IMG/VR virus record: IMGVR_UViG_3300048919_000175
Span: 1-64,000 of that record
DNA length: 64,000 nucleotides
Source: a virus
Reading direction: 5' to 3' (one strand)
Part shown: piece after piece, positions 1 through 64,000 of the stretch
Position numbering within the stretch: the first letter of the stretch is position 1
How the letters are laid out: each line of letters starts with the position of its first letter
Notes under the pieces: model-generated
What the model was told of the DNA's origin: nothing
The model's database searches: none
The model's input: only the letters and a program-made list of their open reading frames with translations
Translations under genes and position numbers: made by a program

Positions 1-1167
1 TTCGGCCCGCTGTTCCAGCCGTACGACTATAAGGCGTTGTACGGCGGTCGCGGCTCGGGCAAATCATACGCCATGGCGACTGCGCTTGCGGCAATGTCAA
101 GCAATCGCAGGCTCCGTATCGTATGCGGTCGTCAGTTTCAGAACTCGATCAGGGACAGCTCTAAGTCTACCATTGAAAATCGCATTACAGCCTTGGGGCT
201 CAACCGCGATTTCAATGTAACGCATAATGAGATCGTCCATCGTCGGAATGAAAGCCGTTTCACTTTCGTCGGTCTCGAGCGCAATAAGGACAGCCTTAAG
301 TCCCTCGACGATATCGATATATTCTGGATCGAAGAAGCGCGTAACGTTTCCAGCGACAGCTTGGAAATCCTCATTCCGACCATCCGTAAACCCGGCGCTG
401 AAATCTGGGCTTCATGGAACCCGGTGCTGGCGGATGATCCTATTGACGACCTATTCCGGGGCGCGCACCCTCCGAAGAATTCTTACATCAAGCGCGTCGG
501 CATACAGGACAATCCTTGGTTCTATCAAGGTCGTATGGCCGCTGATATGGAGCGCATGCGCCTTGCGAACTATCAGCGATACAAGCATATTTGGCTTGGG
601 GACTATGACGAGCTTGACGACAGCCGCGTGTTCACGAACTGGAAGGTCGGTCGCCTTCAGGTCACGGAAATGGATCGCCCTCGTTACGGGCTGGACTTCG
701 GTTTCTCCGGCGACCCTTCGGCGCTGATCAAAGTCTACGTCTTCGAAAAGACCAAGCAACTCTATATCGCAGAAGAGATGTACGGGAAATTCTCCCTTAC
801 CGATCTGCCTGAGATGATGGGCGTAGTGAATGGCTCGCGTCGCTTCAAAATTGTCGGTGACAGCTCGCGTCCGGAAGACATCCAATATCTGCGCACAAAG
901 GGATTTGACGTAGTTGCATCTAAAAAGGGAGCTGGTAGTGTAAAAACCGGCGTCACTTGGCTGCAAGGTTATGAAATTGTCATAGCTCCAGAATGCGTTA
1001 ATATGCAGAACGAGGCGCGGCTTTACAGCTGGCAGACTGATAAACAGACTAAGAAAGTTTTGCCCGTTCTTTGTGATAGTGATAACCATGGCTGGGACGC
1101 GGTCCGATATGCCACAGAAGATGTGCGTTCAAACATGAAGACGCAGATTAAGAGGTTCAAGTTCTGA
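1..1167 (+). CDS. terL: Terminase large subunit (5' end cut by window)
   Basis: This is the packaging motor ATPase and nuclease that cuts concatemeric DNA and pumps it into the prohead through the portal. The frame is open from base 1, so the true start lies upstream; 388 residues are visible. The Walker A motif GGRGSGKS is at visible residues 15-22 and Walker B (DIFWIEEA) near 106-113. The RNase H-like nuclease has acidic motifs DFGFSGD near residue 230 and GDSSRPED near 286. The stop overlaps the portal start by one base (TGATG). The small terminase gene is not in the window. Family assignment is secure; the subfamily (PBSX/XtmB-like) is inferred from motif style. Confidence 0.95.
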   Translation, partial: FGPLFQPYDYKALYGGRGSGKSYAMATALAAMSSNRRLRIVCGRQFQNSIRDSSKSTIENRITALGLNRDFNVTHNEIVHRRNESRFTFVGLERNKDSLKSLDDIDIFWIEEARNVSSDSLEILIPTIRKPGAEIWASWNPVLADDPIDDLFRGAHPPKNSYIKRVGIQDNPWFYQGRMAADMERMRLANYQRYKHIWLGDYDELDDSRVFTNWKVGRLQVTEMDRPRYGLDFGFSGDPSALIKVYVFEKTKQLYIAEEMYGKFSLTDLPEMMGVVNGSRRFKIVGDSSRPEDIQYLRTKGFDVVASKKGAGSVKTGVTWLQGYEIVIAPECVNMQNEARLYSWQTDKQTKKVLPVLCDSDNHGWDAVRYATEDVRSNMKTQIKRFKF

Positions 1168-2483
1168 TGGCCATACTCGATCTTTTTCGCGCCAAGGCCA
1201 GACCGGTCCGTGATCTCCTTTCCGACCCTTCGCGCTATGTGATCCGGCAGTTCGGCACCAGCGCTGCTCGGTCGGGCATTACGTACAAAGAAGTTGTTGA
1301 AGCTGAGCGAGCAATGCACCATCCGGTCATTCTGCGCTGTGTCAACAAAATTGGGCTGGCAGTTCAGGACACTCGCTGGTATTTTGCTCAGGACCCCGAA
1401 AGCAAGACCAAAGTTTCGGCGAAAGTGATCGAGCAAATCCAGGCCGTGCTGGACAGCCCGAACGAAAATATGACAGCTTCGCAGATGCGATACTGGATCG
1501 CCCTCAATAAGGCGCTGTATGGGCGCTACGCGGTCAAGGTAGGTGCCTCTGCGTTTGGAGGACCAAATGCGCTCTACCCCCTATCCCAGAAATGGTTCAA
1601 AACCGTCTCGGACAAGCGAGGAATTATCACCGGCTATACCTACGGGCCAAGTGGAGAAGAAAATCTACAAACGCGCCGTCAGGTCGACCCAAAATTTGAT
1701 GGAACTTTCACGAAAGCCTTCGGCTACGAATACATCACCCCAGACCAAGACGGAGTGATCAACGGCAAGGGCCTGAACATGAAGGGCAGCAATACGCCCC
1801 TCAATGCGATTGGTGGCCCAACCGAGATTATTCGTCTGTTGTTCCAGCGCGCGGTCGAGACTGCGAGCGGTCAGCCGAACATGAAGTTCATTATCTCCGG
1901 CGAGAAGACCCTGACTACGGATGAGCAGGACGCAATCGTTGATGAGATCGAGGATCGCAAGCCAGAGGCGGAAGAGGCGGGCAACATTTTGTTCCTTGCC
2001 AACACGTCGCTGAAAGTGGACACGCTAGATAATGGTCTTTCAGACATTCATTCCAAAATCCCGATGGACGACATGTCGCGCAACATCTATGCCAACTTCG
2101 GCATTCCGGTTGCGCTCGCAGGTATCGGCTCTTCCGACGCCGCCAAGTTCGCTGGCAACTACGAAAGCTCGCGCCGCTCGTTCTACGAGGACAATATTAT
2201 CCCAAACTACTTGGGGCCAATCGCAGAAGGACTTACGGAAGCTATCGGCGTGCCGGGCGGCAAAGTCTTCTTCGACTATGACAGCATCGCCGGTCTTGCA
2301 GACGCCCGCGCCAATAAGGCGAAGACGCTGCAAGGTGTGACTTTCCTTACGGACGCCGAGAAGCGGGTACTCTGCGGCTTCCCACCCGGACCTGAAAGGT
2401 ACGCAAATGAAAAACCCATTAATCCGCCAGAAGCGGGGACCGGCCAAGGCCAAAACGCTGGAACTCAATCTTCAGCAAGCTAG
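1167..2483 (+). CDS. Portal protein, HK97 type
   Basis: This 438-residue protein forms the dodecameric ring at the head vertex through which DNA enters and leaves. Its length, its place between terminase and protease, and portal-like patches such as ILRCVNKIGLAVQDTRWYF near residues 50-70 and NIYANFGIPVALAG in the C-terminal half (the wing/clip helix region) support the call. It starts by TGATG overlap with terminase. The C-terminal 25 codons overlap the protease gene in another frame. Confidence 0.92.
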   Translation: MAILDLFRAKARPVRDLLSDPSRYVIRQFGTSAARSGITYKEVVEAERAMHHPVILRCVNKIGLAVQDTRWYFAQDPESKTKVSAKVIEQIQAVLDSPNENMTASQMRYWIALNKALYGRYAVKVGASAFGGPNALYPLSQKWFKTVSDKRGIITGYTYGPSGEENLQTRRQVDPKFDGTFTKAFGYEYITPDQDGVINGKGLNMKGSNTPLNAIGGPTEIIRLLFQRAVETASGQPNMKFIISGEKTLTTDEQDAIVDEIEDRKPEAEEAGNILFLANTSLKVDTLDNGLSDIHSKIPMDDMSRNIYANFGIPVALAGIGSSDAAKFAGNYESSRRSFYEDNIIPNYLGPIAEGLTEAIGVPGGKVFFDYDSIAGLADARANKAKTLQGVTFLTDAEKRVLCGFPPGPERYANEKPINPPEAGTGQGQNAGTQSSAS

Positions 2484-3270
2484 CCCGGAAGAATGGGAAG
2501 CCGTCAAGAAAGCTCTCGGCGACGAAATCCCGGAAGGCTATGTTGCAGGTTGGGCCTCGACGCCCTCCCTCGATAGCTACCGCGACGTAGTCGTCCCGGG
2601 AGCCTTTGACGCGTCGATTGCGACCAGAGGTCTCACTGGACCGAAAGGGATCAAGCTTCTCCTGAACCACGATTGGGCGCAAGTCGCTGGCGTGATCAAG
2701 GTTCTGGAGCAGCGCGGCAACAAGCTGTGGATCGAAGCGCAGTTGAACCTCAAGATCAGCTATGCCGCTGACATGTATGAAGCTATCAAGTCTACGGGCG
2801 GCATGAGCTTCTCCGTCGGCTTCTTCCTGCAGGAATACAACATTCGTAAAGATGCTAACGATCGTGATTACTTTGAACTTGTCAAGGGTGACCTGTTTGA
2901 GGTATCGATTGTTCCATTCCCGGCGAATTCCGATGCAATTATGGAATTCTACAAGTCGGCAGATATCGTGCTCGAAGCAATGGGCGTTCCGCTCCTTGAA
3001 GAAGAGGATAACATCTGCAGCACGCTTGCTGAGTTCGAGAAAATGCTGGTTTCGAACGGGATCGTCAAGTCGAGGAACGATGCGCGGCTGGTAACTCTGG
3101 AAGTTCAACAGCACGCACATCTCTTCATCAAGACAAAGGTCTCGGAACCAGAACCCGTGACCACCCCGAAGGAAGAGCAGGAGCCGGAAGCCTTGATGGC
3201 GGAAGAGACTGAAGCTTCTATCAAAAGTTCACTCGAGGGCCTTCGCAAGGCTTTCACACTCACCTTCTGA
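2407..3270 (+). CDS. Prohead maturation protease, HK97 family
   Basis: This 287-residue serine protease removes the capsid delta domain during head maturation. The family hallmarks are visible: GYVAGWAST near residues 44-52, a catalytic histidine in LLLNHDW (H88), and the serine motif GGMSFSVGF at 131-139. The start at 2407 has an upstream AAAGG and lies 77 bp inside the portal frame, which suggests translational coupling. The C-terminal tail is acidic, rich in Glu and Pro, and probably disordered. It directly precedes the capsid gene, the usual order. Confidence 0.9.
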   Translation: MKNPLIRQKRGPAKAKTLELNLQQASPEEWEAVKKALGDEIPEGYVAGWASTPSLDSYRDVVVPGAFDASIATRGLTGPKGIKLLLNHDWAQVAGVIKVLEQRGNKLWIEAQLNLKISYAADMYEAIKSTGGMSFSVGFFLQEYNIRKDANDRDYFELVKGDLFEVSIVPFPANSDAIMEFYKSADIVLEAMGVPLLEEEDNICSTLAEFEKMLVSNGIVKSRNDARLVTLEVQQHAHLFIKTKVSEPEPVTTPKEEQEPEALMAEETEASIKSSLEGLRKAFTLTF

Positions 3271-3277
3271 GGATATC

Positions 3278-4660
3278 ATGAACACTCGTACCGCCGAAGA
3301 AATGAACTACGAAAAGCTGGAAGGCGAGCTCAAGTCCCTCAGCGCTGCCGCTGAGAAGATGACGAAGGCCGTCGAAGACCAGTACAAGCAGCTCCACACG
3401 CACTTCGACGGCGTCAAGACGGACAATGCCGAGCTGGCCAAGACGGTCGCTCAGCATACGACCGAATACGCCAAGATGACCGCCGAGCTCCAGGAAACCA
3501 AAGCTGCGATCGAAATGGTCAAGCGCCAGATCGAAGCGCCGATCTACCAGTCCGAAAAGGACCTCAGCGCGAACGACCGCGCCATGGCCGTCGAGCTGCA
3601 GAAGCGCGCCTTCATCAACAAGCATGGCACCGACGCCGAAGACAGCTTCCGGCCGGACATGGAAAACCTGATCAATCTTGCTGACTACCGCTCTGCGGCT
3701 CGCAAGATGGTTCAGCACGGCGGTCTGAAGAAGCCCGAAGAAATCAAGGGCCTGATGAGCGAATACGAGCGCAAGGCGTACGACGCCGCCAGCCTCGATA
3801 CCGCTTTCTTCTCACCTGAAATCCTCGGCCTGACCCTGGACTGCAACATCGAGTGCGCCAGCCTGCTCGACCTCTATGGTCAGGTTTCGGTCAGCCGCTC
3901 GAAGTTCATGTACATGCAGATCGTCGACTACGGCGAAATCGGCGAGTACGGCTGCGACGCGAACTGCGACGCTCCGCTCGGTCGTGACGGCAACATTCAG
4001 TTCCTGAACGGCAAGACCTACGACTGGCGCGGCATGTTCTGCTTCACCAAGAAGGTTCTCGACGAAGCCAACTTCGACTTCCTGACCTTCATGCTCCAGG
4101 CAGCGGCTCGCTCCTACCGGATCAACCGCAACCGCGCCACCATGGTCGGTGACGGCGACAACGAGCCGGAAGGCTGGCTGACCGCTGATTGCTTCACCAA
4201 GCTGACGCCCTCGATCGCCGGCAGGTTCAATCATCAGGATTGGCGTCGGTTCCTTTCGTCCGCGCCGATCGAATATGGCACGGTTCTTCCGGTCATGCAC
4301 CAGAACACCTTCGGCTATCTGGCTTCGGCCGTTGACGCCAATGGTCGCTTCATCTTCGGTGACGGCCTGATGAGCTACTCGCCGGAAAGCGCCGACGAAC
4401 GCATCCGCATCTCGAATTGCCTTCCCGACCCGACGGAAAACAATACGCGAGGCGATGCAGCCAATCCGTTCCTGCCGGGTGCATTCATTGCGGCGGCTGC
4501 GAATTGGGACACCGCCTACAAGATCGTCAACCGCAAGCCGCTGACGATGGAACAGTGGGTCGGCGGCTCGACCAAGTGGTGCGCCAAGTACCAGCTCGGA
4601 GCAGAAGACGGCGCGTTCGTCGGATGCTGCGCTGCTGGTCGCACCCTGTACGCCGCCTAA
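3278..4660 (+). CDS. Major capsid protein, HK97 fold
   Basis: This 460-residue coat protein follows the protease and has the HK97 architecture. Residues 1 to about 95 are a charged coiled-coil delta domain that acts as built-in scaffold and would be cleaved, followed by the capsid core from about residue 150 (AASLDTAFFSPEILGL). The core is unusually rich in cysteine, for example GCDANCDAPLG and, at the C terminus, WCAKYQLG and VGCCAAG. The ribosome site GAGGATATC fits the ATG at 3278. A strong terminator follows, as expected for the most abundant product. Confidence 0.93.
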   Translation: MNTRTAEEMNYEKLEGELKSLSAAAEKMTKAVEDQYKQLHTHFDGVKTDNAELAKTVAQHTTEYAKMTAELQETKAAIEMVKRQIEAPIYQSEKDLSANDRAMAVELQKRAFINKHGTDAEDSFRPDMENLINLADYRSAARKMVQHGGLKKPEEIKGLMSEYERKAYDAASLDTAFFSPEILGLTLDCNIECASLLDLYGQVSVSRSKFMYMQIVDYGEIGEYGCDANCDAPLGRDGNIQFLNGKTYDWRGMFCFTKKVLDEANFDFLTFMLQAAARSYRINRNRATMVGDGDNEPEGWLTADCFTKLTPSIAGRFNHQDWRRFLSSAPIEYGTVLPVMHQNTFGYLASAVDANGRFIFGDGLMSYSPESADERIRISNCLPDPTENNTRGDAANPFLPGAFIAAAANWDTAYKIVNRKPLTMEQWVGGSTKWCAKYQLGAEDGAFVGCCAAGRTLYAA

Positions 4661-4664
4661 GCCG

Positions 4665-4695
4665 GGATCGGCCCTTCGGGGCCATCCTTTCGTTC
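4665..4695 (+). terminator. Rho-independent terminator after the capsid gene
   Basis: GGAT-C-GGCCC, a TTCG loop and GGGCC-ATCC form a stem with one bulged C, followed by TTTCGTTCT. The TTCG tetraloop and trailing T run are typical of an intrinsic terminator or attenuator that sets capsid mRNA level. Confidence 0.75.
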
Positions 4696-4715
4696 TAGAT
4701 TGAGGAAAGAGAGAA

Positions 4716-5120
4716 ATGCTCAACAATCCCGGCATTCAGGCCAACGCAGCGATCGCTTGGAACGGCACCACGTCGTTCCCGCGCCGCATCCACAACTTCA
4801 TCGACTTCGGCTTCATCTTCGAAGTCACGCAGGCACTGACCGCTCCGGCAGTCTTTGCCATCCAGTTCCACGATGACGCCAACGGTGATCCGTGCGTCGC
4901 GGGCGCTGGCGTCGACGCCACCGAAAAGCCGACTTGCGATGCATCCATCGCAGACACCGATATCGCAACGATCACCCTGCCGATCGGCACTCAGCCGAAT
5001 TCCTTCTGCCCGGTTGCACCGGCTTGTAAGGAAGGTCGCTGGATTTCGCTGCGTCACATCTCGGGCGGGGCGAACGTGCGCGCCGTTGCCCTCATGACGG
5101 GACCGAAGCGCGTCTACTAA
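4716..5120 (+). CDS. Putative head decoration or minor capsid protein
   Basis: This 134-residue protein is not recognised by family. It sits alone behind the capsid terminator with its own good ribosome site (GAGGAAAGAGAG) and ends by overlapping the next start (TAATG). It is predicted beta-rich, has no membrane segment, and carries four cysteines (DPCVAG, PTCDAS, SFCPVAPACKEG). In many HK97-type phages this position holds a capsid decoration or stabilising protein; that role is inferred from position only. Confidence 0.6.
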   Translation: MLNNPGIQANAAIAWNGTTSFPRRIHNFIDFGFIFEVTQALTAPAVFAIQFHDDANGDPCVAGAGVDATEKPTCDASIADTDIATITLPIGTQPNSFCPVAPACKEGRWISLRHISGGANVRAVALMTGPKRVY

Positions 5121-5542
5121 TGCGCGTCGATCTTGCTACGACAGGTAAGGTGCGGGCCGGTCATACGGTCCGCATTTCTCTTCGGCTCCGGAAAGGCATG
5201 GACTTGGGGCGAGTTACCGTTTGGGCACGCAGCGGTGATGACAAGTTCAGCCCTTACATAAACGAAGACTATATCGCGGCACAAGGTGATGATAAACCTA
5301 AACTCCTCTCCCCTGTGGCCTTCCGTCTTACTGAAAGACGTTCTCGCATATCCGTTGAGTTCGTCTCCGAAACCGACCAAGAATTCAAGCTCGTCCAAGA
5401 ATGCGACCGTTCAGATGAGCCAAGGGTCAGAGCAAGGATCAAAGGCTATGGAAAGACTGCAGAGACGCTCAGACGATATCGCGGAAACGCGCTCCGGTTT
5501 ATTCGCCGTTGCTTTCAAGCGCCACCTGTCGGAAACGTCTGA
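5120..5542 (+). CDS. Hypothetical head-region protein
   Basis: This 140-residue basic protein starts one base inside the previous stop (TAATG). The first about 90 residues look beta-rich and the C terminus is strongly Arg-rich (RARIKGYGKTAETLRRYRGN). No family is recognised. The last 95 bases overlap the next gene in another frame. A virion or head-assembly role is inferred from position. Confidence 0.6.
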   Translation: MRVDLATTGKVRAGHTVRISLRLRKGMDLGRVTVWARSGDDKFSPYINEDYIAAQGDDKPKLLSPVAFRLTERRSRISVEFVSETDQEFKLVQECDRSDEPRVRARIKGYGKTAETLRRYRGNALRFIRRCFQAPPVGNV

Positions 5543-6128
5543 CCTTTACAGCTTCTCATTCCATGTGAAGCCTGCCGAGCCGCCGATCACGATCCGCTGG
5601 CGCAAGGAAGATGGCATTGCGGTCATTGACCAGCACGTCGCCATCATCCTGCTCAATCGCGGATACGCGCGCAACATCACAGACGAAGAACTTCTTCGCT
5701 GGAACCACATGATCGACCAGCTCCACCCGGACGCGCTGAGCCCGGCACCGGTTAGCATACCGCCCGCACCGCAACCCGTGCCGGAGGTAGCGCAGGAAAA
5801 TGCGCAGGACGCCACGGAGCAGGCCAAGGAAGCGGTCCAGCAGGCGGCGGCACCCCAAGTAGCCAGCGGCACACAAAACGCGCCTACGGGCGGCTCTGAG
5901 GGCGAGGAAAAGCCCGAGGAAGAAAAGACACAGGAAGAGCAGGAAGCCACCGGCGACAATGATCATTCGCAGGAAGATGCTAGCTCCTCCGAAGGCACTT
6001 CCGAGGAGGAAAACTCCACGGAGGAAACCGACGGCGAGACCGGCGACGGCTCGTCTGAAGAAGAAACGGTCGACGAGGCGGACGAAAAGCCCGCCAAGAA
6101 GACCAGAGCGAAGAAAGGACTGCTCTAA
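5448..6128 (+). CDS. Acidic low-complexity head-region protein
   Basis: This is 226 residues from the ATG at 5448, chosen because AGCAAGGATC precedes it; an earlier in-frame ATG at 5286 lacks such a site and would extend the overlap with the gene before. Residues 1 to about 95 look folded (YSFSFHVKPAEPPITIRW). Then comes a Pro/Ala linker and a long Glu/Asp/Ser tail ending in a basic patch (PAKKTRAKKGLL). The tail must be disordered and could bind basic partners or act as a scaffold. The function is unknown. Confidence 0.6.
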   Translation: MERLQRRSDDIAETRSGLFAVAFKRHLSETSDLYSFSFHVKPAEPPITIRWRKEDGIAVIDQHVAIILLNRGYARNITDEELLRWNHMIDQLHPDALSPAPVSIPPAPQPVPEVAQENAQDATEQAKEAVQQAAAPQVASGTQNAPTGGSEGEEKPEEEKTQEEQEATGDNDHSQEDASSSEGTSEEENSTEETDGETGDGSSEEETVDEADEKPAKKTRAKKGLL

Positions 6129-6268
6129 TGCCCGCACTCGGCCGCTGCAAGAGCGACTGCGATACCAGCGAAACTCTGGTCCTGGCTTCCATGCCGTGCT
6201 ATCAGTGCCCGGAGGTTCCTCCGGAAGAACCCGCTGTGGAAGAAGTCGTCGAAGACCCGGAAGCGTAA
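6128..6268 (+). CDS. Small cysteine-pair protein
   Basis: This 46-residue protein starts in a TAATG overlap with the preceding stop. It has two cysteine pairs, CKSDC (7, 11) and CYQC (24, 27), then an acidic tail (PEEPAVEEVVEDPEA). The four cysteines could hold one zinc ion. A strong terminator begins 17 bases after the stop. Coupling to the gene before and the acidic tail suggest it belongs to the same head module. Confidence 0.6.
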   Translation: MPALGRCKSDCDTSETLVLASMPCYQCPEVPPEEPAVEEVVEDPEA

Positions 6269-6285
6269 TGCTCTCGAACAAACAG

Positions 6286-6312
6286 AGGCCGGATTAACCT
6301 CCGGCCTTTTCT
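6286..6312 (+). terminator. Rho-independent terminator
   Basis: AGGCCGG (6286-6292) pairs with CCGGCCT (6301-6307) across an 8-base loop, followed by TTTCTCT. It closes the head-protein unit before the fibre-like gene at 6332. Confidence 0.85.
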
Positions 6313-6331
6313 CTAATGCTTGGGGCCAACG

Positions 6332-7051
6332 ATGCTTTATTTCCATGCCGACCCGCGTGACGCATATCCCACCAATGGCGGGGATGTCTGCAATACGTGC
6401 TGCTGCCAGCCCGCATCGATCCGGCCCGGCGAGCGCAACAAGTTCGAGATAAACTATTCGGCATGGGCCTTCGGCCTTAATGCTCGCGGCCTGACGGACC
6501 GGACGGACTACGCGCTGGAAAAGCACGAGCAGTCTCCGGACACACGTCTGCCGGTCAATACCAATTACTATTTCAGCACGGCGTTCAATGTCGCGCTTAA
6601 TGGCTCCGTCGCAACCAATGCGTCTGATCCGCTGGAAGGCGATCTTACGTTCTCGATCGATCAGTTGAACGAACCCAAGTTCGGTGAAGTCGAAGTGAAT
6701 GCTGACGGCACCTTTCTCTACACGCCGACGCTCGGTTTCGCAGGCTATGACACGTTCTGGGTCAAGACCAGCAACGGAGCCAAGACCCGCGTCAATCAGG
6801 TCATTGTCGGCGTCAGTGCGAACGGCGCGGAAGACCCGCTGCCTGCCAAGCCATTCCAGAAAGAGCTGGCTATCGACATGAAGTCAGTGAACGTCAGTAA
6901 GGCCGACGACCTGAGCTTCACGCTGGTCGCCAGCCCCGGCGCAATCGTTGGGGACAAGTACCGCCTGACAATCAAGCAGCCCGCAACGGACTGCAACTGC
7001 AACGAATATATTCATATCTCCTGCTACGATATCACTATCGGGCAGTGCTAA
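6332..7051 (+). CDS. Cysteine-rich Ig-like head-tail region protein
   Basis: This is 239 residues from the ATG at 6332 (a TTG 12 bases upstream is the alternative). The N terminus holds VCNTCCCQP and the C terminus CNCNEYIHISCYDITIGQC. In the middle, VNADGTFLYTPTLGFAGYD followed by TFWVKTSNGAKTR resembles the tandem bacterial Ig or cadherin-like repeats found in surface proteins. Such domains often decorate phage heads and tails to hold the phage near its host. Cysteine at both ends suggests disulfides or metal binding. The exact virion location is unknown. Confidence 0.6.
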   Translation: MLYFHADPRDAYPTNGGDVCNTCCCQPASIRPGERNKFEINYSAWAFGLNARGLTDRTDYALEKHEQSPDTRLPVNTNYYFSTAFNVALNGSVATNASDPLEGDLTFSIDQLNEPKFGEVEVNADGTFLYTPTLGFAGYDTFWVKTSNGAKTRVNQVIVGVSANGAEDPLPAKPFQKELAIDMKSVNVSKADDLSFTLVASPGAIVGDKYRLTIKQPATDCNCNEYIHISCYDITIGQC

Positions 7052-7060
7052 GGAATACCG

Positions 7061-7717
7061 ATGATCGGCGGCTATATCGAGCGCCTGACGCGGACTGATT
7101 ATGAGGAGGAGAAAATCCTCCCCATAGACACGATCCGTGAGCATACCAAGACGGACGACACTCCGACGGTGACGGACGACCAGATCGTATTATATCGTGC
7201 TACCGCCTTTGAGCAGGCCGAGCTATACACTGGTCGCGTCATCACCGGCACGGCGCTTGTCGCGGAAGGCTTCAAAATTCCGGGAAGCGATCGCAATTTC
7301 CATGCGCGCTCGCACCGCATTCGGCTGTCTTATCTACCTGTTGACAATGTTGTCAATATTATGGAGACTGCCGGAAAGGTGCGCAAGCGTATTCCGCTCA
7401 AGCGCAACTCCCGCAAGGTTGACGTTCCGGCCGATGCGTGCAACATGAACTTTGCCAATTGCTGCGCTTGCGAAGGGCAGGGCTTCGAGTTTGATCTACG
7501 GACACAATATGTCACGGGATATCGAACGATAGAGGACATCCCTTCGACGCTGCTCTACGGCTGCTTGAAGTTCATCACTTGGGCCATTGCCAATCCCGGC
7601 GACGAGCTCTTGACCGTCCGCAACCGGCTCGGCACCACTGAGACCGGCCTCATCGGCACCAACAACGGAGCATGGGCGTCTGGCGCGATCGAAAGCTGGA
7701 TGACATATAAGGTCTGA
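7061..7717 (+). CDS. Head-tail connector (adaptor) protein, gp6-like
   Basis: This 218-residue protein has the adaptor pattern near its N terminus: LPIDTIREHTKTDD then VTDDQIVLYRATAFEQAELYTG, as in proteins that sit under the portal. A cysteine cluster (NCCACEG) lies near residue 130. The start at 7061 follows AAGGA. It is followed at once by the head-closure gene, the standard neck order. Confidence 0.75.
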   Translation: MIGGYIERLTRTDYEEEKILPIDTIREHTKTDDTPTVTDDQIVLYRATAFEQAELYTGRVITGTALVAEGFKIPGSDRNFHARSHRIRLSYLPVDNVVNIMETAGKVRKRIPLKRNSRKVDVPADACNMNFANCCACEGQGFEFDLRTQYVTGYRTIEDIPSTLLYGCLKFITWAIANPGDELLTVRNRLGTTETGLIGTNNGAWASGAIESWMTYKV

Positions 7718-7718
7718 T

Positions 7719-8168
7719 ATGGGTCTAACAGTTGACACCCGCATCCTGAAGAAATTCAAGCACCGGCTCCATGTGTGCCGGAACGAGGATGTCGTTGTCA
7801 ATGGCCAACTGATCTTCCAGCGTCGTTCCCTATTCGAGGGATGGGCTATGATCGATCCGCGCAGGACCCAGACCTTTGGGGCTGACGGCCATTCCATCTA
7901 TGAAGAACGGGATCGTCGCACGCATTTCATTCGCATGCGGTATAATCCGGACGTCGAGTATTCCGTGGCTGCGTGGCTGTATGAAGCCCGCTTGAAGTCT
8001 CCGCCGCGCTGGTTCAAGATTTTGTTCTCGGGCGATGAGTACGAGACTTCCCAATACTGGAAATTTGAATGCCGTCTCATGGAGCGCGGCGATAATATCC
8101 TTGAACCAATAACCGCCGGAGAGACTGAGGGTCGCTTTCTCGGGGTCCCAGAAGGGATCGAGATTTGA
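7719..8168 (+). CDS. Head-closure (head-tail joining) protein
   Basis: This 149-residue protein carries a pattern seen in SPP1 gp16-like stoppers: THFIRMRYNPDVEYSVAAWL followed by RLKSPPRWFKIL. These small beta-barrel proteins seal the filled head and form the tail docking surface. It follows the adaptor gene, and its stop overlaps the next start by three bases (TTGA). Confidence 0.75.
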   Translation: MGLTVDTRILKKFKHRLHVCRNEDVVVNGQLIFQRRSLFEGWAMIDPRRTQTFGADGHSIYEERDRRTHFIRMRYNPDVEYSVAAWLYEARLKSPPRWFKILFSGDEYETSQYWKFECRLMERGDNILEPITAGETEGRFLGVPEGIEI

Positions 8169-8569
8169 GGTTCGTGTTCACCCCTTGGCGAAATTTCATT
8201 GCGTTCCGGGACCGCCGGGTCACGACAAGTTTTCTACGCCTTGCTGCCAAGGACATGGAGAAGGAATACAAGAAACGTATTCTTTCTCCTCCCAAGACCG
8301 GCCGGATTTACCATCGCAAACATGGCAGACATCAAGCGTCGAGAGCAGGGGAATTTCCCGCCAACGAGACCGGAGCATTGGCTCGGTCTGTCAGATCTGA
8401 TAGCAATGCCACCAAAGCCTCGGTCGGCACGAATATGTTCTATTCCAAGTTCCTCCGCGAGGGCACTCGGAAGATGGCTCGTCGTCGCATGGCAGACGAT
8501 ATTTTGAAATTGGTCGCGCCGCGCACGCTGGCACGCCTCAAGGGATGGGTCTGCTGGAAATATGTCTGA
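8165..8569 (+). CDS. Neck or tail-completion protein, HK97 gp10-like
   Basis: This 134-residue basic protein starts at TTG 8165, overlapping the previous stop. The patterns NETGALARSVRSDS and FYSKFLREGTRKMARRRM match the gp10-like tail-completion family, in which a conserved stretch with Y-x-x-FL-x-x-GT is followed by a basic helix. It overlaps the next gene by 8 bases. Confidence 0.7.
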   Translation: MRFVFTPWRNFIAFRDRRVTTSFLRLAAKDMEKEYKKRILSPPKTGRIYHRKHGRHQASRAGEFPANETGALARSVRSDSNATKASVGTNMFYSKFLREGTRKMARRRMADDILKLVAPRTLARLKGWVCWKYV

Positions 8570-9092
8570 AGTTAAAAGCAACTCCACTATCCTCGATCTT
8601 GCTGACAAGTTGCGCGACTTGCTCCCAGAATTCAAGCGACGCATCATCGCTGTTTCGGAAATGGAAGTCAATCGCTCCAATGTGCCTTCCTTCCCGATCG
8701 GTATGCTGGCCTTGCAGGACATTAATTACGTCCACTTCCGCGAGACCAACAAACCGACTGAAATTCAGGAAACGATCGTCGTCGAGTTCTGGTTCGCCAG
8801 CAACAAGATCACGCAAGGCGACAAGGAAAGTCCGTTCTGGTCTTACTACGACTACGACCCGTTGCAAGATCGTTTCGTAGATTTCATTCTTGACTACCGG
8901 AGCCCGCGCGGCTGGCCAGTCCAGCTCATGCGCATGGACCTGGAAAGCTCGGAAATTGCTACCATGCTGACGTTCGTGTTGCAGCATAGGTACGATCACT
9001 GTAAGGCTCCCCAAGAGCCGTTGATGATCTTGGGGAAGAAGAACGTGGGATTTAAGATGACAATCCCGACCAAGGTCTGCGACGATTGCTAA
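8562..9092 (+). CDS. Putative tail terminator protein
   Basis: This 176-residue protein sits between the gp10-like gene and the sheath cluster, where the tail terminator (gpU/gp37-like) is usually encoded. The alpha/beta pattern (IQETIVVEFWFAS; ATMLTFVLQHRYD) is compatible. The assignment rests mainly on position and size. Confidence 0.55.
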   Translation: MSEVKSNSTILDLADKLRDLLPEFKRRIIAVSEMEVNRSNVPSFPIGMLALQDINYVHFRETNKPTEIQETIVVEFWFASNKITQGDKESPFWSYYDYDPLQDRFVDFILDYRSPRGWPVQLMRMDLESSEIATMLTFVLQHRYDHCKAPQEPLMILGKKNVGFKMTIPTKVCDDC

Positions 9093-9102
9093 GGAGGCAA
9101 CG

Positions 9103-9333
9103 ATGCCCGTGAAATATGTGTCAGTAAAAGCAGTTCCGGGCCGTCTGGCCTTTACAGCTCCGCGTGGCGGCGCTAGTATTCCGCATGACAGGTACGTAGA
9201 AGTCGAAGAGACGAAATACATTCGTCGCCTCATCGATTTCCACGGCGACATCGTGGAAGAACCGGCTGCGCCGACTTCCAAGCCCAAGCAGAAACCCGCA
9301 AAGCCCGATGAAGGCTCCAGCACGGTACTTTAA
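9103..9333 (+). CDS. DUF2635 family small tail protein (Mu gp38-like)
   Basis: This 76-residue protein resembles the small protein encoded just before the tail sheath in Mu-like phages: an N-terminal VKAVPGRLAF, then RYVEVEETKYIRRLI, and a disordered Pro/Lys tail. The ribosome site AAGGAGGCAACG is strong. Its role in the tail is not established. Confidence 0.6.
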   Translation: MPVKYVSVKAVPGRLAFTAPRGGASIPHDRYVEVEETKYIRRLIDFHGDIVEEPAAPTSKPKQKPAKPDEGSSTVL

Positions 9334-9345
9334 GAGGAACCACAA

Positions 9346-10863
9346 ATGGCTCAGGACATTCTTTCCAATGGCTTTGTCCGGCTCTGCATCGACCCGTCGC
9401 TGAACTTCTATGATGGCGCTTGCCGCGTACTCATCGTCGGTCAGGGCCTCGATACAGGCTCGAATGATTTCATTCCGGACAGCATTCAGCAGGTCAACAA
9501 CGAGCGCGATCTGGGCGACATGTTCGGTCGCGGCTCTGTGCTTTCTGAGGCGCTGCGCCGCGTACTATGCCAGTGCCCCAACAACGTTCAGCTGTTTGCC
9601 GTAGGTCTGGCAGACCCGTCCGGCGAGGACGACGTTGCGGCGGTCTACACTTCGACCATTACCGGCCCGGCAACCTCCGATGGTCGCTTCACGCTGTTCC
9701 TCGGCGAAGGCGACTACAATATCGATGTTTCGGTTAAGGCAGGCGACACCGCTGCCGCGATCGCAACGCGCGTTGCCGCCGCCGTCTCGCTCGACTTCCC
9801 CTACGTTGCAACAGCAGTCGGCGCTACTGTCGTCTGGACGGCTCGCAACGTTGGCGAAATCGGCAACTTCCTCAACCCGATCTACAATTGGTCGGGCCGT
9901 AGGAATTATGCGCCGGGCGGCGTCACCTTCACCACAGTCCGTACGACCGAAGGCGTCGGCGTGCCTGTCATGCCGAACCTCATCGATCTCGCTGGCGAAT
10001 GCTGCTATTCGTGCGTCGGCTATCTTGGCCCGGACACGGAAAATCAGGACATTCTGCAGGCGTATCTTGACGACGCTTGGGATTGCTCCAAGCCGCAGTG
10101 CTTCGGTCACGGCTACGTTTATAACGTCGGCACTTTGGGGCAGGTCCTCGCGACCGGCAACAATGCCGCCGTTCTCAGCCGACTGGCCTATGCGCTGAAC
10201 AGCTACGACCTCCCCTACCTGACGCTCGCAGCGTTCGTGGCGAAGTCGTGCTGCACCGCATGCAGCAATCCGGAGCTTTCGATCCAGGGTCCGGAAAACG
10301 GTCGCCTCGATTGCATTCGCATTCCGCAGTCGTGCACGTCGCCGTGGACTTTCGACGAACGCACGCAGCTTCAGGATGCTGGCTTCGTTACCTATGGTCC
10401 GTCCGGCTTCGGTACGGGCGCGATGACCAATCCGCAAATCTTCAACGACGTGACCAACTATCTCGTCGATGAGCTCGGCCGTCAGAACGTCACCTTCCGC
10501 GACGCATCCAGCCGCCGCCTCGCTGCCGCGACTGCTCTGTCCGTGGCTGAAAAGCTCAACACCTACAACGGTCTTGCCCTGTTCACCAAGAACACCAAGA
10601 TCAATCAGGGTGTCAAGGGCACCAACCCGCGCCTGATCCTCGCCGACCTTCGGGCGTGGGCGAAGGCAAATATCGGCATTCTGTTCTCTGAGTTCGAAAA
10701 TCTGGACCGTGATCTGACGGTCAAGACCGACTTCGAGGTCGCCGACCCCTGCCGTGGCAATCCCAATTGGCTTTGGGTCTTTCTTCAGTACATGCCTCCG
10801 AACCGCATTGGTCGTATCAACACCAATCTGGTCCCGAAGGTTCTGGACAACTGCAACCGGTAA
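9346..10863 (+). CDS. Contractile tail sheath protein (Mu gpL-like)
   Basis: This 505-residue sheath subunit polymerises around the tube and contracts during injection. The N-terminal VLIVGQGL with later TVWTARNVGEIGN-type repeats and the C-terminal GLALFTKNTKINQGVKGTN followed by FEVADPC...WVFLQYMPP match the sheath fold. At least a dozen cysteines are present (ECCYSCVG, KSCCTACSN), far above the family norm. It establishes that the phage is a myovirus. The tube gene follows with its own ribosome site. Confidence 0.88.
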   Translation: MAQDILSNGFVRLCIDPSLNFYDGACRVLIVGQGLDTGSNDFIPDSIQQVNNERDLGDMFGRGSVLSEALRRVLCQCPNNVQLFAVGLADPSGEDDVAAVYTSTITGPATSDGRFTLFLGEGDYNIDVSVKAGDTAAAIATRVAAAVSLDFPYVATAVGATVVWTARNVGEIGNFLNPIYNWSGRRNYAPGGVTFTTVRTTEGVGVPVMPNLIDLAGECCYSCVGYLGPDTENQDILQAYLDDAWDCSKPQCFGHGYVYNVGTLGQVLATGNNAAVLSRLAYALNSYDLPYLTLAAFVAKSCCTACSNPELSIQGPENGRLDCIRIPQSCTSPWTFDERTQLQDAGFVTYGPSGFGTGAMTNPQIFNDVTNYLVDELGRQNVTFRDASSRRLAAATALSVAEKLNTYNGLALFTKNTKINQGVKGTNPRLILADLRAWAKANIGILFSEFENLDRDLTVKTDFEVADPCRGNPNWLWVFLQYMPPNRIGRINTNLVPKVLDNCNR

Positions 10864-10875
10864 AGGGGACCCGCC

Positions 10876-11283
10876 ATGTCTTGCGATAACATTATTGGCG
10901 TAAAGAACATCCTGATGACGTTCCGCGATTGCGATACGGACCAAGTCGTCGGCCCGTATTCGCATGAGCTCGCCAACGAAGACCTTCCGACCTGGAAGCT
11001 TTGCCCGTTCACGAACGAAGTGCTTTCGCACGGCTATGTTCGCCGCCAGACGGCCAATGCTACAGTTCAGATGAACGTAATCCGTGACCTGCGCGTTCCG
11101 CTCGCATGGTATCAGGGCTGCGCTCAGGTCGACATTCAGGTTGAATACCTGAACGGTCTGGTCTACACCGGCAACGGTGGCACCGCCACGGGCGACGATC
11201 AGTCCGACACGCATCAGGTCACGCTGAACCTCAGCTACCGCCTCCTCGACGAACTGCTCCCGGCCGAGCAGCTCGCCGCCTAA
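10876..11283 (+). CDS. Tail tube protein
   Basis: This 135-residue protein follows the sheath gene, as the tube does in Mu-like phages. The ribosome site AAGGGGACC is strong. Sequence such as FTNEVLSHGYVRRQTANATV and DIQVEYLNGLVYTG is consistent with the tube beta-barrel. A 14-bp terminator hairpin immediately follows, as expected for a highly expressed gene. Confidence 0.75.
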   Translation: MSCDNIIGVKNILMTFRDCDTDQVVGPYSHELANEDLPTWKLCPFTNEVLSHGYVRRQTANATVQMNVIRDLRVPLAWYQGCAQVDIQVEYLNGLVYTGNGGTATGDDQSDTHQVTLNLSYRLLDELLPAEQLAA

Positions 11284-11331
11284 GAGCTGGGAACCGGTCG
11301 TTCTCTGGCGGGGAGCGAAGCGGTTCTTCTC

Positions 11332-11374
11332 ATGAGCGTGCAGTCCCGTGCCGAGACTGCACGCTCATTTGTCT
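11332..11374 (+). terminator. Strong terminator after tail tube gene
   Basis: Fourteen perfect base pairs, ATGAGCGTGCAGTC (11332-11345) with GACTGCACGCTCAT (11355-11368), a 9-base loop, then TTGTCT. Read-through would give the lower expression needed for chaperones and tape measure. Confidence 0.85.
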
Positions 11375-11404
11375 ACTCGGCACACAATCGGCACAGGAAT
11401 TATC

Positions 11405-12031
11405 ATGGAAAAGATCAACATCGACCTCGTTCCAATCGTCATGGGCGGAAAGTCCATCAAGGAATTGCAGGTATCACCGCTCAACCTTGCTGGCTTCGTC
11501 GAAGTCGCCGACGCGACCAACGACCTTGGGGTCAAGGGAAATACCAAGTGGCAGGTTATGAACCGCCGCATGCGTATCAAGAAACAGGTCAAGGCCATTG
11601 CGGAAGATGGCTCGACGGTCGCATTTGACGACCTAGCCATCACGCAAATCCCGACCGCCTATGCTGTCAAGCTGACGAGCGCCCTCGCCGTCGGGCAGGG
11701 CGAGCAGGGCAAGATCATCAGCAATGGTGATGGCGTGACGTCCCCAATCCTCGTCGAGTTGGGAACACCGATCAAGTTCGTTCAGGGCGGCGCTGGCGAA
11801 GAAATCAAGGAGCTTGAGTTCCTTGCCTCCACCTTCGGCGATATCGAAGAAGTGCTGGCGGAAACGATCTCGCTTCAGCAGGCACTCGCTCTCATCAGGA
11901 CGGTCGCCAAGCCCGTCGGCACAAACCTTCAGGTGCTTCCTTCGTGGGCGGTCGAACAGATCACCATGGCTGATGGCATGCTGATAGTCGACAAGGTGCT
12001 GCCTCGTTTTTTAGGGGAGGAGGAAAAGTAG
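11405..12031 (+). CDS. Tail assembly chaperone, unshifted form
   Basis: This is 208 residues from the ATG at 11405, preceded by AGGA. It lies between tube and tape measure, where the G/GT chaperone pair sits in long-tailed phages. The frame ends in GEEEK after the heptamer TTTTTTA. The protein is expected to coat the tape measure and recruit tube subunits. Assignment comes from position and the frameshift signal; sequence similarity is weak. Confidence 0.75.
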   Translation: MEKINIDLVPIVMGGKSIKELQVSPLNLAGFVEVADATNDLGVKGNTKWQVMNRRMRIKKQVKAIAEDGSTVAFDDLAITQIPTAYAVKLTSALAVGQGEQGKIISNGDGVTSPILVELGTPIKFVQGGAGEEIKELEFLASTFGDIEEVLAETISLQQALALIRTVAKPVGTNLQVLPSWAVEQITMADGMLIVDKVLPRFLGEEEK

Positions 12032-12189
12032 TCAAGGCCGTAGAGGAATATCGGTTCTATTCCTCTATAACTGACGACCTTTCCACCGTCACCATAAAGA
12101 AGCTGGCGCTGCGCTTACGACATTTTCACGAGATAAACGCTCGTGAGATTAAGTTCCGAGCAGCGCTGGTCGGCGCTAAGTTGAAGTGA
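11405..12189 (+). CDS. Tail assembly chaperone, -1 frameshift fusion
   Basis: A -1 slip on T-TTT-TTA (12007-12013) continues translation from 12013 through RGGGKVVKAVEEYRFYSS to the TGA at 12187-12189. This gives a 261-residue fusion with a 58-residue helical extension ending FRAALVGAKLK. The coding sequence is join(11405..12013,12013..12189). The extension has no start of its own and stops 8 bases before the tape measure start. This is the classic GT-type product. Confidence 0.75.
12007..12013 (+). other. Programmed -1 ribosomal frameshift site TTTTTTA
   Basis: The heptamer is phased X-XXY-YYZ in the zero frame (codons CGT TTT TTA). It is followed by the purine-rich GGGGAGGAGGAAAA, and the zero frame ends 16 bases after it. 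The -1 frame stays open for 58 codons. Confidence 0.8.
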
Positions 12190-12196
12190 GGCTTCC

Positions 12197-14677
12197 TTGG
12201 TCGATTACGTAGAAAAGGCGACACTGCAACTTGTTGACCAGACCTCTGGCAAAGTCAACAAGATCAATGCCGCATTGCGTAGTCTGCGCAAGGAAGCCAC
12301 TGCAACGCAGAAGGCGCTTGCCGGACTTGGCAAAGGCGCTAGCCCGGCAAACCTGAACAAGACGGCAGCGGCGCTCAACAACATCGCCAAAGCCTCGAAG
12401 AAAATCCCGAAGCGCATTACCACGAACATTGAAGTCAAGGGCGCGAAGTCCAGCGACATCAAGAAGATGGCTGATGCGCTCGGCCAGTTCAAGAAGGCCA
12501 ATAAGGGCCTGACCGGACTGCTCGGCAGTCAGGGCAAAACACCGAATTTCGCTGGGCTTGACACACTGGTCTCCAAGCTGGTGCGGGTTGCGCGTGCGGC
12601 CAATCTCGCACAGATGGCGCTCGCCAAGGTCAAGAATAATATTCCGACAAACGCTGGTCAGGGCGGCGGGCGTGGCGGCGGTAGGACCAGAAACCCCGGT
12701 CAGAGCCTTAATCCTCCGACGCCTCGCAATATTGGCCTCTCGATCCAGCCGCTGAAGTCGTTCTTGCGCTCGTGGCTCGTCGATATGGGCCACACGATCG
12801 TTAATTCGATCAAGCAGGGCTTCGCTGAAGGTATCAAGGGCTTCGACGTAGCCTCGAACAAATTCCAGCAGCAGCGGTTCACGCCTGAACAGCAAGCCGA
12901 ACTGGCTGCAAGGGCGCGCACAAATTCGCAGGCAAATCCACTGATCAGATATGATCAGCGTATGGACCTTTACGCCGAAGTTGCTTCCAACTTTAAAGAC
13001 CCTCTAGACGCAACGCGCCTTGATCCTAGTCTTGACCGCGCAGTCAAAGTTTCGGTTCAGCAAGGCCAGTCGGCAGCGGAAGCGATCACTGGCGTCGCCA
13101 CGTTCATTCGCGGCTTGGGTCAGGCTGGATATCTACAGGACAGCAAGGGGAACTTTGACCCCAACGTAATCAAGTACATTGACGCTTTCACTTCCGCAAA
13201 GGTGTCGGAAGGCGCACAGATCAATTTCAATGACGCCTTCCAGTTGCTCAAGAACTCCAAGACCTCCGGTCAGTCGTTGACGCCGGAAGGCTTCTTCATG
13301 CAGCTCCTTGCCGCTGCTGACGTCGGGGCCTCTACCCAAGGCGTTCAGCTCAATATGGCAACGAAGACCTTTGCCGGTGAGACCACCAAGAAGGCGATCC
13401 AGGCTCAGGAAGACGCCGGCCTGCGCGAGAAGGGGCGGCTAGTCAAGTCCGGCGCGGTCGGCAAGAAAACGACTTATAGCTATGAAGCGGGCGCGCTGAA
13501 GGACGAGGAACTCTTCCGAGAAAATCCTGCAGACTGGATCAGGAAATACATCCTCGGCAAGGGCGGCTTTCTTGACCAGAAAGGTGTTAACGGTTCTAAC
13601 GCTGCTGCTGTGATCTCGGCCCTCGATCCGCTTTCAGGCAACCGCAACTCCGATGACTTCCTTGCTAAGGCGGTCTTGCAGTTCCAGGAAGCGCTGATCA
13701 AGAATGAAAAGTATTTCCAAAATCCGATAACGGACAAGGAACTGAACAACATCGACCTCACGTCGTCTTGGGTGCAGCTCCAAGAGACGACTAACCAGTT
13801 GGTCGGCCTCTTTGGCCTCCTTGGGGACAAGCTCGAAGGTCTTTTTATTCCTGTAATCGACAAGATCGGTGCGGCAGCAGATTACCTTACGGGCATAATC
13901 GATGGTCGCTCCAAAGGGCAGATGCAGGACTACGCCCTCCTTGGTGCGGCCACGGCTGGCGCTGGCGTCGTTGGATATGGCGCGACCAAAGGTTTGCAAG
14001 CCCTTTGGGGCTTTGGCCTTCCCGCCGCCGCATCTTCTCTTCAGCTCGCAGCGACGATGTTGCAGGGAGCCGCAACGAAGCTTGGCTTTGGCAGTGCAGC
14101 CGGAACCGTGGCGGCTGGCGGCGGTGCAGCGGCGGCAGCGACGACGGCTGGTGGCGCGGCAGCGGTAGGCTGGAGTACAGTTCTTAGATATGCCGGTCTC
14201 GGCTTCTTGGCTTCGCAGACGCTCGGCCTTGGCAGCGTTAGGCACGACCCCGCCGTTGCCAAGATGTTTGAGGAACAGCAGAAATATTATCGGGAACAAA
14301 ATGCCGCGAAAGAAGCCAATAGGCGGGACCCCAATAGTCTGTCTGGAAGGATAGATGCGCAAATTGCCGATCAAGCGATGCGCGATCGCAAAGACGCAGA
14401 TCAGTCCGTAATAAACCTGCAATCCAGTTTTCAGGATGGTGCTACTCAGCTACAATCGGCATTTGAAACAGGCACCGGAACATTGGTCGGCGGCGCTGTT
14501 CAGTTCGGCTCAGAAGCTGGCGCTAGCATCCTCGGCGTGGCTTCTCAGTTTGGCTCGGCGGCAGGTGCAGCGATGCGCGCGGCCATCGGCCAACTTAACC
14601 TGAACGTGAACGGTCCAGCGGCAGCTCCGGCAGCGCCGAACACCGGGACTAACACGAACATTCAGAGTGGTGGCTAA
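12197..14677 (+). CDS. Tail tape measure protein
   Basis: This 826-residue protein starts at TTG 12197 just after the chaperone fusion stop. Residues 1 to about 150 are helical with Ala/Lys-rich repeats, and a Gly-rich linker lies near 153-175. Hydrophobic Ala/Gly stretches between about 575 and 675 could cross a membrane during DNA delivery. Its length sets tail length and suggests a tail of roughly 120 nm at about 1.5 Angstrom per residue (estimate). It is the longest late gene and sits in the canonical position. It ends by TAATG overlap with the next gene. Confidence 0.88.
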   Translation: MVDYVEKATLQLVDQTSGKVNKINAALRSLRKEATATQKALAGLGKGASPANLNKTAAALNNIAKASKKIPKRITTNIEVKGAKSSDIKKMADALGQFKKANKGLTGLLGSQGKTPNFAGLDTLVSKLVRVARAANLAQMALAKVKNNIPTNAGQGGGRGGGRTRNPGQSLNPPTPRNIGLSIQPLKSFLRSWLVDMGHTIVNSIKQGFAEGIKGFDVASNKFQQQRFTPEQQAELAARARTNSQANPLIRYDQRMDLYAEVASNFKDPLDATRLDPSLDRAVKVSVQQGQSAAEAITGVATFIRGLGQAGYLQDSKGNFDPNVIKYIDAFTSAKVSEGAQINFNDAFQLLKNSKTSGQSLTPEGFFMQLLAAADVGASTQGVQLNMATKTFAGETTKKAIQAQEDAGLREKGRLVKSGAVGKKTTYSYEAGALKDEELFRENPADWIRKYILGKGGFLDQKGVNGSNAAAVISALDPLSGNRNSDDFLAKAVLQFQEALIKNEKYFQNPITDKELNNIDLTSSWVQLQETTNQLVGLFGLLGDKLEGLFIPVIDKIGAAADYLTGIIDGRSKGQMQDYALLGAATAGAGVVGYGATKGLQALWGFGLPAAASSLQLAATMLQGAATKLGFGSAAGTVAAGGGAAAAATTAGGAAAVGWSTVLRYAGLGFLASQTLGLGSVRHDPAVAKMFEEQQKYYREQNAAKEANRRDPNSLSGRIDAQIADQAMRDRKDADQSVINLQSSFQDGATQLQSAFETGTGTLVGGAVQFGSEAGASILGVASQFGSAAGAAMRAAIGQLNLNVNGPAAAPAAPNTGTNTNIQSGG

Positions 14678-15864
14678 TGGCCGAAGCCTGTTACAAAGAC
14701 CCTTATCTTCCGGCCAGCTATAAGGGCGTCCCGTTCGAAGCGCTGGAAGTCAATAGCCAGCACGGGCGGCGCGGCGCTGAGGGCGAGTTCCCGTTTGGCG
14801 AGGAGACTGCTTATGCTGATATGGGCAGATCAATACGTACTTATTCTATTAGCGGTCGTTTTGCTACTAACGATCATGTTCTCCGTGCGGCAGCTCTGAT
14901 CGCAGTTGTGGAGCTGCCCGGACCGGGTCCGCTTGTGCATCCTACGCGCGGCGTGATCATGGCGGCATGCAAGCAGCTCCGCGTGCGCGACAATCCCACC
15001 GAGGAGCAGGGCGTCACTTATTTCGACATGGACATGGTCGAGGCAAACGTCTGGCCTAACGGTTTGAGCCTAGTCGGCTTCGTCTTGGGGCTCGCACTCG
15101 CTCCGCTTATCGAGGGACTAAATGACAGTTTCGATGAACAGTATCATCCGGAAGAGGCTACGTTCTATGACCGTGGCGCTGTCCTTGGGACTGCATCAAC
15201 CTCCGTTAATTCGATTTACACCGGCTATGTCCAAGCCGCCAAGAACGAGAATAACATCAAGGTTTATCGGTCATTCGCGGCGTTCCAGACCCTTTCTTCT
15301 GATCCTGGACTACTCGCGAAACCGAACACAATGAAGCAAGCCATGTCTGACGGGATGGCACTCATTGACAAGTATGGTACGAGCGTTCAGAAGCAGCAGC
15401 TATTCCGGGAAATTATCAACCAGAATGGCGGCTCCATCTTGGTTGGACGTACCGGCAGAGCCTCCGTTAACGCAGTGCAGAGCTACACTCGCCTGCTTGC
15501 GGCTGGCTACATGGCCAAGGCATTCCTTGAAGTCACGCCAGCCGACATGAACGAAGCCTTCACGCAATATGATCGCGTCGTCGCCGTGTTTGAGGAAGAA
15601 CTGAAGATCATTAACGAGGCATGCGACAGCAAGTTGTATGTCCGCCTTTCCCGGTTCTTTGAGGACCTGAAAGGCAAGTTGCTAAATCGCGCCTACAACT
15701 CGCCGCCGCTGATCGCATTTCAGTTTGGCTCGGCAGTACCGTCAGTCGTCGCTGCGTACGAAATCTATACGGACGCCACACAGTTCCTCGATCTTGAGAA
15801 GAAGAACCCGTATGGCTTCCCGTGGATGATCGGACCAACCGTAATTGGAGCGCGACCGAATTGA
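14677..15864 (+). CDS. DNA circularisation/baseplate hub protein, Mu gpN-like
   Basis: This 395-residue protein has the DNA_circ_N signature region near its N terminus: YKGVPFEALEVNSQHGRRGA, then the motif YADMGRSIRTYSISGRF. In Mu this protein is part of the baseplate hub despite its historic family name. It is encoded after the tape measure and before the gp44-like gene, as in Mu. Confidence 0.8.
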   Translation: MAEACYKDPYLPASYKGVPFEALEVNSQHGRRGAEGEFPFGEETAYADMGRSIRTYSISGRFATNDHVLRAAALIAVVELPGPGPLVHPTRGVIMAACKQLRVRDNPTEEQGVTYFDMDMVEANVWPNGLSLVGFVLGLALAPLIEGLNDSFDEQYHPEEATFYDRGAVLGTASTSVNSIYTGYVQAAKNENNIKVYRSFAAFQTLSSDPGLLAKPNTMKQAMSDGMALIDKYGTSVQKQQLFREIINQNGGSILVGRTGRASVNAVQSYTRLLAAGYMAKAFLEVTPADMNEAFTQYDRVVAVFEEELKIINEACDSKLYVRLSRFFEDLKGKLLNRAYNSPPLIAFQFGSAVPSVVAAYEIYTDATQFLDLEKKNPYGFPWMIGPTVIGARPN

Positions 15865-17096
15865 AGCCGGTAGTGATCTTAATTGACGGACAGGAGCTGA
15901 CCCAATACACGGGCATGAAATTGTCGCGCCAGAAGAAAGATCTCACCGGTTCTTTCAGCGCTGAAGTATTCTTCAACTACATGCCCTCCAAGCCGGTCCT
16001 CGTCAACGCGATGCGCAGCAAGCCAGTGACCGTCTATATCGGCGGGCAGCTCGCTTTCTTTGGGTCGATGGACCGCCGCAAAGGCAAAAGCGAGACCAAG
16101 GAAGACAGCCTAACAGAAGTCACCTCTTCGATAGAGCCGAATGCATATTCGGTATCGTTGAGCGCTCGCGGTCGGACCAAGGTCCTGATCGACAGTTCGC
16201 ATCAGCACAAAACCGGGACCATCCTTCAGCCTTCCACTCGGCAGGCAGTGGAGGCCCTCACCAAGGATTTCAAGGTCGAGCTGGACTGGCAGTCAGATGA
16301 CGTCAAGCTCGAACGAGTTTGCTTCAGAGATGGCTGCAATGTTCTATACGAGCTTCAACGCCTTGGCAACGAAAACGGTCACTACTTCTATGAAACGCGG
16401 GATGGCAAGCTCCGCTTTCAGGACGCCCCGGCCGAGTTCGGCGACGATCTTATTCTTGGCAAGAATGTTCTCTCGTTCTCAGCGGACCAGTCCGACGATC
16501 ACGACAAGTCGCGCATTGTGGTTAAAGGTCAGCGCACTAAGCGGACTGTTTGGGGCGAAGAAGCCGCGCTGAATGTCCTCAAGTCAGCCAAGAAAAATAA
16601 GGACGGCGACGATACTCCGTACATCGTCCAGCACTACGGAGACGCCACTCCGGAAGCGCTCGATCGTCGCGTACAGTTCGAGGCTGACAAGCGCAATGCG
16701 CAGTCGCTCCAGTGCACTGTCGAAGTGTTCCATGTCATGACGCCATCGGGCGATCCGTGGGATATCGGCAAGCTTCATTACGTTGAAATTCCGCCGGAAG
16801 GTATCTTCAATGTCCTGGAGTGCATCGCCCTGGACTATACCGTTGACGCCCAAGGCACACTGAAAACAACATTGACGCTAGCGCCGCCTCCGCAGAAGAA
16901 GGATGCAGCCCCGAGCGAGAAGGCTGGTATCGGGAAGCAACGGAAGGCCCAACTTGGGGTCAATTCTCCGGACATCTGGCAACCTTCTGATCTCGACTTC
17001 TCGCCTAGCTTCTCTGAAGCGCCCGTGGTACAACAGCCTGACTTCCTTGGTGGCATTCAGATTAACCAGCCGCCGCTCAAACTTCCATCAACCTAG
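15861..17096 (+). CDS. Baseplate hub protein, Mu gp44 / late control D-like
   Basis: This is 411 residues from TTG 15861, whose last bases form the previous stop (TTGA). This start gives a natural N terminus (KPVVILIDGQELTQYTGMKL), whereas the ATG at 15822 would add 13 residues. The pattern of an N-terminal barrel, then QAVEALTKDFKVELDW and FRDGCNVLYELQRLGNENGH, matches the gp44/gpD hub family that caps the tube and holds the spike. The C terminus is Pro-rich. Confidence 0.8.
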   Translation: MKPVVILIDGQELTQYTGMKLSRQKKDLTGSFSAEVFFNYMPSKPVLVNAMRSKPVTVYIGGQLAFFGSMDRRKGKSETKEDSLTEVTSSIEPNAYSVSLSARGRTKVLIDSSHQHKTGTILQPSTRQAVEALTKDFKVELDWQSDDVKLERVCFRDGCNVLYELQRLGNENGHYFYETRDGKLRFQDAPAEFGDDLILGKNVLSFSADQSDDHDKSRIVVKGQRTKRTVWGEEAALNVLKSAKKNKDGDDTPYIVQHYGDATPEALDRRVQFEADKRNAQSLQCTVEVFHVMTPSGDPWDIGKLHYVEIPPEGIFNVLECIALDYTVDAQGTLKTTLTLAPPPQKKDAAPSEKAGIGKQRKAQLGVNSPDIWQPSDLDFSPSFSEAPVVQQPDFLGGIQINQPPLKLPST

Positions 17097-17107
17097 AGGG
17101 AACCGCC

Positions 17108-17620
17108 ATGACCTCCTTTGAAAGTTTTCCTACCAGAAACCGCGACGCACAGGACGGCGTCGAACGCCACGTCTTCGGAGAGATATTTTTCGACAAAGAC
17201 AATGGCGCATACCTGACGGTGCGCGGCAACGGCACGGAAGACGAGGAAGTACCGGTAATTAATATCGGCATTGGTCAAGCGTTCAAGAAGAATACCAACA
17301 CCGAAGTTCTGCTATTTGCTTCTGGCTCGGATACGGGCCTTAAGTTCGGATTGATCACGATCCCAAGGAACAAACAGCGGCAGTGGAAGGAAGGAGCCAG
17401 CGGTGTCCAGAATGCTGAAGACCCGGAGAAAGCTCTTGAGTTCAACCAGAAACGCGCGTGGATTACCGATAATCTCGCAGTCCTTGCGGGCATGCTTGAA
17501 GTCAAGGACGGGGAAGTCTTCATCAGAGGAACCCTCAAGGCTCAGCAGGTCGAAGCCGGAAATTTCGTAGGGCCGATCCCCTCGGGGTCCATGTCCCCCA
17601 TACCGCCGTTCGAGGAATAA
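17108..17620 (+). CDS. Baseplate spike, Mu gp45-like
   Basis: This 170-residue protein, in the gp45 position, begins with a barrel region (HVFGEIFFDKDNGAYLTVRG), followed by a putative beta-helix with charged and Gly residues (GMLEVKDGEVFIRGTLKA). The HxH iron-binding tip of Mu gp45 is not visible; the C terminus is Pro/Gly/Ser-rich. It is probably the membrane-piercing tip, though the tip chemistry differs. Confidence 0.65.
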   Translation: MTSFESFPTRNRDAQDGVERHVFGEIFFDKDNGAYLTVRGNGTEDEEVPVINIGIGQAFKKNTNTEVLLFASGSDTGLKFGLITIPRNKQRQWKEGASGVQNAEDPEKALEFNQKRAWITDNLAVLAGMLEVKDGEVFIRGTLKAQQVEAGNFVGPIPSGSMSPIPPFEE

Positions 17621-17621
17621 T

Positions 17622-18161
17622 ATGGCCGAGTGCGTCATCCCAATCGAAGGCCGTCGCCGCATCTTCTGGACGACCCAGATCGATGCTTGCGGCGTCAAAC
17701 AAGAATGCCAGTCCGATTGCGGCTCCTCTGGCCTCAAGCTGCTATCCAAGCCGGGCGGTCGTACGTTCGCCAACAACAATTTCGTGACCGGCCTCGCACT
17801 GAATATCCTACTGACCAAAGGTCGCAAGGCAGACAGCTTTTGTGGCTTCCGTCCGGGTGCGCGCGGCGGGCATTGGGCCGACACTTTCCGGGACGACAAC
17901 CAGACCTCCGGCTCTGCCCTTTGGGATTTGCCGACGCAGTATTCCGTAGCCGAAAGCATCAAGCTTGTTAAGGCATTGATGCAATCTGCGCTGCAGAAAC
18001 TCGTGGTCTATGGCGTTGCTCTGAGTGTCGAAGTTACTGTAACATACGCTGGCGGCAACACCTTTAACGCTGTCGTTGACATTCAAGGTAGCGACGGAAA
18101 TAACTCGCGCGTCGGCATTACCGGCAGTCGCTTGGAAAATTCCTGGGTCTGGAGATCGTAA
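17622..18161 (+). CDS. Baseplate wedge protein, Mu gp46-like
   Basis: This 179-residue protein resembles the GP46 family: GARGGHWADTF then SALWDLPTQYSVAESIKLVK, a W-x-D-x-F motif followed by the helix that precedes V-x-x-VAL. It has seven cysteines, mostly in the N-terminal third (CQSDCGSS). It lies between the spike and baseplate J-like genes in the Mu order. Confidence 0.75.
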   Translation: MAECVIPIEGRRRIFWTTQIDACGVKQECQSDCGSSGLKLLSKPGGRTFANNNFVTGLALNILLTKGRKADSFCGFRPGARGGHWADTFRDDNQTSGSALWDLPTQYSVAESIKLVKALMQSALQKLVVYGVALSVEVTVTYAGGNTFNAVVDIQGSDGNNSRVGITGSRLENSWVWRS

Positions 18162-18164
18162 TAC

Positions 18165-19358
18165 ATGGCATGTTTGATCGAGCGGCCAGACCCGCGCACG
18201 CTGTTTGAGAGCCTCAAGACGATGTTCTCTACGAACGTGCTTGGCGGCGCGAACGTGATCCCTGAAAGCAACGAATGGTACGTCGTCTCGAACGACTATG
18301 CCACTGCCGAGCAGTTCTTTTCGATCGGCGAGCAGCAATGGAAAGAGCGCGATCCGCGCTACGCATGCTGCGACAATCTCATTGACATGGCGGCTATTGA
18401 CGGCGTCTACCCGCGCCCGGCCATGTTCGCAGAAGGTTATATCCAGATTACGGGTGCGCCGCTATCTTCTCTGGCCAGCTCCATCGAAGCTACCATCGGC
18501 GGCAACGCCTATATCTCAATCGGCTCAGTCCCTGCCTCGCTGGATACCAGCGGCAATGCTGTGCTGCGCATGCGCGCGCTAGAGCCGGGTCCAGACAGCA
18601 ACCTTAAGGCCGGAACGACAACTGGCACGCTCACCACGCAAATGACAGGCGTCAATAGCACGGTGACAGTGTACGGCGGTCAGTTTTGCGGCGGTGCAAT
18701 CGCGGAAGAATGCGAACCGTTCCGCATCCGCTATCTGGAACGTCTGCGCTACAAGCCAAAGAAAGACCTCGCTTGGGTCAAGGAAAAACTCCTGGAATGG
18801 CCATGCGTGACTTCCGTGTGCGAACGTGCCGGTTCGTGCTGCTATCCGGAAGATGTCAAGGATTGGGAAACCGGCATCGACTGCAACCGCCCGATCAGGC
18901 TCTACGCGATGTTCGACAGCACGTTCCCGTGCGGTGCGGCTCCGCAGAACATCATCGACGACATTGACGAATGGATGTTCGGACTTATCCAAGGTATCGG
19001 CCAAGGCGAAGCCCCAATTGGGGTCGTCGGCAAAATCTATTCGTTCAAGGGCGCTTATGTCAATATCAAACTAGACGGTCTGGTCTGCACGACCCCGGCC
19101 ATCGCGAATGAAATCAGGGAGCGCCTGACCGAATACGTCGCTCGGATTTGCCCGTCGCAGACCTTGCTCATGCAGGACCTGAAGGCCATTGTCGCGCAGC
19201 TGATGCTCGGCACTGGCAACTTCGAAGTCGTCATCGAGAAAGCTGATCCGAACTACGAACACATCATGATCAACTATTGCGGCGATGCGGAGCCGGATTG
19301 CGACTATCGCATCTGCCTGAATACGATCGAGTTCGTAAACCCTGAAGGCGGCGTATGA
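18165..19358 (+). CDS. Baseplate J-like protein (Mu gp47)
   Basis: This 397-residue wedge protein forms the baseplate periphery. The central region AEGYIQITGAPLSSLASSIE...LRMRALEPGPDSNLKAGTTTGTL is the J-like pattern (alpha/beta insertion with GS-N-x-x-AGT). The C-terminal RIRYLERLRYKPK followed by WVKEKLLEWPCVTSVCER matches the conserved R-x-R-x-x-x motif. It is cysteine-rich. Its stop overlaps the gp48-like start (ATGA). Confidence 0.85.
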   Translation: MACLIERPDPRTLFESLKTMFSTNVLGGANVIPESNEWYVVSNDYATAEQFFSIGEQQWKERDPRYACCDNLIDMAAIDGVYPRPAMFAEGYIQITGAPLSSLASSIEATIGGNAYISIGSVPASLDTSGNAVLRMRALEPGPDSNLKAGTTTGTLTTQMTGVNSTVTVYGGQFCGGAIAEECEPFRIRYLERLRYKPKKDLAWVKEKLLEWPCVTSVCERAGSCCYPEDVKDWETGIDCNRPIRLYAMFDSTFPCGAAPQNIIDDIDEWMFGLIQGIGQGEAPIGVVGKIYSFKGAYVNIKLDGLVCTTPAIANEIRERLTEYVARICPSQTLLMQDLKAIVAQLMLGTGNFEVVIEKADPNYEHIMINYCGDAEPDCDYRICLNTIEFVNPEGGV

Positions 19359-20218
19359 GCTATATCTTCAAGAATGGTATCGATGGTGCAGTGCCGGTCG
19401 GGGAACTTCCCTCCGATGGCTGCTGCCCGCCCGATATCTGCTCTATCGACCCTGACGGGCTGAAATGCTCGATGGTCAGCTTGCTGCCTTCCGGCCCGCT
19501 ATGGGACGAGACCAAGCAGCTCGGCGTTCAGAATTGCGATACGTGCGAGCCGTGCGAAGAGCCGTTCATGGACGAGCAATGCGCCAGCCTCGTCTTGCAT
19601 GCGCACTACAAAGGCGCGCTCCTCTATTACTATATCATGGCTATCCTCTGGCCAGCCCTGCGCGAGGCTAATCCGGCCACCGCATGGTCGACAATGGACG
19701 AATGGCTCGATAGGCTCGGATGGGCTGATTGCTACAACACCTATTGCCGCGACCCAGACTTGGGGCCAATCACGCCTTACGAGATCGTCACGGAATGCTC
19801 GGACCATGAATATTGCCCGCCGGTATTCGGAGAGGAACTAACCCGCATTTACAAGCGCGGAGTTATCCTCGCCCTCTGGCGCATGCGCCATGGTTCTGTT
19901 GAAAATCTTGCAGCGATCAATTTCATCATCTCGTCGCTATACGCCGAAGTGGTCCCCCAAACCGATGCTTTCGGTAAGGTCTGCTTGATCCTTCGACCCA
20001 CTCAGGATTATGCTCCGGTCGTGTTGCCGACGCCTTGTCCTGAAACTGAAAGCACTATACTCCAAGCACAAAAGCAGGTTAAACTCTACCTGACACCCGG
20101 AAACGGATTGTGCATTGGTGGCCCCGACAGAGCCTATCCGCTCGTGCTGGCAGCGCATTGCATCGTCCGTTCGCTGCTACCGATTTGCTGCAATATTTGT
20201 CTGAAGAGACAGCCATAA
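19355..20218 (+). CDS. Tail protein, Mu gp48-like (DUF2313)
   Basis: This 287-residue protein carries SLLPSGPLWDE near residue 48, the LLP-x-G-x-x-W signature of this baseplate family, and RIYKRGVILALWRMRHGS further on. It has about twenty cysteines (DGCCPPDICS, NCDTCEPCEEPF, ICCNICLK), which is extreme for a phage tail protein. It follows the J-like gene, as in Mu. Confidence 0.75.
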   Translation: MSYIFKNGIDGAVPVGELPSDGCCPPDICSIDPDGLKCSMVSLLPSGPLWDETKQLGVQNCDTCEPCEEPFMDEQCASLVLHAHYKGALLYYYIMAILWPALREANPATAWSTMDEWLDRLGWADCYNTYCRDPDLGPITPYEIVTECSDHEYCPPVFGEELTRIYKRGVILALWRMRHGSVENLAAINFIISSLYAEVVPQTDAFGKVCLILRPTQDYAPVVLPTPCPETESTILQAQKQVKLYLTPGNGLCIGGPDRAYPLVLAAHCIVRSLLPICCNICLKRQP

Positions 20219-20227
20219 GAGGACACC

Positions 20228-21076
20228 ATGGCGGGCATTTTCCCACAAGCTGGAACGCAGGCCGAAAACGCTCAGAACGCGCAGGTCGGCGTCAAGACGG
20301 TTGCGAATTGCGACCCGCTATTCTATCGCACCAATTGCGCGGTGCGGTTCGATCCGGTCTCCACGAACGCGCTCATTTCTGAAATCGCCAATGCGGTTAA
20401 CGCAGCGGACAAGGACTATGATTGCTCGCGCCTGGACAACCTCGCGCTTGCGATCAAGGAGCTGGCCAACCTTTGCCGACTGGCAGGGGTGCAGGCCGAC
20501 GCAGACGATCTGATCGCAGGTTGCTATGACGGCCAGCAGGGACTTGCATCCGTTCGCCAGCTCCTTAATTTGGCACCGGCAATCTTCGACGTAGGACCGA
20601 TTACCGCCAACGACTATATCGGCTTCCTCGATAGCGAGACCGGTATCGACAAGAAGATCACATATCAGAACCTGAAGAACACTCTGTTCGAAGGCGGCGG
20701 CGGTGCGCCCATCATCATTCCGAATGGTCCGATTGTCAGTGCATTCGGCACCGACAAAGACGGCAATTTCAGCATGGCCGGACAAAATGCTGGTGTCGTT
20801 TATTGGCATACCGGGACCGGCGCTGACGTGCGCATCGGCGCGATCACACTTGTCGCGCCTAACGGTTTCGGCGGTTTGCAGCCGACCACTTGGGGTCAAG
20901 CGCAAGGATCGGCAGTCTCTGGCGGCGACCTGACTGGTATTTTCTCCATGGTGAGAAAGAACGGGTCGTGGTACGTCGTGCAGAACGGCGTCGGCATGTT
21001 GTGCGGCGGCGACGCTCTTGACTATTCGTTCCACGGTAGCGGCACTCTGTCGATTATGGCCGGACTTATCCTTTAG
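20228..21076 (+). CDS. Short tail fibre protein
   Basis: This 282-residue protein starts MAGIFPQAGT and shares its opening with the next gene (MPGIFPDPSK). Both also share a later C-x-R/T-L-DNL pattern (DYDCSRLDNLALAIKE here). The C-terminal half is beta-rich and Gly-rich (GTGADVRIGAITLVAPNGFG), typical of a receptor-binding tip. It is probably a trimeric fibre or fibre adaptor paralogous to the N terminus of the next gene. Confidence 0.65.
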   Translation: MAGIFPQAGTQAENAQNAQVGVKTVANCDPLFYRTNCAVRFDPVSTNALISEIANAVNAADKDYDCSRLDNLALAIKELANLCRLAGVQADADDLIAGCYDGQQGLASVRQLLNLAPAIFDVGPITANDYIGFLDSETGIDKKITYQNLKNTLFEGGGGAPIIIPNGPIVSAFGTDKDGNFSMAGQNAGVVYWHTGTGADVRIGAITLVAPNGFGGLQPTTWGQAQGSAVSGGDLTGIFSMVRKNGSWYVVQNGVGMLCGGDALDYSFHGSGTLSIMAGLIL

Positions 21077-21084
21077 GAGCTGAC

Positions 21085-23238
21085 ATGCCGGGAATTTTTC
21101 CTGATCCGTCCAAAGGCGGACTTATCGTCCGCAACCCGACAACCGGCCTGCCTATCGCACAGCCGAACGTATTCAACGCCGCCGTGCCACCGCTACCGTT
21201 CGGTCTCACGTGCGACCTCACTGCTATGCCGGAGGACTGCAATGTTCGTCCGTCCAATTCGCAGATCAATGCAATTGTCTCCGAAATCATCAATTTCTTC
21301 GTCGGCCTTTCGCCCGGTCGCGAATGGGATTGCACCGCACTCGATAACCTTCAGCTAGCCCTTGGGGACTTTGTCGCAAATCTTGCAGGCAGCGGGGAAG
21401 GATCGCTCGTTTGCTCCTCGGCCGTCGGCGATGGCTCTGAGGGCGGCGCGGCACTGCTTTACTGCGATGGCGCTATCGTCAAGAAGCTGCTGATCACGGG
21501 GGAAGGTTCGCTCAAGGAATTGGTCAGTGCGCAATTGTGCAGTGCTGAGGAACAAGCTCCGAACACCAATGACGACTATATGTTGTTCTGCCGGAACGGC
21601 GTCGTCAACAAGACTTCGGCCGTAACGTTCCAATGGTTCACAGGCGAATGGGTGCAGGGGCGCTCGTACACGACAAACCATATGGTGCGCAAGAACGGCA
21701 GGCTGTATTCGCCGAATGCTGCCATTCCGCCGAACACTCCTTTTGTGATCGGTACGTCCCTCGCGACGTGGTACGAAGTCAGCCCGAGCGGCGCTTCCCT
21801 GCCTTACGATCCGGCCAACGCTTACTCTGTTGATACGATCGTCAGCAAGGATGGAAAGTTCTATGCCGCCAACGATGATATTCCGGCCAATACGCCTTTC
21901 GTCGTCGGTACTACCGGCGCGACGTGGCGGGAAGTCAAGCTTAACGAGGCATTCATTAACGATTGGAACGCGTCGCTCTACTATGGCAAAAACTCCGTCG
22001 TCGTAAAGGATGGCGTTATCTGGCGTGCCAATCAGCCCACCGCGCCCGGCACATGGTCGGCTGCGCAGTGGGACCAGATCGGCGGCGAGCGCAACATCTA
22101 CCGTGGCCCATGGGCCATCGGCAATCCATACAATATCTTCGATCTCGTGCGGCGCAACAATCGCCTGTACGAAGCCAATGCGGCCATTCCGGCAAACACG
22201 CCATTTGTGATCGGCCAGACCGGTGCAACATGGCGTGAGGTTTCCCCGTCGATCGGTACTGAGTACGACAATGACAGCACGTATGTATCTGGCAATATTG
22301 TCAGCTATAATGGCCAGTTCTTCGTGGCCAACGGAGCCATTCCGGTCAACACTCCGCCAACGGGCAGCGGTCTCGGCCTTACGGGCGCGACATGGCGTCC
22401 ATTCAGCGTTTCGCAACTGATCCTCAAGCAGTACGTCGATACCGACGCGTATCTCGGTAACGAGCTGTTTGAATATCATACAGAAATTCCAGGACAGCGC
22501 GCCCTGTTCCGGACCGTTGCGGCAGGCAAGCAGCCTTCCATCTTCGGTTATCAATATGCAGACGTCATCGGCGAACGCAACAAGTTCCGCGACGACTGGT
22601 CTGTAGACGGCAACTACAAATCAGGCGACGTGGTCTTTGCGCCACCCGCCGCGAGCTTGTTCGCCTTTGCCTTGGTGCGCGCGAACTCCGACATGCCACC
22701 CGGCACTTCGTTTGTGATCGGCACGGGCGCGCTGCAATGGACGATCATCAATAGCTCCGACCTCTCGTCGCTGCTTTACGATCAGGCCAAAGCCTATGCT
22801 GCCGGTCAGCTGGTCATCACCCCTTGGGGCATCTTCCGCGCCAACAATGACATTCCCTCTGGTACTTCCTTCCACGAGGCCAATATCGGCGGCGTAACAT
22901 GGAAGTCGATGAACAAGCGACGCCCCACGCTGGCGATCGCCGACGCTTCGTCATTTGCGGTTGGGGATCACCTCGATCGGCACTTGGCATTCACCGCCGC
23001 AGGTGCTAAGACCTATACCATTAATGATCTCAATTTCCAGGATGGCGATATGCTCACGGGCTACTCCATCAATGGACAGCTGACTTTCGCATTCGGAAAT
23101 GGCAACGTCATGCACTCACCGGAGACATTTTCGCTGCGCAACGTAGACTACGCAACTTTCGTCATTCACTGCATCGGTCCCGGTGCAATCGGCAGCCCCA
23201 AGGAATTCGTCCTTTCGGGGGACCTTCTCGCAATCTGA
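21085..23238 (+). CDS. Long tail fibre with tandem carbohydrate-binding-like repeats
   Basis: This 717-residue protein has an N terminus paralogous to the preceding fibre. From about residue 185 to 610 there are about seven copies of a module of 45-55 residues. Its consensus is W/Y-x-x-G-x-Y, then V-x-x-x-G-x-L-Y, then A-N-x-x-IP-x-NTPFV-IG followed by ATW-x-EV. This pattern resembles the small chitinase-type carbohydrate-binding modules. The C-terminal about 100 residues differ. The fibre probably binds host surface glycans. Confidence 0.75.
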   Translation: MPGIFPDPSKGGLIVRNPTTGLPIAQPNVFNAAVPPLPFGLTCDLTAMPEDCNVRPSNSQINAIVSEIINFFVGLSPGREWDCTALDNLQLALGDFVANLAGSGEGSLVCSSAVGDGSEGGAALLYCDGAIVKKLLITGEGSLKELVSAQLCSAEEQAPNTNDDYMLFCRNGVVNKTSAVTFQWFTGEWVQGRSYTTNHMVRKNGRLYSPNAAIPPNTPFVIGTSLATWYEVSPSGASLPYDPANAYSVDTIVSKDGKFYAANDDIPANTPFVVGTTGATWREVKLNEAFINDWNASLYYGKNSVVVKDGVIWRANQPTAPGTWSAAQWDQIGGERNIYRGPWAIGNPYNIFDLVRRNNRLYEANAAIPANTPFVIGQTGATWREVSPSIGTEYDNDSTYVSGNIVSYNGQFFVANGAIPVNTPPTGSGLGLTGATWRPFSVSQLILKQYVDTDAYLGNELFEYHTEIPGQRALFRTVAAGKQPSIFGYQYADVIGERNKFRDDWSVDGNYKSGDVVFAPPAASLFAFALVRANSDMPPGTSFVIGTGALQWTIINSSDLSSLLYDQAKAYAAGQLVITPWGIFRANNDIPSGTSFHEANIGGVTWKSMNKRRPTLAIADASSFAVGDHLDRHLAFTAAGAKTYTINDLNFQDGDMLTGYSINGQLTFAFGNGNVMHSPETFSLRNVDYATFVIHCIGPGAIGSPKEFVLSGDLLAI

Positions 23239-23245
23239 GGTTACT

Positions 23246-24355
23246 ATGTCTCTTTCGGCACAAGAGCAGCTTCTCGTCGGTAAGTATGCATCGCAGCGTG
23301 GAGTATCCCTCAACGCCTGCCTTGCATTCATGAAGGTCGAGACCGGCATGCAGACTGGCACCATTATCAATGGTGTCTTGAAAGCAATCATCCGTTGGGA
23401 AGGCCATTATTTCGATCGGCTTATCCCTCCTGCCCTGCAAGCGAAAGCCCGTGCGCTCAAGCTGGCCAGCCCCAAGGTTGGCGGCATTGCTAACCCGGCT
23501 TCACAAGTGGCACGATACCTGATCCTAGACGAGGGCAAGAAGCTCGACGTCACTGCCGCCATTAGCTCCTGCTCGTGGGGCGTTGGTCAAGTCATGGGCG
23601 CGCACTGGAAGAAGCTCGGCTTCCCTTCCGCCGAAGAATTTGAACGCACGGCTCAGTCTGGCTTTAGCGGGCAGCTTGCCATCATGTTCGCGTTCATGGA
23701 CGTGAGCGGCGTGATCCAGCATCTGCGCCGCCTTGATTGGTCGGCCGTTGCGCGCATCTGGAACGGTGCAGCCTACGCCAAGAACAAATACGACGTAAAG
23801 ATGAAGGAAGCCTATGAAGCGCTGGAAGGTGCCAAGGCTCCGGCTCCGGCGTCGGCTGGCATGATCCGCGTCGGCTCCAAGGGCGCAAAGGTCCGCGAGC
23901 TACAGGGCTTGCTGGTCCGCGCTGGCTATGCGGTCACGGTGGATGGCGACTACGGCGGCTCTACAGAGCGCGCAGTGCGTTCGTTCCAAGCAAGAAATCA
24001 CCTCGACGTTGACGGCGTTGCCGGGCCGCAAACCATGCAACTCCTCGCGACGTTCAAGTCTGCACCAGAGGAGAAAGTCGGTCAGCTCAAGCCGCTCGAC
24101 ACTCCGGAAGTCAAGCAGGGTCTGTTCTCCGCTATCGGCGCGGCAGGCGGCACGGGCGCGGTCAAGTCGACCATCGACCAAGCCAAGGATCAGCTCACGC
24201 CATATGTCGGCAATGCCTTTGTCGACAATATCATGACGTACCTGACCGTTGCTGGTGTCGTCGTGCTTATGGGCGGTCTGGCCTATGCCGGTTACGGTCT
24301 CTGGAAAAAGCGGCACTCCTCGTTGGGGATCGAAGACAAGGTTGCAATGGCATGA
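23246..24355 (+). CDS. Endolysin: N-acetylmuramidase, peptidoglycan-binding domain, C-terminal TM
   Basis: This is 369 residues from the ATG at 23246, preceded by GAGG. Residues about 20-190 match the N-acetylmuramidase family, with a likely catalytic glutamate in IRWEGHYF (E52) and CSWGVGQVMG near 110. Residues about 195-255 are a PG_binding_1 domain (RELQGLLVRAGY, GDYGGSTERAVRSFQ, DGVAGPQTM). Residues about 325-350 form a transmembrane helix before a basic end. A C-terminal anchor is unusual; release may depend on holin-like events. No separate holin was recognised. Confidence 0.85.
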   Translation: MSLSAQEQLLVGKYASQRGVSLNACLAFMKVETGMQTGTIINGVLKAIIRWEGHYFDRLIPPALQAKARALKLASPKVGGIANPASQVARYLILDEGKKLDVTAAISSCSWGVGQVMGAHWKKLGFPSAEEFERTAQSGFSGQLAIMFAFMDVSGVIQHLRRLDWSAVARIWNGAAYAKNKYDVKMKEAYEALEGAKAPAPASAGMIRVGSKGAKVRELQGLLVRAGYAVTVDGDYGGSTERAVRSFQARNHLDVDGVAGPQTMQLLATFKSAPEEKVGQLKPLDTPEVKQGLFSAIGAAGGTGAVKSTIDQAKDQLTPYVGNAFVDNIMTYLTVAGVVVLMGGLAYAGYGLWKKRHSSLGIEDKVAMA

Positions 24356-24600
24356 CCATTTCCAGCTACATAAAGATCGGCCTTGGTTTGTTCGCGTTGC
24401 TCATCATGGCTTACGTCATCCACAACGTATTCAACTACGGGCGCGACACAGCCCTTGAAGGTGTGAGGAAGAACAATGAACGTCTCGGCACGGAGGCTGA
24501 CAAGGCTGCTCTCGATTACGACGACTGCATGCGTGCTAACCGCATGTGGGACTGGCGGAACAATCGATGTGGCGGCAATGCGCCGAACGGTGGGAACTGA
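24352..24600 (+). CDS. Inner-membrane spanin (Rz-like)
   Basis: This 82-residue protein starts by ATGA overlap with the endolysin. Residues about 6-26 are a transmembrane helix (YIKIGLGLFALLIMAYVIH), followed by a charged periplasmic helix (EGVRKNNERLGTEADKAALD). Together with the nested lipoprotein gene this is the i-spanin/o-spanin arrangement that fuses the inner and outer membranes at the end of lysis. Confidence 0.75.
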   Translation: MTISSYIKIGLGLFALLIMAYVIHNVFNYGRDTALEGVRKNNERLGTEADKAALDYDDCMRANRMWDWRNNRCGGNAPNGGN

Positions 24601-24742
24601 CCTGATTGGGGTCAAGGGAGCTACCGTTGAAGATCAAAATAACATTAACAGAACTGTGGTCCGCCTTGGTGCAGCAAAGATATATACCGCTGGAGAGCTC
24701 GCTGCCCATGGCGAGCGCCTTGCTGCCCGGCAGGCAAAATAA
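24476..24742 (+). CDS. Outer-membrane spanin lipoprotein (Rz1-like), nested
   Basis: This 88-residue protein is read in another frame and starts inside the i-spanin gene (GAGGAAGAACA precedes the ATG). A signal peptide ends in the lipobox LTAC, so Cys24 should be lipidated; the mature part is about 65 residues. It extends 142 bases beyond the i-spanin stop. Confidence 0.75.
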   Translation: MNVSARRLTRLLSITTTACVLTACGTGGTIDVAAMRRTVGTDLIGVKGATVEDQNNINRTVVRLGAAKIYTAGELAAHGERLAARQAK

Positions 24743-24773
24743 AGAGGCCCTAGAATTAAAATCTAGGGCCTCT
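24736..24773 (-). terminator. Terminator at the convergence of late and replication units
   Basis: A perfect 12-bp stem (AGAGGCCCTAGA with TCTAGGGCCTCT, 7-base loop). On the minus strand it is followed by TTTATTTT, so it terminates leftward replication transcripts. It also lies 1 base after the o-spanin stop and may work in both directions. Confidence 0.85.
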
Positions 24774-24818
24774 GGAAGCGTTTCTAGCCATGGCGGCTAG
24801 GGTAGTAGCCTAGCGGCC

Positions 24819-25211
24819 TTACTGCTTGCCCTTGGCCAACTGTGCGCCGTGCGCATGGGCCAAGCCCTGGAGCGCCAGAACGGTCGAATGGTGCTGCAAC
24901 TGGCCGAGCTCGGTCATGTGGTGATAGAGGTCGGCATAAGCCTGCTCGATCTCGCGAGAAATCTTCTGCACGAGAGCCTGCTTGTCCTTGATGGCTGCGT
25001 CGATCTGCACCTTCTCGTTCATGGTATTCTCCATGGTTTTCATGGAAATGTCTGCCGGGGTCACAGGGACCTTCGTCATTACCGGCTGCGTGACCGGGCG
25101 TTGCGATGGCGGAATGGTGTTCGCCTTCGCTTCACGCGCATCAGCCGCAGCCAATACTTCGCGAATACCGCCGTCCAATGTTTCGCCGACCTTCTCTGGA
25201 ATTGCATTCAT
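24819..25211 (-). CDS. Hypothetical protein, last gene of the leftward unit
   Basis: This 130-residue protein has two parts: an Ala/Glu-rich N terminus with a Pro/Thr-rich linker (PVTQPVMTKVPVTPADIS) and a helical C terminus likely to form a coiled coil (KDKQALVQKISREIEQAYAD). No family is recognised. A good ribosome site (CAGGAGCGTAAC) precedes the start. Confidence 0.6.
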   Translation of the reverse strand: MNAIPEKVGETLDGGIREVLAAADAREAKANTIPPSQRPVTQPVMTKVPVTPADISMKTMENTMNEKVQIDAAIKDKQALVQKISREIEQAYADLYHHMTELGQLQHHSTVLALQGLAHAHGAQLAKGKQ

Positions 25212-25240
25212 GTTACGCTCCTGTTTGATTTTCGTTATAG

Positions 25241-25405
25241 TTACGCTGCGACCTTTTCACGCTTTACTGTCACAACGATGATCTGCTGGCCCGCAAACAT
25301 CTTGCGGACCTCATTTGCAGCAGATTGGGGATCGGAAGCGAGGACCGATCTATAGTCGATCACGCCGCTTGCGCGATGTTCGAATTTTACTTTGAATTTG
25401 ACCAC
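25241..25405 (-). CDS. Small unknown protein, GTG start
   Basis: This 54-residue protein starts at GTG directly after the TAA of the gene before, with GGAG nine bases upstream. The beta-alpha-beta look (VKFKVKFEHRASGVIDYRS, then IIVVTVKREK) suggests a small folded domain. Function unknown. Confidence 0.6.
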   Translation of the reverse strand: MVKFKVKFEHRASGVIDYRSVLASDPQSAANEVRKMFAGQQIIVVTVKREKVAA

Positions 25406-25714
25406 TTATGCTGGCTCCCTCGCCCACGACCCAACGAGCTTGGCATAGTCCCCGCGAATTGTAAAGGCCAGTTTATTACCCCTTCCAATCATATGGTTAC
25501 TAGAGAGGGTTAACTGCACATATGTCATTTTACGCTCAAGGTCACGCAGGCATGCGCCCACGCCCGAACGGAAGTTGATCAACGTGTCGTCGGGGTCGAG
25601 CTCGGCTTTCACCAGCTCGCAAATCTCGTCCAGCTCGATCACGGTTTTGCCCTGTTTCTGCAGGGACGCGATCGCTTCCAGGATTACCATTTGCTTATTA
25701 GAAAATCGTAGCAT
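25406..25714 (-). CDS. Small unknown protein, possibly winged-helix
   Basis: This is 102 residues from the ATG at 25714, which overlaps the helicase gene by 17 bases. The helical N-terminal half (RFSNKQMVILEAIASLQKQG, then ELDEICELVKAE) and the following LINFRSGVGACLRDLERKM resemble a small winged-helix fold. Function unknown. Confidence 0.5.
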   Translation of the reverse strand: MLRFSNKQMVILEAIASLQKQGKTVIELDEICELVKAELDPDDTLINFRSGVGACLRDLERKMTYVQLTLSSNHMIGRGNKLAFTIRGDYAKLVGSWAREPA

Positions 25715-27464
25715 TGCCTGCCTCGTGTAGCATCTTGCGAATATCATCAAGCACCAAGGTTGAGAACTCTTTCTTCTGGCGCAAGTTAGCCAGAATACCA
25801 GTATCAACGGTGCGGCTTGCGATTAGATCGAGGAAGTGGCAGGCCTCCTTCGTCCCAATGCGGTGAATGCGGTCCTCACTCTGCCAGCGGTGCACGGCAT
25901 TGAAGGAGTTAGAGTAATAGATTGCATGGGTGCAAAGCCCCTGCAGATTAAGTCCAGTCCCACCAGCGGCAGGGTTGGAAATTAGAATATCCTTACCTGA
26001 GTTAGCGTCGAGGAACAAGCGTTTATTAATCGCACGCTGGTCGTCGGGCGTAGGGCCAATGTAGTCGACGGCCCGCGCACCGAACTTGCGCATGAGGACA
26101 TTTGCGTCGTGCTGGAACCGGCACCAGATGATCTTCTTGCGCTCGAAGCCGATCAGCTCGTCCAGTTCCTCCACGAGCTCAAGCCTTGGGTTCTTCGTAA
26201 ACTCGTGCGTCGTGCCATCGTCCAGCTTCATGAAGCCACACGTAATCTGCTGGAGGCGCAGGATCATGGTAGCGGCATGCTCGACCGAAATCACGCGTTC
26301 GTTCAGCACGGTGTACTGTTCGCCAGTAACTTCGCTCGTGACAATTTCTTCCGCTTGATCAAGCCGATAGAGGAAATCCTCCTTAAGCTTTTCATAAGCA
26401 TCCCGCTGCTCGTTGGTCAGCTTGAACGCCTTGCGCTCATAGACCTTCTCCGGTAGGTCAAGCTCATCCTTGGTGGCACGGAAAGTCACCTTGTCAATGC
26501 GCTGGTAGAACTTTTCCAAGTTCTTATGGCCCATGACCTTCTTGCCTTCGAAGCCGCCCATGCGGCAGTAATCCTTGCGGAACGAAGACTTGTACTCTTC
26601 CCCAATTATGTCGGCATCAAGGAAGAAGAACTGACCCCAAACGTCCTCCAAGTTCTTGGTGATTGGGGTCCCGCTCAGGATCGATCGGTAAGCAATGAAC
26701 GGCTTCAGCTTGAGCAATGTCTGGGCGCGATTGGTCTCTGGGTCCTTGGCCTCTTGGCTCTCGTCAACAACGCCATAGACCCGGCCCTGGAATGCCCGCA
26801 GGAACTTGACGAAGGCGGCATAGCCTTTCTTATTCCAGATGGCATCCATGTTAATCGAAAATACGATAAGCTTATCCTTAACGCGGGTGAGCCGGTCGAT
26901 TGCTTCCAGCTCACGTTTGGTATTGCCGCCTTCCCACGCGAGCCCTACGTAAGGGATCGAGGAATGGATATGTTCGACGATCTGCTCATCGACCCACTGC
27001 TCATGGACGCCCTTCTTGGTGATTACAAACAGCACGTCAATTTCGTACTTGCACCAAAGGTAGACGGCCTTGTCGATCGTGACCTTAGTCTTGCCGGTGC
27101 CGGTCTCCATAAACAGGGCGGAGCATTCCAAGTCCTTGGTCATTGCAAACGCGCGGTCCTGATGATTGTAACCGGGCATGGCGGTCTGGAACGGCGGGCG
27201 TTCCTTACGATCAATCATCAAGAAATCGTTGTTGAGGTTTAGCACGCGGCTCTTCTGGCGCTCGTCCTCGAACTCGCATTCTTCAAAAATCTCCAGCCAA
27301 TTTTCGATATTTCGCTGGCTCGTCTCAAACCAATAAGTTTTGCCGTCCTTCAGGAACTTTTTGCGCCCTGAAACCTTTAGCAGAAAACGGGTCAGCCGTG
27401 TGCCGTAAACCTCACCCTTATCGATGGTGACGCGGCATCCTTCGTTCGTTGCTGTAAGCTTCAT
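25698..27464 (-). CDS. SNF2/SF2-type DNA helicase
   Basis: This 588-residue ATPase has Walker A METGTGKT at residues 119-126, motif II DESQ at 234-237, motif III LSGTP at 263-267 and the SNF2-type motif VI QSEDRIHRIG near 540. GGTGLNLQGL (motif V) precedes motif VI. The first about 90 residues form a separate N-terminal domain, like the HARP-type region in some phage helicases. It probably remodels DNA at forks or recombination intermediates. It is co-transcribed with the primase-helicase and polymerase. Confidence 0.88.
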   Translation of the reverse strand: MKLTATNEGCRVTIDKGEVYGTRLTRFLLKVSGRKKFLKDGKTYWFETSQRNIENWLEIFEECEFEDERQKSRVLNLNNDFLMIDRKERPPFQTAMPGYNHQDRAFAMTKDLECSALFMETGTGKTKVTIDKAVYLWCKYEIDVLFVITKKGVHEQWVDEQIVEHIHSSIPYVGLAWEGGNTKRELEAIDRLTRVKDKLIVFSINMDAIWNKKGYAAFVKFLRAFQGRVYGVVDESQEAKDPETNRAQTLLKLKPFIAYRSILSGTPITKNLEDVWGQFFFLDADIIGEEYKSSFRKDYCRMGGFEGKKVMGHKNLEKFYQRIDKVTFRATKDELDLPEKVYERKAFKLTNEQRDAYEKLKEDFLYRLDQAEEIVTSEVTGEQYTVLNERVISVEHAATMILRLQQITCGFMKLDDGTTHEFTKNPRLELVEELDELIGFERKKIIWCRFQHDANVLMRKFGARAVDYIGPTPDDQRAINKRLFLDANSGKDILISNPAAGGTGLNLQGLCTHAIYYSNSFNAVHRWQSEDRIHRIGTKEACHFLDLIASRTVDTGILANLRQKKEFSTLVLDDIRKMLHEAGNATIF

Positions 27465-27472
27465 GTGATTTC

Positions 27473-29689
27473 CTACATTACGCCACTGACCTGCATGCCT
27501 GCTAGGTCAGCTGGAAACTTGATATTGTCGCGGATCAGGTCGGTAATCATACGGTCGTTCTGCTCCGGCTCGTCGAACAAGGCTTTGTATTCCTCGTACA
27601 ACGCCGGGCTGACCAGAACGTATTGCAGATTACCAGCAATGCGGATGCGTTTGATATGGGCGAACATGCCCTCGTTGATCATTGCTTTGCGCAGGTCATG
27701 TGCCGTGCTAAAGGACTTCCCCTTAGCCTCGCGCATGGCCCATAGCTCCAGCTCTCGCGTCGTAATGCAGACCTTCATGCCTTCAAAGATAATACGCTCG
27801 GCCAGCTCGGCGGCGCGCACTTCTTCTGGCGTGCGGCTGGCAGCGATCATCTCTTTCTTCTTCTTGGTCATTGGGGCCGGTTCGCCCTTAGACACGTATT
27901 CGCCGTAGTGCTGCGCCCAATTGAGGATGATCCCCAAGCCGCCAGCATCAATCCAGCTGTTGAAGTCCTTGAACTTCTTGGCGGGCCATGCTACCTCTGT
28001 GCATTCGGGGCACAGCCAACGGCGGTCGGTGTCTTCTATCTTCATCGCCTTGACCGAGTTGGAGCAGCAGCAATAGTGCGACCAATTCTCGATCTTGTAG
28101 CGGCGCTGGTTCTTCTCGTTGACCATGATATCTTCGTCAGTGATATAGGTCTTGAGTTTGTTGTAGGCTTTCCACGAATGGCCAGAGTAGATTTCCGAAA
28201 CGACTACCAGTCGCTTGTTGGCCATCCATGAATTGAACTGGCTTTCAACAATGTCTGTTTCCGTGGGGAAGCCGACGTTGTTCATGCCGACTAGCGGTGC
28301 AAGGATGCGGTTGGTCAGCGTTGACTTACCGACGCCCTGCCGCTCGGAGACCAGCAACAGTCCGTACATCATACGGATTTCCGGCTTTGCAATCAGGGTT
28401 GCGCACCAACGCAGCACATCGTCGAGCTCTTCCGGGTTCACGAACAGATAGCGCATGAACTCAAGGAATGGCGTTGGGTCACCGGCAATCGGCCGAATTT
28501 GCGGCGGCACGTACATGTTAATCGCCGATGTGCTGTCGTCCGTTACCTTGCGCCCTTGCACGTCAGGCCGGTAGGTCAGGCGGCTCAAGCGACCGGAATA
28601 CTTCTTCAGGATCAGCTTGCAGGTGTCGGAGGTATTGGAGAAACTGGACAACACGCTGTTGATGATTTTGTCGGACCCTTGAATATGCGGGCGTTCCAGA
28701 TTGACGAACATGTCGGCATTGTCGACGTAGAACCATTCGTCGGTAACGTGAGGGCGAAGAATAACAATGGGCTTCCCCTTGGGCTGCTTGACTTCGTCGG
28801 TCATCCACGTTGCAGGATGGATGCAGCTTTCGAACGCAGGCCCGACGTAAATCTGCTTACCTTCAATGGCGCTGAACATCTTCTTCGGGAACGGGTCGGC
28901 AAGGTCGAACGCCGCTGGCCATTCGTCCGTGAACTGCAGATGAAAAGTCTGCATGCGCAACATCTGCGAGATTGGGGCCACGGCCTCGCGACCGGGCTTG
29001 TCGTTGTCCGAAACAATGTAGGCACGCCGCATGCCCATTTCGTTCAGTACATTCCAGTTTGTACGGCGCGGCACGAATGCGCCACCGGCCCAACCTACAT
29101 GCGCCCCGGCCCGTAGCTCCTCCAACCATGGATGGGAACCATTTGCCTCGATTAAGCGTTGTACTGCACGCGCAGCTTTAGCCCCTTCATGAATGAAGAC
29201 TGTCGTGTGCGCCCCAATCTTGTCCAGACCGTACAGCGGCAGGCCGAACGGCGGCTCAGCGCGTCGCCATTTATTGTCTGACCAGAACGTATAAGGAACG
29301 TAACGCTTTTCAGCCTCGTCGGTCTTCGGGTCCAGACGCAGTTGGAGCATCGCAATGTTGCCCCATTGGTCTTTGAACTCGAACACGCTATCAGCGTCAG
29401 CCTCTTCCAGCTCCTTCGGCAGGTTGGTCGGGCGTGCTGGCTTGACATACTCTGGAAACTGGCCCACGGGCCATGTCGCCATAATGTCTTGCTTTTCCTG
29501 ATCGGTCGGCTCGTAGCCTTCGGTCGCTTTGGGCTCCCCGGTCTCCGGGTCAAACTCGATGCGGGCCTTATCGATGTTATAAGCGCCGCGCTTTTCCTGG
29601 ACTACTGCAGAATAAAGTCCTCGTGTTTCAGCTTTAAATCGCCGAAGGTAGCGGGCTACATCCGGGATTTCATAAAGATCTGAGATCAT
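27473..29689 (-). CDS. Primase-helicase (Toprim-like plus SF3/D5-type helicase)
   Basis: This 738-residue protein appears bifunctional. The N-terminal third has Toprim-like motifs FIHEGAKAARAV (near 167) and VSDNDKPGREA (near 226). The C-terminal half is a superfamily 3 ATPase with Walker A SERQGVGKST near 440 and Walker B-like NKRLVVVSEIY near 485, in the D5/DUF5906 style. A Cys pair CPEC lies near 565. It should prime and unwind at the replication fork. Its ATG overlaps the stop of the small gene upstream (ATGA). Confidence 0.8.
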   Translation of the reverse strand: MISDLYEIPDVARYLRRFKAETRGLYSAVVQEKRGAYNIDKARIEFDPETGEPKATEGYEPTDQEKQDIMATWPVGQFPEYVKPARPTNLPKELEEADADSVFEFKDQWGNIAMLQLRLDPKTDEAEKRYVPYTFWSDNKWRRAEPPFGLPLYGLDKIGAHTTVFIHEGAKAARAVQRLIEANGSHPWLEELRAGAHVGWAGGAFVPRRTNWNVLNEMGMRRAYIVSDNDKPGREAVAPISQMLRMQTFHLQFTDEWPAAFDLADPFPKKMFSAIEGKQIYVGPAFESCIHPATWMTDEVKQPKGKPIVILRPHVTDEWFYVDNADMFVNLERPHIQGSDKIINSVLSSFSNTSDTCKLILKKYSGRLSRLTYRPDVQGRKVTDDSTSAINMYVPPQIRPIAGDPTPFLEFMRYLFVNPEELDDVLRWCATLIAKPEIRMMYGLLLVSERQGVGKSTLTNRILAPLVGMNNVGFPTETDIVESQFNSWMANKRLVVVSEIYSGHSWKAYNKLKTYITDEDIMVNEKNQRRYKIENWSHYCCCSNSVKAMKIEDTDRRWLCPECTEVAWPAKKFKDFNSWIDAGGLGIILNWAQHYGEYVSKGEPAPMTKKKKEMIAASRTPEEVRAAELAERIIFEGMKVCITTRELELWAMREAKGKSFSTAHDLRKAMINEGMFAHIKRIRIAGNLQYVLVSPALYEEYKALFDEPEQNDRMITDLIRDNIKFPADLAGMQVSGVM

Positions 29690-29892
29690 TCTCTGTTACC
29701 GCCCAATAGTAATTCAATATTCTTGGAAGCTTCTTTAAGCTCCCGCTGCCACTTCATTAGTTGATCCCGGCTCACCGGTCGTTTCACTTCCAGCGCTAGC
29801 GAGGTTTGCCCGGCTATAGCTCCCGTAACTGTTAGGATTTCCTCCAGTATTGGCCCGGCTCGCGTTGGCTTCTGCACTTGCTTGATCCTCAT
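29686..29892 (-). CDS. Small gene overlapping the polymerase 3' end
   Basis: This is 68 residues from the ATG at 29892 (a TTG at 29913 would add 7). It overlaps the polymerase C-terminal coding sequence by about 158 bases in another frame, and its TGA overlaps the primase-helicase start. The C-terminal half is helical and charged (RDQLMKWQRELKEASKNIE). No clear ribosome site is visible. The terminal overlap pattern favours a real coupled gene, but it is uncertain. Confidence 0.45.
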   Translation of the reverse strand: MRIKQVQKPTRAGPILEEILTVTGAIAGQTSLALEVKRPVSRDQLMKWQRELKEASKNIELLLGGNRE

Positions 29893-32731
29893 GTTTCGGG
29901 TCGATATCCCCAATGTATCGAACCAGCTTAATGTTGATCATTCTAAAATCGCGCGGTACTGTTCCCTTGATGGCGTATAGGGCCTTCAGCGGTCGACCAC
30001 GGTTGATGATCGGCTTAGCGATCGTCTCGTAGTCGAACCGGTTGACTTTGGCATATACGTTATCGCTGTCGTCGGCCAGATGTAAGCCGAGCGAAAGGTG
30101 CGGGCCGGAATACTTGTAGCCGCGCTTCATCACGTTGATGTCTTCGTTCTCATCTTTGGGGTTGATCTTCGCCATGACGACGAATACAAGGACATCATAC
30201 TCTTCTCCTGTAACCTGTACGTCGATGAGGCGCGTGGGCGGAGTGTTTATGTTCCGCTCGCGAGGGTCGGGCATGACCCTCCGGAAGGCGTCTGCAATCG
30301 GAGACAGGCTATCAATTTTTGTTGTCGGATTAGCAAGTAGCTTAGCCGCACGGCTGCTCAAAGGCAAGCCCATTGCGCGTGCGGTCATGATCTCCTGAAC
30401 AATTTTTGGACCAATTCCCTTAACGTTTTGAACGGGTCCTACCAGTAACCGCTCACCATCGATGGTCGCCACGCGCCACTTGTCCGTTGAGTGCTCAGGG
30501 TGGACGGAAATATAGCGGACGCCTTCGTCCAACATTTCACGGAGCGTCGCAAGCTGGCTCTCGACTTTGTCTTTATGCGTAAGCGTAGCAGCCGCGAATT
30601 CAAGAGGGTAGTGAGCCTTGAGGTACGCGCACTGATACGAGATAATTCCATAAGCGACCGCGTGGGATTTATTGAAGCACCAAGCGCCGAAGGCACAGAG
30701 ACTATCCCAAACTGTAAAGGCAACCGCTTCCGGTACGCCCTTTTTCTTACACTCAGCTTTGAAAGGATCGCCAAATCTGTCAAAGTATTCTCGGCCCAAG
30801 CTTTTCGACATGGCCTTGCGCAGATTAGATGTATCCTCCCAAGAAAGGCCACCGACCTCGCGAACAATAGACATGATCTGTTCTTGATAAACAACGACCC
30901 CAAAGGTATCAAGGAGGTAGGGCTCGAAAATCTCGTGCGGGATATCGACTGCCTCCTTTTGGTTCTTTCGCTTGATCCAGTGCGCGGTCGATCCGGATGA
31001 AAGCGGTCCCGGACGCGCGAGCGCGGTGAGACTAACAATGTCGTCAAGGCAGGTGATATTGATTTCCTTGGCCACACGTTGCAGTGCTTGCCCTTCAAAT
31101 TGGAATATGCCCGAATACTTTCTGTCATTGAGAACCTCAAAAGCTTCGGGGTCGTCCAGAGGGATCGTGTCAAGCCATGTATGCGGCTTGTCGATCATTG
31201 CCAAACAATCCTCGAAAATGGAAAGCTGCGTCAGACCGAGCGCGTCGATCTTGAGCAGGTTAAGGTCTTCAGCATCCTTCTTGTTACAGTAGGTGCCGCC
31301 CGTCATGCTATCGACCGCCACGTACTCCTTGATTGGGAGCTCGGTGACGATGACCCCTGCCGCGTGCTGCGACTTGTTGGCCGGGTGGCCTTCCATCCGG
31401 GTTGCAATGTGCATTTCCGGATAGTCCAGCAACAGCCGTTGCCCGGCAGGGGTCAGCTTGAACGTGTCTTCGATGGCGCGCAATGCTCGCGCGTCACCAG
31501 AGGAAGTTTCAATCATACTTTCCAGAACTGGCGTGGTCTTCCATCCCGGAATATTGAGCGAGGCGGCAGCTTCCTTAATAACCGACTTCGGCTTGTACAG
31601 CGAAACCGTGCCAAGGCGAGCGGTACGTTCCTTGCCATAGAGCTGCTCCATATGGGTGAATACCATATGGCGCTTCTGATCCGAGAAGTCGATGTCGATA
31701 TCCGGCAGGTCGAGGCGGTTGATATCGATAAAGCGTTCGAACAGGAGGTTGTATGGTATGGGATCGACCATCGTGATCCCCAAAAGGTAGCATACCAGAC
31801 TGCCCGACGACGAGCCTCGTCCAGGACCGACCATCATATGTTGCTTGGACCATTGGATCATTTCAGAAACGATATAGAAGTAGTCGCCGAAACCCTTCTC
31901 TTCGATCAGGGTAAGCTCACGGTCAAGGCGCGCGCTATAAATCGGGTCCGTGAGGTTGCACCCAAGGCGAAGGGCACCTTCCTCACAAAGTTCTCGGAGA
32001 GACTTCTCTTTGTGTGGTGAGAGCAGTGTGCCGGTCGGGAGATCAGCTGTGCAGCCTTGGACGACCTTGGCGACGTTAGCCCATGCGCCAGCAATGTCCG
32101 CTTCCGTAGCCTCAGATTTTGCAATGGCCATGCGCCATTGATCTGGGTCAAGAATAAACTGCGCATAGCTCTGCGTTGACTTATTGCGGCCCATAATAGT
32201 TTCGTATAGAAACCGGTCGCCGTCATTGGTGTAGCGGTTTTCGCTGCTGGCAATAAACTGAAAGCCGCGCTCCTTGGCCGCACGGAAATACCCAGGATAG
32301 ACGGCTGGCGAGAGCGCAACAAAGACGTGTTCTGCCGGAGCGAGATGTTCGAAGTTAGCACGATGTCCGGCGATAACATATACGCCCTCAGCATTGGCGA
32401 CTTGTTCGTAGGTAAGCAGTGGCGTATAACGAAATTGATTTGTTGCAAGTTCAATGAGGTCGTGGATTGCCGAGACCTTTTCCCGCGCATAGAACGTAAA
32501 TTCGCAAGTTGCGGGGCGCTTATCGTGGATGCCTGTGGTGACATTGATCGTCACTCCATAGATAGGCTTCAACTCCTTCTTCTTGGCCAGCTTGCGCCAC
32601 TGGACGAAGCCAAAGGTTGAGCAAAAGTCTGAGATAGGGGCGGCAGGATAGCCGCACGCCACTAGGCGGTCCATCACTTCTTCAATGTGGCCGACGGAGT
32701 GGTTGTACGAATATCCGGTCATTACCTTCAT
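29735..32731 (-). CDS. dnaE: Family C DNA polymerase (DnaE, Pol III alpha)
   Basis: This 998-residue replicative polymerase is shorter than cellular DnaE (about 1160). Residues 1 to about 190 are a PHP-type domain whose first metal-binding HxH is not conserved (TGYSYNHSVG). The catalytic region has GPGRGSSSGSLVCYLLGIT near 300 and LPDIDIDFSD near 345 with the active-site aspartates. FNKSHAVAYGIISYQCAYLK near 690 is the conserved fingers motif. A region near 860-960 may be the OB fold; the tail is Ala/Gly/Ser-rich. Most phages use family A or B polymerases. Confidence 0.92.
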   Translation of the reverse strand: MKVMTGYSYNHSVGHIEEVMDRLVACGYPAAPISDFCSTFGFVQWRKLAKKKELKPIYGVTINVTTGIHDKRPATCEFTFYAREKVSAIHDLIELATNQFRYTPLLTYEQVANAEGVYVIAGHRANFEHLAPAEHVFVALSPAVYPGYFRAAKERGFQFIASSENRYTNDGDRFLYETIMGRNKSTQSYAQFILDPDQWRMAIAKSEATEADIAGAWANVAKVVQGCTADLPTGTLLSPHKEKSLRELCEEGALRLGCNLTDPIYSARLDRELTLIEEKGFGDYFYIVSEMIQWSKQHMMVGPGRGSSSGSLVCYLLGITMVDPIPYNLLFERFIDINRLDLPDIDIDFSDQKRHMVFTHMEQLYGKERTARLGTVSLYKPKSVIKEAAASLNIPGWKTTPVLESMIETSSGDARALRAIEDTFKLTPAGQRLLLDYPEMHIATRMEGHPANKSQHAAGVIVTELPIKEYVAVDSMTGGTYCNKKDAEDLNLLKIDALGLTQLSIFEDCLAMIDKPHTWLDTIPLDDPEAFEVLNDRKYSGIFQFEGQALQRVAKEINITCLDDIVSLTALARPGPLSSGSTAHWIKRKNQKEAVDIPHEIFEPYLLDTFGVVVYQEQIMSIVREVGGLSWEDTSNLRKAMSKSLGREYFDRFGDPFKAECKKKGVPEAVAFTVWDSLCAFGAWCFNKSHAVAYGIISYQCAYLKAHYPLEFAAATLTHKDKVESQLATLREMLDEGVRYISVHPEHSTDKWRVATIDGERLLVGPVQNVKGIGPKIVQEIMTARAMGLPLSSRAAKLLANPTTKIDSLSPIADAFRRVMPDPRERNINTPPTRLIDVQVTGEEYDVLVFVVMAKINPKDENEDINVMKRGYKYSGPHLSLGLHLADDSDNVYAKVNRFDYETIAKPIINRGRPLKALYAIKGTVPRDFRMINIKLVRYIGDIDPKHEDQASAEANASRANTGGNPNSYGSYSRANLASAGSETTGEPGSTNEVAAGA

Positions 32732-33141
32732 GCTGCTAGCTCCGCTCTGCTGTTCATTATCTCGATTGATTTCTTGAGCGCGTCCATGTAATAGTCCTGC
32801 AGATGTAGCGGGACGTTTTCATATAGCGCATGGACCATGGCCCATTTGCCACGGAGCCGGTCGATGGTGTCTTCGTTCAGCGGAATATAACTGATGTTGA
32901 AGCCAAGGCCCTGCTTGGTGCCGTTGTTCCCTAAACTGACCTGCGCCAGATGCGCAGAGAACAAAGCCGGGTAGCCTAGTGCCTGCATGGCGTGGCCAGC
33001 GCGGCTCACCATTTCACGAAGATGCTCACTGTCGACGATGAAGATATGCTCCTTGGGGCCACCGGCCTCGAACGCCTTGATGCATTCGTTTATCTTGAGC
33101 ATATGCTGGTTGGGTCCGCGCTTCCTGCTGGAGTTGATCAT
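32728..33141 (-). CDS. Hypothetical replication-unit protein
   Basis: This is 137 residues from the ATG at 33141, with AGGGGAATACT upstream. The stop overlaps the polymerase start (ATGA). The basic N terminus (NSSRKRGPNQHML) is followed by a mixed alpha/beta domain. Family unknown; the position between exonuclease and polymerase suggests a replisome accessory role. Confidence 0.6.
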   Translation of the reverse strand: MINSSRKRGPNQHMLKINECIKAFEAGGPKEHIFIVDSEHLREMVSRAGHAMQALGYPALFSAHLAQVSLGNNGTKQGLGFNISYIPLNEDTIDRLRGKWAMVHALYENVPLHLQDYYMDALKKSIEIMNSRAELAA

Positions 33142-33689
33142 AGTATTCCCCTGTTGATTAGCTCTATATAGCATTTGGCGAGAGCTCGTGTGTCTGGCTC
33201 CGCTCTGTGATGGTCGGCAAAGTCAAAGCCGAACAACTCTGTGTGCAATGCCCCAAGGTTTAGTCGGTATCCCTTGAGCCATTCGGTCCCTTCAATGGTG
33301 CAGATTACCTCCGGCCATTCAATGGTCTGGTCGACGCGACGCATGTCGAAGTTGGTCATGTCCACGTCGTAGCCCGCATTGTGCGCCACGACGCGATCAT
33401 GCGCCTCAATTGTCTCTTTGACTTTAGGAGCGAAGTGCCGGAACTCCGGCACGTTCTTGAGCAGGTCTGGCGTAATGCCAGTGATGCGGGTCGTCTCTGC
33501 CGTAATGGCGAATGGCGGTCGGCAGAGAAAGCTCAGCGTCGGGGCTGTCTCAAGGTAGCCCGGCTCATTCATCAGGTCATGGTCAACCGTGATCCCAAAG
33601 AATTCAATGATGTAGGGTTGGTCCTTGAGCGGACGACCAATGTTCTCGATGAGATTGGTCGTTTCCGTATCCCATACGAATGATTTCAT
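33138..33689 (-). CDS. DnaQ-like 3'-5' exonuclease (proofreading epsilon)
   Basis: This 183-residue DEDDh exonuclease has Exo I WDTETT (D7, E9), Exo II VVAHNAGYDVDM near 100 and Exo III HHRAEPDTRAL near 160. It is encoded just before the DnaE-type polymerase, which lacks its own proofreading domain, so the pair very likely forms the proofreading core. Its stop overlaps the next gene (ATGA). Confidence 0.9.
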   Translation of the reverse strand: MKSFVWDTETTNLIENIGRPLKDQPYIIEFFGITVDHDLMNEPGYLETAPTLSFLCRPPFAITAETTRITGITPDLLKNVPEFRHFAPKVKETIEAHDRVVAHNAGYDVDMTNFDMRRVDQTIEWPEVICTIEGTEWLKGYRLNLGALHTELFGFDFADHHRAEPDTRALAKCYIELINRGIL

Positions 33690-34192
33690 TACAGCACCGT
33701 CGGCGGTACGACCTTGCCTTCGGGCGCTTCCGGCAACAACTCGGGCGGCGGCGGAGGCTCTTCTGCGGTCAGCGCCAGCTCACTATCGTCAAAGACTAAC
33801 GGCTTGCCCGGCACGATCGGATTTACCGGGAACGTGTAGGTGCTGGCCTCAGGTTCCTTGGGGAACATGTCTGCCGTAGCTTCGTCCAAGGCTGCACGCT
33901 CTTCGCTGTCCAGTTCCTGGAGCATCTGCGTGTACACGGTCATATCGTCGAGGCTGTCCGGATGCCCGCCCTTTGCGAAATTCTCGCAATAGCGCGTCAG
34001 CTTGGCGACCACTTGGGTCAGGATGCCGAACCGATTATGGTCGGCACGGTCTTGCAGTTCGACGCCAGCCGGAAACAGGGCGTTCATGACTTCACCATGG
34101 CGCTTGTAATTGTCGCCATAGAGCTTGTTGCGTTCTTCATAGATACCGGCTGCATCGCGCAGGGCTTGCGGTACTGATTTAATCTCGGTCAT
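33689..34192 (-). CDS. DUF6378-like protein
   Basis: This is 167 residues from the ATG at 34192 (GGAG upstream). Residues 1-95 carry the pattern AAGIYEERNKLYGDNYKRHG then QVVAKLTRYCENF and HPDSLDDMTVYTQMLQEL. This matches the all-helical phage domain often annotated as DUF6378 and distantly MazG-like in layout. The C-terminal 60 residues are Pro/Glu-rich and disordered. A nucleotide-related role is inferred only. Confidence 0.55.
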   Translation of the reverse strand: MTEIKSVPQALRDAAGIYEERNKLYGDNYKRHGEVMNALFPAGVELQDRADHNRFGILTQVVAKLTRYCENFAKGGHPDSLDDMTVYTQMLQELDSEERAALDEATADMFPKEPEASTYTFPVNPIVPGKPLVFDDSELALTAEEPPPPPELLPEAPEGKVVPPTVL

Positions 34193-34632
34193 CCCAGAAC
34201 TCCATTGCGGACCTGCCAGCATTCAACGCCAGCGTTGCGATAAGCCTCGACCACATCGTCCTTGTGGTCAAGTGCGAGGTAGTGACCGTCGCCATAATTG
34301 CGACGTATCTCTTCAAGATACTGCATCTTCAGTATCGGCTCCTTCGTCTTGGGGATATCGTACTTGTCACGATACATCACCCAATCTGGGTAAATCCCAT
34401 ACTTGCCGAGCCAAGCATTCGTCTGGAATTCCCACTGCTGGTAGCGCACAGTTACGATGACGAAGCGATATTCTTCGTGCATCAATAGCCGGACTGCCGA
34501 AACCGTATTCTGGAACGGGAGGTCGTCTACACACGCGGCCTCGTATTCGTCCCAAAGCCCGGCCTTGAACAAATGCTGGCGGTGGGAATTGTCCGCCAGC
34601 ACGCCTTCGAGACTTGCGATGACTACCAACAT
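34189..34632 (-). CDS. HAD-fold protein with altered active site
   Basis: This 147-residue protein follows the phage HAD-phosphatase layout: motif I region VIASLEGVLADNSHR, motif II VIVTVR, then NAWLGKYGIYPDW, and motif IV LALDHKDDVVEAYRNAGV. In active members motif I is D-x-D-G; here the two aspartates are replaced by Ser7 and Glu9. It may have lost phosphatase activity and become a binding protein. Neighbours are nucleotide-metabolism genes. Confidence 0.65.
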   Translation of the reverse strand: MLVVIASLEGVLADNSHRQHLFKAGLWDEYEAACVDDLPFQNTVSAVRLLMHEEYRFVIVTVRYQQWEFQTNAWLGKYGIYPDWVMYRDKYDIPKTKEPILKMQYLEEIRRNYGDGHYLALDHKDDVVEAYRNAGVECWQVRNGVLG

Positions 34633-35192
34633 TATTCGGTAGCCTCAGCTTTGGCGCTCACACCGATAATATAACGCAGCCAAGCGGCCCATCCTAGAAC
34701 ACTGACGCTAGGGTCCCGCTGCGCTGCACGGAAAGCATCCATGCATTTCGAAAATCCGAACTGCATATCGGCAATTGTCTGGAAGTGCATATCGGTCGCT
34801 TCCGACAACATGACGTTCGAGCCATGACCAAAGCCGCTGAACGTAATGATAGGGCCGGTCCAGTCGTCATGGTCCTCGCGAGCGCGGCGCTGGTGAACCA
34901 TGAAGCCAAGCTCGAATGCCGTGCCAGTGTCGCGGTCATCGATGCAAGCGATGATCCCGAAGCTTTCTTCCATAGCGTCGACGTTGCGGGTGTAAATCTC
35001 GCTGGTATGGCGAGCGCGCATCTCGGGAGCCATGTCGACAAGCACAGGGCTCAGGTCGCGCGGGTCGCACACGGCAAACCCGCTCGTTTCCAGAAAGCTC
35101 TTGGCGGTGTCCATAGTGCGCTTTTGCTGGTCGTTGAAGAACGGACCGGCGAGGTAGAAATCGTACTTGTAACCTTCGCAGATGAGGGCCAT
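34632..35192 (-). CDS. Nucleoside 2-deoxyribosyltransferase-like protein
   Basis: This 186-residue protein has the family's N-terminal strand and loop (FYLAGPFF, 12-19). The active-site region DDRDTGTAFELGFM carries the presumed catalytic glutamate E94. The enzyme family swaps or removes bases on deoxynucleosides, or hydrolyses deoxynucleotides, and in phages feeds nucleotide salvage or base modification. It lies between the HAD-like and ThyX-like genes. Confidence 0.75.
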   Translation of the reverse strand: MALICEGYKYDFYLAGPFFNDQQKRTMDTAKSFLETSGFAVCDPRDLSPVLVDMAPEMRARHTSEIYTRNVDAMEESFGIIACIDDRDTGTAFELGFMVHQRRAREDHDDWTGPIITFSGFGHGSNVMLSEATDMHFQTIADMQFGFSKCMDAFRAAQRDPSVSVLGWAAWLRYIIGVSAKAEATE

Positions 35193-35194
35193 GA

Positions 35195-36322
35195 TTATGC
35201 TCCTTGGTCCGGGGTGTATTGCAGATAAGCCTGTTGCCAGAAATGATTGGTGATCGGCCTGTGCTGCATATACCTGAGGATTTCAACGCGCTGCTCGGCC
35301 GATGGCTCAATGCCCTCTTGGCTGAGCCAGATCGGGCACGGCGGAGCCGGGTCCTTGCCTTCCTGACGCAACATGTTGTCGCGCCCTACCGGGCAGCTGA
35401 TGCAGGTGTCGCACGGTAGCGGCACGCCGACCTGTTCGTATTCCGTTTCGAACAGGGTGTTCAGCCGCTGGATGATCGGCGACCAGAGGTCCTCCTGCGC
35501 GATCCAGCAATTGCGCTTGCGCACCATGCTGAACGCAACCTCGCGGGTCATCATGAGTTGCATGTCGACCAAGGAGTTGATTGGCTTGCACATGTCATAA
35601 TAGTTGAGATAGCGGTGTAGCGTGTCGAACATCAGCACCGGCCGATGGCGCGTGACCTGCGCTCGCAACGCAATCGGAACTTGGGGCACGTCAACGATTA
35701 CGAAATGGCCTGAGAAGCCTCCGTTGCTCGCGTGCGTGTATTTCGGCAGGAGTTCCATTGCGCCGTAGTGATCAATCTTCAGCTTGCCGTATGGCGTATA
35801 ATCGATCGCTCGTTTCAACTCCCGGCTCATTTCCCAGAACGGGCTGCTCTCCAGCTGTGACATGCTCGACGCCAGACGATCCAATGCGGCACAGAACCGC
35901 ATCAGGGTCCTTGCCGACAACTTGATCGTGAAGCCGGTAATGTAGCAGAGCGGCAAAAGCAGTCGGAAATGATCCTGCAATCCAGATAACCGGGCCTCCA
36001 GCATCTGCGCATGGGCCTTGATCACAAGTTGTTCGTCCTGCCAGAGCGGGTGCACCGGCCAATCGTTCAGGTTGTCCACCCGACTTGTCCTCGCCCATGC
36101 CACATGGTCCCTGATCGTGAAAAACATTTCCCGAATGATGATCGGGCAGCGGATTTCGAGAATGAAATCCTCGAGCTCGTTGACTGGCACATCGACCTTC
36201 AGCACGTCCATCAGGTCAATAATGTCTTCGTTGGGGCGCGAGTGGCCCCAAGCTTTCGCCGTAATGACGCCATCCGGTGACCGAATGACCTTCACACTGA
36301 TTGGTTCTCCGTAAACTGCCAT
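35195..36322 (-). CDS. ThyX-like protein (flavin-dependent thymidylate synthase relative)
   Basis: This 375-residue protein has two ThyX-like segments: IREMFFTIRDHVAWARTSRV near 65-85 and LRAQVTRHRPVLMFDTLHRY near 220. The second resembles the RHRxxSxN signature but lacks its serine and asparagine. A cysteine cluster CDTCISCP plus CPIW near 305-330 is not part of normal ThyX (about 230 residues). It may methylate dUMP or modify another pyrimidine; divergence makes the substrate uncertain. Confidence 0.55.
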   Translation of the reverse strand: MAVYGEPISVKVIRSPDGVITAKAWGHSRPNEDIIDLMDVLKVDVPVNELEDFILEIRCPIIIREMFFTIRDHVAWARTSRVDNLNDWPVHPLWQDEQLVIKAHAQMLEARLSGLQDHFRLLLPLCYITGFTIKLSARTLMRFCAALDRLASSMSQLESSPFWEMSRELKRAIDYTPYGKLKIDHYGAMELLPKYTHASNGGFSGHFVIVDVPQVPIALRAQVTRHRPVLMFDTLHRYLNYYDMCKPINSLVDMQLMMTREVAFSMVRKRNCWIAQEDLWSPIIQRLNTLFETEYEQVGVPLPCDTCISCPVGRDNMLRQEGKDPAPPCPIWLSQEGIEPSAEQRVEILRYMQHRPITNHFWQQAYLQYTPDQGA

Positions 36323-36327
36323 TGTTC

Positions 36328-36975
36328 TTATAGTCCCCTGAAAAATGCGCCGAATGTAATATCGCCGCGCCGGGACTGGAGCAGGATATCATGCAGCTCT
36401 GTGACGACCGGATGCAGACAAGTTCCCTTGAGTGCCCAATCGAGTTTGGTTATTTCGCCCATGATCTCTTCAGAGACGCGGATGAAAGACTTGTTGCCGT
36501 ACATAGCAACCTCGGTCATCGTTTTGTAGACAACCGCCGCCATGTCTGCCACCTTTAGGATGAGACCCTCAAGGCTATCGTCCTTGGCATTCTCCCAGTC
36601 ATACATGATGCTGATGTCTAGGAGTTCTTCGATTTTGCTGATGGCGAGCCGGCCATAGGCGTCAATGCCTTCCTTGACTTCCGGGCTGCAATACTTGGTC
36701 TTGCGAGAAACATCGCCCGTGATCGTTTCCTCAAGGTCATGCAACGTGGCGCGGATGATCAGCCTGCCGACGTCGATCCCAACGCCCTGCTCCAGCAACC
36801 GGGCCGAGATGATCAGGCAAAACAGCGCGGAGAAGCCAATATGCTCCAACACGCTTTCTTCCTTGACCATGAAGTCGCGGGAGTAGCGCCGCACATTGCT
36901 GAGCTGCGCTATAATCTCCAACGTGTTTTGGACCGCCCTGTCGGGCAGCTTGTGCCGTTCGAGGATGTTCTGCAT
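36328..36975 (-). CDS. HD-domain phosphohydrolase (YfbR-like 5'-deoxynucleotidase)
   Basis: This 215-residue protein has the HD metal ligands in place: EHIGFSAL (H45), TLHDLEE (H79, D80) and KVADMAAVV (D144). Spacing matches YfbR-type enzymes, which dephosphorylate deoxynucleoside monophosphates. In a phage this would adjust dNMP pools or remove a competing nucleotide. The gene starts one base inside the previous stop. Confidence 0.8.
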   Translation of the reverse strand: MQNILERHKLPDRAVQNTLEIIAQLSNVRRYSRDFMVKEESVLEHIGFSALFCLIISARLLEQGVGIDVGRLIIRATLHDLEETITGDVSRKTKYCSPEVKEGIDAYGRLAISKIEELLDISIMYDWENAKDDSLEGLILKVADMAAVVYKTMTEVAMYGNKSFIRVSEEIMGEITKLDWALKGTCLHPVVTELHDILLQSRRGDITFGAFFRGL

Positions 36976-37661
36976 TATAGGTCCTCGATCTTGACGGCTT
37001 TCAGCTTCTTGCCATCTTCCCCAAAGAATTCGAACTTGGCAATGTCGCCGGTAGCGAGGCCAAGCTTGGCGAAGTCGGTCTCCTTGCCCTTCTTCAGGCG
37101 CTCGCGGCCAAAGGCTTGCAAGGACTGCGCATGCACGGTCTCCTTGAGAATAGGCTCAAGGTCCTCCGGCTCATAGGTGCCGCCAGCGGCTTCTACGTCG
37201 GCTCGCATTTCCTTCTGGATTTGCTTGATGGTATCGACCATGACGCCCATGACCGCCTGCGCGACGTTATGCATGGTCTTGGGGAAGTCGCACTCGACCG
37301 TGGCCTTGATCAGGTTGCCGCCGTCGATTTCCTGCAGGTACTGGATTGCCTGCTCTTTGTCAAATTCGTCCTTCGGCAATGAGCCGGAGACGTACTGATC
37401 GAGCTTAACCTTGATGCGACCATCAACGGTTTCGTATTTGCCGGTCTCGGAAGCCTTCATGATTTCCGGGAGTTCGTACTGCTTGATCCGATTAAAGCGG
37501 CCGATGCGAACCTTGAGCAGCTCGACCACTTCTCGAATTTCTTCCTGCAAGCCGCCAGCCTCTTTGACCAGCTCCTTGAGACGATCGAGCTTGTCGGAGG
37601 AGGCTTTTGCGGCCTCCTCCTGCTCGACCTTGGCAGCAATTGCTTCCATAAGGTCTGACAT
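36975..37661 (-). CDS. Coiled-coil protein of the replication unit
   Basis: This 228-residue charged protein has helices likely to form a coiled coil at residues 1-75, a middle domain (YETVDGRIKVKLDQYVSG) and a basic C terminus ending FGEDGKKLKAVKIEDL. No family is recognised. It is second in the leftward unit, just after the gene at 37667; both have clean GC-ending codons suggesting high expression. It is a possible partner of that protein. Confidence 0.6.
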   Translation of the reverse strand: MSDLMEAIAAKVEQEEAAKASSDKLDRLKELVKEAGGLQEEIREVVELLKVRIGRFNRIKQYELPEIMKASETGKYETVDGRIKVKLDQYVSGSLPKDEFDKEQAIQYLQEIDGGNLIKATVECDFPKTMHNVAQAVMGVMVDTIKQIQKEMRADVEAAGGTYEPEDLEPILKETVHAQSLQAFGRERLKKGKETDFAKLGLATGDIAKFEFFGEDGKKLKAVKIEDL

Positions 37662-37666
37662 GGTCG

Positions 37667-38500
37667 TTACATCTCCTGTCCGGTGTCGGCTTCGCCGCGT
37701 TTGGAACGACCGCCGCCACCGGTCTGCTCTTCTTCGAGCGTGGAAGTATCGACCTTGGCCTTGCCCTGCTCGACCAGCTCGCGGAGCGACATGGCCTTTT
37801 CGAACAGCCGTTTGGCTGCTGCCGGGTTCTTTTCCTCATATTCGGGAATAGAGAGGCCGCGTTCGATGGTCCAGCCGATCCAGTTGCCCTTGGCATTGCT
37901 TTCCGGGACCGAGCCGAGTTTATAGGCACGATACCAAAGCGGAGCCTGGAAGAACGAGCCGTCCGGACGCGCGATTTCCTCGGAGGTCGCGAGGGTCAGC
38001 ATGTGCTTGCCCTTCTTGATCTGCGTGGAGGCGAACGAAATGAACGTCGGGCGCAACTGCGCTTCGAGGTTCAGGCCGATGAACTGCTTCGTTTCCACGA
38101 TGTAGTTCCCGTTCGGCAGGGCGTCACGACCAGTGGCGTCTTGCTCGGTCTGCTCCATAATGTCATCGGTTTCGAAGACGTTCTGGAGACCCTTGCCGCT
38201 GTCACGCGGTGCCCATTCCAGCCACAAGTTCTGAAAGAACACGGGCAGGAAGCGGATGCCTTCCTTGAAAACTTCGCCAACGCCGGTATCGAAAATCTGG
38301 CCGGGGCGAAAAGCCTCGTTGAATTTCGCATGGCCCATTGTGCATTGGGGCGAGTTAGACTGAAGGATCGTAAGGCGCGGGATAAGGAGGTCGGAACTCT
38401 TGACATCCTCAAGACCTGTCTTCCCTGTGTCGAACATAGACGCAGAGAACATCGTCGAAGGAACCTGAGGCTCCTCAGTTTTTGCTACAGCTTTTGACAT
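37667..38500 (-). CDS. First gene of the replication unit, candidate DNA-binding protein
   Basis: This 277-residue protein is encoded first behind the divergent control region, so it should be made early and abundantly. Residues 30-200 look like a beta-rich domain (DLLIPRLTILQSNSPQ, LPVFFQNLWLEWAPRD, PTFISFASTQIKKGKHM). The C terminus is disordered (TGGGGRSKRGEADTGQEM). No SSB gene was found elsewhere, so it is a candidate single-strand binding or annealing protein. This is inferred from position and layout only. Confidence 0.5.
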   Translation of the reverse strand: MSKAVAKTEEPQVPSTMFSASMFDTGKTGLEDVKSSDLLIPRLTILQSNSPQCTMGHAKFNEAFRPGQIFDTGVGEVFKEGIRFLPVFFQNLWLEWAPRDSGKGLQNVFETDDIMEQTEQDATGRDALPNGNYIVETKQFIGLNLEAQLRPTFISFASTQIKKGKHMLTLATSEEIARPDGSFFQAPLWYRAYKLGSVPESNAKGNWIGWTIERGLSIPEYEEKNPAAAKRLFEKAMSLRELVEQGKAKVDTSTLEEEQTGGGGRSKRGEADTGQEM

Positions 38501-38708
38501 TGTTTACCTGTTGTGAGAGCGCTTGAGAACGGCCTTTCCGTTCACATTTTGGCTCATTTACCATGTTTACCGTAACGGGCACGCGGCGCAACTTTAAAAA
38601 GTTTTATTTTTTTAAGACATTGTTTTTGTTAGGAAATTTTGTGTATAAACTACCTTGCATTTTATTTTGCCACATGCCACTTTAAGCCACGGCAAGGGAG
38701 TTAATTGC
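38501..38708 (+). promoter_or_regulatory. Divergent control region between replication and early units
   Basis: These 208 non-coding bases lie between two divergently read operons. They contain two GTTTACC repeats (38502, 38565), an AACTTT-AA-AAAGTT inverted repeat (38590-38603), a T-rich run (38600-38638) and the 19-bp operator-like site at 38646. Promoters for both directions should lie here; the exact start points cannot be read. Confidence 0.6.
38646..38664 (+). promoter_or_regulatory. Operator-like 19-bp site, copy 1
   Basis: TAAACTACCTTGCATTTTA, a variant of the perfect repeat at 49043. The TTGCAT in it could be a -35 box for the gene at 38709. ATGCCA follows at the same distance as in copy 2. 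Confidence 0.6.
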
Positions 38709-39008
38709 ATGGCGGCGGTCACTAACAAACTAAAGTTGCAGCTATTTGAGCGGACCTACAGACAGGTCTGGGAAAACATACTAGAGACGCATCCGCAATA
38801 CGAGCTTAATCAACGAGCAGCTCTGGACGAGGGTCTCATTCGTCGGTTTATGGCGCATATCGAGTTATACGGCGTCCGGGAAATCCCGACAGACCAACAA
38901 GGCTTCGCGCGGCTCACGTACATATTCATGGCGGCTGTGCTTGATATCCCCAACACGACCTTCGGTTGGGACAATTGGTTCAAAGGGAAAACGGGCACAC
39001 TGCTATGA
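38709..39008 (+). CDS. Hypothetical protein, first gene of the rightward early block
   Basis: This is 99 residues from the ATG at 38709 with AGGGAG upstream. It is helical, with two segments rich in aromatic residues (YRQVWENILETHPQYEL; RLTYIFMAAVLDIPNTTFGW). Family unknown. It heads an operon under operator copy 1 and ends by ATGA overlap. Confidence 0.65.
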   Translation: MAAVTNKLKLQLFERTYRQVWENILETHPQYELNQRAALDEGLIRRFMAHIELYGVREIPTDQQGFARLTYIFMAAVLDIPNTTFGWDNWFKGKTGTLL

Positions 39009-39283
39009 GCATAGAGTTCATTACGCCAGACGGCGAGCGCATATACGAAATACTGAAGGAGAAGGGGCACTCGCCCGCGCTGACGGACGAATATGAAAAT
39101 GAAGACGGCTCCTTGACCTTTGACATGTTCTACCTATCTGTAGACTTGCATAACGGGCCGGGTTGCTCCGTATGTCACTTCTCTTTCTGTCATCATTGCT
39201 GGAGCGGCAACGCCGACGACATTCCAGAGTGCGACAGCCCCATTATTTGCGTGGAGGTAACTCGTGCTATTAGCTCTTCTTGA
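39005..39283 (+). CDS. Hypothetical Cys/His-containing protein
   Basis: This 92-residue protein is coupled to the gene before by ATGA overlap. The C-terminal half has CSVCHFSFCHHCW followed by two more Cys, a likely zinc site. The N-terminal half is acidic. Function unknown. Confidence 0.6.
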   Translation: MSIEFITPDGERIYEILKEKGHSPALTDEYENEDGSLTFDMFYLSVDLHNGPGCSVCHFSFCHHCWSGNADDIPECDSPIICVEVTRAISSS

Positions 39284-39401
39284 ATTCTTCTTCCAGGACA
39301 TTCCCCACTGGCTAGGCGGCTTGATCTACATATGGTCATTCGCGCTTTGCTTCGGCATGGCGTTAGGGCTCATTGCTGAGATATTCACGAGGAAGAAGTA
39401 A
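39264..39401 (+). CDS. One-helix membrane microprotein
   Basis: This 45-residue protein starts at GTG 39264 with GGAGG upstream and overlaps both neighbours. A hydrophobic helix (LIYIWSFALCFGMALGLIAE) is followed by a basic end (FTRKK). Its TAATG junction with the next gene supports it being translated. Confidence 0.6.
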   Translation: MLLALLEFFFQDIPHWLGGLIYIWSFALCFGMALGLIAEIFTRKK

Positions 39402-40168
39402 TGGGCGATATTGTTTACACGGCACTGCACAAGCTAGATTGGTCCAAGGTGCCTGCCAAGACTAAAGACCTTTATCTGAACAGAGCCGCCAAGTATTTCG
39501 TTGATGACGATGTGGTGCAAGTCATCACTCGTGGCGATGCATGGAAGTCCATCAAGGCTCTGGTCGACGCCAATCTGCTCAAGCTGCCGTTCAATCCGCT
39601 TATGATTGAATACAGTGCCACCGGCAAGTTCCGCTGGTTCATCGTCCTTGAAGACCTCGGTGACGAGTTCCGGGCGCAAGCAATCTTCCGTCACATGGAA
39701 ACGGACGTGACCTATTACAGCTCGCGCGACGTGCGCGTTACGCTGACCAATACTCAATTTCAGTGCGACGGCGTGCGCACTGACCAAGACGCCAATGCGA
39801 TTGTCTGTGCCATTTGCATGGCACTGTTGTTCTTGAACACCAAGGGGATCGAGAAGCAGGTGCGTCAGCATGACGGCCTGAACAAGGCACGCGCCAAGAG
39901 GGGCAAGCCGACCGTTCAGCCTTATACGACAATTCGCATTGGCACCGTTTACGACCGCGACGGCAAGGGGACCAAGATAGCGGAAGGGACCGGGCGCACT
40001 ATGCCTGTTCATCTGCGCTCCGCGTATACTCGCGCTCAGCACTTCGGCCCCAACAATTCCGAAGTTAAGCAGGTCTACATTGAAGCCTGCATCGTTAACT
40101 ACCGGCCGGAAAGCGGGGCTGACATGCCATCGCTCGTCGCCAAGGTAGCACGCAAGGTGAAGATGTGA
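39401..40168 (+). CDS. Conserved-looking phage protein, unknown function
   Basis: This 255-residue protein has an N-terminal helical part followed by an alpha/beta domain. Near the C terminus MPVHLRSAYTRAQHFGPNNS then VKQVYIEACIVNYRP follows a pattern I associate with phage proteins of the H-x-R-x-x-H-x-R-x-x-G type, whose role is unknown. It overlaps both neighbours by a few bases. Confidence 0.6.
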   Translation: MGDIVYTALHKLDWSKVPAKTKDLYLNRAAKYFVDDDVVQVITRGDAWKSIKALVDANLLKLPFNPLMIEYSATGKFRWFIVLEDLGDEFRAQAIFRHMETDVTYYSSRDVRVTLTNTQFQCDGVRTDQDANAIVCAICMALLFLNTKGIEKQVRQHDGLNKARAKRGKPTVQPYTTIRIGTVYDRDGKGTKIAEGTGRTMPVHLRSAYTRAQHFGPNNSEVKQVYIEACIVNYRPESGADMPSLVAKVARKVKM

Positions 40169-40437
40169 ACTGGTTTAAAAGACTATTCGGGTTTGGTGTA
40201 CCTGACGTACCGACAAAATTCTGGCATGCGCCGGAAAACTACCGCTTGCCCGATCATTCCACCAAGGAGCATCCATGGTGCTTTCCGCCCGGCAGGCCGT
40301 ATCAGGTGTACGATGGTCCGCATGGCGGCGTCAAGGGCAAGATGCAAGTGTGGACTTCCGAGCGGGAGCTGCCGGGCTATGATCTTATTGAAGACCATTA
40401 TTCAGATCGTCTGTATCATGTGTGGAGAGGGGAATGA
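40165..40437 (+). CDS. Hypothetical protein, GTG start
   Basis: This 90-residue protein begins at GTG in a GTGA overlap. It is rich in aromatic and Pro residues (KFWHAPENYRLPDHS, HPWCFPPGRPYQVYDGP). No family is recognised. Confidence 0.55.
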   Translation: MNWFKRLFGFGVPDVPTKFWHAPENYRLPDHSTKEHPWCFPPGRPYQVYDGPHGGVKGKMQVWTSERELPGYDLIEDHYSDRLYHVWRGE

Positions 40438-40643
40438 TCTACGACTACATCGAGCGAGCCTACGGCAAAAGGTTCTGGTCAGGGCAGCGCGTCAAATTCG
40501 AAGAGGCTCGCGATAAGCGCGACACCCTATCTCGTGAAGGCACGGTCAAGGACCCGGACCCGAGCTACGGGCTGCACTACGTCATGGTTCAATTCGACGG
40601 CGAGAAGTGGCCGTTGCCCTGCCATCCGGGATCACTAGTATGA
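40434..40643 (+). CDS. Hypothetical protein
   Basis: This is 69 residues from the ATG at 40434 in an ATGA overlap. The beta-rich C terminus (HYVMVQFDGEKWPLPCHPGSL) looks like a small SH3-like barrel. Function unknown. Confidence 0.55.
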   Translation: MIYDYIERAYGKRFWSGQRVKFEEARDKRDTLSREGTVKDPDPSYGLHYVMVQFDGEKWPLPCHPGSLV

Positions 40644-40849
40644 GCGACAACTTTCTGATCAATGACCAAGAGCGGGTCAACAATATCTGCAGGATCGGCC
40701 AGCGTGAGAAATGCTGCCGCTACCTTGGGGCTGGCGCACAAGGCTTCGAGTGCTTCAAGCATCAGCCTGACCTGAAGCGGCAAGTTGATTGGCGCGCGGC
40801 CCACGGCACAATGACCGCCAGAGCTGACAACTGCGAAGGCGTGGTATGA
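40640..40849 (+). CDS. Small Cys-containing protein
   Basis: This 69-residue protein starts in an ATGA overlap and ends in another. Four cysteines (NNICRIGQREKCCRYLG, GFECFKHQ) may bind metal. Function unknown. Confidence 0.55.
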   Translation: MSDNFLINDQERVNNICRIGQREKCCRYLGAGAQGFECFKHQPDLKRQVDWRAAHGTMTARADNCEGVV

Positions 40850-41082
40850 ACGAGTTCCGCACTGAGCAAGTAAAGCGTATCATGCGGCAATTCAGCAAGG
40901 ATACATTCACAACGGAGCTGCGCCCGAACATGGCGCGCTACACAACGGACGACATAAACTTTGCTGAGCGTGCTGGCTATATCCAGCGGCACCCCGGCAT
41001 TCTTGGGTCACGCTGTTCATACTACCGGACTGCCAAGGGCGAGGCATTCTGGAAAGAAATGCGCCCAGATCAAGGAGAATGA
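40846..41082 (+). CDS. Hypothetical protein, possibly winged-helix
   Basis: This 78-residue protein starts in an ATGA overlap. The helical N terminus is followed by DDINFAERAGYIQRHPG and SYYRTAKGEAFWKEM, the layout of a small winged helix with a wing strand. DNA binding is a possibility only. Confidence 0.5.
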   Translation: MNEFRTEQVKRIMRQFSKDTFTTELRPNMARYTTDDINFAERAGYIQRHPGILGSRCSYYRTAKGEAFWKEMRPDQGE

Positions 41083-41083
41083 A

Positions 41084-41722
41084 ATGGATTACAATATAGA
41101 GATCGACAAGTTCGCCGCCGCCATGAAGGAAGCCATGTACGAGGCCGACCAGAACGGCAAGTACGGTTGGGACGATCAGGAAGAGTTTCCGACTTCAATG
41201 GCAACGCAGAGCTTCCTGCGCAACATCACCAAGGGCCGTCCGGTCGACGCCGCCAACTACCTGATGATGATCCATGCGCGCGGGCACGATCTGCAGGTTC
41301 ACGTCGACGAGCAGGATACGGTCATGGCCCGTGGCCTCGCCATGCTGACCAAGTATTGCCATGAAGCCAGCTACAACGCGGGCTGGTGGCATGTCCGCCT
41401 GCCGGATGGCTCACAGGTAGACATGAAGAACTCTCCTGACCATCCGTTCTACCCGTACTTCATCGCTACCAAGATGATGCTCGGCGTCTCGGAAACTGCC
41501 GAAGGCATGGAAGGGTTCCGCAAGAGCTTGGCTGACGACAAGCTGCCGCAATTCACCATGGAGGAATGCGAGGCGGCGGATGAACTTATCCGTCTGTTTG
41601 ACCGTTGCGGCGCTCGCGGCTACCGGATCATCGAGGCGTTCTTCGCCAAGACCTCGTTCAACACCGTGCGACCGGACCACAAGCCGGAAGCGCGGCAAGG
41701 CGTCGGCGGAAAGAAGTTCTGA
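41084..41722 (+). CDS. MazG-like nucleotide pyrophosphohydrolase with N-terminal extension
   Basis: This is 212 residues from the ATG at 41084. The C-terminal about 75 residues carry the phage MazG-like signature: SETAEGMEGFRKSLADDKLP, then MEECEAADELIRLFDRCGA and RPDHKPEARQGVGGKKF. The E-x-x-E and E-x-x-x-D spacing would bind magnesium and cleave (d)NTPs. The N-terminal about 130 residues are a separate domain not usual in short phage members. It would act in nucleotide-pool control. Confidence 0.75.
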   Translation: MDYNIEIDKFAAAMKEAMYEADQNGKYGWDDQEEFPTSMATQSFLRNITKGRPVDAANYLMMIHARGHDLQVHVDEQDTVMARGLAMLTKYCHEASYNAGWWHVRLPDGSQVDMKNSPDHPFYPYFIATKMMLGVSETAEGMEGFRKSLADDKLPQFTMEECEAADELIRLFDRCGARGYRIIEAFFAKTSFNTVRPDHKPEARQGVGGKKF

Positions 41723-42147
41723 TGGACATTACCTTCCCGACGCAAGACGAGGAGGAAGGGTTCCATGCAGAGCTCACCTACCATCGCGACAACATCATTA
41801 TCCTACGCAACAAGGCGTTGATGCAGAACAACTTTGAATGGGCTGTCGCGCTCAGTCATACGATAGCGTTCCTGAGCGGCATGCAGAGGGCTCCGACCGA
41901 GCTGCCGCCGGACGACCCCAATTATAGCCCGTTCTCAATGGATGCGAACCATGACGGAGTTATTTCTGCCCTGCTTGGGGTCCGCACGGCGATCATCAAT
42001 GCCCCAAAGGATATTTTGACGGATACGTTCTGGATGCCAGAGATGCCCGAGGAATATGCCATGAAGGGCGCAACTGTGGTCGATTACATCGATCATTATT
42101 TGCCGGAGAGCCTACGCCGGGCCGCTGAGGAAGCGCAGGAGACCTAG
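41722..42147 (+). CDS. Hypothetical protein
   Basis: This is 141 residues from the ATG at 41722 (TGATG overlap). Residues 1-60 are helical (ELTYHRDNIIILRNKALMQN, WAVALSHTIAFLSGM). The C terminus is acidic. Its stop touches operator copy 2, so it ends the first early operon. Confidence 0.55.
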   Translation: MDITFPTQDEEEGFHAELTYHRDNIIILRNKALMQNNFEWAVALSHTIAFLSGMQRAPTELPPDDPNYSPFSMDANHDGVISALLGVRTAIINAPKDILTDTFWMPEMPEEYAMKGATVVDYIDHYLPESLRRAAEEAQET

Positions 42148-42166
42148 TAAAAGACCTTGCATTTTA
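42148..42166 (+). promoter_or_regulatory. Operator-like 19-bp site, copy 2
   Basis: TAAAAGACCTTGCATTTTA directly after a stop codon. The TTGCAT could be a -35, with CATTGT 17 bases downstream as -10. The gene at 42209 follows. Confidence 0.65.
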
Positions 42167-42208
42167 CTGCAAGAAATGCCATTGTGAAGCCGGTAAAAGG
42201 AAGGCAAT

Positions 42209-42517
42209 ATGGACACGAAAGCAAACGCTTATGCAGTTTTGGAACTGTGCCAGAATGATCCAAACTACAGCAATATGTCGCTGGACACGGACATTTCCCG
42301 GCACATCCGGAACCACATGGGCATTGTTGATTGGCCTACTTGGCGACCGCTCTACGAGCATATCGGCTTCACAGATGAGCAGGGCCGCGAGCTGTGGTAT
42401 CTGCTAGACGATGAGGAGCTTTCCAAGGAGAACGCGCTGTTCCAGTTCGAACGAATGATCGAACAGCAGCACGGTACTCTTGAAGGCATGTTCCCTGTTG
42501 CAAGGAGACTTCTGTGA
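42209..42517 (+). CDS. Hypothetical protein
   Basis: This 102-residue acidic, helical protein heads the unit behind operator copy 2, with AAAAGGAAGG as ribosome site. Segments ISRHIRNHMGIVDWPTWRPL and QGRELWYLLDDEELSKEN look like packed helices. Family unknown. Confidence 0.55.
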   Translation: MDTKANAYAVLELCQNDPNYSNMSLDTDISRHIRNHMGIVDWPTWRPLYEHIGFTDEQGRELWYLLDDEELSKENALFQFERMIEQQHGTLEGMFPVARRLL

Positions 42518-42843
42518 GCAAGGGTGGCGTTAAGCCGATCTATAAAAAGCCCTTTGATAGGCAGACTATTACCCGCGTACTGACTTGTCGGAACAAGGGA
42601 ATGCAGCCCAAGGAGATCGCATACGAGCTTAACCTAAAGCAGCATGCGGTCTATCAAATCTTGAAGGACGCGGGCCGACCGGCCTCTGGCCGTGGTGCCA
42701 AGCTGGTTGACCGTATCAACGCAAGGCTCGACGCCGATTGCGCAGAGCGCGTTCGCCAGTATTGCGCGCGCGAGAACAAATCAATAACCGTGGCTCTGAA
42801 CGATTTCATCAGAGCTGCCCCCAAAGAGGTCATGCGAGCATGA
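42514..42843 (+). CDS. Helix-turn-helix DNA-binding protein
   Basis: This is 109 residues from GTG 42514 (GTGA overlap). Residues about 17-55 form a clear HTH: TITRVLTCRNKGMQPKEIAY then ELNLKQHAVYQILKDAG. A Gly/Arg hinge (GRPASGRGAKL) and a second helical part follow. It is the best candidate in the window for a small transcription regulator, and it is encoded directly behind operator copy 2. Confidence 0.65.
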   Translation: MSKGGVKPIYKKPFDRQTITRVLTCRNKGMQPKEIAYELNLKQHAVYQILKDAGRPASGRGAKLVDRINARLDADCAERVRQYCARENKSITVALNDFIRAAPKEVMRA

Positions 42844-42962
42844 TGATCGCTATCTTCAACAACTTGCCCGAGATGCTCCTTGGGATTGTCTATACCTACA
42901 CGGTCTTCCGTGTGGGCCGCTGGTCAGCAAATCGCTGGCCTTCTAAGAAAACCGTAGCTTGA
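42840..42962 (+). CDS. One-helix membrane microprotein
   Basis: This 40-residue protein starts at ATG 42840 in an ATGA overlap (a second ATG follows directly). The hydrophobic part LPEMLLGIVYTYTVF precedes a basic tail (RVGRWSANRWPSKK). Confidence 0.55.
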   Translation: MMIAIFNNLPEMLLGIVYTYTVFRVGRWSANRWPSKKTVA

Positions 42963-42997
42963 CCGGTTAAGTCAAGGAATTCAACAGGAGAATGAAT

Positions 42998-43471
42998 ATG
43001 TTTGGTTTTGGTAAGAAGAAATCGATCCTTGGCGCGGCTGCATCGGCTGCCTTCAAGGAAATGAATGCCGGTCAGCAGGAGAACCTTGACTTCCTGGAAG
43101 CCGCTGCTTCTGGCACGGCACTGGTCGCTACGGTCGACGGCAATGCTGACAGCGCCGAGCGCAACAAGGCGATCTCGGTGATCACCAAGAACAAGATACT
43201 CGGCCCGATCTTCAGCCAGCAGCAGGTCGAGGGCATGGTCAATGCCTACATCGACAAGGCTTCCGACAGCGCCGGTAAGAACGAACTGGTCAACGAGCTC
43301 AAGGACCTGAAGAACCACGAGAAGGGCGGCGAGTACGCCAAGCAGGTCTATCTGATGGCGAAGGACGTTGCCAATGCCGACGGCGGTATCGGCGACCGTG
43401 AGCAGAAGGCGCTGGACATCCTCGCCGGTATCCTCGGCGTCAATCCGCAGGACTTCGCGTTCGACTTCTGA
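42998..43471 (+). CDS. TerB-like protein
   Basis: This is 157 residues from the ATG at 42998, seven bases after AGGAG (an ATG at 42992 is too close). The two acidic repeats typical of TerB are visible: TVDGNADSAERNKAI and ANADGGIGDREQKALDILAG. They are set in an all-helical fold that binds divalent metal. TerB proteins in bacteria belong to tellurite-resistance and phage-defence associated complexes; a phage copy may interfere with these. GC-ending codons suggest high expression. Confidence 0.65.
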   Translation: MFGFGKKKSILGAAASAAFKEMNAGQQENLDFLEAAASGTALVATVDGNADSAERNKAISVITKNKILGPIFSQQQVEGMVNAYIDKASDSAGKNELVNELKDLKNHEKGGEYAKQVYLMAKDVANADGGIGDREQKALDILAGILGVNPQDFAFDF

Positions 43472-43486
43472 TCCGCAACACTAACT

Positions 43487-43512
43487 GACCTTGGGGCGCA
43501 ATCCCCAAGGTC
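43487..43512 (+). other. Intergenic hairpin
   Basis: GACCTTGGGG pairs perfectly with CCCCAAGGTC across CGCAAT. No T run follows, so it is more likely an mRNA stability or processing element than a terminator. Confidence 0.55.
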
Positions 43513-43525
43513 TAGGGAGAACAGC

Positions 43526-43795
43526 ATGCCACCTGAAGACATCGTGGAACGTCCGGTCAAGTCGCTGAACGAAATCAATACAGCCTGCACGGCAGCGGTC
43601 GACAAGACCGTCGAAACCGCAAAGGCTGGTATGATCCAGTTCGTTACGGACGTCAAGGAAATTTGCCTTGATCTGGAACGCCTGCCAGAGGCCGAAAAGA
43701 AGGCTGGTTGGGCAATCTTGACCATGGCTTTCGCTCGCTTCAGTCGGGAGCAGGACGAACTTAACAAGATCGCCGAAGCCGAGTTCAACAAATGA
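43526..43795 (+). CDS. Hypothetical helical protein
   Basis: This 89-residue all-helical protein has a good ribosome site (AGGGAGAACAGC). Segments NTACTAAVDKTVETAKAG-like and ARFSREQDELNKIAEAEFNK suggest a coiled coil. It ends by ATGA overlap with the zinc-finger-like gene. Confidence 0.55.
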   Translation: MPPEDIVERPVKSLNEINTACTAAVDKTVETAKAGMIQFVTDVKEICLDLERLPEAEKKAGWAILTMAFARFSREQDELNKIAEAEFNK

Positions 43796-43971
43796 TGAAG
43801 AAACGAGCGGAATATTGGTGCACGCTTTGCGGCATGACATTCCGCTCGTACGGAGCAGAGGCGCGGCATCGGCACAACGCGCCTCTGCTCTGCAAGACAA
43901 ATAAGAAAAAGCTGCCGAAGGAGAATAAAGATGGCAACGTGCATAAAGACCGGGGCTCAGATTTATCTTAG
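43792..43971 (+). CDS. Small C2H2-like zinc finger protein
   Basis: This 59-residue protein starts in an ATGA overlap. It has CTLCGMTFRS, then RHRHNAPLLC, a plausible CxxC...HxH(x)C zinc site, followed by a Lys-rich end. It overlaps the next gene by 41 bases. Confidence 0.55.
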   Translation: MMKKRAEYWCTLCGMTFRSYGAEARHRHNAPLLCKTNKKKLPKENKDGNVHKDRGSDLS

Positions 43972-44233
43972 CCAGTATGGAGCATATGTCTATGGCGATC
44001 TTCATCAAGTTTCCGAGGACGTATTCGTCATGCGCACCAGCGGGCCACGACGGTTCGAGCCGTTCAACGGCAGTAATATTGTCCATGGGCTCGTCGCCGA
44101 TATCTACGAGTGGTGGGAAGAAAGCGCTTACCCTGCCACCTATGGCACGCTCATTATCACGCAGATGCAATACCTTGGCTACGAAGGCGTTGAGCTTGTT
44201 CCGGCCAAACCCCATTCTCCAAGTCCAGCATGA
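43931..44233 (+). CDS. Hypothetical protein
   Basis: This 100-residue protein has strong ribosome site GAAGGAGAATAAAG inside the preceding gene. It is alpha/beta with aromatic patches (AYVYGDLHQVSEDVFVMRTS; YEWWEESAYPATYGTLI). Family unknown. Confidence 0.55.
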   Translation: MATCIKTGAQIYLSQYGAYVYGDLHQVSEDVFVMRTSGPRRFEPFNGSNIVHGLVADIYEWWEESAYPATYGTLIITQMQYLGYEGVELVPAKPHSPSPA

Positions 44234-44296
44234 GCGCGCCCGTAGGCAGCGCCAGCCCGGCGCGGTAGTGTATTGCTCAACCGGAGTAATAGTAGA

Positions 44297-44473
44297 ATGC
44301 CATCCTGGAGCCAGTCATTCCGAATTTGGCGACGACGCAACTATTCTGAGGTCGGTTGCCTCACTGTCTTTGCTTGGATTTTCGTAATATTCTTTGTCGT
44401 CATGGTCGGTGCTTGCGTTTTCGATCCCTACCGCAAGCCAGATATCACACATGTAGGGAAACACGAGGAATGA
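44297..44473 (+). CDS. One-helix membrane microprotein
   Basis: This is 58 residues from the ATG at 44297 with GGAG 11 bases upstream. A basic N terminus is followed by a transmembrane helix (VFAWIFVIFFVVMVGACVF) and a polar tail. Confidence 0.5.
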   Translation: MPSWSQSFRIWRRRNYSEVGCLTVFAWIFVIFFVVMVGACVFDPYRKPDITHVGKHEE

Positions 44474-44474
44474 A

Positions 44475-44771
44475 ATGGGCTTCTTTCAGCAGGTTGAGGG
44501 CGTGGCGTGCGTTTTATCACAGAACGGCGGCTTCACACAAAACGATATCTACAAGCGGGACGGATATCTTTACGCTAAGTCTGGCAATGTCTTTATTCGT
44601 CTGAACCGCGACGGCTCAACGACCAAGCCAAAGGTCCGCCTGGACCATATGACTTTTGACGATGAGCTTTACAGTGACGCCATGGGCCGATTGTGCACGG
44701 CAGAAGTCAAGACAGCCAAGCCGCTCGATCACAAAGTGGCCAATCAGCTGTTGCTTGGGGTCGATGCATGA
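44475..44771 (+). CDS. Hypothetical protein
   Basis: This 98-residue, beta-rich protein (YKRDGYLYAKSGNVFIRLNR) has ribosome site GAGGA. It ends by ATGA overlap with the next gene. Family unknown. Confidence 0.55.
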   Translation: MGFFQQVEGVACVLSQNGGFTQNDIYKRDGYLYAKSGNVFIRLNRDGSTTKPKVRLDHMTFDDELYSDAMGRLCTAEVKTAKPLDHKVANQLLLGVDA

Positions 44772-45565
44772 AAGAGACCGGTTACGTCAACGTCAGGGAG
44801 ATGTTCCGGCAAGCAGACGAAATTGACCTTTACGAAGGCAGGCTCGCTTATTCCAGATACCGGGAGATGATGGCCCGGTTCGCCGCCGAATACAGCCACG
44901 ACATTAGGGAAGTGACCGCCGCCTTTGTGGCGCTGTCGCCTAACAATGATTACCTTGGCAATCTGCGCTCGCTGAAGACCTTGCTGGAAGCTGACCGGCA
45001 GGGCATACCAGTTGAGCATGCTTCTGTGTCGACCTATATTGCATGTCGGACCAGAGCCTGGAAATATCTGCAGAAGGCTGACGATTTTCTGCTCACGGCC
45101 CGTGGCCCCAAGACGCGCGCCTTCTATCATAATATTCTGTGGCCGAACAATCCGGATTACGTCACCATTGACGGCCACATGGTTGCCATCTTCATGAATA
45201 ATGAGGGCACCATGAAAGAAAACATCATCAAGAATGAGACGATGTACAACCGTGTCGCAGCCGCCGTAAAGCGTTGCGCCCGTATCAATTCTATGCTGCC
45301 GAACCAGATGCAGGCGACCTTGTGGTACACCCGCAAGCGACTTCTGCGCGTGAAGTTCGAGGCACAGTTCCAGTTGTTCGGCGACCCAACCGATCGTTGG
45401 GGTGCGTCCATGGACATTAATGAAATTAAGCCTTACGAATTCAAGGCCAAGAAAAAGAGCGAGGTCGCACTCGCCAAAGAAAGAATAGATCAAGAACAGG
45501 AGAAAATGCATGAGCTACGGCAGCAAAGAGGAGAGGCTGAATGGCATCGCGAAAGCGCTCTATGA
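44768..45565 (+). CDS. DUF7178-like phage protein, possible helix-hairpin-helix fold
   Basis: This 265-residue, mostly helical protein carries FVALSPNNDYLGNLRSL near 60, GPKTRAFYHNILWPN near 118, then YVTIDGHMVAI. The order G-x-K, NI-x-x-P and VTID-x-H resembles HhH-GPD DNA glycosylases and their phage relatives. This is a weak, by-eye likeness. The C terminus is a charged coiled coil. Function unknown. Confidence 0.5.
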   Translation: MKETGYVNVREMFRQADEIDLYEGRLAYSRYREMMARFAAEYSHDIREVTAAFVALSPNNDYLGNLRSLKTLLEADRQGIPVEHASVSTYIACRTRAWKYLQKADDFLLTARGPKTRAFYHNILWPNNPDYVTIDGHMVAIFMNNEGTMKENIIKNETMYNRVAAAVKRCARINSMLPNQMQATLWYTRKRLLRVKFEAQFQLFGDPTDRWGASMDINEIKPYEFKAKKKSEVALAKERIDQEQEKMHELRQQRGEAEWHRESAL

Positions 45566-45938
45566 GTACCGGCCGATCATCGAGCAGGAAATCGATACGC
45601 TGGATGGATCGCCGAAAGGTCCAGCCGTCACAATTTCTTGGGAGGAAGTCACGAGTGACTATCCTGCCACGTACGAAGCCATTATCGAAATGGCAACAGT
45701 CGCAGCCAAGTATCTCGATAATGGAGGAAGCCTTCCGCATAACGCCTATACCGGAATTGGTAGCGAGAATATTAAGCAGGGCAGCAAAGTCATCAAGTAC
45801 GAGCTCGGCGCGTACACGGGCAAAGTCGACGAGCTCTACGAAGTCGACGGCAAAACCCTCGCGTCGATCGTCTGGGACGAAGGCTGCGTCACGGACGACA
45901 TCGAAGTAACCGATCTCGTTCTTGCGGAGGAGGGCTGA
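45510..45938 (+). CDS. Hypothetical protein
   Basis: This 142-residue acidic protein starts 56 bases inside the preceding gene, after CAGGAG. It has a helical N terminus and a beta-rich C terminus (KYELGAYTGKVDELYEVDG). Family unknown. Confidence 0.55.
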   Translation: MSYGSKEERLNGIAKALYEYRPIIEQEIDTLDGSPKGPAVTISWEEVTSDYPATYEAIIEMATVAAKYLDNGGSLPHNAYTGIGSENIKQGSKVIKYELGAYTGKVDELYEVDGKTLASIVWDEGCVTDDIEVTDLVLAEEG

Positions 45939-45939
45939 C

Positions 45940-46443
45940 ATGGCGCTGCTAGCATATATTGAAATAGACTACTACACTGCACAGCGCCACAAAATCGCAG
46001 CTATGGACCGGGAGACCTATGAGCGAGTGCGCCAAGACATTCCTGCGCTGAACCTTTCAGAATGGCAGGAAGGCAAGAACGAAGCGCCTACGTGGTATGG
46101 CATCGGCAGCAACGCCATGATTGATCTTGAGACCGACGGCAAGGTTATTGCCGAGTTAGGGATTGACTTCAAGGTCAAGCGTTTCAAGGGCGCTTATTTC
46201 GCCGGTCAGCCGGTCGGCAGATATCAAACCGAGATCAAGGGCAGCGCTGAGATGAACGTCGGCACGCTCATTCAAGTGTCAATCCCAGATCTTGCGTTGC
46301 TACATATCACCGAGGTCAAGGTCCTGGAAGATTGCTGCACGGACAGTCTGAACGACGAGCTGGAGGCTGGCTGGCGGATCATCGCAGTTTGCCCGCCGAA
46401 CTCGCAACGTCGGCCGGATTACGTGTTGGGGCGGCGCACGTGA
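45940..46443 (+). CDS. Hypothetical protein
   Basis: This 167-residue protein begins one base after the previous stop. The C-terminal DELEAGWRIIAVCPPNSQRR then PDYVLGRR is a recurrent pattern at the ends of small phage proteins. The body is alpha/beta. Function unknown. Confidence 0.55.
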   Translation: MALLAYIEIDYYTAQRHKIAAMDRETYERVRQDIPALNLSEWQEGKNEAPTWYGIGSNAMIDLETDGKVIAELGIDFKVKRFKGAYFAGQPVGRYQTEIKGSAEMNVGTLIQVSIPDLALLHITEVKVLEDCCTDSLNDELEAGWRIIAVCPPNSQRRPDYVLGRRT

Positions 46444-46499
46444 TCTATGAATGTTTCTTGGTCGCTGCCGCAATCTCGATCCTTGTGGGACTTGCCTGA
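46440..46499 (+). CDS. 19-residue hydrophobic microprotein
   Basis: This is read from GTG 46440 (GTGA overlap with the gene before) to TGA 46497-46499 (TGATG overlap with the gene after). The peptide MIYECFLVAAAISILVGLA is almost entirely hydrophobic. The exact fit between two junctions is the main support; it could be a coupling device rather than a functional peptide. Confidence 0.4.
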   Translation: MIYECFLVAAAISILVGLA

Positions 46500-46723
46500 T
46501 GGATATCGAAGACCTCAAGACGGAGAATATCCGTTTACGAAAAGCTCTCACCTTGGCCGAGCTGAGCAACGGCGGGTTGCTGGCCAAGGTGCGGGCGCTG
46601 GAGCATCGCTCCAAGAGGCGCATGAAGACGATAAACGATCTTAAGCGCAAATATCAACAGGCCAAGAAAGATTTGCTCTTGGTCAAAGCATTATGGGACG
46701 GCGGAAGTCATGAACAGAAATAG
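46499..46723 (+). CDS. Small coiled-coil protein
   Basis: This 74-residue, highly charged protein has heptad-like leucines (LKTENIRLRKALTLAELS, NDLKRKYQQAKKDLLLVKAL). It overlaps the next gene by 14 bases. Function unknown. Confidence 0.55.
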   Translation: MDIEDLKTENIRLRKALTLAELSNGGLLAKVRALEHRSKRRMKTINDLKRKYQQAKKDLLLVKALWDGGSHEQK

Positions 46724-47348
46724 ACCTACGATCTACATCGCCAGCAAGGCGCACCACGGGGCGAAGTGGAAGGAGCTGATCGATCATTGGGAGCGCTCCG
46801 AACACGAGTATAAGCCGCAGTTCATCATGACGTGGATACACGAAAGCGAGCCCGGCGAAACGTCAGACTGGACAAGGCTCTGGTCCGGTTGCATCTATGA
46901 AGCCGGTGCAGCCGATTACTTCATCGCCTACTTCGAGGAAGGCGAAACTCACTCTGGTCTGTTCGTCGAGCTCGGCGCAGCGCTGGCCGAAGGCAGACAG
47001 GTCTACGCCGTCAATATGCCGAACTACAAGATCGGCAAATACGCCATGATCAATCACGTCCAGGACATGGGCCAAGCCGTCGGCGCAATCCTCGGGGATT
47101 GGCGCACTCGCATAATGACCGCAGACCCTGTCACGCGGTTCAGTCTTACGGTGTCGATCCCCAACGAGGAGTTGCCGCCCGTGCCGATCTGCCAGAAGCT
47201 GATCAACTTTGCGGAACGCTCCCTGCGCGCTGAGCTGATCGCAACGGCGCTGAAGTATAAGCTGGAAGCCGTGACCCAAGTCCAGACGCAGCTCGGCAAT
47301 GAATACGCGACCATTCAGGCTAACCTGAGCGCCGCTGCCGAAACCTGA
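46710..47348 (+). CDS. Deoxyribosyltransferase-like nucleotide-binding protein
   Basis: This 212-residue protein has a Rossmann-like N terminus (TIYIASKAHHGAKWKEL), then TRLWSGCIYEAGAADYFIAY and HSGLFVELGAALAEGRQVYA. This is the layout of nucleoside 2-deoxyribosyltransferase-like proteins with E in FVELG as presumed catalytic residue. It is a second, distant relative of the protein at 34632. The C-terminal 70 residues are helical. Confidence 0.6.
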   Translation: MNRNRPTIYIASKAHHGAKWKELIDHWERSEHEYKPQFIMTWIHESEPGETSDWTRLWSGCIYEAGAADYFIAYFEEGETHSGLFVELGAALAEGRQVYAVNMPNYKIGKYAMINHVQDMGQAVGAILGDWRTRIMTADPVTRFSLTVSIPNEELPPVPICQKLINFAERSLRAELIATALKYKLEAVTQVQTQLGNEYATIQANLSAAAET

Positions 47349-47363
47349 ATTTCTGCAAAATAA

Positions 47364-47419
47364 AATGGCCGGTCCGATTTTGTCGATAGACAATGGCCGG
47401 TCTGATTTTGCCGATAGAC
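47364..47419 (+). repeat. Tandem direct repeat, 2 x 28 bp
   Basis: Two adjacent copies of a unit beginning AATGGCCGGTC and ending CGATAGAC, with two mismatches. It lies just after the deoxyribosyltransferase-like gene. Confidence 0.85.
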
Positions 47420-47463
47420 GAATTAGTAACGCAAGAAAGGCAGGTGATTAATTTTGGTGACAC

Positions 47464-47488
47464 GGTCATATGCTACTCCCATATGACC
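47464..47488 (+). repeat. Inverted repeat GGTCATATG / CATATGACC
   Basis: Nine-base perfect arms around a 7-base centre (CTACTCC). No T run follows, so it is more likely an operator than a terminator. Confidence 0.7.
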
Positions 47489-48080
47489 AAGATGTTCAAG
47501 CCGCTTTGCTAGGCCCGTCGATCTGCGTTGCAACGCCCTTGGTCTCGTTCCTTGGGTAACGTCCGGTCGGCGGGCTTTATCGTTTAACGCCTTATATCTA
47601 CCCAGCGCTTTTGGACAACGCGCGCGACCAGCCCCAGCCCCTGCCGCCCGCCGAGTGCCCGCGCCGCAGCCGCGCCCTCGCGCCACGCGCGCTCGCGAGG
47701 GGCAGAACCGCTAAAGTTTTATTAAACATTTATGCACATTTTAATCAATTTTTAATAAAGTTTAACGAAAAATTAAAACAAATTATCATCAAATTTTAAT
47801 TAAATGCCGGATAAATTTTAGATTGATTTTATTAAAAGTTTCATAAAACTGTAATCATCGCTCTCACGTATATATAGAGTGTAGCGCCGACCGGCTGCCT
47901 TAAGGGCAATAGCCCAAACGGGCTAGGAGGAAAGTTATTTGCTAATGAAAACAATGGCTTAGAGATTTTATTGCGAAAGGCTGCATTTTTCGTTTGCATT
48001 GTCTCGAGGAACGTTTATAAGAGAATTCATCGGCGGCAACCAAGCACGCCGCTTAGTTCAACCCAACTGGAGTAATCGGC

Positions 48081-48992
48081 ATGACCAACACTGAAACCGC
48101 TGCAAACAACGAAGCCAACACCGACGTCGCCAAGACGGAAGTTGTTCCGGCATACTACATGACGTTCGACGGCAAGGAGCTGCGTGCTACCCTCGACCGT
48201 GCTTCGTTCGACGAAAAGTTCCCGGGCGTCGAGCCCATTACGACCCTTCAGGGTATCATCGACAGCGACGCCATTCCGCTCGCCGCCATCGTTGCATCCT
48301 ACAACAAGATTTCGGCCAAGAAGACCAGCGGCTTCAAGGACCGCAAGCTCGGCGCAACGGCGCTGGATGGCGTCCTCCGCGAAGCCGCAAAGCAGATGGC
48401 CAATGCACCGAAGGAAGCTTCGGAAAAGGAAAAGCTGGCCAGCGCCCTCAAGCCGAAGAAGGCTGCCAAGGAAAAGTCCGGCGGCACCAAGTCCGGCGAA
48501 GGTCGCTCGTCCCCGCTCTCCGGCAAGTTCTGGGCGCGGTCCGGCAACGCAATCAAGGGTCGCCGTCTCGACGGCTCTGGCGTCGGTATCAAGGCGTTGC
48601 AGTACATCATCGCAAACCCCGGTTGCTCGACCGAGGACTACATTGCCAACTCCGGCGGCGGTCGCTTCGTTGACCTCCAGTACGATCTGGAATACAGCAA
48701 CATCGTATTCCTGACCGGTGCTACCCCGGAAGAGCGTGCCGCCGAAATCGCCAAGCTCGACGAGGCCCGCGTCGGTGCCGAAGCCAAGGCTCAGGCCGAC
48801 AAGGAAGCCAAGGAAAAGGAAGCCGCCGACAAGAAGGCCAAGGCCGAAGCCGACAAGAAGGCCAAGGCCGAAGCCAAGCAGAAGGAGCTCGCCGACAAGA
48901 AGGCTGCTGCCGACAAGGCCAAGGCCGACGAAAAGGCTGCTGCCGAAGCCAAGACCAAGGCCGAAGCGGAAGCCAAGACCGAAACCAAGTAA
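48081..48992 (+). CDS. Lys/Ala/Glu-repeat protein
   Basis: This 303-residue protein has a folded N-terminal half (YYMTFDGKELRATLDRASFD) and a middle domain (GVGIKALQYIIANPGCSTED) like a small winged helix. A long C-terminal A-x-A-x-A-D-K-K repeat runs over about 80 residues and should form one extended helix. Strict GC-ending codons suggest high expression. A terminator follows. Function unknown; a histone-like or structural role is possible. Confidence 0.6.
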   Translation: MTNTETAANNEANTDVAKTEVVPAYYMTFDGKELRATLDRASFDEKFPGVEPITTLQGIIDSDAIPLAAIVASYNKISAKKTSGFKDRKLGATALDGVLREAAKQMANAPKEASEKEKLASALKPKKAAKEKSGGTKSGEGRSSPLSGKFWARSGNAIKGRRLDGSGVGIKALQYIIANPGCSTEDYIANSGGGRFVDLQYDLEYSNIVFLTGATPEERAAEIAKLDEARVGAEAKAQADKEAKEKEAADKKAKAEADKKAKAEAKQKELADKKAAADKAKADEKAAAEAKTKAEAEAKTETK

Positions 48993-49010
48993 TTTCCAGC
49001 TTGCAGGAAG

Positions 49011-49034
49011 GCCCGGTTAACAGCCGGGCTTTTC
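49011..49034 (+). terminator. Rho-independent terminator
   Basis: GCCCGG (49011-49016) with CCGGGC (49024-49029), 7-base loop, then TTTTCTT. It closes the gene at 48081. Confidence 0.8.
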
Positions 49035-49042
49035 TTGGCTTG

Positions 49043-49061
49043 TAAAATACCTTGTATTTTA
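49043..49061 (+). promoter_or_regulatory. Operator-like 19-bp site, copy 3 (perfect inverted repeat)
   Basis: TAAAATACCTTGTATTTTA: eight-base arms TAAAATAC and GTATTTTA around CTT, fully symmetric. It lies 31 bases before the start at 49093. Confidence 0.75.
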
Positions 49062-49092
49062 GTAGGCTGGCGGCAGTCCATAGGAGAGAAAC

Positions 49093-49314
49093 TTGGAAAA
49101 CGAAAAATCGTATAAGATGCTCGGCGTATGCCAAGAGCTCAGCCCTACCGGCGCGGCGCAAGCCGGGTTCGCGCGGATGTACAACGCATTGCGGGCTGAC
49201 GGAATTTCAGAGGACGAGGTAATTAACCAGCTGATTTGTGCGCTGGCAGACGGAAGACTTTACGGCAATTGGCCGGGTGCAGCACAACCGGCCACGGGCA
49301 GCAGCAACAACTAG
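49093..49314 (+). CDS. Hypothetical protein, TTG start
   Basis: This is 73 residues from TTG 49093 with TAGGAGAG upstream. It is helical (QAGFARMYNALRADGISEDE) with a disordered C terminus. It is the only gene between operator copy 3 and the next promoter. Confidence 0.55.
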   Translation: MENEKSYKMLGVCQELSPTGAAQAGFARMYNALRADGISEDEVINQLICALADGRLYGNWPGAAQPATGSSNN

Positions 49315-49447
49315 CCCGACGAGCCGTCCCCGCCCTAGAGACCGCCGTGGAGTGGCTTTAGGGCGGCTGGCTAGGGCAATATACCGGCCAGCCCTTGCCG
49401 CACGCCAGAGGGCAGCTCCGTGGCTTTCTGCACTGCATATGGAATTG
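49315..49447 (+). other. Intergenic hairpins
   Basis: Two stems follow the gene at 49093: CCGCCCTA with TAGGGCGG (49330-49337, 49359-49366) and GGCTGGC with GCCAGCC (49365-49371, 49387-49393). No T run follows either. They overlap by two bases and so could be alternatives. Confidence 0.5.
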
Positions 49448-49519
49448 TTAACTTGTCATTAACCATTCTGCATTTAGTTCCAGAAAGTGGCTTGCATTAT
49501 TGGACCGAACCATTATGTT
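49448..49519 (+). promoter_or_regulatory. TTAAC-class promoter (49.5 kb)
   Basis: TTAAC at 49448 and again at 49459 (11-bp spacing, second within ATTAACCATT), then 24 bases, -35 TTGCAT (49492-49497), 16 bases, -10 TATGTT (49514-49519). It drives the DUF932 gene. Confidence 0.65.
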
Positions 49520-49568
49520 GCTCTCATCGGCAACGGAACTGAGACGGTTCCAAAAAGGAGTAATGAAA

Positions 49569-50543
49569 ATGACAGCAGCAGTTGAAAGCATGGCATACGT
49601 TGGTGCGACCCCGTGGCACGGTCTCGGCGCAAAGCTGGAAGGCATTGTCGGCGTTGACGAAATGACGAAGGCCGCTGGCCTCGACTGGCAGGTTTCGCAG
49701 CATCCAATGTTCTGCCAGATCGGCGACGAGCAGGTTGCGATCCCCAACAAGGTTGCGGTAACACGCGACACCGACAAGAAAATTCTCTCGGTCTCTTCCG
49801 ACGCATGGAAGCCGCTGCAGAACCGCGACCTGATGGAGTTCTTCCGCGAATATGTGGATGCAGGCGCGGCAACGCTGGAAACGGCTGGCTCGCTCCGCGA
49901 CGGGAAGATCATTTGGGGTCTGGCCAACATCAACAAGGGCTTTACCCTGAAAGGCCGCGACAAGGTTGACGGCTATATCCTGCTCAGCAACAGCCACGAG
50001 CCGGGCTCTTCCATCCGCGTCATGACCACGATGGTCCGCGTGGTTTGCCAGAACACGCTGAGCCTTGCTCATAGCCGTGGCAAGGACGAATATCGCCAGT
50101 CGCACGTCAAGGACTTTGACGTAAGCGCCGCAAAGCAGACGATCGAGCTGGCCCGCGAAGCCGTGGACCTGCACAAGGAAGAGGCCATTGCGCTTTCCAA
50201 GCTGGAGCTCAGCGCCTTCGACGCCATGAAGGTACTTGCCAAGCACTTCCAGCCGGAAATGGCCGAGGACGATCTGGACGTGAAACTGCTGATGCAGGTT
50301 CCGGCCGCACAAAGCCCGGTCCTTTCGGACGTGCTGTACTCGGTTGTCTCAGCGCCCGGCGCACTGCCTGAAAGCGCTTGGGGCTTGCTGAACGGCGTGA
50401 CCCACTACTTCGACCACGTTGCCGGTCGTTCGCCGACGCAGCGCCTGATTAATGGCACGTTTGGCAAGAACTCGCAGGTCAAGTTGGACGTGCGCAAGGA
50501 CCTGCTGGAAATGGCAAACTACGACATGGCCCGCGCCGCATGA
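49569..50543 (+). CDS. DUF932 phage/plasmid-like protein
   Basis: This is 324 residues from the ATG at 49569, eight bases after AAGGAG (an ATG at 49563 is too close). The N-terminal ESMAYVGATPWHGLGAKLEG and AAGLDWQVSQHP with later GYILLSNSHEPGSSIRV are the DUF932 / TIGR03299 signature found on phages and plasmids. The role is unknown; related proteins are expressed early and may bind DNA or regulate copy number. It ends by ATGA overlap. Confidence 0.75.
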   Translation: MTAAVESMAYVGATPWHGLGAKLEGIVGVDEMTKAAGLDWQVSQHPMFCQIGDEQVAIPNKVAVTRDTDKKILSVSSDAWKPLQNRDLMEFFREYVDAGAATLETAGSLRDGKIIWGLANINKGFTLKGRDKVDGYILLSNSHEPGSSIRVMTTMVRVVCQNTLSLAHSRGKDEYRQSHVKDFDVSAAKQTIELAREAVDLHKEEAIALSKLELSAFDAMKVLAKHFQPEMAEDDLDVKLLMQVPAAQSPVLSDVLYSVVSAPGALPESAWGLLNGVTHYFDHVAGRSPTQRLINGTFGKNSQVKLDVRKDLLEMANYDMARAA

Positions 50544-50953
50544 GCAAGGGTAGATCACATAATCGCAACTCGCGCCGTCTAGCTTTGCTGGCGGCGCGTG
50601 AGGCGTTTTGGAAGCGGGAAGCCGGATACTATCCGCCGGGCAGCACGGGCAAGCCGCCCGTATGGACCCGACTATGGCTCCAGCGGCGCGGCTACCGGCC
50701 ATTGCCGAAGGGCTTCAGATTGCCCAAGAATGGCTCCAGAATGCGTTTCGTGGGCGCTGGCTACCATCCTAGCTTTCCAGCGCTGGAGCCGCCAGAGCAG
50801 CCCGTGAGCCGCCTGCATAGATCGGGCGCTAAACCGCCAGTGATCAAATTCATCGAGGCCCCAATCGACGACCATGTCCTTTGGGTCCGCGAAAAGAAAA
50901 TCGAAGAAATATCAAAGTATTTCTTGGTGCCAGACCATTTACTAGGGAAGTGA
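50540..50953 (+). CDS. Basic hypothetical protein
   Basis: This 137-residue protein, coupled by ATGA overlap to the DUF932 gene, is rich in Arg, Pro and aromatic residues (RNSRRLALLAAREAFWKREA, WTRLWLQRRGYRPLPKGFRL). It could bind nucleic acid. Family unknown. Confidence 0.55.
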   Translation: MSKGRSHNRNSRRLALLAAREAFWKREAGYYPPGSTGKPPVWTRLWLQRRGYRPLPKGFRLPKNGSRMRFVGAGYHPSFPALEPPEQPVSRLHRSGAKPPVIKFIEAPIDDHVLWVREKKIEEISKYFLVPDHLLGK

Positions 50954-50954
50954 T

Positions 50955-51383
50955 ATGCTGACGCATTTGCGAATTATATTTCCGATCGAGGCCGATATCC
51001 CCAATCTGTTGCGGTTGGACCGAGACCCCAACTGGCCAATACTTGCGAAAGTCTGGCATAAGTGCCTCCATTGGAATGAAGACGGTGTGCCTAACTACTT
51101 GCCAGACATGGACATCCATGTAGGCGTGGAGCGCAAGCCGGAGACGAGTTTCTTCGGCAAGCTGGAAGTGCCGCCCGCGCAAGGCTTGATCCGTGGCGAA
51201 TATGTGCGGTTTGAGCGTTCGGTCAACGGAACGGCTTGGGGCTGGCTGACCTTTGCGCCGCGCTACGACATGCAAGAAGGCCCGGAGATATGGGCTGGAG
51301 ACTGGCACCAAACGTTGCACGGGGAAGAGCCGGGCAGTGCGCTATTCTGCTATAAACTGGAAATTAACCTTGAGAGCGAATAG
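50955..51383 (+). CDS. Hypothetical protein
   Basis: This 142-residue alpha/beta protein is rich in Trp (WPILAKVWHKCLHW, GTAWGWLTFAPRYD). Its 3' end contains the ATTAACC element of the next promoter. Family unknown. Confidence 0.55.
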   Translation: MLTHLRIIFPIEADIPNLLRLDRDPNWPILAKVWHKCLHWNEDGVPNYLPDMDIHVGVERKPETSFFGKLEVPPAQGLIRGEYVRFERSVNGTAWGWLTFAPRYDMQEGPEIWAGDWHQTLHGEEPGSALFCYKLEINLESE

Positions 51384-51414
51384 CCCTTGCGCACGCTGAT
51401 AGGTCCATTAAAAG
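51364..51414 (+). promoter_or_regulatory. TTAAC-class promoter (51.4 kb)
   Basis: TTAAC at 51364 inside the end of the preceding gene (TAAAC 11 bp further up), then 14 bases after ATTAACCTTG, -35 TTGCGC (51387-51392), 16 bases, TAAAAG (51409-51414). CAACAAGGAG follows before the start at 51442. Confidence 0.6.
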
Positions 51415-51441
51415 GATTATCAGTCAACAAGGAGAACGCAA

Positions 51442-51633
51442 ATGACTGCAGAATTTCTCAAGCGCAAGGCGATGGCCACCATTGCGCTCATGCATCCGGA
51501 AAGCTTCCGCCCTGAACAGGTGGAGCAGGCGGCTTCGTGGGTTCTGGATAACGTGGCCACAAACGAAGACCTGCCGTTGCGCGATGCGGCGGCACGGTTC
51601 TTCGACGACAACGTGGAGCGATTATATGCGTAA
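51442..51633 (+). CDS. Small helical hypothetical protein
   Basis: This 63-residue protein has ribosome site CAACAAGGAGAACG, the leader shared by several genes here. It is all helical (EQVEQAASWVLDNVATNED). Function unknown. Confidence 0.55.
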   Translation: MTAEFLKRKAMATIALMHPESFRPEQVEQAASWVLDNVATNEDLPLRDAAARFFDDNVERLYA

Positions 51634-51868
51634 GATGGCATGCTTTACGGTCCAGCTGGAGAACGGGCGCACATGGCGCTCCTGCCTCTATGCCGTCGAC
51701 CAAGCTGAGCGGGTGGCGCGACTGTTGCGCCACCTTGCGCCCGGCGCGATCATACAGTACGCGACGGAGGAATTCAACATTTTCAACACGGCTGGCGGGG
51801 TCATTGACGACTTTGGCCGCTGGCGCATGGAGGACGGAAATGCTCAGGGTCCATTGGGTCAAGACTGA
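51626..51868 (+). CDS. Hypothetical protein
   Basis: This is 80 residues from the ATG at 51626, overlapping the gene before by 8 bases; an ATG at 51635 is possible. It is beta-alpha-beta in look (CFTVQLENGRTWRSCLYAVD). Function unknown. Confidence 0.5.
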   Translation: MRKMACFTVQLENGRTWRSCLYAVDQAERVARLLRHLAPGAIIQYATEEFNIFNTAGGVIDDFGRWRMEDGNAQGPLGQD

Positions 51869-52184
51869 CGCAGAGGCTAGGGTTTGGGCGCGCGAAAATG
51901 CCGGGCAGTTCATGTCGGCGTTGCGTCACCCCTTGGACAACCACGAGGTTATCCGTGGCATGAAAACCGGACGGTTTACCGCCGTTGCGGTATGCATGAA
52001 CATGGCGACCGGCTGGCGCATTGAGCCGAACGAAGCGGAAGTCACCTTTGCGGACGACTTCCCGGACGATGGCCCATGGCGCATTCAGGCGGCGGCGCGT
52101 GTACAGGTTCCAGTGCAGGGCGTCAGGCTTAACAAGGAGCTGATCCCAAGGCAGGTGGAGGCCCCCGACGATGGAGGCGAATAG
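51840..52184 (+). CDS. Hypothetical protein
   Basis: This is 114 residues from the ATG at 51840, preceded by GGAGGAC and overlapping the gene before by 29 bases. It is alpha/beta (AEARVWARENAGQFMSALRH; FTAVAVCMNMATGWRIEPNE). Function unknown. Confidence 0.55.
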   Translation: MLRVHWVKTDAEARVWARENAGQFMSALRHPLDNHEVIRGMKTGRFTAVAVCMNMATGWRIEPNEAEVTFADDFPDDGPWRIQAAARVQVPVQGVRLNKELIPRQVEAPDDGGE

Positions 52185-52383
52185 GTGCAAACTTTGCAAC
52201 CGCATCTTGGCTACAGAAGAAAGCGCAGGTCTTGCGCGGGACTGTGGCGGCGATTGTTGGGGTTGCATCGGCGAAATTGAGGCAGATATGGGCTATGCCC
52301 CGAGCGTGGCCAAGTACAATCTTGAAGTTGAGCAGGGCTTGCGCCATGGCCCGAAGAAAGGTGTATATGATGGCGGGGAGTAG
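52171..52383 (+). CDS. Small treble-clef-like zinc protein
   Basis: This 70-residue protein has CKLCNRIL near the start and then CGGDCWGC, four or five cysteines in CxxC spacing as in phage zinc-ribbon proteins. It overlaps both neighbours. Confidence 0.55.
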   Translation: MEANRCKLCNRILATEESAGLARDCGGDCWGCIGEIEADMGYAPSVAKYNLEVEQGLRHGPKKGVYDGGE

Positions 52384-52612
52384 ATGCATATACTTGAACG
52401 TGCCGCCCGACGCCGACGGGGTCAAGCGTGTGCGTTCCAATTGGGCTTACAGGTGCGAATTCCCCGTTCCTGAATACCCATTGCCGGTAAGCGTTACGCG
52501 ATACTACGATTTCAAGTGGCCTCCTATCAAGTCCCAAGTGATAGCGCCCGAGTGCCAGAAATGCCCGTGCTTCACTGCGAAGGCGGAACCCGTCGGGGAT
52601 TGGTTGCTGTGA
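52367..52612 (+). CDS. Hypothetical Cys-containing protein
   Basis: This is 81 residues from the ATG at 52367, chosen for the AAAGGTG upstream (ATG 52346 is the alternative). CQKCPCF near the C terminus with an earlier Cys may hold metal. It is rich in Tyr, Pro and Val strands. Confidence 0.5.
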   Translation: MMAGSRCIYLNVPPDADGVKRVRSNWAYRCEFPVPEYPLPVSVTRYYDFKWPPIKSQVIAPECQKCPCFTAKAEPVGDWLL

Positions 52613-52616
52613 AGCA

Positions 52617-52667
52617 TTAACCATAACCCGAATAGGCTATTGCGCTTCGAAATGGATCGTGTACTGT
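52617..52667 (+). promoter_or_regulatory. TTAAC-class promoter (52.6 kb)
   Basis: TTAAC at 52617 in ATTAACCATA, 14 bases, -35 TTGCGC (52640-52645), 16 bases, -10 TACTGT (52662-52667). No upstream second TTAAC is present. It drives the DUF2786 gene. Confidence 0.65.
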
Positions 52668-52703
52668 GAACGCATAAATAAACAAGCGTTCAGGAGAACG
52701 AAC

Positions 52704-53396
52704 ATGAGCAAGGTGAATGTTGAGAAGTTGAAGCGGAAGATCGCTGCCCTCCTTGCGAAGGCGGGCGGCACTGACAATCAGATTGAAGCGGAAGCATTTG
52801 CTGCCAAGGCGCAAGCATTGCTGACCGAGCATCAGCTGGAAATTGGCGACGTGGTCAAGACCGACCCGATCGAGCGGACCGTGATCTTTGTTGGCCCCAA
52901 AACCAAGAAGGACTGGCACGGCCTGCTGCCGAACGCGATCGCCAAATATTACGGCTGCAAGTGCGTTGCGTTCCACGAGCAGGGCATTATTGCTTACACG
53001 GCGGTAGGCCGCGAGAGCGGTCGCGTCATGGCGGCGGAAATGTTCCCGTTCCTGCTGGAGCAGGTACGCCTGAAAGCGCTGGAATACCAGAAAGTTACGC
53101 TGTTCAGCCGCAAGCGTTGCATGAACGACATTGTGCATGCTTTCGTGTTGCGCCTTCAGACCCTGATCAAGGCTCAGGAGACCACGGCGGCGGCAACTGG
53201 CGGGCATAGCCGGGCGCTTGTGCTGGTAGACGAGGCCGAAGCGTGGATGAAGGAACACATTAACGACCTGACGCCCGGCAAACGGACCACGTTGCAAGTC
53301 AACGGGCTTTCGGAAAAGCTGGCGGGCGAAATTTCGCTGGCAGGCCAGATTACCGACGGCGACGACGGCAAGCCGCTGGCCTTGGAACACCATTAA
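52704..53396 (+). CDS. DUF2786-containing protein
   Basis: This is 230 residues from the ATG at 52704 with CAGGAGAACG upstream. Residues about 5-45 match DUF2786 (KLKRKIAALLAKAGGTDNQI then EAEAFAAKAQALLTEH), a short helical domain common in phages. The rest (WHGLLPNAIAKYYGCKCVAF, RKRCMNDIVHAFVLRLQTLI) is the usual companion domain. The role is unknown. Confidence 0.75.
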   Translation: MSKVNVEKLKRKIAALLAKAGGTDNQIEAEAFAAKAQALLTEHQLEIGDVVKTDPIERTVIFVGPKTKKDWHGLLPNAIAKYYGCKCVAFHEQGIIAYTAVGRESGRVMAAEMFPFLLEQVRLKALEYQKVTLFSRKRCMNDIVHAFVLRLQTLIKAQETTAAATGGHSRALVLVDEAEAWMKEHINDLTPGKRTTLQVNGLSEKLAGEISLAGQITDGDDGKPLALEHH

Positions 53397-53401
53397 CAGA
53401 A

Positions 53402-53523
53402 TAGGGCAGGTATTCAACTCTCCTGCCCTAACTGCCTTGGGGACTTAGCCCTGACCCCGCAAACCGACCCAAGGCATGGCTTCCGCCCGTGGATGTAACA
53501 AATCATCCTTCCACGGGCGGAAG
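53402..53523 (+). other. Two hairpins in intergenic region
   Basis: TAGGGCAGG with CCTGCCCTA (53402-53410, 53422-53430), and a perfect 14-bp stem CTTCCGCCCGTGGA with TCCACGGGCGGAAG (53480-53493, 53510-53523). The second is followed by AGCCGTTTTGC. The first may end the DUF2786 transcript; the second may be a leader structure of the next gene. Confidence 0.6.
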
Positions 53524-53549
53524 AGCCGTTTTGCAACCGTGGAGCGAAA

Positions 53550-54203
53550 ATGAGCGATATTGATAAAATTAAGCGCGTGCTAATGGAGCAGCACGGCGCG
53601 GACCAATTCAACAGCTTCGAGTTTGTCGGCGGACCGGGCAATACGCTGGTCAAGTTCGACACCTTGGGCGATTGCTGCATTGCGCTGGTCGACCCCGCTT
53701 GCCGCGTGATTTGGGCGCACTCGCTGGCCTGCCGATATGAGGGAGCCGCCGCGCCGAAAAAGTACATGCATGAGCTGTTCGAGGAAGAAGAGCAACGCAT
53801 GGTTGATGCAGCCCGCGTGCGCCCGGTAACGCTTGGCGAAGTGAAATTCCATCTTGGCTTGCCGCCGAGCAGTAACCCGACGCTTATGGCAGCAGTACAG
53901 AAAGCCACAGAGCAGCCCGTGGAAGCGCTTGCACCTAGCTTGGCTAGTGAGGTACTGGCAGAGGCCTTGGACGCGCTGGACGGCTACAGAAAAGGCGAGC
54001 AGGAGGGGTTCATTACCCCTGAGGCCATGCGGTTGCTGACCGACTGCCACGGCTACGATTTCAAGCTGAACGTGCGCGGTGACGAGGCCCTGTTCTGGCG
54101 CGGCGGCGAGTATATCTGCAAGCTGCCGTATGTCAAAGGTTGCGGGTTTGAAATATCCGTTGCTTCCGAGTTCCTCGACGGAGAGCGCATTGTCGTACAA
54201 TAG
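53550..54203 (+). CDS. Hypothetical protein
   Basis: This 217-residue protein has an N-terminal alpha/beta half (NTLVKFDTLGDCCIALVDPA), a helical linker (ASEVLAEALDALDGYRKGEQ) and a beta-rich end. GTGGAGCG is the ribosome site. Function unknown. Confidence 0.55.
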   Translation: MSDIDKIKRVLMEQHGADQFNSFEFVGGPGNTLVKFDTLGDCCIALVDPACRVIWAHSLACRYEGAAAPKKYMHELFEEEEQRMVDAARVRPVTLGEVKFHLGLPPSSNPTLMAAVQKATEQPVEALAPSLASEVLAEALDALDGYRKGEQEGFITPEAMRLLTDCHGYDFKLNVRGDEALFWRGGEYICKLPYVKGCGFEISVASEFLDGERIVVQ

Positions 54204-54423
54204 GCGCACTGTACTTGAAAACAACTTGCTGCGCCGCCTTGATAAACTTAAGGCGGCAAAGCTGTTCTTGGACCATTGCTATATCCTCCGACGGCAGGGC
54301 AAGCCGCAACGCATTGTTGAGGCCAAGAACGATATTCTATTCTGGAAGCGGCAGGCGGACAACGCCGCACGCGATTTGCTGAGGGACATCGATAGTGACC
54401 AAAAATCTGCAGGTTCTCGTTAA
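54190..54423 (+). CDS. Small basic helical protein, TTG start
   Basis: This is 77 residues from TTG 54190, seven bases after GGAG and 14 bases inside the gene before. It is a charged helix throughout (RRLDKLKAAKLFLDHCYILR, NDILFWKRQADNAARDLLRD). Function unknown. Confidence 0.5.
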   Translation: MSYNRRTVLENNLLRRLDKLKAAKLFLDHCYILRRQGKPQRIVEAKNDILFWKRQADNAARDLLRDIDSDQKSAGSR

Positions 54424-54553
54424 CCGTAATCGCACCGAGCTGAATTTACTGATTGCCCGGCGCGAGGAAATGGATAGGCTGATCCGCGAAAAGGTGGAAC
54501 ACTTGAACCGGCTCAAGGCCCTTGGCTACGAGCGCGGCGAGGAGGCAGTATGA
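54395..54553 (+). CDS. Small coiled-coil protein, GTG start
   Basis: This is 52 residues from GTG 54395. It is entirely helical and charged (ELNLLIARREEMDRLIREKV). It overlaps the genes on both sides and contains a TTAAC-class promoter in its sequence. Confidence 0.5.
   Translation: MTKNLQVLVNRNRTELNLLIARREEMDRLIREKVEHLNRLKALGYERGEEAV
54420..54480 (+). promoter_or_regulatory. TTAAC-class promoter inside a coding gene (54.4 kb)
   Basis: TTAAC at 54420 in GTTAACCGTA, 24 bases, TTGCCC (54453-54458), 16 bases starting GGCGCG like the 58.2-kb promoter, TAGGCT (54475-54480). It would drive the gene at 54550. Confidence 0.5.
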
Positions 54554-54912
54554 CGCTTGCACAATTTCTCAATGCCGAAGCTACCCCGGCGAACATTGCC
54601 GCCATTCTGGCCACGGCTGAGCGCGAAATGGACGTGCTGTACGCGAATGGCGGTCACGTGCTGGATGCAAACCATGTGCCGATTTTCGATCGATCCGACG
54701 TAGAGCTGAGTTGCAGCTACGGCGGCGGCACAACCGTCATGGTTGAATACGGCAGGCGCAAGGCCCGTCGCCGGAGACCATACCGGATTTATTGGGTGGC
54801 TGATGAAGGCCGATGGCACATGGCCAGCGACAACGGCGACCCCGTTGTTATCGCTTACAATCTCTGGTCACTCGTTGACATGGCCCATGGGCACCCACGG
54901 TTTACGGATTAA
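54550..54912 (+). CDS. Hypothetical protein
   Basis: This 120-residue protein starts in an ATGA overlap. It has a helical N terminus (NAEATPANIAAILATAEREM) and a basic beta-rich C terminus (GRRKARRRRPYRIYWVADEG). Function unknown. Confidence 0.55.
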   Translation: MTLAQFLNAEATPANIAAILATAEREMDVLYANGGHVLDANHVPIFDRSDVELSCSYGGGTTVMVEYGRRKARRRRPYRIYWVADEGRWHMASDNGDPVVIAYNLWSLVDMAHGHPRFTD

Positions 54913-54918
54913 TCAGCC

Positions 54919-55053
54919 ATGATCGAAACAATATTCTGCATTGCATTCTTCTACTGGTTCATCGCTGGCACGTTAACCGGCAGTACCGACCCGCGCGTGC
55001 AAGTGCGCGAGACGATAGAGTGGCTGATGAAGGACCCGAGAGGTAAAGATTAA
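54919..55053 (+). CDS. One-helix membrane microprotein
   Basis: This is 44 residues from the ATG at 54919. The N-terminal hydrophobic helix (IETIFCIAFFYWFIAGTL) is followed by a polar segment. Confidence 0.5.
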   Translation: MIETIFCIAFFYWFIAGTLTGSTDPRVQVRETIEWLMKDPRGKD

Positions 55054-55055
55054 CC

Positions 55056-55457
55056 ATGCCGGGAAAACCGCCAAGAGAAGGCTTGCCAGACACTGGATTT
55101 TCTGGGATACCGGGATGGCTAAGGATTTTCATTTTCGTTGCGGTCTGTGCCACGGGCGGCATAGGCGGCGCGATGATAGCCGGAAAGGTGATACCGACGA
55201 TGAAACCAATTTTGCTGGCATTCGTGCTGCTGCACAACACGCCGACCGGGCAGGACGAGGTCATGCGCCTTGTGGTCCCGGAAGAGCAGTGCTTGCGCAT
55301 GGAAAAGCAAGTATGGGCCATTGATTGGCCCGTGGTAGCCTATCCCCAAGGGATGCAAGCTTTGGGCGAAGATGGCAAGCCGGAAGAGATACCGGTAACG
55401 GATGCGGCGTGCTTGCCCTTGGGGCAGGGACATATCACGAAAGGACCAGTGCAGTGA
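55056..55457 (+). CDS. Membrane-anchored hypothetical protein
   Basis: This 133-residue protein has a transmembrane helix at about 20-40 (GWLRIFIFVAVCATGGIGGA) and a second hydrophobic stretch at 50-60. The rest is a soluble domain with two cysteines (EEQCLRME; TDAACLPLG). It ends by GTGA overlap. Confidence 0.55.
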   Translation: MPGKPPREGLPDTGFSGIPGWLRIFIFVAVCATGGIGGAMIAGKVIPTMKPILLAFVLLHNTPTGQDEVMRLVVPEEQCLRMEKQVWAIDWPVVAYPQGMQALGEDGKPEEIPVTDAACLPLGQGHITKGPVQ

Positions 55458-55861
55458 CGATTTTCCAGATGGACGACGGCTGGACCGACCACAGTTCGGA
55501 AGGCCCGTGCCTTGAGAATTACCAGAAGGCCGGTTACACGGTCTTCAAGGGCATTGGCGACAAGGAGACGCGGATTATCACCCCAAAGGAGCGCGAATTT
55601 GCGCGGTGCGGCAGTACGGAAGTCGCGCGGGCCATCGTGGACAGTCTGGTAATTGTGGACGAGCTGGCAAAGACCAAGGGCAAGCCGAAAGTAAGGTTCA
55701 CTGTCGTCAAACAAAGGCAATGGAACCCGCGCGTGTTGCGGCATGACGTTGTAGACAATCAACTGCAGATGGAGGTCTTTCACTGGTATGGTGAGACCGG
55801 CAAAGCCAAGTGCGAGGCAGTCGCCGCCGCGCTAAACGCCTTGGGGCATGAAAGGGATTAG
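55454..55861 (+). CDS. Hypothetical protein, GTG start
   Basis: This is 135 residues from GTG 55454. It is alpha/beta with basic strands (KPKVRFTVVKQRQWNPRVLR). Function unknown. Confidence 0.55.
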   Translation: MTIFQMDDGWTDHSSEGPCLENYQKAGYTVFKGIGDKETRIITPKEREFARCGSTEVARAIVDSLVIVDELAKTKGKPKVRFTVVKQRQWNPRVLRHDVVDNQLQMEVFHWYGETGKAKCEAVAAALNALGHERD

Positions 55862-55863
55862 CT

Positions 55864-56280
55864 ATGAAAACCGAATACCATGTTCTTGGGTGGCTAACCA
55901 TTAGGCAGTTCGCAGACGCCATTCGCGGGCTCGGCGATGGCTGGCGGCTCATTGCCCAAGGCAAGACGCCCGGCTCTTCCGGCGATGAGCATTTCGACTG
56001 GCTGCTATGCCGCGAGGAGCCAGAGCCGGTTGAGGCCATTGTCTACGAAATGCGTTTGGAGAACGTGTTCATGCACCATCACGAAAAGGTGGAGCAGCTC
56101 GCGGCGGATGGCTGGCATGTGGTTAGCTCATTGTCCGTTGTAGACAGCGGCAGTCCGCGCCACAACGTCCTGATGCAGCGCCGCAAACCGCCCGGTTGCG
56201 ACCACGACTGGGAAGACGGATTTAGCATGAATGGGCCGACACGGACGTGCCGCAAGTGTGGCAAGTGGGAGAGAGATTGA
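55864..56280 (+). CDS. Hypothetical protein with C-terminal zinc motif
   Basis: This 138-residue protein ends with CDHDWEDGFSMNG then CRKCGKW, a C-x-H...CxxC zinc site. The front part is alpha/beta (VEQLAADGWHVVSSLSVVDS). A strong terminator follows at once. Confidence 0.55.
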   Translation: MKTEYHVLGWLTIRQFADAIRGLGDGWRLIAQGKTPGSSGDEHFDWLLCREEPEPVEAIVYEMRLENVFMHHHEKVEQLAADGWHVVSSLSVVDSGSPRHNVLMQRRKPPGCDHDWEDGFSMNGPTRTCRKCGKWERD

Positions 56281-56286
56281 CACAGA

Positions 56287-56320
56287 AAAGCCCGGCTCGC
56301 TAGGGATCGAGCCGGGCTTT
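56287..56320 (+). terminator. Strong terminator, 13-bp stem
   Basis: AAAGCCCGGCTCG pairs perfectly with CGAGCCGGGCTTT (56287-56299, 56308-56320). The A and T ends make it usable in both directions. Confidence 0.85.
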
Positions 56321-56399
56321 CAGCCTATTGGGAGGAGGCCAGTCGCCGTGGAGCGCAAGTGGACCATAGCACGGCCAGCGCGCCGCGCAACAGGATTTG

Positions 56400-56450
56400 T
56401 TAACCATATTGGTGACTTGCCCTTGCAACCGGGCAGGTAATCAGTATTGT
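56400..56450 (+). promoter_or_regulatory. TTAAC-class promoter (56.4 kb)
   Basis: TTAAC at 56400 in GTTAACCATA, 14 bases, -35 TTGCAA (56423-56428), 16 bases ending ATCAG, -10 TATTGT (56445-56450). CAACAAGGAG follows before the start at 56477. Confidence 0.7.
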
Positions 56451-56476
56451 TGATTTCAGTCAACAAGGAGAACGTT

Positions 56477-56695
56477 ATGTCGTACCTAATCAAGCGCCAA
56501 CAGGCCCTTGCCGCAATCCTCAAGGCCCTTGGCCCGCATGCCGAAAATGTTGCTATTGGCATTTCTGTCAATGGCGTTAATGGCGTGGTCCGCAATATGG
56601 GCAAAACCGACTTGCAGGCAATTGCAAACCTTTCTGGCATGCCAGCGCACGTTTACCCCGCCTTGGGGCTTATCGAGTGGCAGGTGGACCCCTAA
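56477..56695 (+). CDS. Hypothetical protein
   Basis: This is 72 residues with ribosome site CAACAAGGAG. It has a helical start and a short alpha/beta remainder (NVAIGISVNGVNGVVRNMGK). It ends by TAATG overlap. Function unknown. Confidence 0.55.
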   Translation: MSYLIKRQQALAAILKALGPHAENVAIGISVNGVNGVVRNMGKTDLQAIANLSGMPAHVYPALGLIEWQVDP

Positions 56696-56871
56696 TGGCA
56701 GTCCGCAAAGGCGACCACGTTTACGTGATGGACAAGGGCGCTCGCTATTATGTGACGCGCCAAGGCCGCGTGCACCTGCCGCGCTGCTATACGGATGTCA
56801 CGGCAAAGCTTACCGAACGGGAACGGTTGCGCATACGCTACCGAGCGATGAAGAAGTGGAGCAAAGCATGA
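56695..56871 (+). CDS. Small basic hypothetical protein
   Basis: This is 58 residues, beta-rich at the start (KGDHVYVMDKGARYYVTRQG) and basic-helical at the end. Overlaps on both sides (TAATG, ATGA) support it. Confidence 0.55.
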   Translation: MAVRKGDHVYVMDKGARYYVTRQGRVHLPRCYTDVTAKLTERERLRIRYRAMKKWSKA

Positions 56872-57149
56872 ACAGTCTGGCATTACTGAACAAGGCCCGG
56901 CAGTTGCGCCGGGCGACCGTTGTCGCGTTTGATTGCGACGGATGCATGGCCCATGACCACAAGCTGAAATGGATTGGCCATGTGGTCAGCGTCGGTCCGG
57001 GACTGGAAGGCGTACATGTGCGCGTCATCAAGGAGCCTGCACGCGGGCCGATGGACGCCCGGGACACCGACCTTGGGACAAAGCGGTTGGCAGTTGAGGA
57101 CACTTCCCTGCAATGGGTCGCGCCCGGCCTTTTCTTCTGGTATAGGTGA
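56868..57149 (+). CDS. Hypothetical protein
   Basis: This 93-residue protein starts in an ATGA overlap. The N-terminal VVAFDCDGCMAHD looks like HAD motif I, but the protein is far too short and lacks later motifs. The remainder looks like a small beta barrel (WIGHVVSVGPGLEGVHVRVI, LQWVAPGLFFWYR). Confidence 0.5.
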   Translation: MNSLALLNKARQLRRATVVAFDCDGCMAHDHKLKWIGHVVSVGPGLEGVHVRVIKEPARGPMDARDTDLGTKRLAVEDTSLQWVAPGLFFWYR

Positions 57150-57152
57150 CCG

Positions 57153-57245
57153 ATGCGCAAATTCTTCGTGCGGCTGCTGGTAGCGGCTAACGTTTTCTCT
57201 GCAGCCGTGGCGGCGCTGCTTATAGCGCTGACGTACCTGCCATGA
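57153..57245 (+). CDS. One-helix membrane microprotein
   Basis: This 30-residue protein is almost wholly a hydrophobic helix after a basic start (MRKFFVRLLVAANVFSAAVA). It overlaps the next gene by ATGA. Confidence 0.5.
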   Translation: MRKFFVRLLVAANVFSAAVAALLIALTYLP

Positions 57246-57463
57246 GTGGGCGTAAGTGGCGTTTGCGCAGTTCTCAGCGCTACCAAACATGGACCGGCTC
57301 GTGGGTCGTGACCGCCTACCATACCGGCGCGGTCGTGTTCCCTTGGGCGCTGGAGCTCAGCTGGAAGAACGAGAAGATTACCGGCTTCCGCACGCTTAAG
57401 GCTGCTCAGACCGAAGGCGCACGGCTGCTGGAAGAAAAGGAATGGGAAGGCGCTGGTCGTTAA
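57242..57463 (+). CDS. Small basic hypothetical protein
   Basis: This is 73 residues, beta-rich then helical (TWTGSWVVTAYHTGAVVFPW; FRTLKAAQTEGARLLEEKEW). It starts in an ATGA overlap. Function unknown. Confidence 0.55.
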   Translation: MSGRKWRLRSSQRYQTWTGSWVVTAYHTGAVVFPWALELSWKNEKITGFRTLKAAQTEGARLLEEKEWEGAGR

Positions 57464-57475
57464 CCGCTTGTTAAC
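57460..57475 (+). promoter_or_regulatory. Tandem TTAAC element (57.5 kb)
   Basis: TTAAC at 57460 and 57471, 11 bp apart, the first inside the preceding gene's end. No clear TTGC box follows at the usual spacing, so a promoter is less certain. CAACAAGGAG follows before the start at 57519. Confidence 0.5.
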
Positions 57476-57518
57476 AGATTGGCGCTATGGTGCGCTCAGT
57501 CAACAAGGAGCAACGCAC

Positions 57519-57605
57519 ATGGAAACGGTTATCGTAGTTTACACGGTCGTGGTCGCGCTGGTAGTCGGCGGCGGCATGTGGTTCACGCGCGGGATGAAGC
57601 TGTGA
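57519..57605 (+). CDS. One-helix membrane microprotein
   Basis: This 28-residue peptide is mostly a hydrophobic helix (VIVVYTVVVALVVGGGMWF) with a basic end. It has its own CAACAAGGAG ribosome site and a GTGA overlap with the next gene. Confidence 0.55.
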   Translation: METVIVVYTVVVALVVGGGMWFTRGMKL

Positions 57606-57850
57606 AGCTGGAAGATGTTAAGGACATAGACCTGCTACGGGCAGGGCTGGTTTCTATTGACGAGCTTGAGCATGATGGCGCGGTAATCGCTGCCTTCGAA
57701 TGCGGCTTGATCGCGCCCGTACACGATTGGTCCAAAACCCTTGGGGACTTGGCCGACGAGCCGCCTTACCAGTTCTGCAGGGATTGCGGGACCGTGCGTC
57801 GCAGCCCATGGCCGATGGACCCCAACCAACGGAAATTAAGCGGTCGTTAA
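57602..57850 (+). CDS. Hypothetical protein with CxxC
   Basis: This is 82 residues from GTG 57602. It is acidic and helical, with YQFCRDCGTVRR near the C terminus, a single CxxC. Its 3' end contains the first TTAA-type element of the next promoter. Confidence 0.55.
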   Translation: MKLEDVKDIDLLRAGLVSIDELEHDGAVIAAFECGLIAPVHDWSKTLGDLADEPPYQFCRDCGTVRRSPWPMDPNQRKLSGR

Positions 57851-57897
57851 CCATACGCCGACAAGCCGGTTGCGCCTGTCGTGGAAATCAGTAGAGT
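57836..57897 (+). promoter_or_regulatory. TTAAC-class promoter (57.85 kb)
   Basis: TTAAG at 57836 and TTAAC at 57847 (11 bp apart, second in GTTAACCATA), 14 bases, -35 TTGCGC (57870-57875), 16 bases ending GAAATCAG, -10 TAGAGT (57892-57897). Confidence 0.7.
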
Positions 57898-57925
57898 GAT
57901 CTCAGGTTAAACGGAGAACACGGCA

Positions 57926-58120
57926 ATGAAGACTTACACCCTTGAAATTTCCTACCTGAACGGCGACATGGCCCGCAGCAGCCAGACCTGCAAGTACCTT
58001 GGCGTGCTGATAAACAACGCCGAGCGCAAGGTTGCGGAAGTTATGCAGTCTAACAGCAAAGCAGCGTTGAAGCGCGAGGCCGCGACCTTTGGCGATTTCG
58101 ACCTGCTGGACAAGGCTTGA
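57926..58120 (+). CDS. Small hypothetical protein
   Basis: This is 64 residues with a beta hairpin then a helix (YTLEISYLNGDMARSSQTCK; NNAERKVAEVMQSNSKAALK). ACGGAGAAC is the ribosome site. Function unknown. Confidence 0.55.
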   Translation: MKTYTLEISYLNGDMARSSQTCKYLGVLINNAERKVAEVMQSNSKAALKREAATFGDFDLLDKA

Positions 58121-58129
58121 CGCCGACTA

Positions 58130-58202
58130 TTAACCGGTCGTTAACCATAGCCGAACAGGCCCCAAGTTTGGGGCTTGCATGGCGCGTGGAAATCAGTAGA
58201 GT
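58130..58202 (+). promoter_or_regulatory. TTAAC-class promoter (58.15 kb)
   Basis: TTAAC at 58130 and 58141 (11 bp apart), 25 bases containing a GCCCCAA/TTGGGGC hairpin, -35 TTGCAT (58175-58180), 16 bases ending GAAATCAG, -10 TAGAGT (58197-58202). The spacer is one helical turn longer than in the 14-bp class. Confidence 0.7.
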
Positions 58203-58228
58203 GAAGTCACCAACAAGGAGTGACGCAC

Positions 58229-58423
58229 ATGACCAAGTTTATCGTAGTTCTCATGTTCAAGAACGCCAAGCGCCCGGCTTACGATGCGGGCGTCTATCCG
58301 GCCGTGCACGCCAAGAAGTACGCCGACCGCTACGACAGCCGCGAGGCCGCTGAGCGCGTTGCCAACCGGTGGGAGCGCTCGTGGTTGCAGCCGCGCACGA
58401 CGATTGAAGAGGTAGCCGAGTAA
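58229..58423 (+). CDS. Small hypothetical protein
   Basis: This is 64 residues with CAACAAGGAG leader. It has a beta strand start (KFIVVLMFKNAKRPAYDAG), then a helix with Arg/Asp (RYDSREAAERVANRWERSW). It ends by TAATG overlap. Confidence 0.55.
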   Translation: MTKFIVVLMFKNAKRPAYDAGVYPAVHAKKYADRYDSREAAERVANRWERSWLQPRTTIEEVAE

Positions 58424-58599
58424 TGGAAAAGGTTGTTGCCGCATTTGCCGCCAATCCGGCGCTTGAGACCGCCCTGAGAGTGCACGCGCACTTGGCAAAG
58501 CACCCTATGGCCGAATGCATGGCCACGGACGCTCAGCGGGCTTTGATTTACCGTGCGCGGCTGATCGCCGCTGGCCGAGACCCCAAGGAGGTTATGTAA
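58423..58599 (+). CDS. Small helical protein
   Basis: This is 58 residues, Ala-rich and helical (VVAAFAANPALETALRVHAH, DAQRALIYRARLIAAGRDPK). Its end carries the AAGGAGG site of the next gene. Function unknown. Confidence 0.5.
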   Translation: MEKVVAAFAANPALETALRVHAHLAKHPMAECMATDAQRALIYRARLIAAGRDPKEVM

Positions 58600-58812
58600 A
58601 TGTTTAATTTTCGTAGCGCCAAGCATGGCGGCATCTGGTTCCTCTCGTTCGGACGCCTGAATATCTCGTTCAGCGTGACCAGCCGCGCCACCTATGAGCG
58701 CCGCCAAGCCGAGCAGCTGGAGGCCCGCATCGCGGCAATCATGGCGGCTGATCTGGCCGAGGCCCGACGCGTGGACCTGTTTGCGGCCGAGCTGCTGAAA
58801 GCCTGCCGTTAA
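58600..58812 (+). CDS. Small hypothetical protein
   Basis: This is 70 residues with a beta hairpin (GGIWFLSFGRLNISFSVTSR) followed by a long helix (RRQAEQLEARIAAIMAADLA). Function unknown. Confidence 0.55.
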   Translation: MFNFRSAKHGGIWFLSFGRLNISFSVTSRATYERRQAEQLEARIAAIMAADLAEARRVDLFAAELLKACR

Positions 58813-58881
58813 CTCGCCGTTAACTATAAGTGGATAAGCGGGTCTGGGAGGGGTTTACCTTCCCGGAGAAATCAGTATTGT
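58809..58881 (+). promoter_or_regulatory. TTAAC-class promoter (58.8 kb)
   Basis: TTAAC at 58809 and 58820 (11 bp apart), 25 bases, TTTACC (58854-58859), 16 bases ending GAAATCAG, -10 TATTGT (58876-58881). The -35 is less good than in the others. Confidence 0.65.
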
Positions 58882-58929
58882 GATCTCCATGAGCAACGGC
58901 GCTGAGGCGCAAACCTGATGGAGATTAAA

Positions 58930-59142
58930 ATGGCTGCTGCAAACTTCAACCGCGAATTCACGATCGAAGCCCCGAAGACCTATGCCACCAAGGAAAACAG
59001 CCAGAAGGCAGTTGCGAAGAAGCAGATGGAAGGCTACCGCCATTTCCATATGCAGAACGCTGAGGGCCGCTGGTTCCCGGTCTTCGTTGGCATGGAAGCG
59101 ATGCAGAACGGTATTCACTTTCACTTCAACGTTGTGGCCTGA
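58930..59142 (+). CDS. Small hypothetical protein, last of the early block
   Basis: This is 70 residues from the ATG at 58930, six bases after GGAG. It is rich in Phe, His and Met (GYRHFHMQNAEGRWFPVFVG). A hairpin (CTCCCTG...CAGGGAG near 59161-59180) follows. Function unknown. Confidence 0.55.
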   Translation: MAAANFNREFTIEAPKTYATKENSQKAVAKKQMEGYRHFHMQNAEGRWFPVFVGMEAMQNGIHFHFNVVA

Positions 59143-59203
59143 GGCCAAGGCGGAAAGTGCCTCCCTGCTGACGCAGGGAGGGCCGCTGAGGGCGCTGACG
59201 CGC

Positions 59204-59713
59204 CTAGAGAATAGAGCGGGCTTGCTTGGCTTGCAGCGCCACGACCTGATCATGGGTCATGGTAATGCGGCGCTGCGTGACCGTAAGCTTGCCTTCCGCG
59301 TCGTACGTCTCGTCCTCTTTGATGCGGTAGTAACCGCCATTACCGTCCTGATAAATGAAGCTCTCGCGCTCCTGCTTGAGCTGCGCTTGCCGTTCGGTAT
59401 TCTTGCGATTGAAATGTTCCCGCCGCGCTTGGTCAACTGAGCGCAGACCGGCCTTCCAGCCGCCGTATCCGCGCGCCGTGTAGTCTGCATCCACCATGCG
59501 GAAGTCAACCCGTATGGCCTCAAGGAAGGCCTCTACCTTGGCCTTGTCGGCGTTATGGTGGCGTGCCAGTAGCAGGAAATTCTTTTCCATTAGATCGATC
59601 AGGGCGGTCGTTGCTGCCTTGGTGCGGTCGTATTGTGCTTGGATTTGTCCCATAAGCTCATCTGCCTCATGCGGCGGGTTCTGCCTATACGGGTGATATG
59701 TTGTATTAACCAT
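59204..59713 (-). CDS. Hypothetical protein, leftward
   Basis: This 169-residue charged helical protein has central helices (EADELMGQIQAQYDRTKAAT) and a C-terminal strand region (YIYQDGNGGYYRI-like). CAGGAGAAAGTA is the ribosome site. It converges on the plus-strand early block. Confidence 0.6.
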   Translation of the reverse strand: MVNTTYHPYRQNPPHEADELMGQIQAQYDRTKAATTALIDLMEKNFLLLARHHNADKAKVEAFLEAIRVDFRMVDADYTARGYGGWKAGLRSVDQARREHFNRKNTERQAQLKQERESFIYQDGNGGYYRIKEDETYDAEGKLTVTQRRITMTHDQVVALQAKQARSIL

Positions 59714-60009
59714 TACTTTCTCCTGTTACGTTCTCGTAGTTCTTGGTAGTAAGCATATCGCCCGGTCTGGTCGCGCTTGGGCTTTGGCGTGCCCTTAATG
59801 CGCTTGTTGACCATGCTTACGGTATCCGCAACGCTATCACGAATTTCCACGTTCCACTTGCGCATCTGCTGGTAGCGCGGCCATACGTCGTCAGGCGCGC
59901 CGGTCACGGCTAGAAGGGCATGCCGGGCTGTTGCCGTCCGCCATGACTGGAGGGCATCCAGCACGTCTTGGTAGGCGTTTTCCATGGCATCAAAATCGTC
60001 TTGGCTCAC
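59713..60009 (-). CDS. Hypothetical protein, leftward, GTG start
   Basis: This 98-residue helical protein starts at GTG 60009 with GGGAG upstream and has a basic C terminus (GTPKPKRDQTGRYAYYQELR). It overlaps the next gene's start by one base (ATG). Function unknown. Confidence 0.55.
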   Translation of the reverse strand: MSQDDFDAMENAYQDVLDALQSWRTATARHALLAVTGAPDDVWPRYQQMRKWNVEIRDSVADTVSMVNKRIKGTPKPKRDQTGRYAYYQELRERNRRK

Positions 60010-61118
60010 TGATTATCTCCCATGGCCCGTGGGCCTTTTGGTATGGTTTTGTGGCGAGTTCACATTGGACAGCTTGTATTTTGTGAGGCCGCTGGCAAAT
60101 TATTACAATATTAATAACCTAGTAGCAAGGCGGAAGACCATGGGCTAGTTGTAAGTCATTGCATTGATAATGGGCAAAGGTTGGGTTTGTAAGGAAAGTA
60201 AACCAAGGTGCATGGATGGCTGTTTTGCGACCTTGGCCCATTGGCCCCAACAAAAACAAGGAGTTGCGGAGCGAAATGTAGATCACAAAGCATTACCGTT
60301 TATATACTTGCTTTGTTATGAGGCTGTAAAATTTTTTTAGCCATTAGGAATTAATTATTATAAAAAGTAGTAGTTAAAATAGTAGTATAGGACAAACCAA
60401 GGTCGTGAGCGGTAATGGTTTGTACTTGCCGCACGCCCGGCATTTCCGAATTCTACTGTCGCGGCTGGCCAATATACGATTTTCCAGACCCGCTTAGAGA
60501 ACTGCCTGTTTTGGGAATTTGGTTTAACCTTTCGTCGCTGAGGCCGGTAGGCTGGCCAATACTTGGGCGGCACCCGCACCTCTCCCTCTCATTCTCGGCA
60601 TTTAGACGACCGTCCTTTTGTACATACTGACTAAAACATGTACTTAGTACACTTTTGCCCTGCACCATGGGCCTAGCGCCCTGCACCTTGCCAGCCTAGA
60701 CATGCGCACACTGCCACAGAGACAGTCAAGGAGCGCAATGGGCCATGGCCCTAGTACCATGCACCCGCCAGCGTGCTAACGCGCTGTACGGCCTGCTCCG
60801 TGGCAAACAAACATTCAAGGAACGCTATGTAGTTCCATAATGCATGTTATGCAACAACAGCAAAAGCTAATATAACCCCTGCCGCTGGCCCTCGGCACCC
60901 TAGACATGCTTAACAGATCGTTAACGCATACAATTTAATTAAAATGCCACCAAATCGATCTACTCCTAGCGACGATCTAGTGCCCCGCTGCGTCGCGTCT
61001 CCGTGTCTTTTAAATTCCACCAGAATTCTTTTCAACGAAAGGTTGTACGTTTTAAAACCATGCCGGTTGGGAATTGGCCATGGACGATTTGCAGAAAACA
61101 GTTTTCCAATTTCCATGG
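60010..61118 (+). other. 1.1-kb largely non-coding region
   Basis: Only short, poor reading frames occur. It holds a half operator-like CTTGTATTTT (60073), AT-rich stretches (60094-60120, 60310-60395), a repeated GGCTGGCCAATA (60472, 60551), a repeated CCTAGACATGC (60695, 60899), several CCATGG words and a tandem TTAAC pair 11 bp apart (60910, 60921). Promoters for the leftward genes must lie near its left end. It may contain an origin. Confidence 0.5.
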
Positions 61119-61119
61119 T

Positions 61120-61157
61120 AAAAACACCTTGTATTTTAGCCAGTCCTCCCTTATACC
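61120..61157 (+). promoter_or_regulatory. Operator-like site, copy 4, with promoter-like -10
   Basis: AAAAACACCTTGTATTTTA (61120-61138) contains TTGTAT, followed 16 bases later by TTATAC. This gives the most promoter-like of the five sites. It would transcribe the tRNA-like element. Confidence 0.6.
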
Positions 61158-61287
61158 TACCCCATGCGCCATGGGCGATCGGAGAAGGCACCGGGCCGAC
61201 AGCCCGTGCGATGGTATCCTTTCGTTTGTCAAACTTGGCGCTAACTCGATGGCCCGCCGAATAAAGCGATAGCCATCACATGACGAA

Positions 61288-61373
61288 GTGCGATATGCGA
61301 AGGTCGGCGGTTCGAGCCCGCCCATGCCCGGAAGGCCGTGTAATCTCAGCTGGTAGAGGGTCACATACCGCAC
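61288..61373 (+). ncRNA. Circularly permuted tRNA-like RNA
   Basis: The order is end helix 5' strand (61288-61300), AGGTC, T arm GGCGG-TTCGAGC-CCGCC (61306-61322), then acceptor strands CATGCCC (61323-61329) and GGCCGTG (61334-61340) closed by the tetraloop GGAA. After TAA comes D arm TCTC-AGCTGGTA-GAGG (61344-61359), G, and end helix 3' strand (61361-61373). The end helix has 11 of 13 pairs, with two A.C mismatches; the acceptor has 6 of 7. Tertiary-contact bases of tRNA are present: GG in the D loop, TTC and A in the T loop, G15-C48 and T8-A14 equivalents. No anticodon loop and no CCA are encoded. Function unknown. Confidence 0.65.
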
Positions 61374-61399
61374 GTGCCGTCTGCAGCGGCTAGTCTCTC

Positions 61400-61434
61400 A
61401 AGGCCCATGGCAACCGGAGCCATGGGCCTTTTGC
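61400..61434 (+). terminator. Terminator after the tRNA-like RNA
   Basis: AAGGCCCATGG pairs perfectly with CCATGGGCCTT (61400-61410, 61420-61430), then TTG. It lies 27 bases after the tRNA-like fold and before the next gene. Confidence 0.85.
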
Positions 61435-61460
61435 ATTTACAGAACGATCAGGAGCAAACA

Positions 61461-61847
61461 ATGAGCGATAACTACCAAGCAATCTACGACGCAGTGCGAT
61501 CGAGGTTCAGCAATGTCGACGCCAACCAGATCATTCGCGAGCATGTCTCCATGCTGACCAACTCTGCCGGTCATGCCCTCGACATGGCCCGAGCCAATTT
61601 CGATAGCATGCTAGGGGAGCATCAGCGCCCTTCTGTGCTTTATCGGCCAACGCTGACGCAAGACGGCGATCACTGGCTCGCGATCTATGGTGATTTGCAA
61701 TCCGGCGTCGTTGGGGCCGGTCGCACTCCCGCTCAAGCCATGCAGGCGTTCGATCAAGCTTGGCACAAGCCCGCCGTGGCACCACCCAAGCTAAAGCCGA
61801 ACAACTGGCGCGCTCCGCCTCCGCCGAAAGAAAGTTTCATACCATGA
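61461..61847 (+). CDS. Hypothetical protein
   Basis: This 128-residue protein has ribosome site CAGGAGCAAAC. It is helical first (DNYQAIYDAVRSRFSNVDAN, then GHALDMARANFDSM), with a central pattern like HicB-type (HWLAIYGDLQSGVVGAGRTP then AQAMQAFDQAW) and a Pro-rich tail. A regulatory role is possible. Confidence 0.55.
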   Translation: MSDNYQAIYDAVRSRFSNVDANQIIREHVSMLTNSAGHALDMARANFDSMLGEHQRPSVLYRPTLTQDGDHWLAIYGDLQSGVVGAGRTPAQAMQAFDQAWHKPAVAPPKLKPNNWRAPPPPKESFIP

Positions 61848-61948
61848 ACATGGACTATAACACACTAGGCGAGCTCGGCGCGGCAGGCTTCATGATTGGA
61901 GTGTTCCTGTTGTTCCTCCTATTCGCAATTTTCAAGTACGGACCTTAA
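61844..61948 (+). CDS. One-helix membrane microprotein
   Basis: This is 34 residues in an ATGA overlap; the helix is AAGFMIGVFLLFLLFAIF. Confidence 0.55.
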   Translation: MNMDYNTLGELGAAGFMIGVFLLFLLFAIFKYGP

Positions 61949-61950
61949 TT

Positions 61951-62118
61951 ATGCCGATGAACGAAGACGAGCTTTACACTCTACTGGAAAAGTACATCCG
62001 CTGGGTCTATCTCTGCGAAGGCACAACATTCATCCACGACCACGGCTCAGAAGAATACTTCTCCAAGGAAGAGCTTGAACAGCTACTTCATTTCTACAAG
62101 AAGCTCAGGGAAGAGTAG
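61951..62118 (+). CDS. Small acidic protein
   Basis: This is 55 residues, helical and acidic, with aromatic core (LYTLLEKYIRWVYLCEGTTF; FSKEELEQLLHFYKKLREE). Function unknown. Confidence 0.55.
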   Translation: MPMNEDELYTLLEKYIRWVYLCEGTTFIHDHGSEEYFSKEELEQLLHFYKKLREE

Positions 62119-62119
62119 C

Positions 62120-62206
62120 ATGGACGCATTTACGATCATAACGCTTATAATCGGCTTGCTCTTGGACTGCATCATCATTGCCGCCTATTTAAAGTCGAAG
62201 CTGTGA
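62120..62206 (+). CDS. One-helix membrane microprotein
   Basis: This 28-residue hydrophobic peptide (FTIITLIIGLLLDCIIIAAY) with basic end starts one base after the previous stop. Confidence 0.5.
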   Translation: MDAFTIITLIIGLLLDCIIIAAYLKSKL

Positions 62207-62216
62207 AGGACATCCA

Positions 62217-62324
62217 ATGCCCCACTTCACATTCTGGATTATCTTTCTGCCGATGCTGGCGTTTTGGCTCGGGTGTCTCAAGGCCCGTCGCTCAAGTCGT
62301 CGGAGTGAGGATTGCGAGGACTAA
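62217..62324 (+). CDS. One-helix membrane microprotein
   Basis: This is 35 residues with helix FTFWIIFLPMLAFWLGC and a basic/acidic tail (KARRSSRRSEDCED). Confidence 0.5.
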   Translation: MPHFTFWIIFLPMLAFWLGCLKARRSSRRSEDCED

Positions 62325-62327
62325 GTC

Positions 62328-62402
62328 ATGACACCGCTTAACCCCTGCCAGTTTCGTGAGGTTAAAGCTTGTCAAATAGCTGCGTGGCAGGTAGCATTCT
62401 GA
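62328..62402 (+). CDS. Very small reading frame, doubtful
   Basis: This is 24 codons from the ATG at 62328 directly behind the previous gene. It has no obvious ribosome site. It is listed because it continues the coupled array; it may be spurious. Confidence 0.25.
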   Translation: MTPLNPCQFREVKACQIAAWQVAF

Positions 62403-62466
62403 GGCACACTGAAATGTTATCCCCTTCCTCCCGGAAGTTTGCATATTCATTGTTCTCCTGAATTAG

Positions 62467-62501
62467 CCCGCTGTCGTACCCCGGCAGCGGGTCTTTTATT
62501 T
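62467..62501 (+). terminator. Rho-independent terminator
   Basis: CCCGCTG (62467-62473) with CAGCGGG (62485-62491), then TCTTTTATTTT. It ends the microprotein unit. Confidence 0.85.
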
Positions 62502-62516
62502 TCCACTTGCCTTTGG

Positions 62517-62535
62517 TAAAATACCTTGTAGTTTA
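62517..62535 (+). promoter_or_regulatory. Operator-like 19-bp site, copy 5
   Basis: TAAAATACCTTGTAGTTTA, one mismatch from the perfect repeat. It stands before the structured region and the gene at 63101. Confidence 0.7.
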
Positions 62536-62542
62536 GGTTCCA

Positions 62543-62852
62543 CTCGCTGCACTGCCTTTGGGGTTCACGGATCCCTCAGTCTTGCAGCCGCGCAGGTGGT
62601 GCAGCGAGCCAGTCGGCAGGGCTGGGAAGTTCAGGCGTGACCCGCGCCTCAGTTTAAAACCGCAAGGTCTGAAAGATGTTGACATCAGGGTGGAGATTTA
62701 CGAGGGCCTTCGGGCCGCTGTGACATGGTCTTACGGCTTGAGCCATGTCCGGGAAAAGAGCGAGCCGTCCCGCGACCGTGACTATCGGTGTTAGGAAGCG
62801 GGTTAGTTTCAGAGATGCGACGTAGGGCTACCAAACCATACCGAGCATAGTA
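62543..62852 (+). ncRNA. Candidate structured non-coding RNA
   Basis: A long helix joins 62543-62556 with 62595-62608 (14 pairs, 2 G.T). Further hairpins: CCAG/CTGG, AGGCG/CGCCT, ACC-GCAA-GGT, GATG/CATC, GGCC-TTCG-GGCC (near 62705-62716) and GACATGG with CCATGTC (62722-62728, 62743-62749). GNRA and UUCG tetraloops are typical of folded RNA. A terminator follows. The strand is assumed from the flanking genes. The family is unknown. Confidence 0.45.
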
Positions 62853-62853
62853 G

Positions 62854-62897
62854 CAGGTCCGGTTCATTTTACAGGATGGACCGGACCTGTTCGTTTC
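62854..62897 (+). terminator. Terminator-like hairpin
   Basis: CAGGTCCGG (62854-62862) with CCGGACCTG (62881-62889), 18-base loop, then TTCGTTT. It would end the structured transcript. Confidence 0.65.
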
Positions 62898-63100
62898 AGC
62901 GGCGGATTTCCACTCTCCGCCGCGTGGTTGGTATGGCCTCGTCAGCTGGACCAACTGCCCCACCCTCCGTGCCGCATGGAGGGAAGTCGCCGTCCGGGCT
63001 ACCGCCTTTGTCCGGGAAAGAAGGTTGGGTCCGATCCTCGTCGGGCGAGAGCGCTGAGCGACCAGCACCCAACCGCGCTCCACTATTGATGAGGGACAAT
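62898..63100 (+). other. Structured leader region before the last unit
   Basis: It contains GCGGCGGA/TCCGCCGC (near 62900-62925), GTTGGT/ACCAAC, CCCTCC/GGAGGG and GGTTGGGT/ACCCAACC hairpins. No gene is convincing. It may be an untranslated leader. Confidence 0.45.
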
Positions 63101-63544
63101 GTGTCTGAGAATAATCTATGGCTTGAGCCGCAAATCACAACAGAACCAATCGAGGGAGCTGATAGATTTATCACATCCCGCCCGCCTGCAGTAGATGATT
63201 TGGTCTATCAGGCGTATACTAGAGGATACGCCAAGCAGGGTCTTCAGGACGCCATGCTTGAATATCAAGTGTGTGGCCCGAGCTATTGGTTCGATGAAGC
63301 CACGTCGCTTAATGCGTGGACCGAGGAATACATCACGGCCCGGCGCGTAGAAGATTTCCGCAAGCAGTATATGCAGGAATGGCCGGACGATCGCCCATGG
63401 CGCGAGGCCGAACGCGAATTCACGCGCATGATCGAGGGCGGCTACACGCGGACCCAAATCCGCAAGATTTTCCTGAATTACTATCCAACAATGACCAACG
63501 TCGATGTCAATCGGATGCTGGCCAAATACGAGGAGGCCAAGTGA
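63101..63544 (+). CDS. Hypothetical protein
   Basis: This is 147 residues from GTG 63101, six bases after GAGGG (ATG 63089 is the alternative). It is mostly helical with many aromatic and acidic residues (AREFTRMIEGGYTRTQ-like region and FLNYYPTMTNVDVNRMLAK). Function unknown. Confidence 0.6.
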   Translation: MSENNLWLEPQITTEPIEGADRFITSRPPAVDDLVYQAYTRGYAKQGLQDAMLEYQVCGPSYWFDEATSLNAWTEEYITARRVEDFRKQYMQEWPDDRPWREAEREFTRMIEGGYTRTQIRKIFLNYYPTMTNVDVNRMLAKYEEAK

Positions 63545-63666
63545 TCAGGTACGTTATCAACAAGCGCGTTGGCGGCGGGATCATCATTCGCTGGACCCCG
63601 GCCACGTTCGGCGGCTGGCATAGCCGGTTCTGGCTGATCAACAGCCTAGAGGAATGGAGCGCATGA
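63541..63666 (+). CDS. Small hypothetical protein, GTG start
   Basis: This is 41 residues in a GTGA overlap, basic and aromatic (IRYVINKRVGGGIIIRWTPA). It ends in an ATGA overlap. Confidence 0.5.
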   Translation: MIRYVINKRVGGGIIIRWTPATFGGWHSRFWLINSLEEWSA

Positions 63667-63998
63667 GCTACGAGCTTGTCAACGAAAACGAGCGCGACCC
63701 CAACAAGGTCTCTGCAAAGGGGACTTTTCTGCTCTATTCTTCGTTAGAACGCGACTTTGGGGCCAATATCGACCTCGCGCCAGACCTTGCGCCGGATGTC
63801 TTTGGGCTCGGCGAGGCTACCCATTTCGACAGTGCCAAGGACCCCGGCTATGTCTGGGTCTGGTTTTCAAATGGCAACATGTTGCGGGTCCCGATCGACA
63901 TGTTCAAGGATTTGCGCTTCAAACTCGACGAAAACATGCGCGATGGCGACCAATATGTCTTTCAATCGCGCGGGTTCACCAAAGGGATGCTCAAATGA
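63663..63998 (+). CDS. Hypothetical protein at the right edge
   Basis: This 111-residue protein is acidic and alpha/beta (AKGTFLLYSSLERDFGANID; GYVWVWFSNGNMLRVPIDMF). Its stop lies in ATGA at 63995, so another coupled gene probably starts there and leaves the window. Confidence 0.6.
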   Translation: MSYELVNENERDPNKVSAKGTFLLYSSLERDFGANIDLAPDLAPDVFGLGEATHFDSAKDPGYVWVWFSNGNMLRVPIDMFKDLRFKLDENMRDGDQYVFQSRGFTKGMLK

Positions 63999-64000
63999 AG

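What the first reader, a model, noticed from the sequence alone, without database searches (positions are those of the whole stretch)
61288..61373. Circularly permuted tRNA-like RNA with a GNRA-capped acceptor stem
All parts of a tRNA core occur, but in the order T arm, acceptor 3' strand, acceptor 5' strand, D arm. The acceptor strands (6 of 7 pairs) are joined by GGAA, a GNRA tetraloop, so no free CCA end exists. The two outer ends pair with each other (11 of 13 pairs) exactly where the anticodon arm would be, leaving no anticodon loop. D-loop GG, T-loop TTC and A, and Levitt-type G-C and T-A contacts are present. It lies between a promoter-like operator site and an 11-bp terminator, so it looks like an independent RNA gene. 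Permuted tRNA genes are known in red algae and archaea; I know of none like this in phages. It could be a tRNA decoy for anticodon nucleases or for translation factors (speculation).
Basis: partly seen in the sequence, partly recalled or inferred. Interest (0 to 1): 0.92.

Follow-up and report, generated by a model that had tools for sequence, protein, structure and literature searches.

The report
Phage-borne Y RNA, a tRNA mimic
The permuted tRNA-shaped RNA in this phage is real, but it has the layout of a known class, bacterial Y RNAs (tRNA mimics that normally work with Ro60-like proteins), and is unusual mainly because this phage carries no Ro-like gene.

Summary
At 61303-61359 (+) a T arm, an acceptor-like stem closed by GGAA and a D arm occur in permuted order, held on a long basal stem (61270-61392). 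The descriptor occurs once in the window and never in 150 shuffles. A covariance model built from 34 other sequences finds it at 53.8 bits. The novelty claim does not hold: this is the architecture of bacterial Y RNAs (YrlA, Rfam RF02553), in which the tRNA-like head lies on a stem that binds Rsr/Ro60. Y RNAs are already reported from bacteria and from mycobacteriophages. The same RNA is common in viral and bacterial contigs: 58 of 97 loci with a candidate also carry a Ro-like gene, usually 0-600 nt away, against 13 of 214 other loci. In Qipengyuania it lies in an rsr-Y RNA-rtcB-rtcA operon. The window copy is an odd member. No Ro-like gene was found in the 75.9-kb record, its Ro-site sequence is not recognisable, its YrlA score (23.9 bits) is far below Rfam's cut-off (69), and seven related phage records lack it. 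It has no anticodon loop, so it cannot be a cleavable decoy for anticodon nucleases. Surveyed in passing: many phage Y RNAs keep a full anticodon arm.

The parts
61270..61392 (+). Proposed Y-RNA-like RNA, whole folded unit (basal stem plus tRNA-like head)
   Evidence: both ends pair
61270..61274 (+). Basal stem, terminal helix 5' strand (TAGCC), pairs with 61388-61392 (GGCTA)
   Evidence: outer duplex reached by 15 of 2000 shuffles
61388..61392 (+). Basal stem, terminal helix 3' strand
61282..61285 (+). Basal stem helix 2, 5' strand (GACG), followed by AA; pairs with 61378-61381
   Evidence: GACGAA resembles YrlA CGAA but the YrlA AUGC / AAACUUG internal loop is missing (alignment)
61378..61381 (+). 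Basal stem helix 2, 3' strand (CGTC)
61288..61297 (+). Basal stem helix 3, 5' strand (GTGCG-A-TATG), in the place of the tRNA anticodon stem; pairs with 61364-61373
61364..61373 (+). Basal stem helix 3, 3' strand (CATA-C-CGCAC)
61301..61305 (+). Variable-loop equivalent AGGTC (C48 of the Levitt pair is 61305)
61306..61322 (+). T arm: GGCGG-TTCGAGC-CCGCC
61323..61340 (+). Acceptor-like stem CATGCCC-GGAA-GGCCGTG, closed by a GNRA tetraloop, 6 of 7 pairs
61344..61359 (+). D arm: TCTC-AGCTGGTA-GAGG, with G18G19
61400..61430 (+). Terminator-like hairpin (12 pairs, loop of 7) followed by TTTTGCATTT
   Evidence: one such site is expected by chance, so suggestive only

Best explanation
Window 61270-61392 encodes an RNA of the bacterial Y RNA type (YrlA-like). 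A basal stem made by pairing of its two ends carries a tRNA-like head whose T, acceptor and D arms mimic a tRNA; the GGAA cap means it cannot be aminoacylated. Most likely mechanism, inferred: during infection the head engages proteins that recognise tRNA elbows or structured RNA (PNPase; TruB and Dus modification enzymes are known for YrlA), while the stem is held by a Ro60/Rsr protein. As the phage appears to have no Ro gene, that partner would be the host's, and the RNA would redirect or occupy host RNA-decay or RNA-repair machinery. Shown here: sequence, architecture, relatives, and linkage of the relatives to Ro-like genes. Inferred: transcription, protein binding, biological effect.
For: Rfam YrlA is the best of all families at the site, full length 1-114, 23.9 bits, E = 0.025 over 4227 families. 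Core model R1, trained without the window: 53.8 bits; R1 scores for RNAs in Ro-bearing loci run from 34 to 78 bits. Unbiased pairing test: 47 of 127 pattern matches have 6-7 of 7 acceptor pairs against about 4 expected on re-pairing. 58 of 97 loci with a permuted candidate carry a Ro-like gene, mostly within 600 nt and on the same strand, against 13 of 214 without a candidate. TROVE hits in 15 of 26 bacterial genomes and 17 of 36 viral records with the RNA; the Ro-like family phrog_850 in 27 of 35 RNA-bearing viral records, one of them weak. Qipengyuania mesophila L304: Ro60-vWA protein, two such RNAs, RtcB, RlaP, RtcA in a row, the RNA repair operon described in PMC7790460. Published YrlA description matches part by part (PMC8394870).
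Against: No TROVE, Rsr or phrog_850 homologue in the 75,899-base record. RF02553 score far below its gathering score of 69, and below Y RNAs in Ro-bearing loci (33-76 bits). The YrlA model also gives 25.8 bits to adjacent ordinary tRNA genes in T4, and R1 gives up to about 59 bits in loci that carry tRNA genes, so scores alone do not prove a Y RNA. The conserved Ro-site sequence is not recognisable. None of seven related phage records has it (weak hits in an eighth were not examined). Head has a C-C mismatch and an extra linker base. No promoter recognised. No expression data.
Confidence: 0.8

Rival explanations
1. Ro-independent tRNA mimic: the basal stem is only a scaffold, and the tRNA-like head alone occupies a host factor such as PNPase, a tRNA nuclease, a modification enzyme or a processing enzyme.
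For: No Ro-like gene in the phage; Ro-site sequence not recognisable; head and tRNA tertiary contacts well kept. PMC7790460 suggests that YrlA could competitively inhibit an anticodon nuclease.
Against: Most relatives surveyed sit beside a Ro-like gene; host Rsr could serve; there is no anticodon loop to attract anticodon nucleases.
Confidence: 0.3
2. Decaying, non-functional remnant of a Y RNA picked up from a host or another phage.
For: Absent from seven related phage records; C-C mismatch, extra linker base, divergent Ro site; lowest YrlA score of the set.
Against: About 18 basal pairs and the tRNA tertiary contacts are intact; head passes ARAGORN once de-permuted; it sits in front of a hairpin with no overlapping convincing gene.
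Confidence: 0.18
3. Leftover of two adjacent tRNA genes fused by deletion, or part of a tRNA-directed attachment site.
For: Junctions of adjacent tRNA genes look permuted and score on the same models.
Against: No tRNA is called anywhere in the window; the two acceptor strands pair with each other across 4 nt and the outer ends pair over several helices, which a chance fusion would not give.
Confidence: 0.04
4. Acceptor piece of a circularly permuted (alphaproteobacterial) tmRNA, or a permuted tRNA gene matured to a working tRNA.
For: Same order of acceptor strands as permuted tmRNA; the nearest named phages by capsid protein infect Synechococcus and Agrobacterium, and the latter is an alphaproteobacterium.
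Against: tmRNA_permuted gives no match at E up to 10; no CCA, only 4 nt between the acceptor strands, no anticodon loop, no tag reading frame.
Confidence: 0.02

Closest known systems
YrlA, bacterial Y RNA (Rfam RF02553; Salmonella structure 6CU1)
   Same: Basal stem from paired ends; T arm, capped acceptor-like stem and D arm in the same order; tRNA tertiary contacts.
   Different: Basal stem differs in sequence, Ro-site internal loop not recognisable; 23.9 bits against a cut-off of 69; no rsr or rtcBA nearby.
Y RNAs of phages (mycobacteriophages, Chen et al. 2014 cited in PMC12282133; IMG/VR loci)
   Same: Phage genome, same head, tetraloop-capped acceptor.
   Different: Most of those surveyed lie beside a TROVE or phrog_850 gene, and many keep an anticodon arm; this one has neither.
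rsr-yrl-rtcBA RNA repair operon (Salmonella; here Qipengyuania L304)
   Same: Same RNA type.
   Different: Window has only the RNA; no Rsr homologue in the record, and no RtcB, RlaP or RtcA seen (not searched exhaustively).
Permuted tRNA genes of red algae and archaea; permuted tmRNA (RF04321)
   Same: Order of tRNA halves.
   Different: Those mature into RNAs with CCA ends and function in translation; this RNA has a closed acceptor stem and no anticodon loop.

Membership tests
Bacterial Y RNA (YrlA class) | tRNA-like head with T, acceptor and D arms in permuted order | tested here: met
Bacterial Y RNA (YrlA class) | Long basal stem made from the 5' and 3' ends | tested here: met
   61270-61297 with 61364-61392; outer duplex reached by 15 of 2000 shuffles
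Bacterial Y RNA (YrlA class) | Ro60/Rsr binding site in the basal stem | tested here: inconclusive
   Internal loops present and CGAA kept, but the YrlA AUGC / AAACUUG loop and the TAC[AT]TC motif common in the surveyed RNAs are absent; binding itself not testable
Bacterial Y RNA (YrlA class) | rsr/Ro-like gene in the same genome | tested here: not met
   None in the 75.9-kb record; a host gene could supply it, and the host is unknown
Bacterial Y RNA (YrlA class) | RNA made and bound by Rsr and/or PNPase | not testable with these tools
   needs experiment
Rfam RF02553 (YrlA), formal membership | Score at or above the gathering score of 69 bits | tested here: not met
   23.9 bits; Y RNAs in Ro-bearing loci also score as low as 33
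Permuted tmRNA (RF04321) | Match to family model | tested here: not met
   no match at E up to 10
Functional permuted tRNA | Anticodon loop and a route to a free CCA end | tested here: not met
   no hairpin at the anticodon position; 4-nt closed acceptor

The most novel reading that the evidence does not exclude
Phages use permuted tRNA mimics as dedicated decoys or adaptors against host tRNA surveillance and tRNA-cutting defences; some (as here) have shed Ro-binding and act through the tRNA-like head alone, while others keep a complete anticodon arm as bait.
Probability: 0.15. Interest if true: 0.75.

Novelty: new variant of a known kind. Interest (0 to 1): 0.42.

Why it matters
It adds a phage Y-RNA-like RNA without a Ro partner in its own genome to a class whose function in phages is unknown, and so offers a test of whether the tRNA-like head has a Ro-independent role. 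The survey made on the way suggests that permuted tRNA mimics are common in phages and usually travel with Ro-like genes (TROVE or phrog_850), which tools such as ARAGORN and Rfam at default thresholds largely miss.

Tried and rejected
Split (circularly permuted) group I intron around a tRNA, my first idea from the IMG/VR relatives: flanks pair as a stem and carry Ro-site-like motifs instead, and Rfam shows no group I match in the window. Second tRNA-like element at 57305-57370 (12.6 bits): lies inside a 73-codon reading frame, taken as chance. T4 rnaC and rnaD as relatives: no such match there; the YrlA hits in that stretch are junctions of ordinary tRNA genes. MAFFT alignment of full-length RNAs does not align the basal stem of the window reliably, so no full-length model was built. 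Primary Y RNA papers (Chen 2014; Wang 2018; Sim and Wolin reviews) are not held; they are used only as cited in held papers.

Full report
Observation. The window is part of a 75,899-base virus record whose nearest named relatives by major capsid protein are Synechococcus phages (57% identity) and the Agrobacterium phages 7-7-1, Milano and OLIVR4 (50-51%). At 61303-61359 on the + strand the tRNA parts occur in the order T arm, acceptor 3' strand, GGAA, acceptor 5' strand, D arm, with the tRNA tertiary contacts in place. A descriptor for T arm + acceptor + D arm occurs once in the window and never in 150 shuffles. De-permuted with a generic anticodon arm, the head is called as a tRNA by ARAGORN. 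Thermodynamic folding alone is not significant.

Identity. At a lax threshold Rfam's best match is YrlA, the bacterial Y RNA, over its full length but at only 23.9 bits. That alone is weak: junctions of ordinary tandem tRNA genes reach 25.8 bits. Two pattern scans of IMG/VR and one of GTDB genomes gave many permuted candidates after ARAGORN tRNAs were removed. In 127 fixed-pattern matches chosen without regard to pairing, 47 had 6-7 of 7 acceptor pairs against about 4 expected on re-pairing. The covariation count is strong, but those sequences had been selected for pairing, so I rely. A model from 34 cores, window excluded, finds the window at 53.8 bits; loci that carry tRNA genes can reach similar scores, but the window has no tRNA gene and its flanks are not tRNA halves.

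Link to Ro. 58 of 97 loci with a candidate hold a Ro-like gene, usually 0-600 nt away on the same strand, against 13 of 214 other loci. TROVE hits occur in 15 of 26 bacterial genomes and 17 of 36 viral records. Qipengyuania mesophila L304 has a Ro60-vWA protein, two such RNAs, RtcB, RlaP and RtcA in a row. This is the RNA repair operon described for Salmonella (PMC7790460), and the RNA matches the published description of YrlA (PMC8394870). Phage Y RNAs and Ro-like proteins have been noted before (PMC12282133, PMC7824862, PMC7765460).

How the window copy differs. No TROVE, Rsr or phrog_850 homologue was found in the record; a related record is of similar size and circularly shifted, so the record is probably near complete. 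The basal stem keeps CGAA but lacks the YrlA internal loop and the TAC[AT]TC motif common in the surveyed RNAs. It has no anticodon arm. Two close relatives (G063, G064), four named relatives and one further record (G067) lack the RNA, and the weak hits in another (G068) were not examined. It is therefore an accessory, probably acquired, element.

Mechanism. Shown: architecture, relatives, linkage. Inferred: that it is transcribed, and that it works as a Y RNA through host Rsr and PNPase, or through the tRNA-like head alone. The confidence of 0.8 is for the identity as a Y-RNA-type tRNA mimic; the choice between host-Ro-dependent and Ro-independent action is close to open. A cleavable decoy for anticodon nucleases is unlikely because the loop is missing. 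Transcription is supported only by a hairpin at 61400-61430, of a kind expected once by chance, and no promoter was recognised.

Verdict. A real RNA element with the layout of a known class, with an unusual orphan state. Interest is moderate.

Noticed in passing
118 distinct permuted candidates in IMG/VR and GTDB loci, e.g. L130:2594-2648, L185:5733-5787, L264:5495-5547, L179:3041-3092: 42 carry a hairpin at the exact anticodon-arm position (5-nt variable loop), 37 with U33 and 35 with U33 plus a purine at 37, against 2-14 hairpins at other offsets from 1 to 8. Diverse anticodons; these look like complete circularly permuted tRNAs opened between positions 26 and 27. I found no paper describing this, but the main Y RNA papers were not readable.
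   Followed up: partly
L062, L152, L157, L161, L181, L186, L189, L194, L199, L150 and similar phage loci: A second class with CAGCAA in the 5' strand of the basal stem lies in records without TROVE hits, but most of them carry a phrog_850 protein; the one tested matches DUF7788/DUF2828. It may be a Ro-like partner family.
   Followed up: partly
window 60821-60856: Intergenic stretch that is 91% and 96% identical (35 and 27 aligned bases) in the two related phages G063 and G064; no other match to either is listed within 60-62 kb of the window.
   Followed up: no
window 60100-61440: Noncoding stretch with several CCATGG-containing inverted repeats, one pairing 61168-61185 with 61394-61411 across the RNA; possible operator or origin region.
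   Followed up: no
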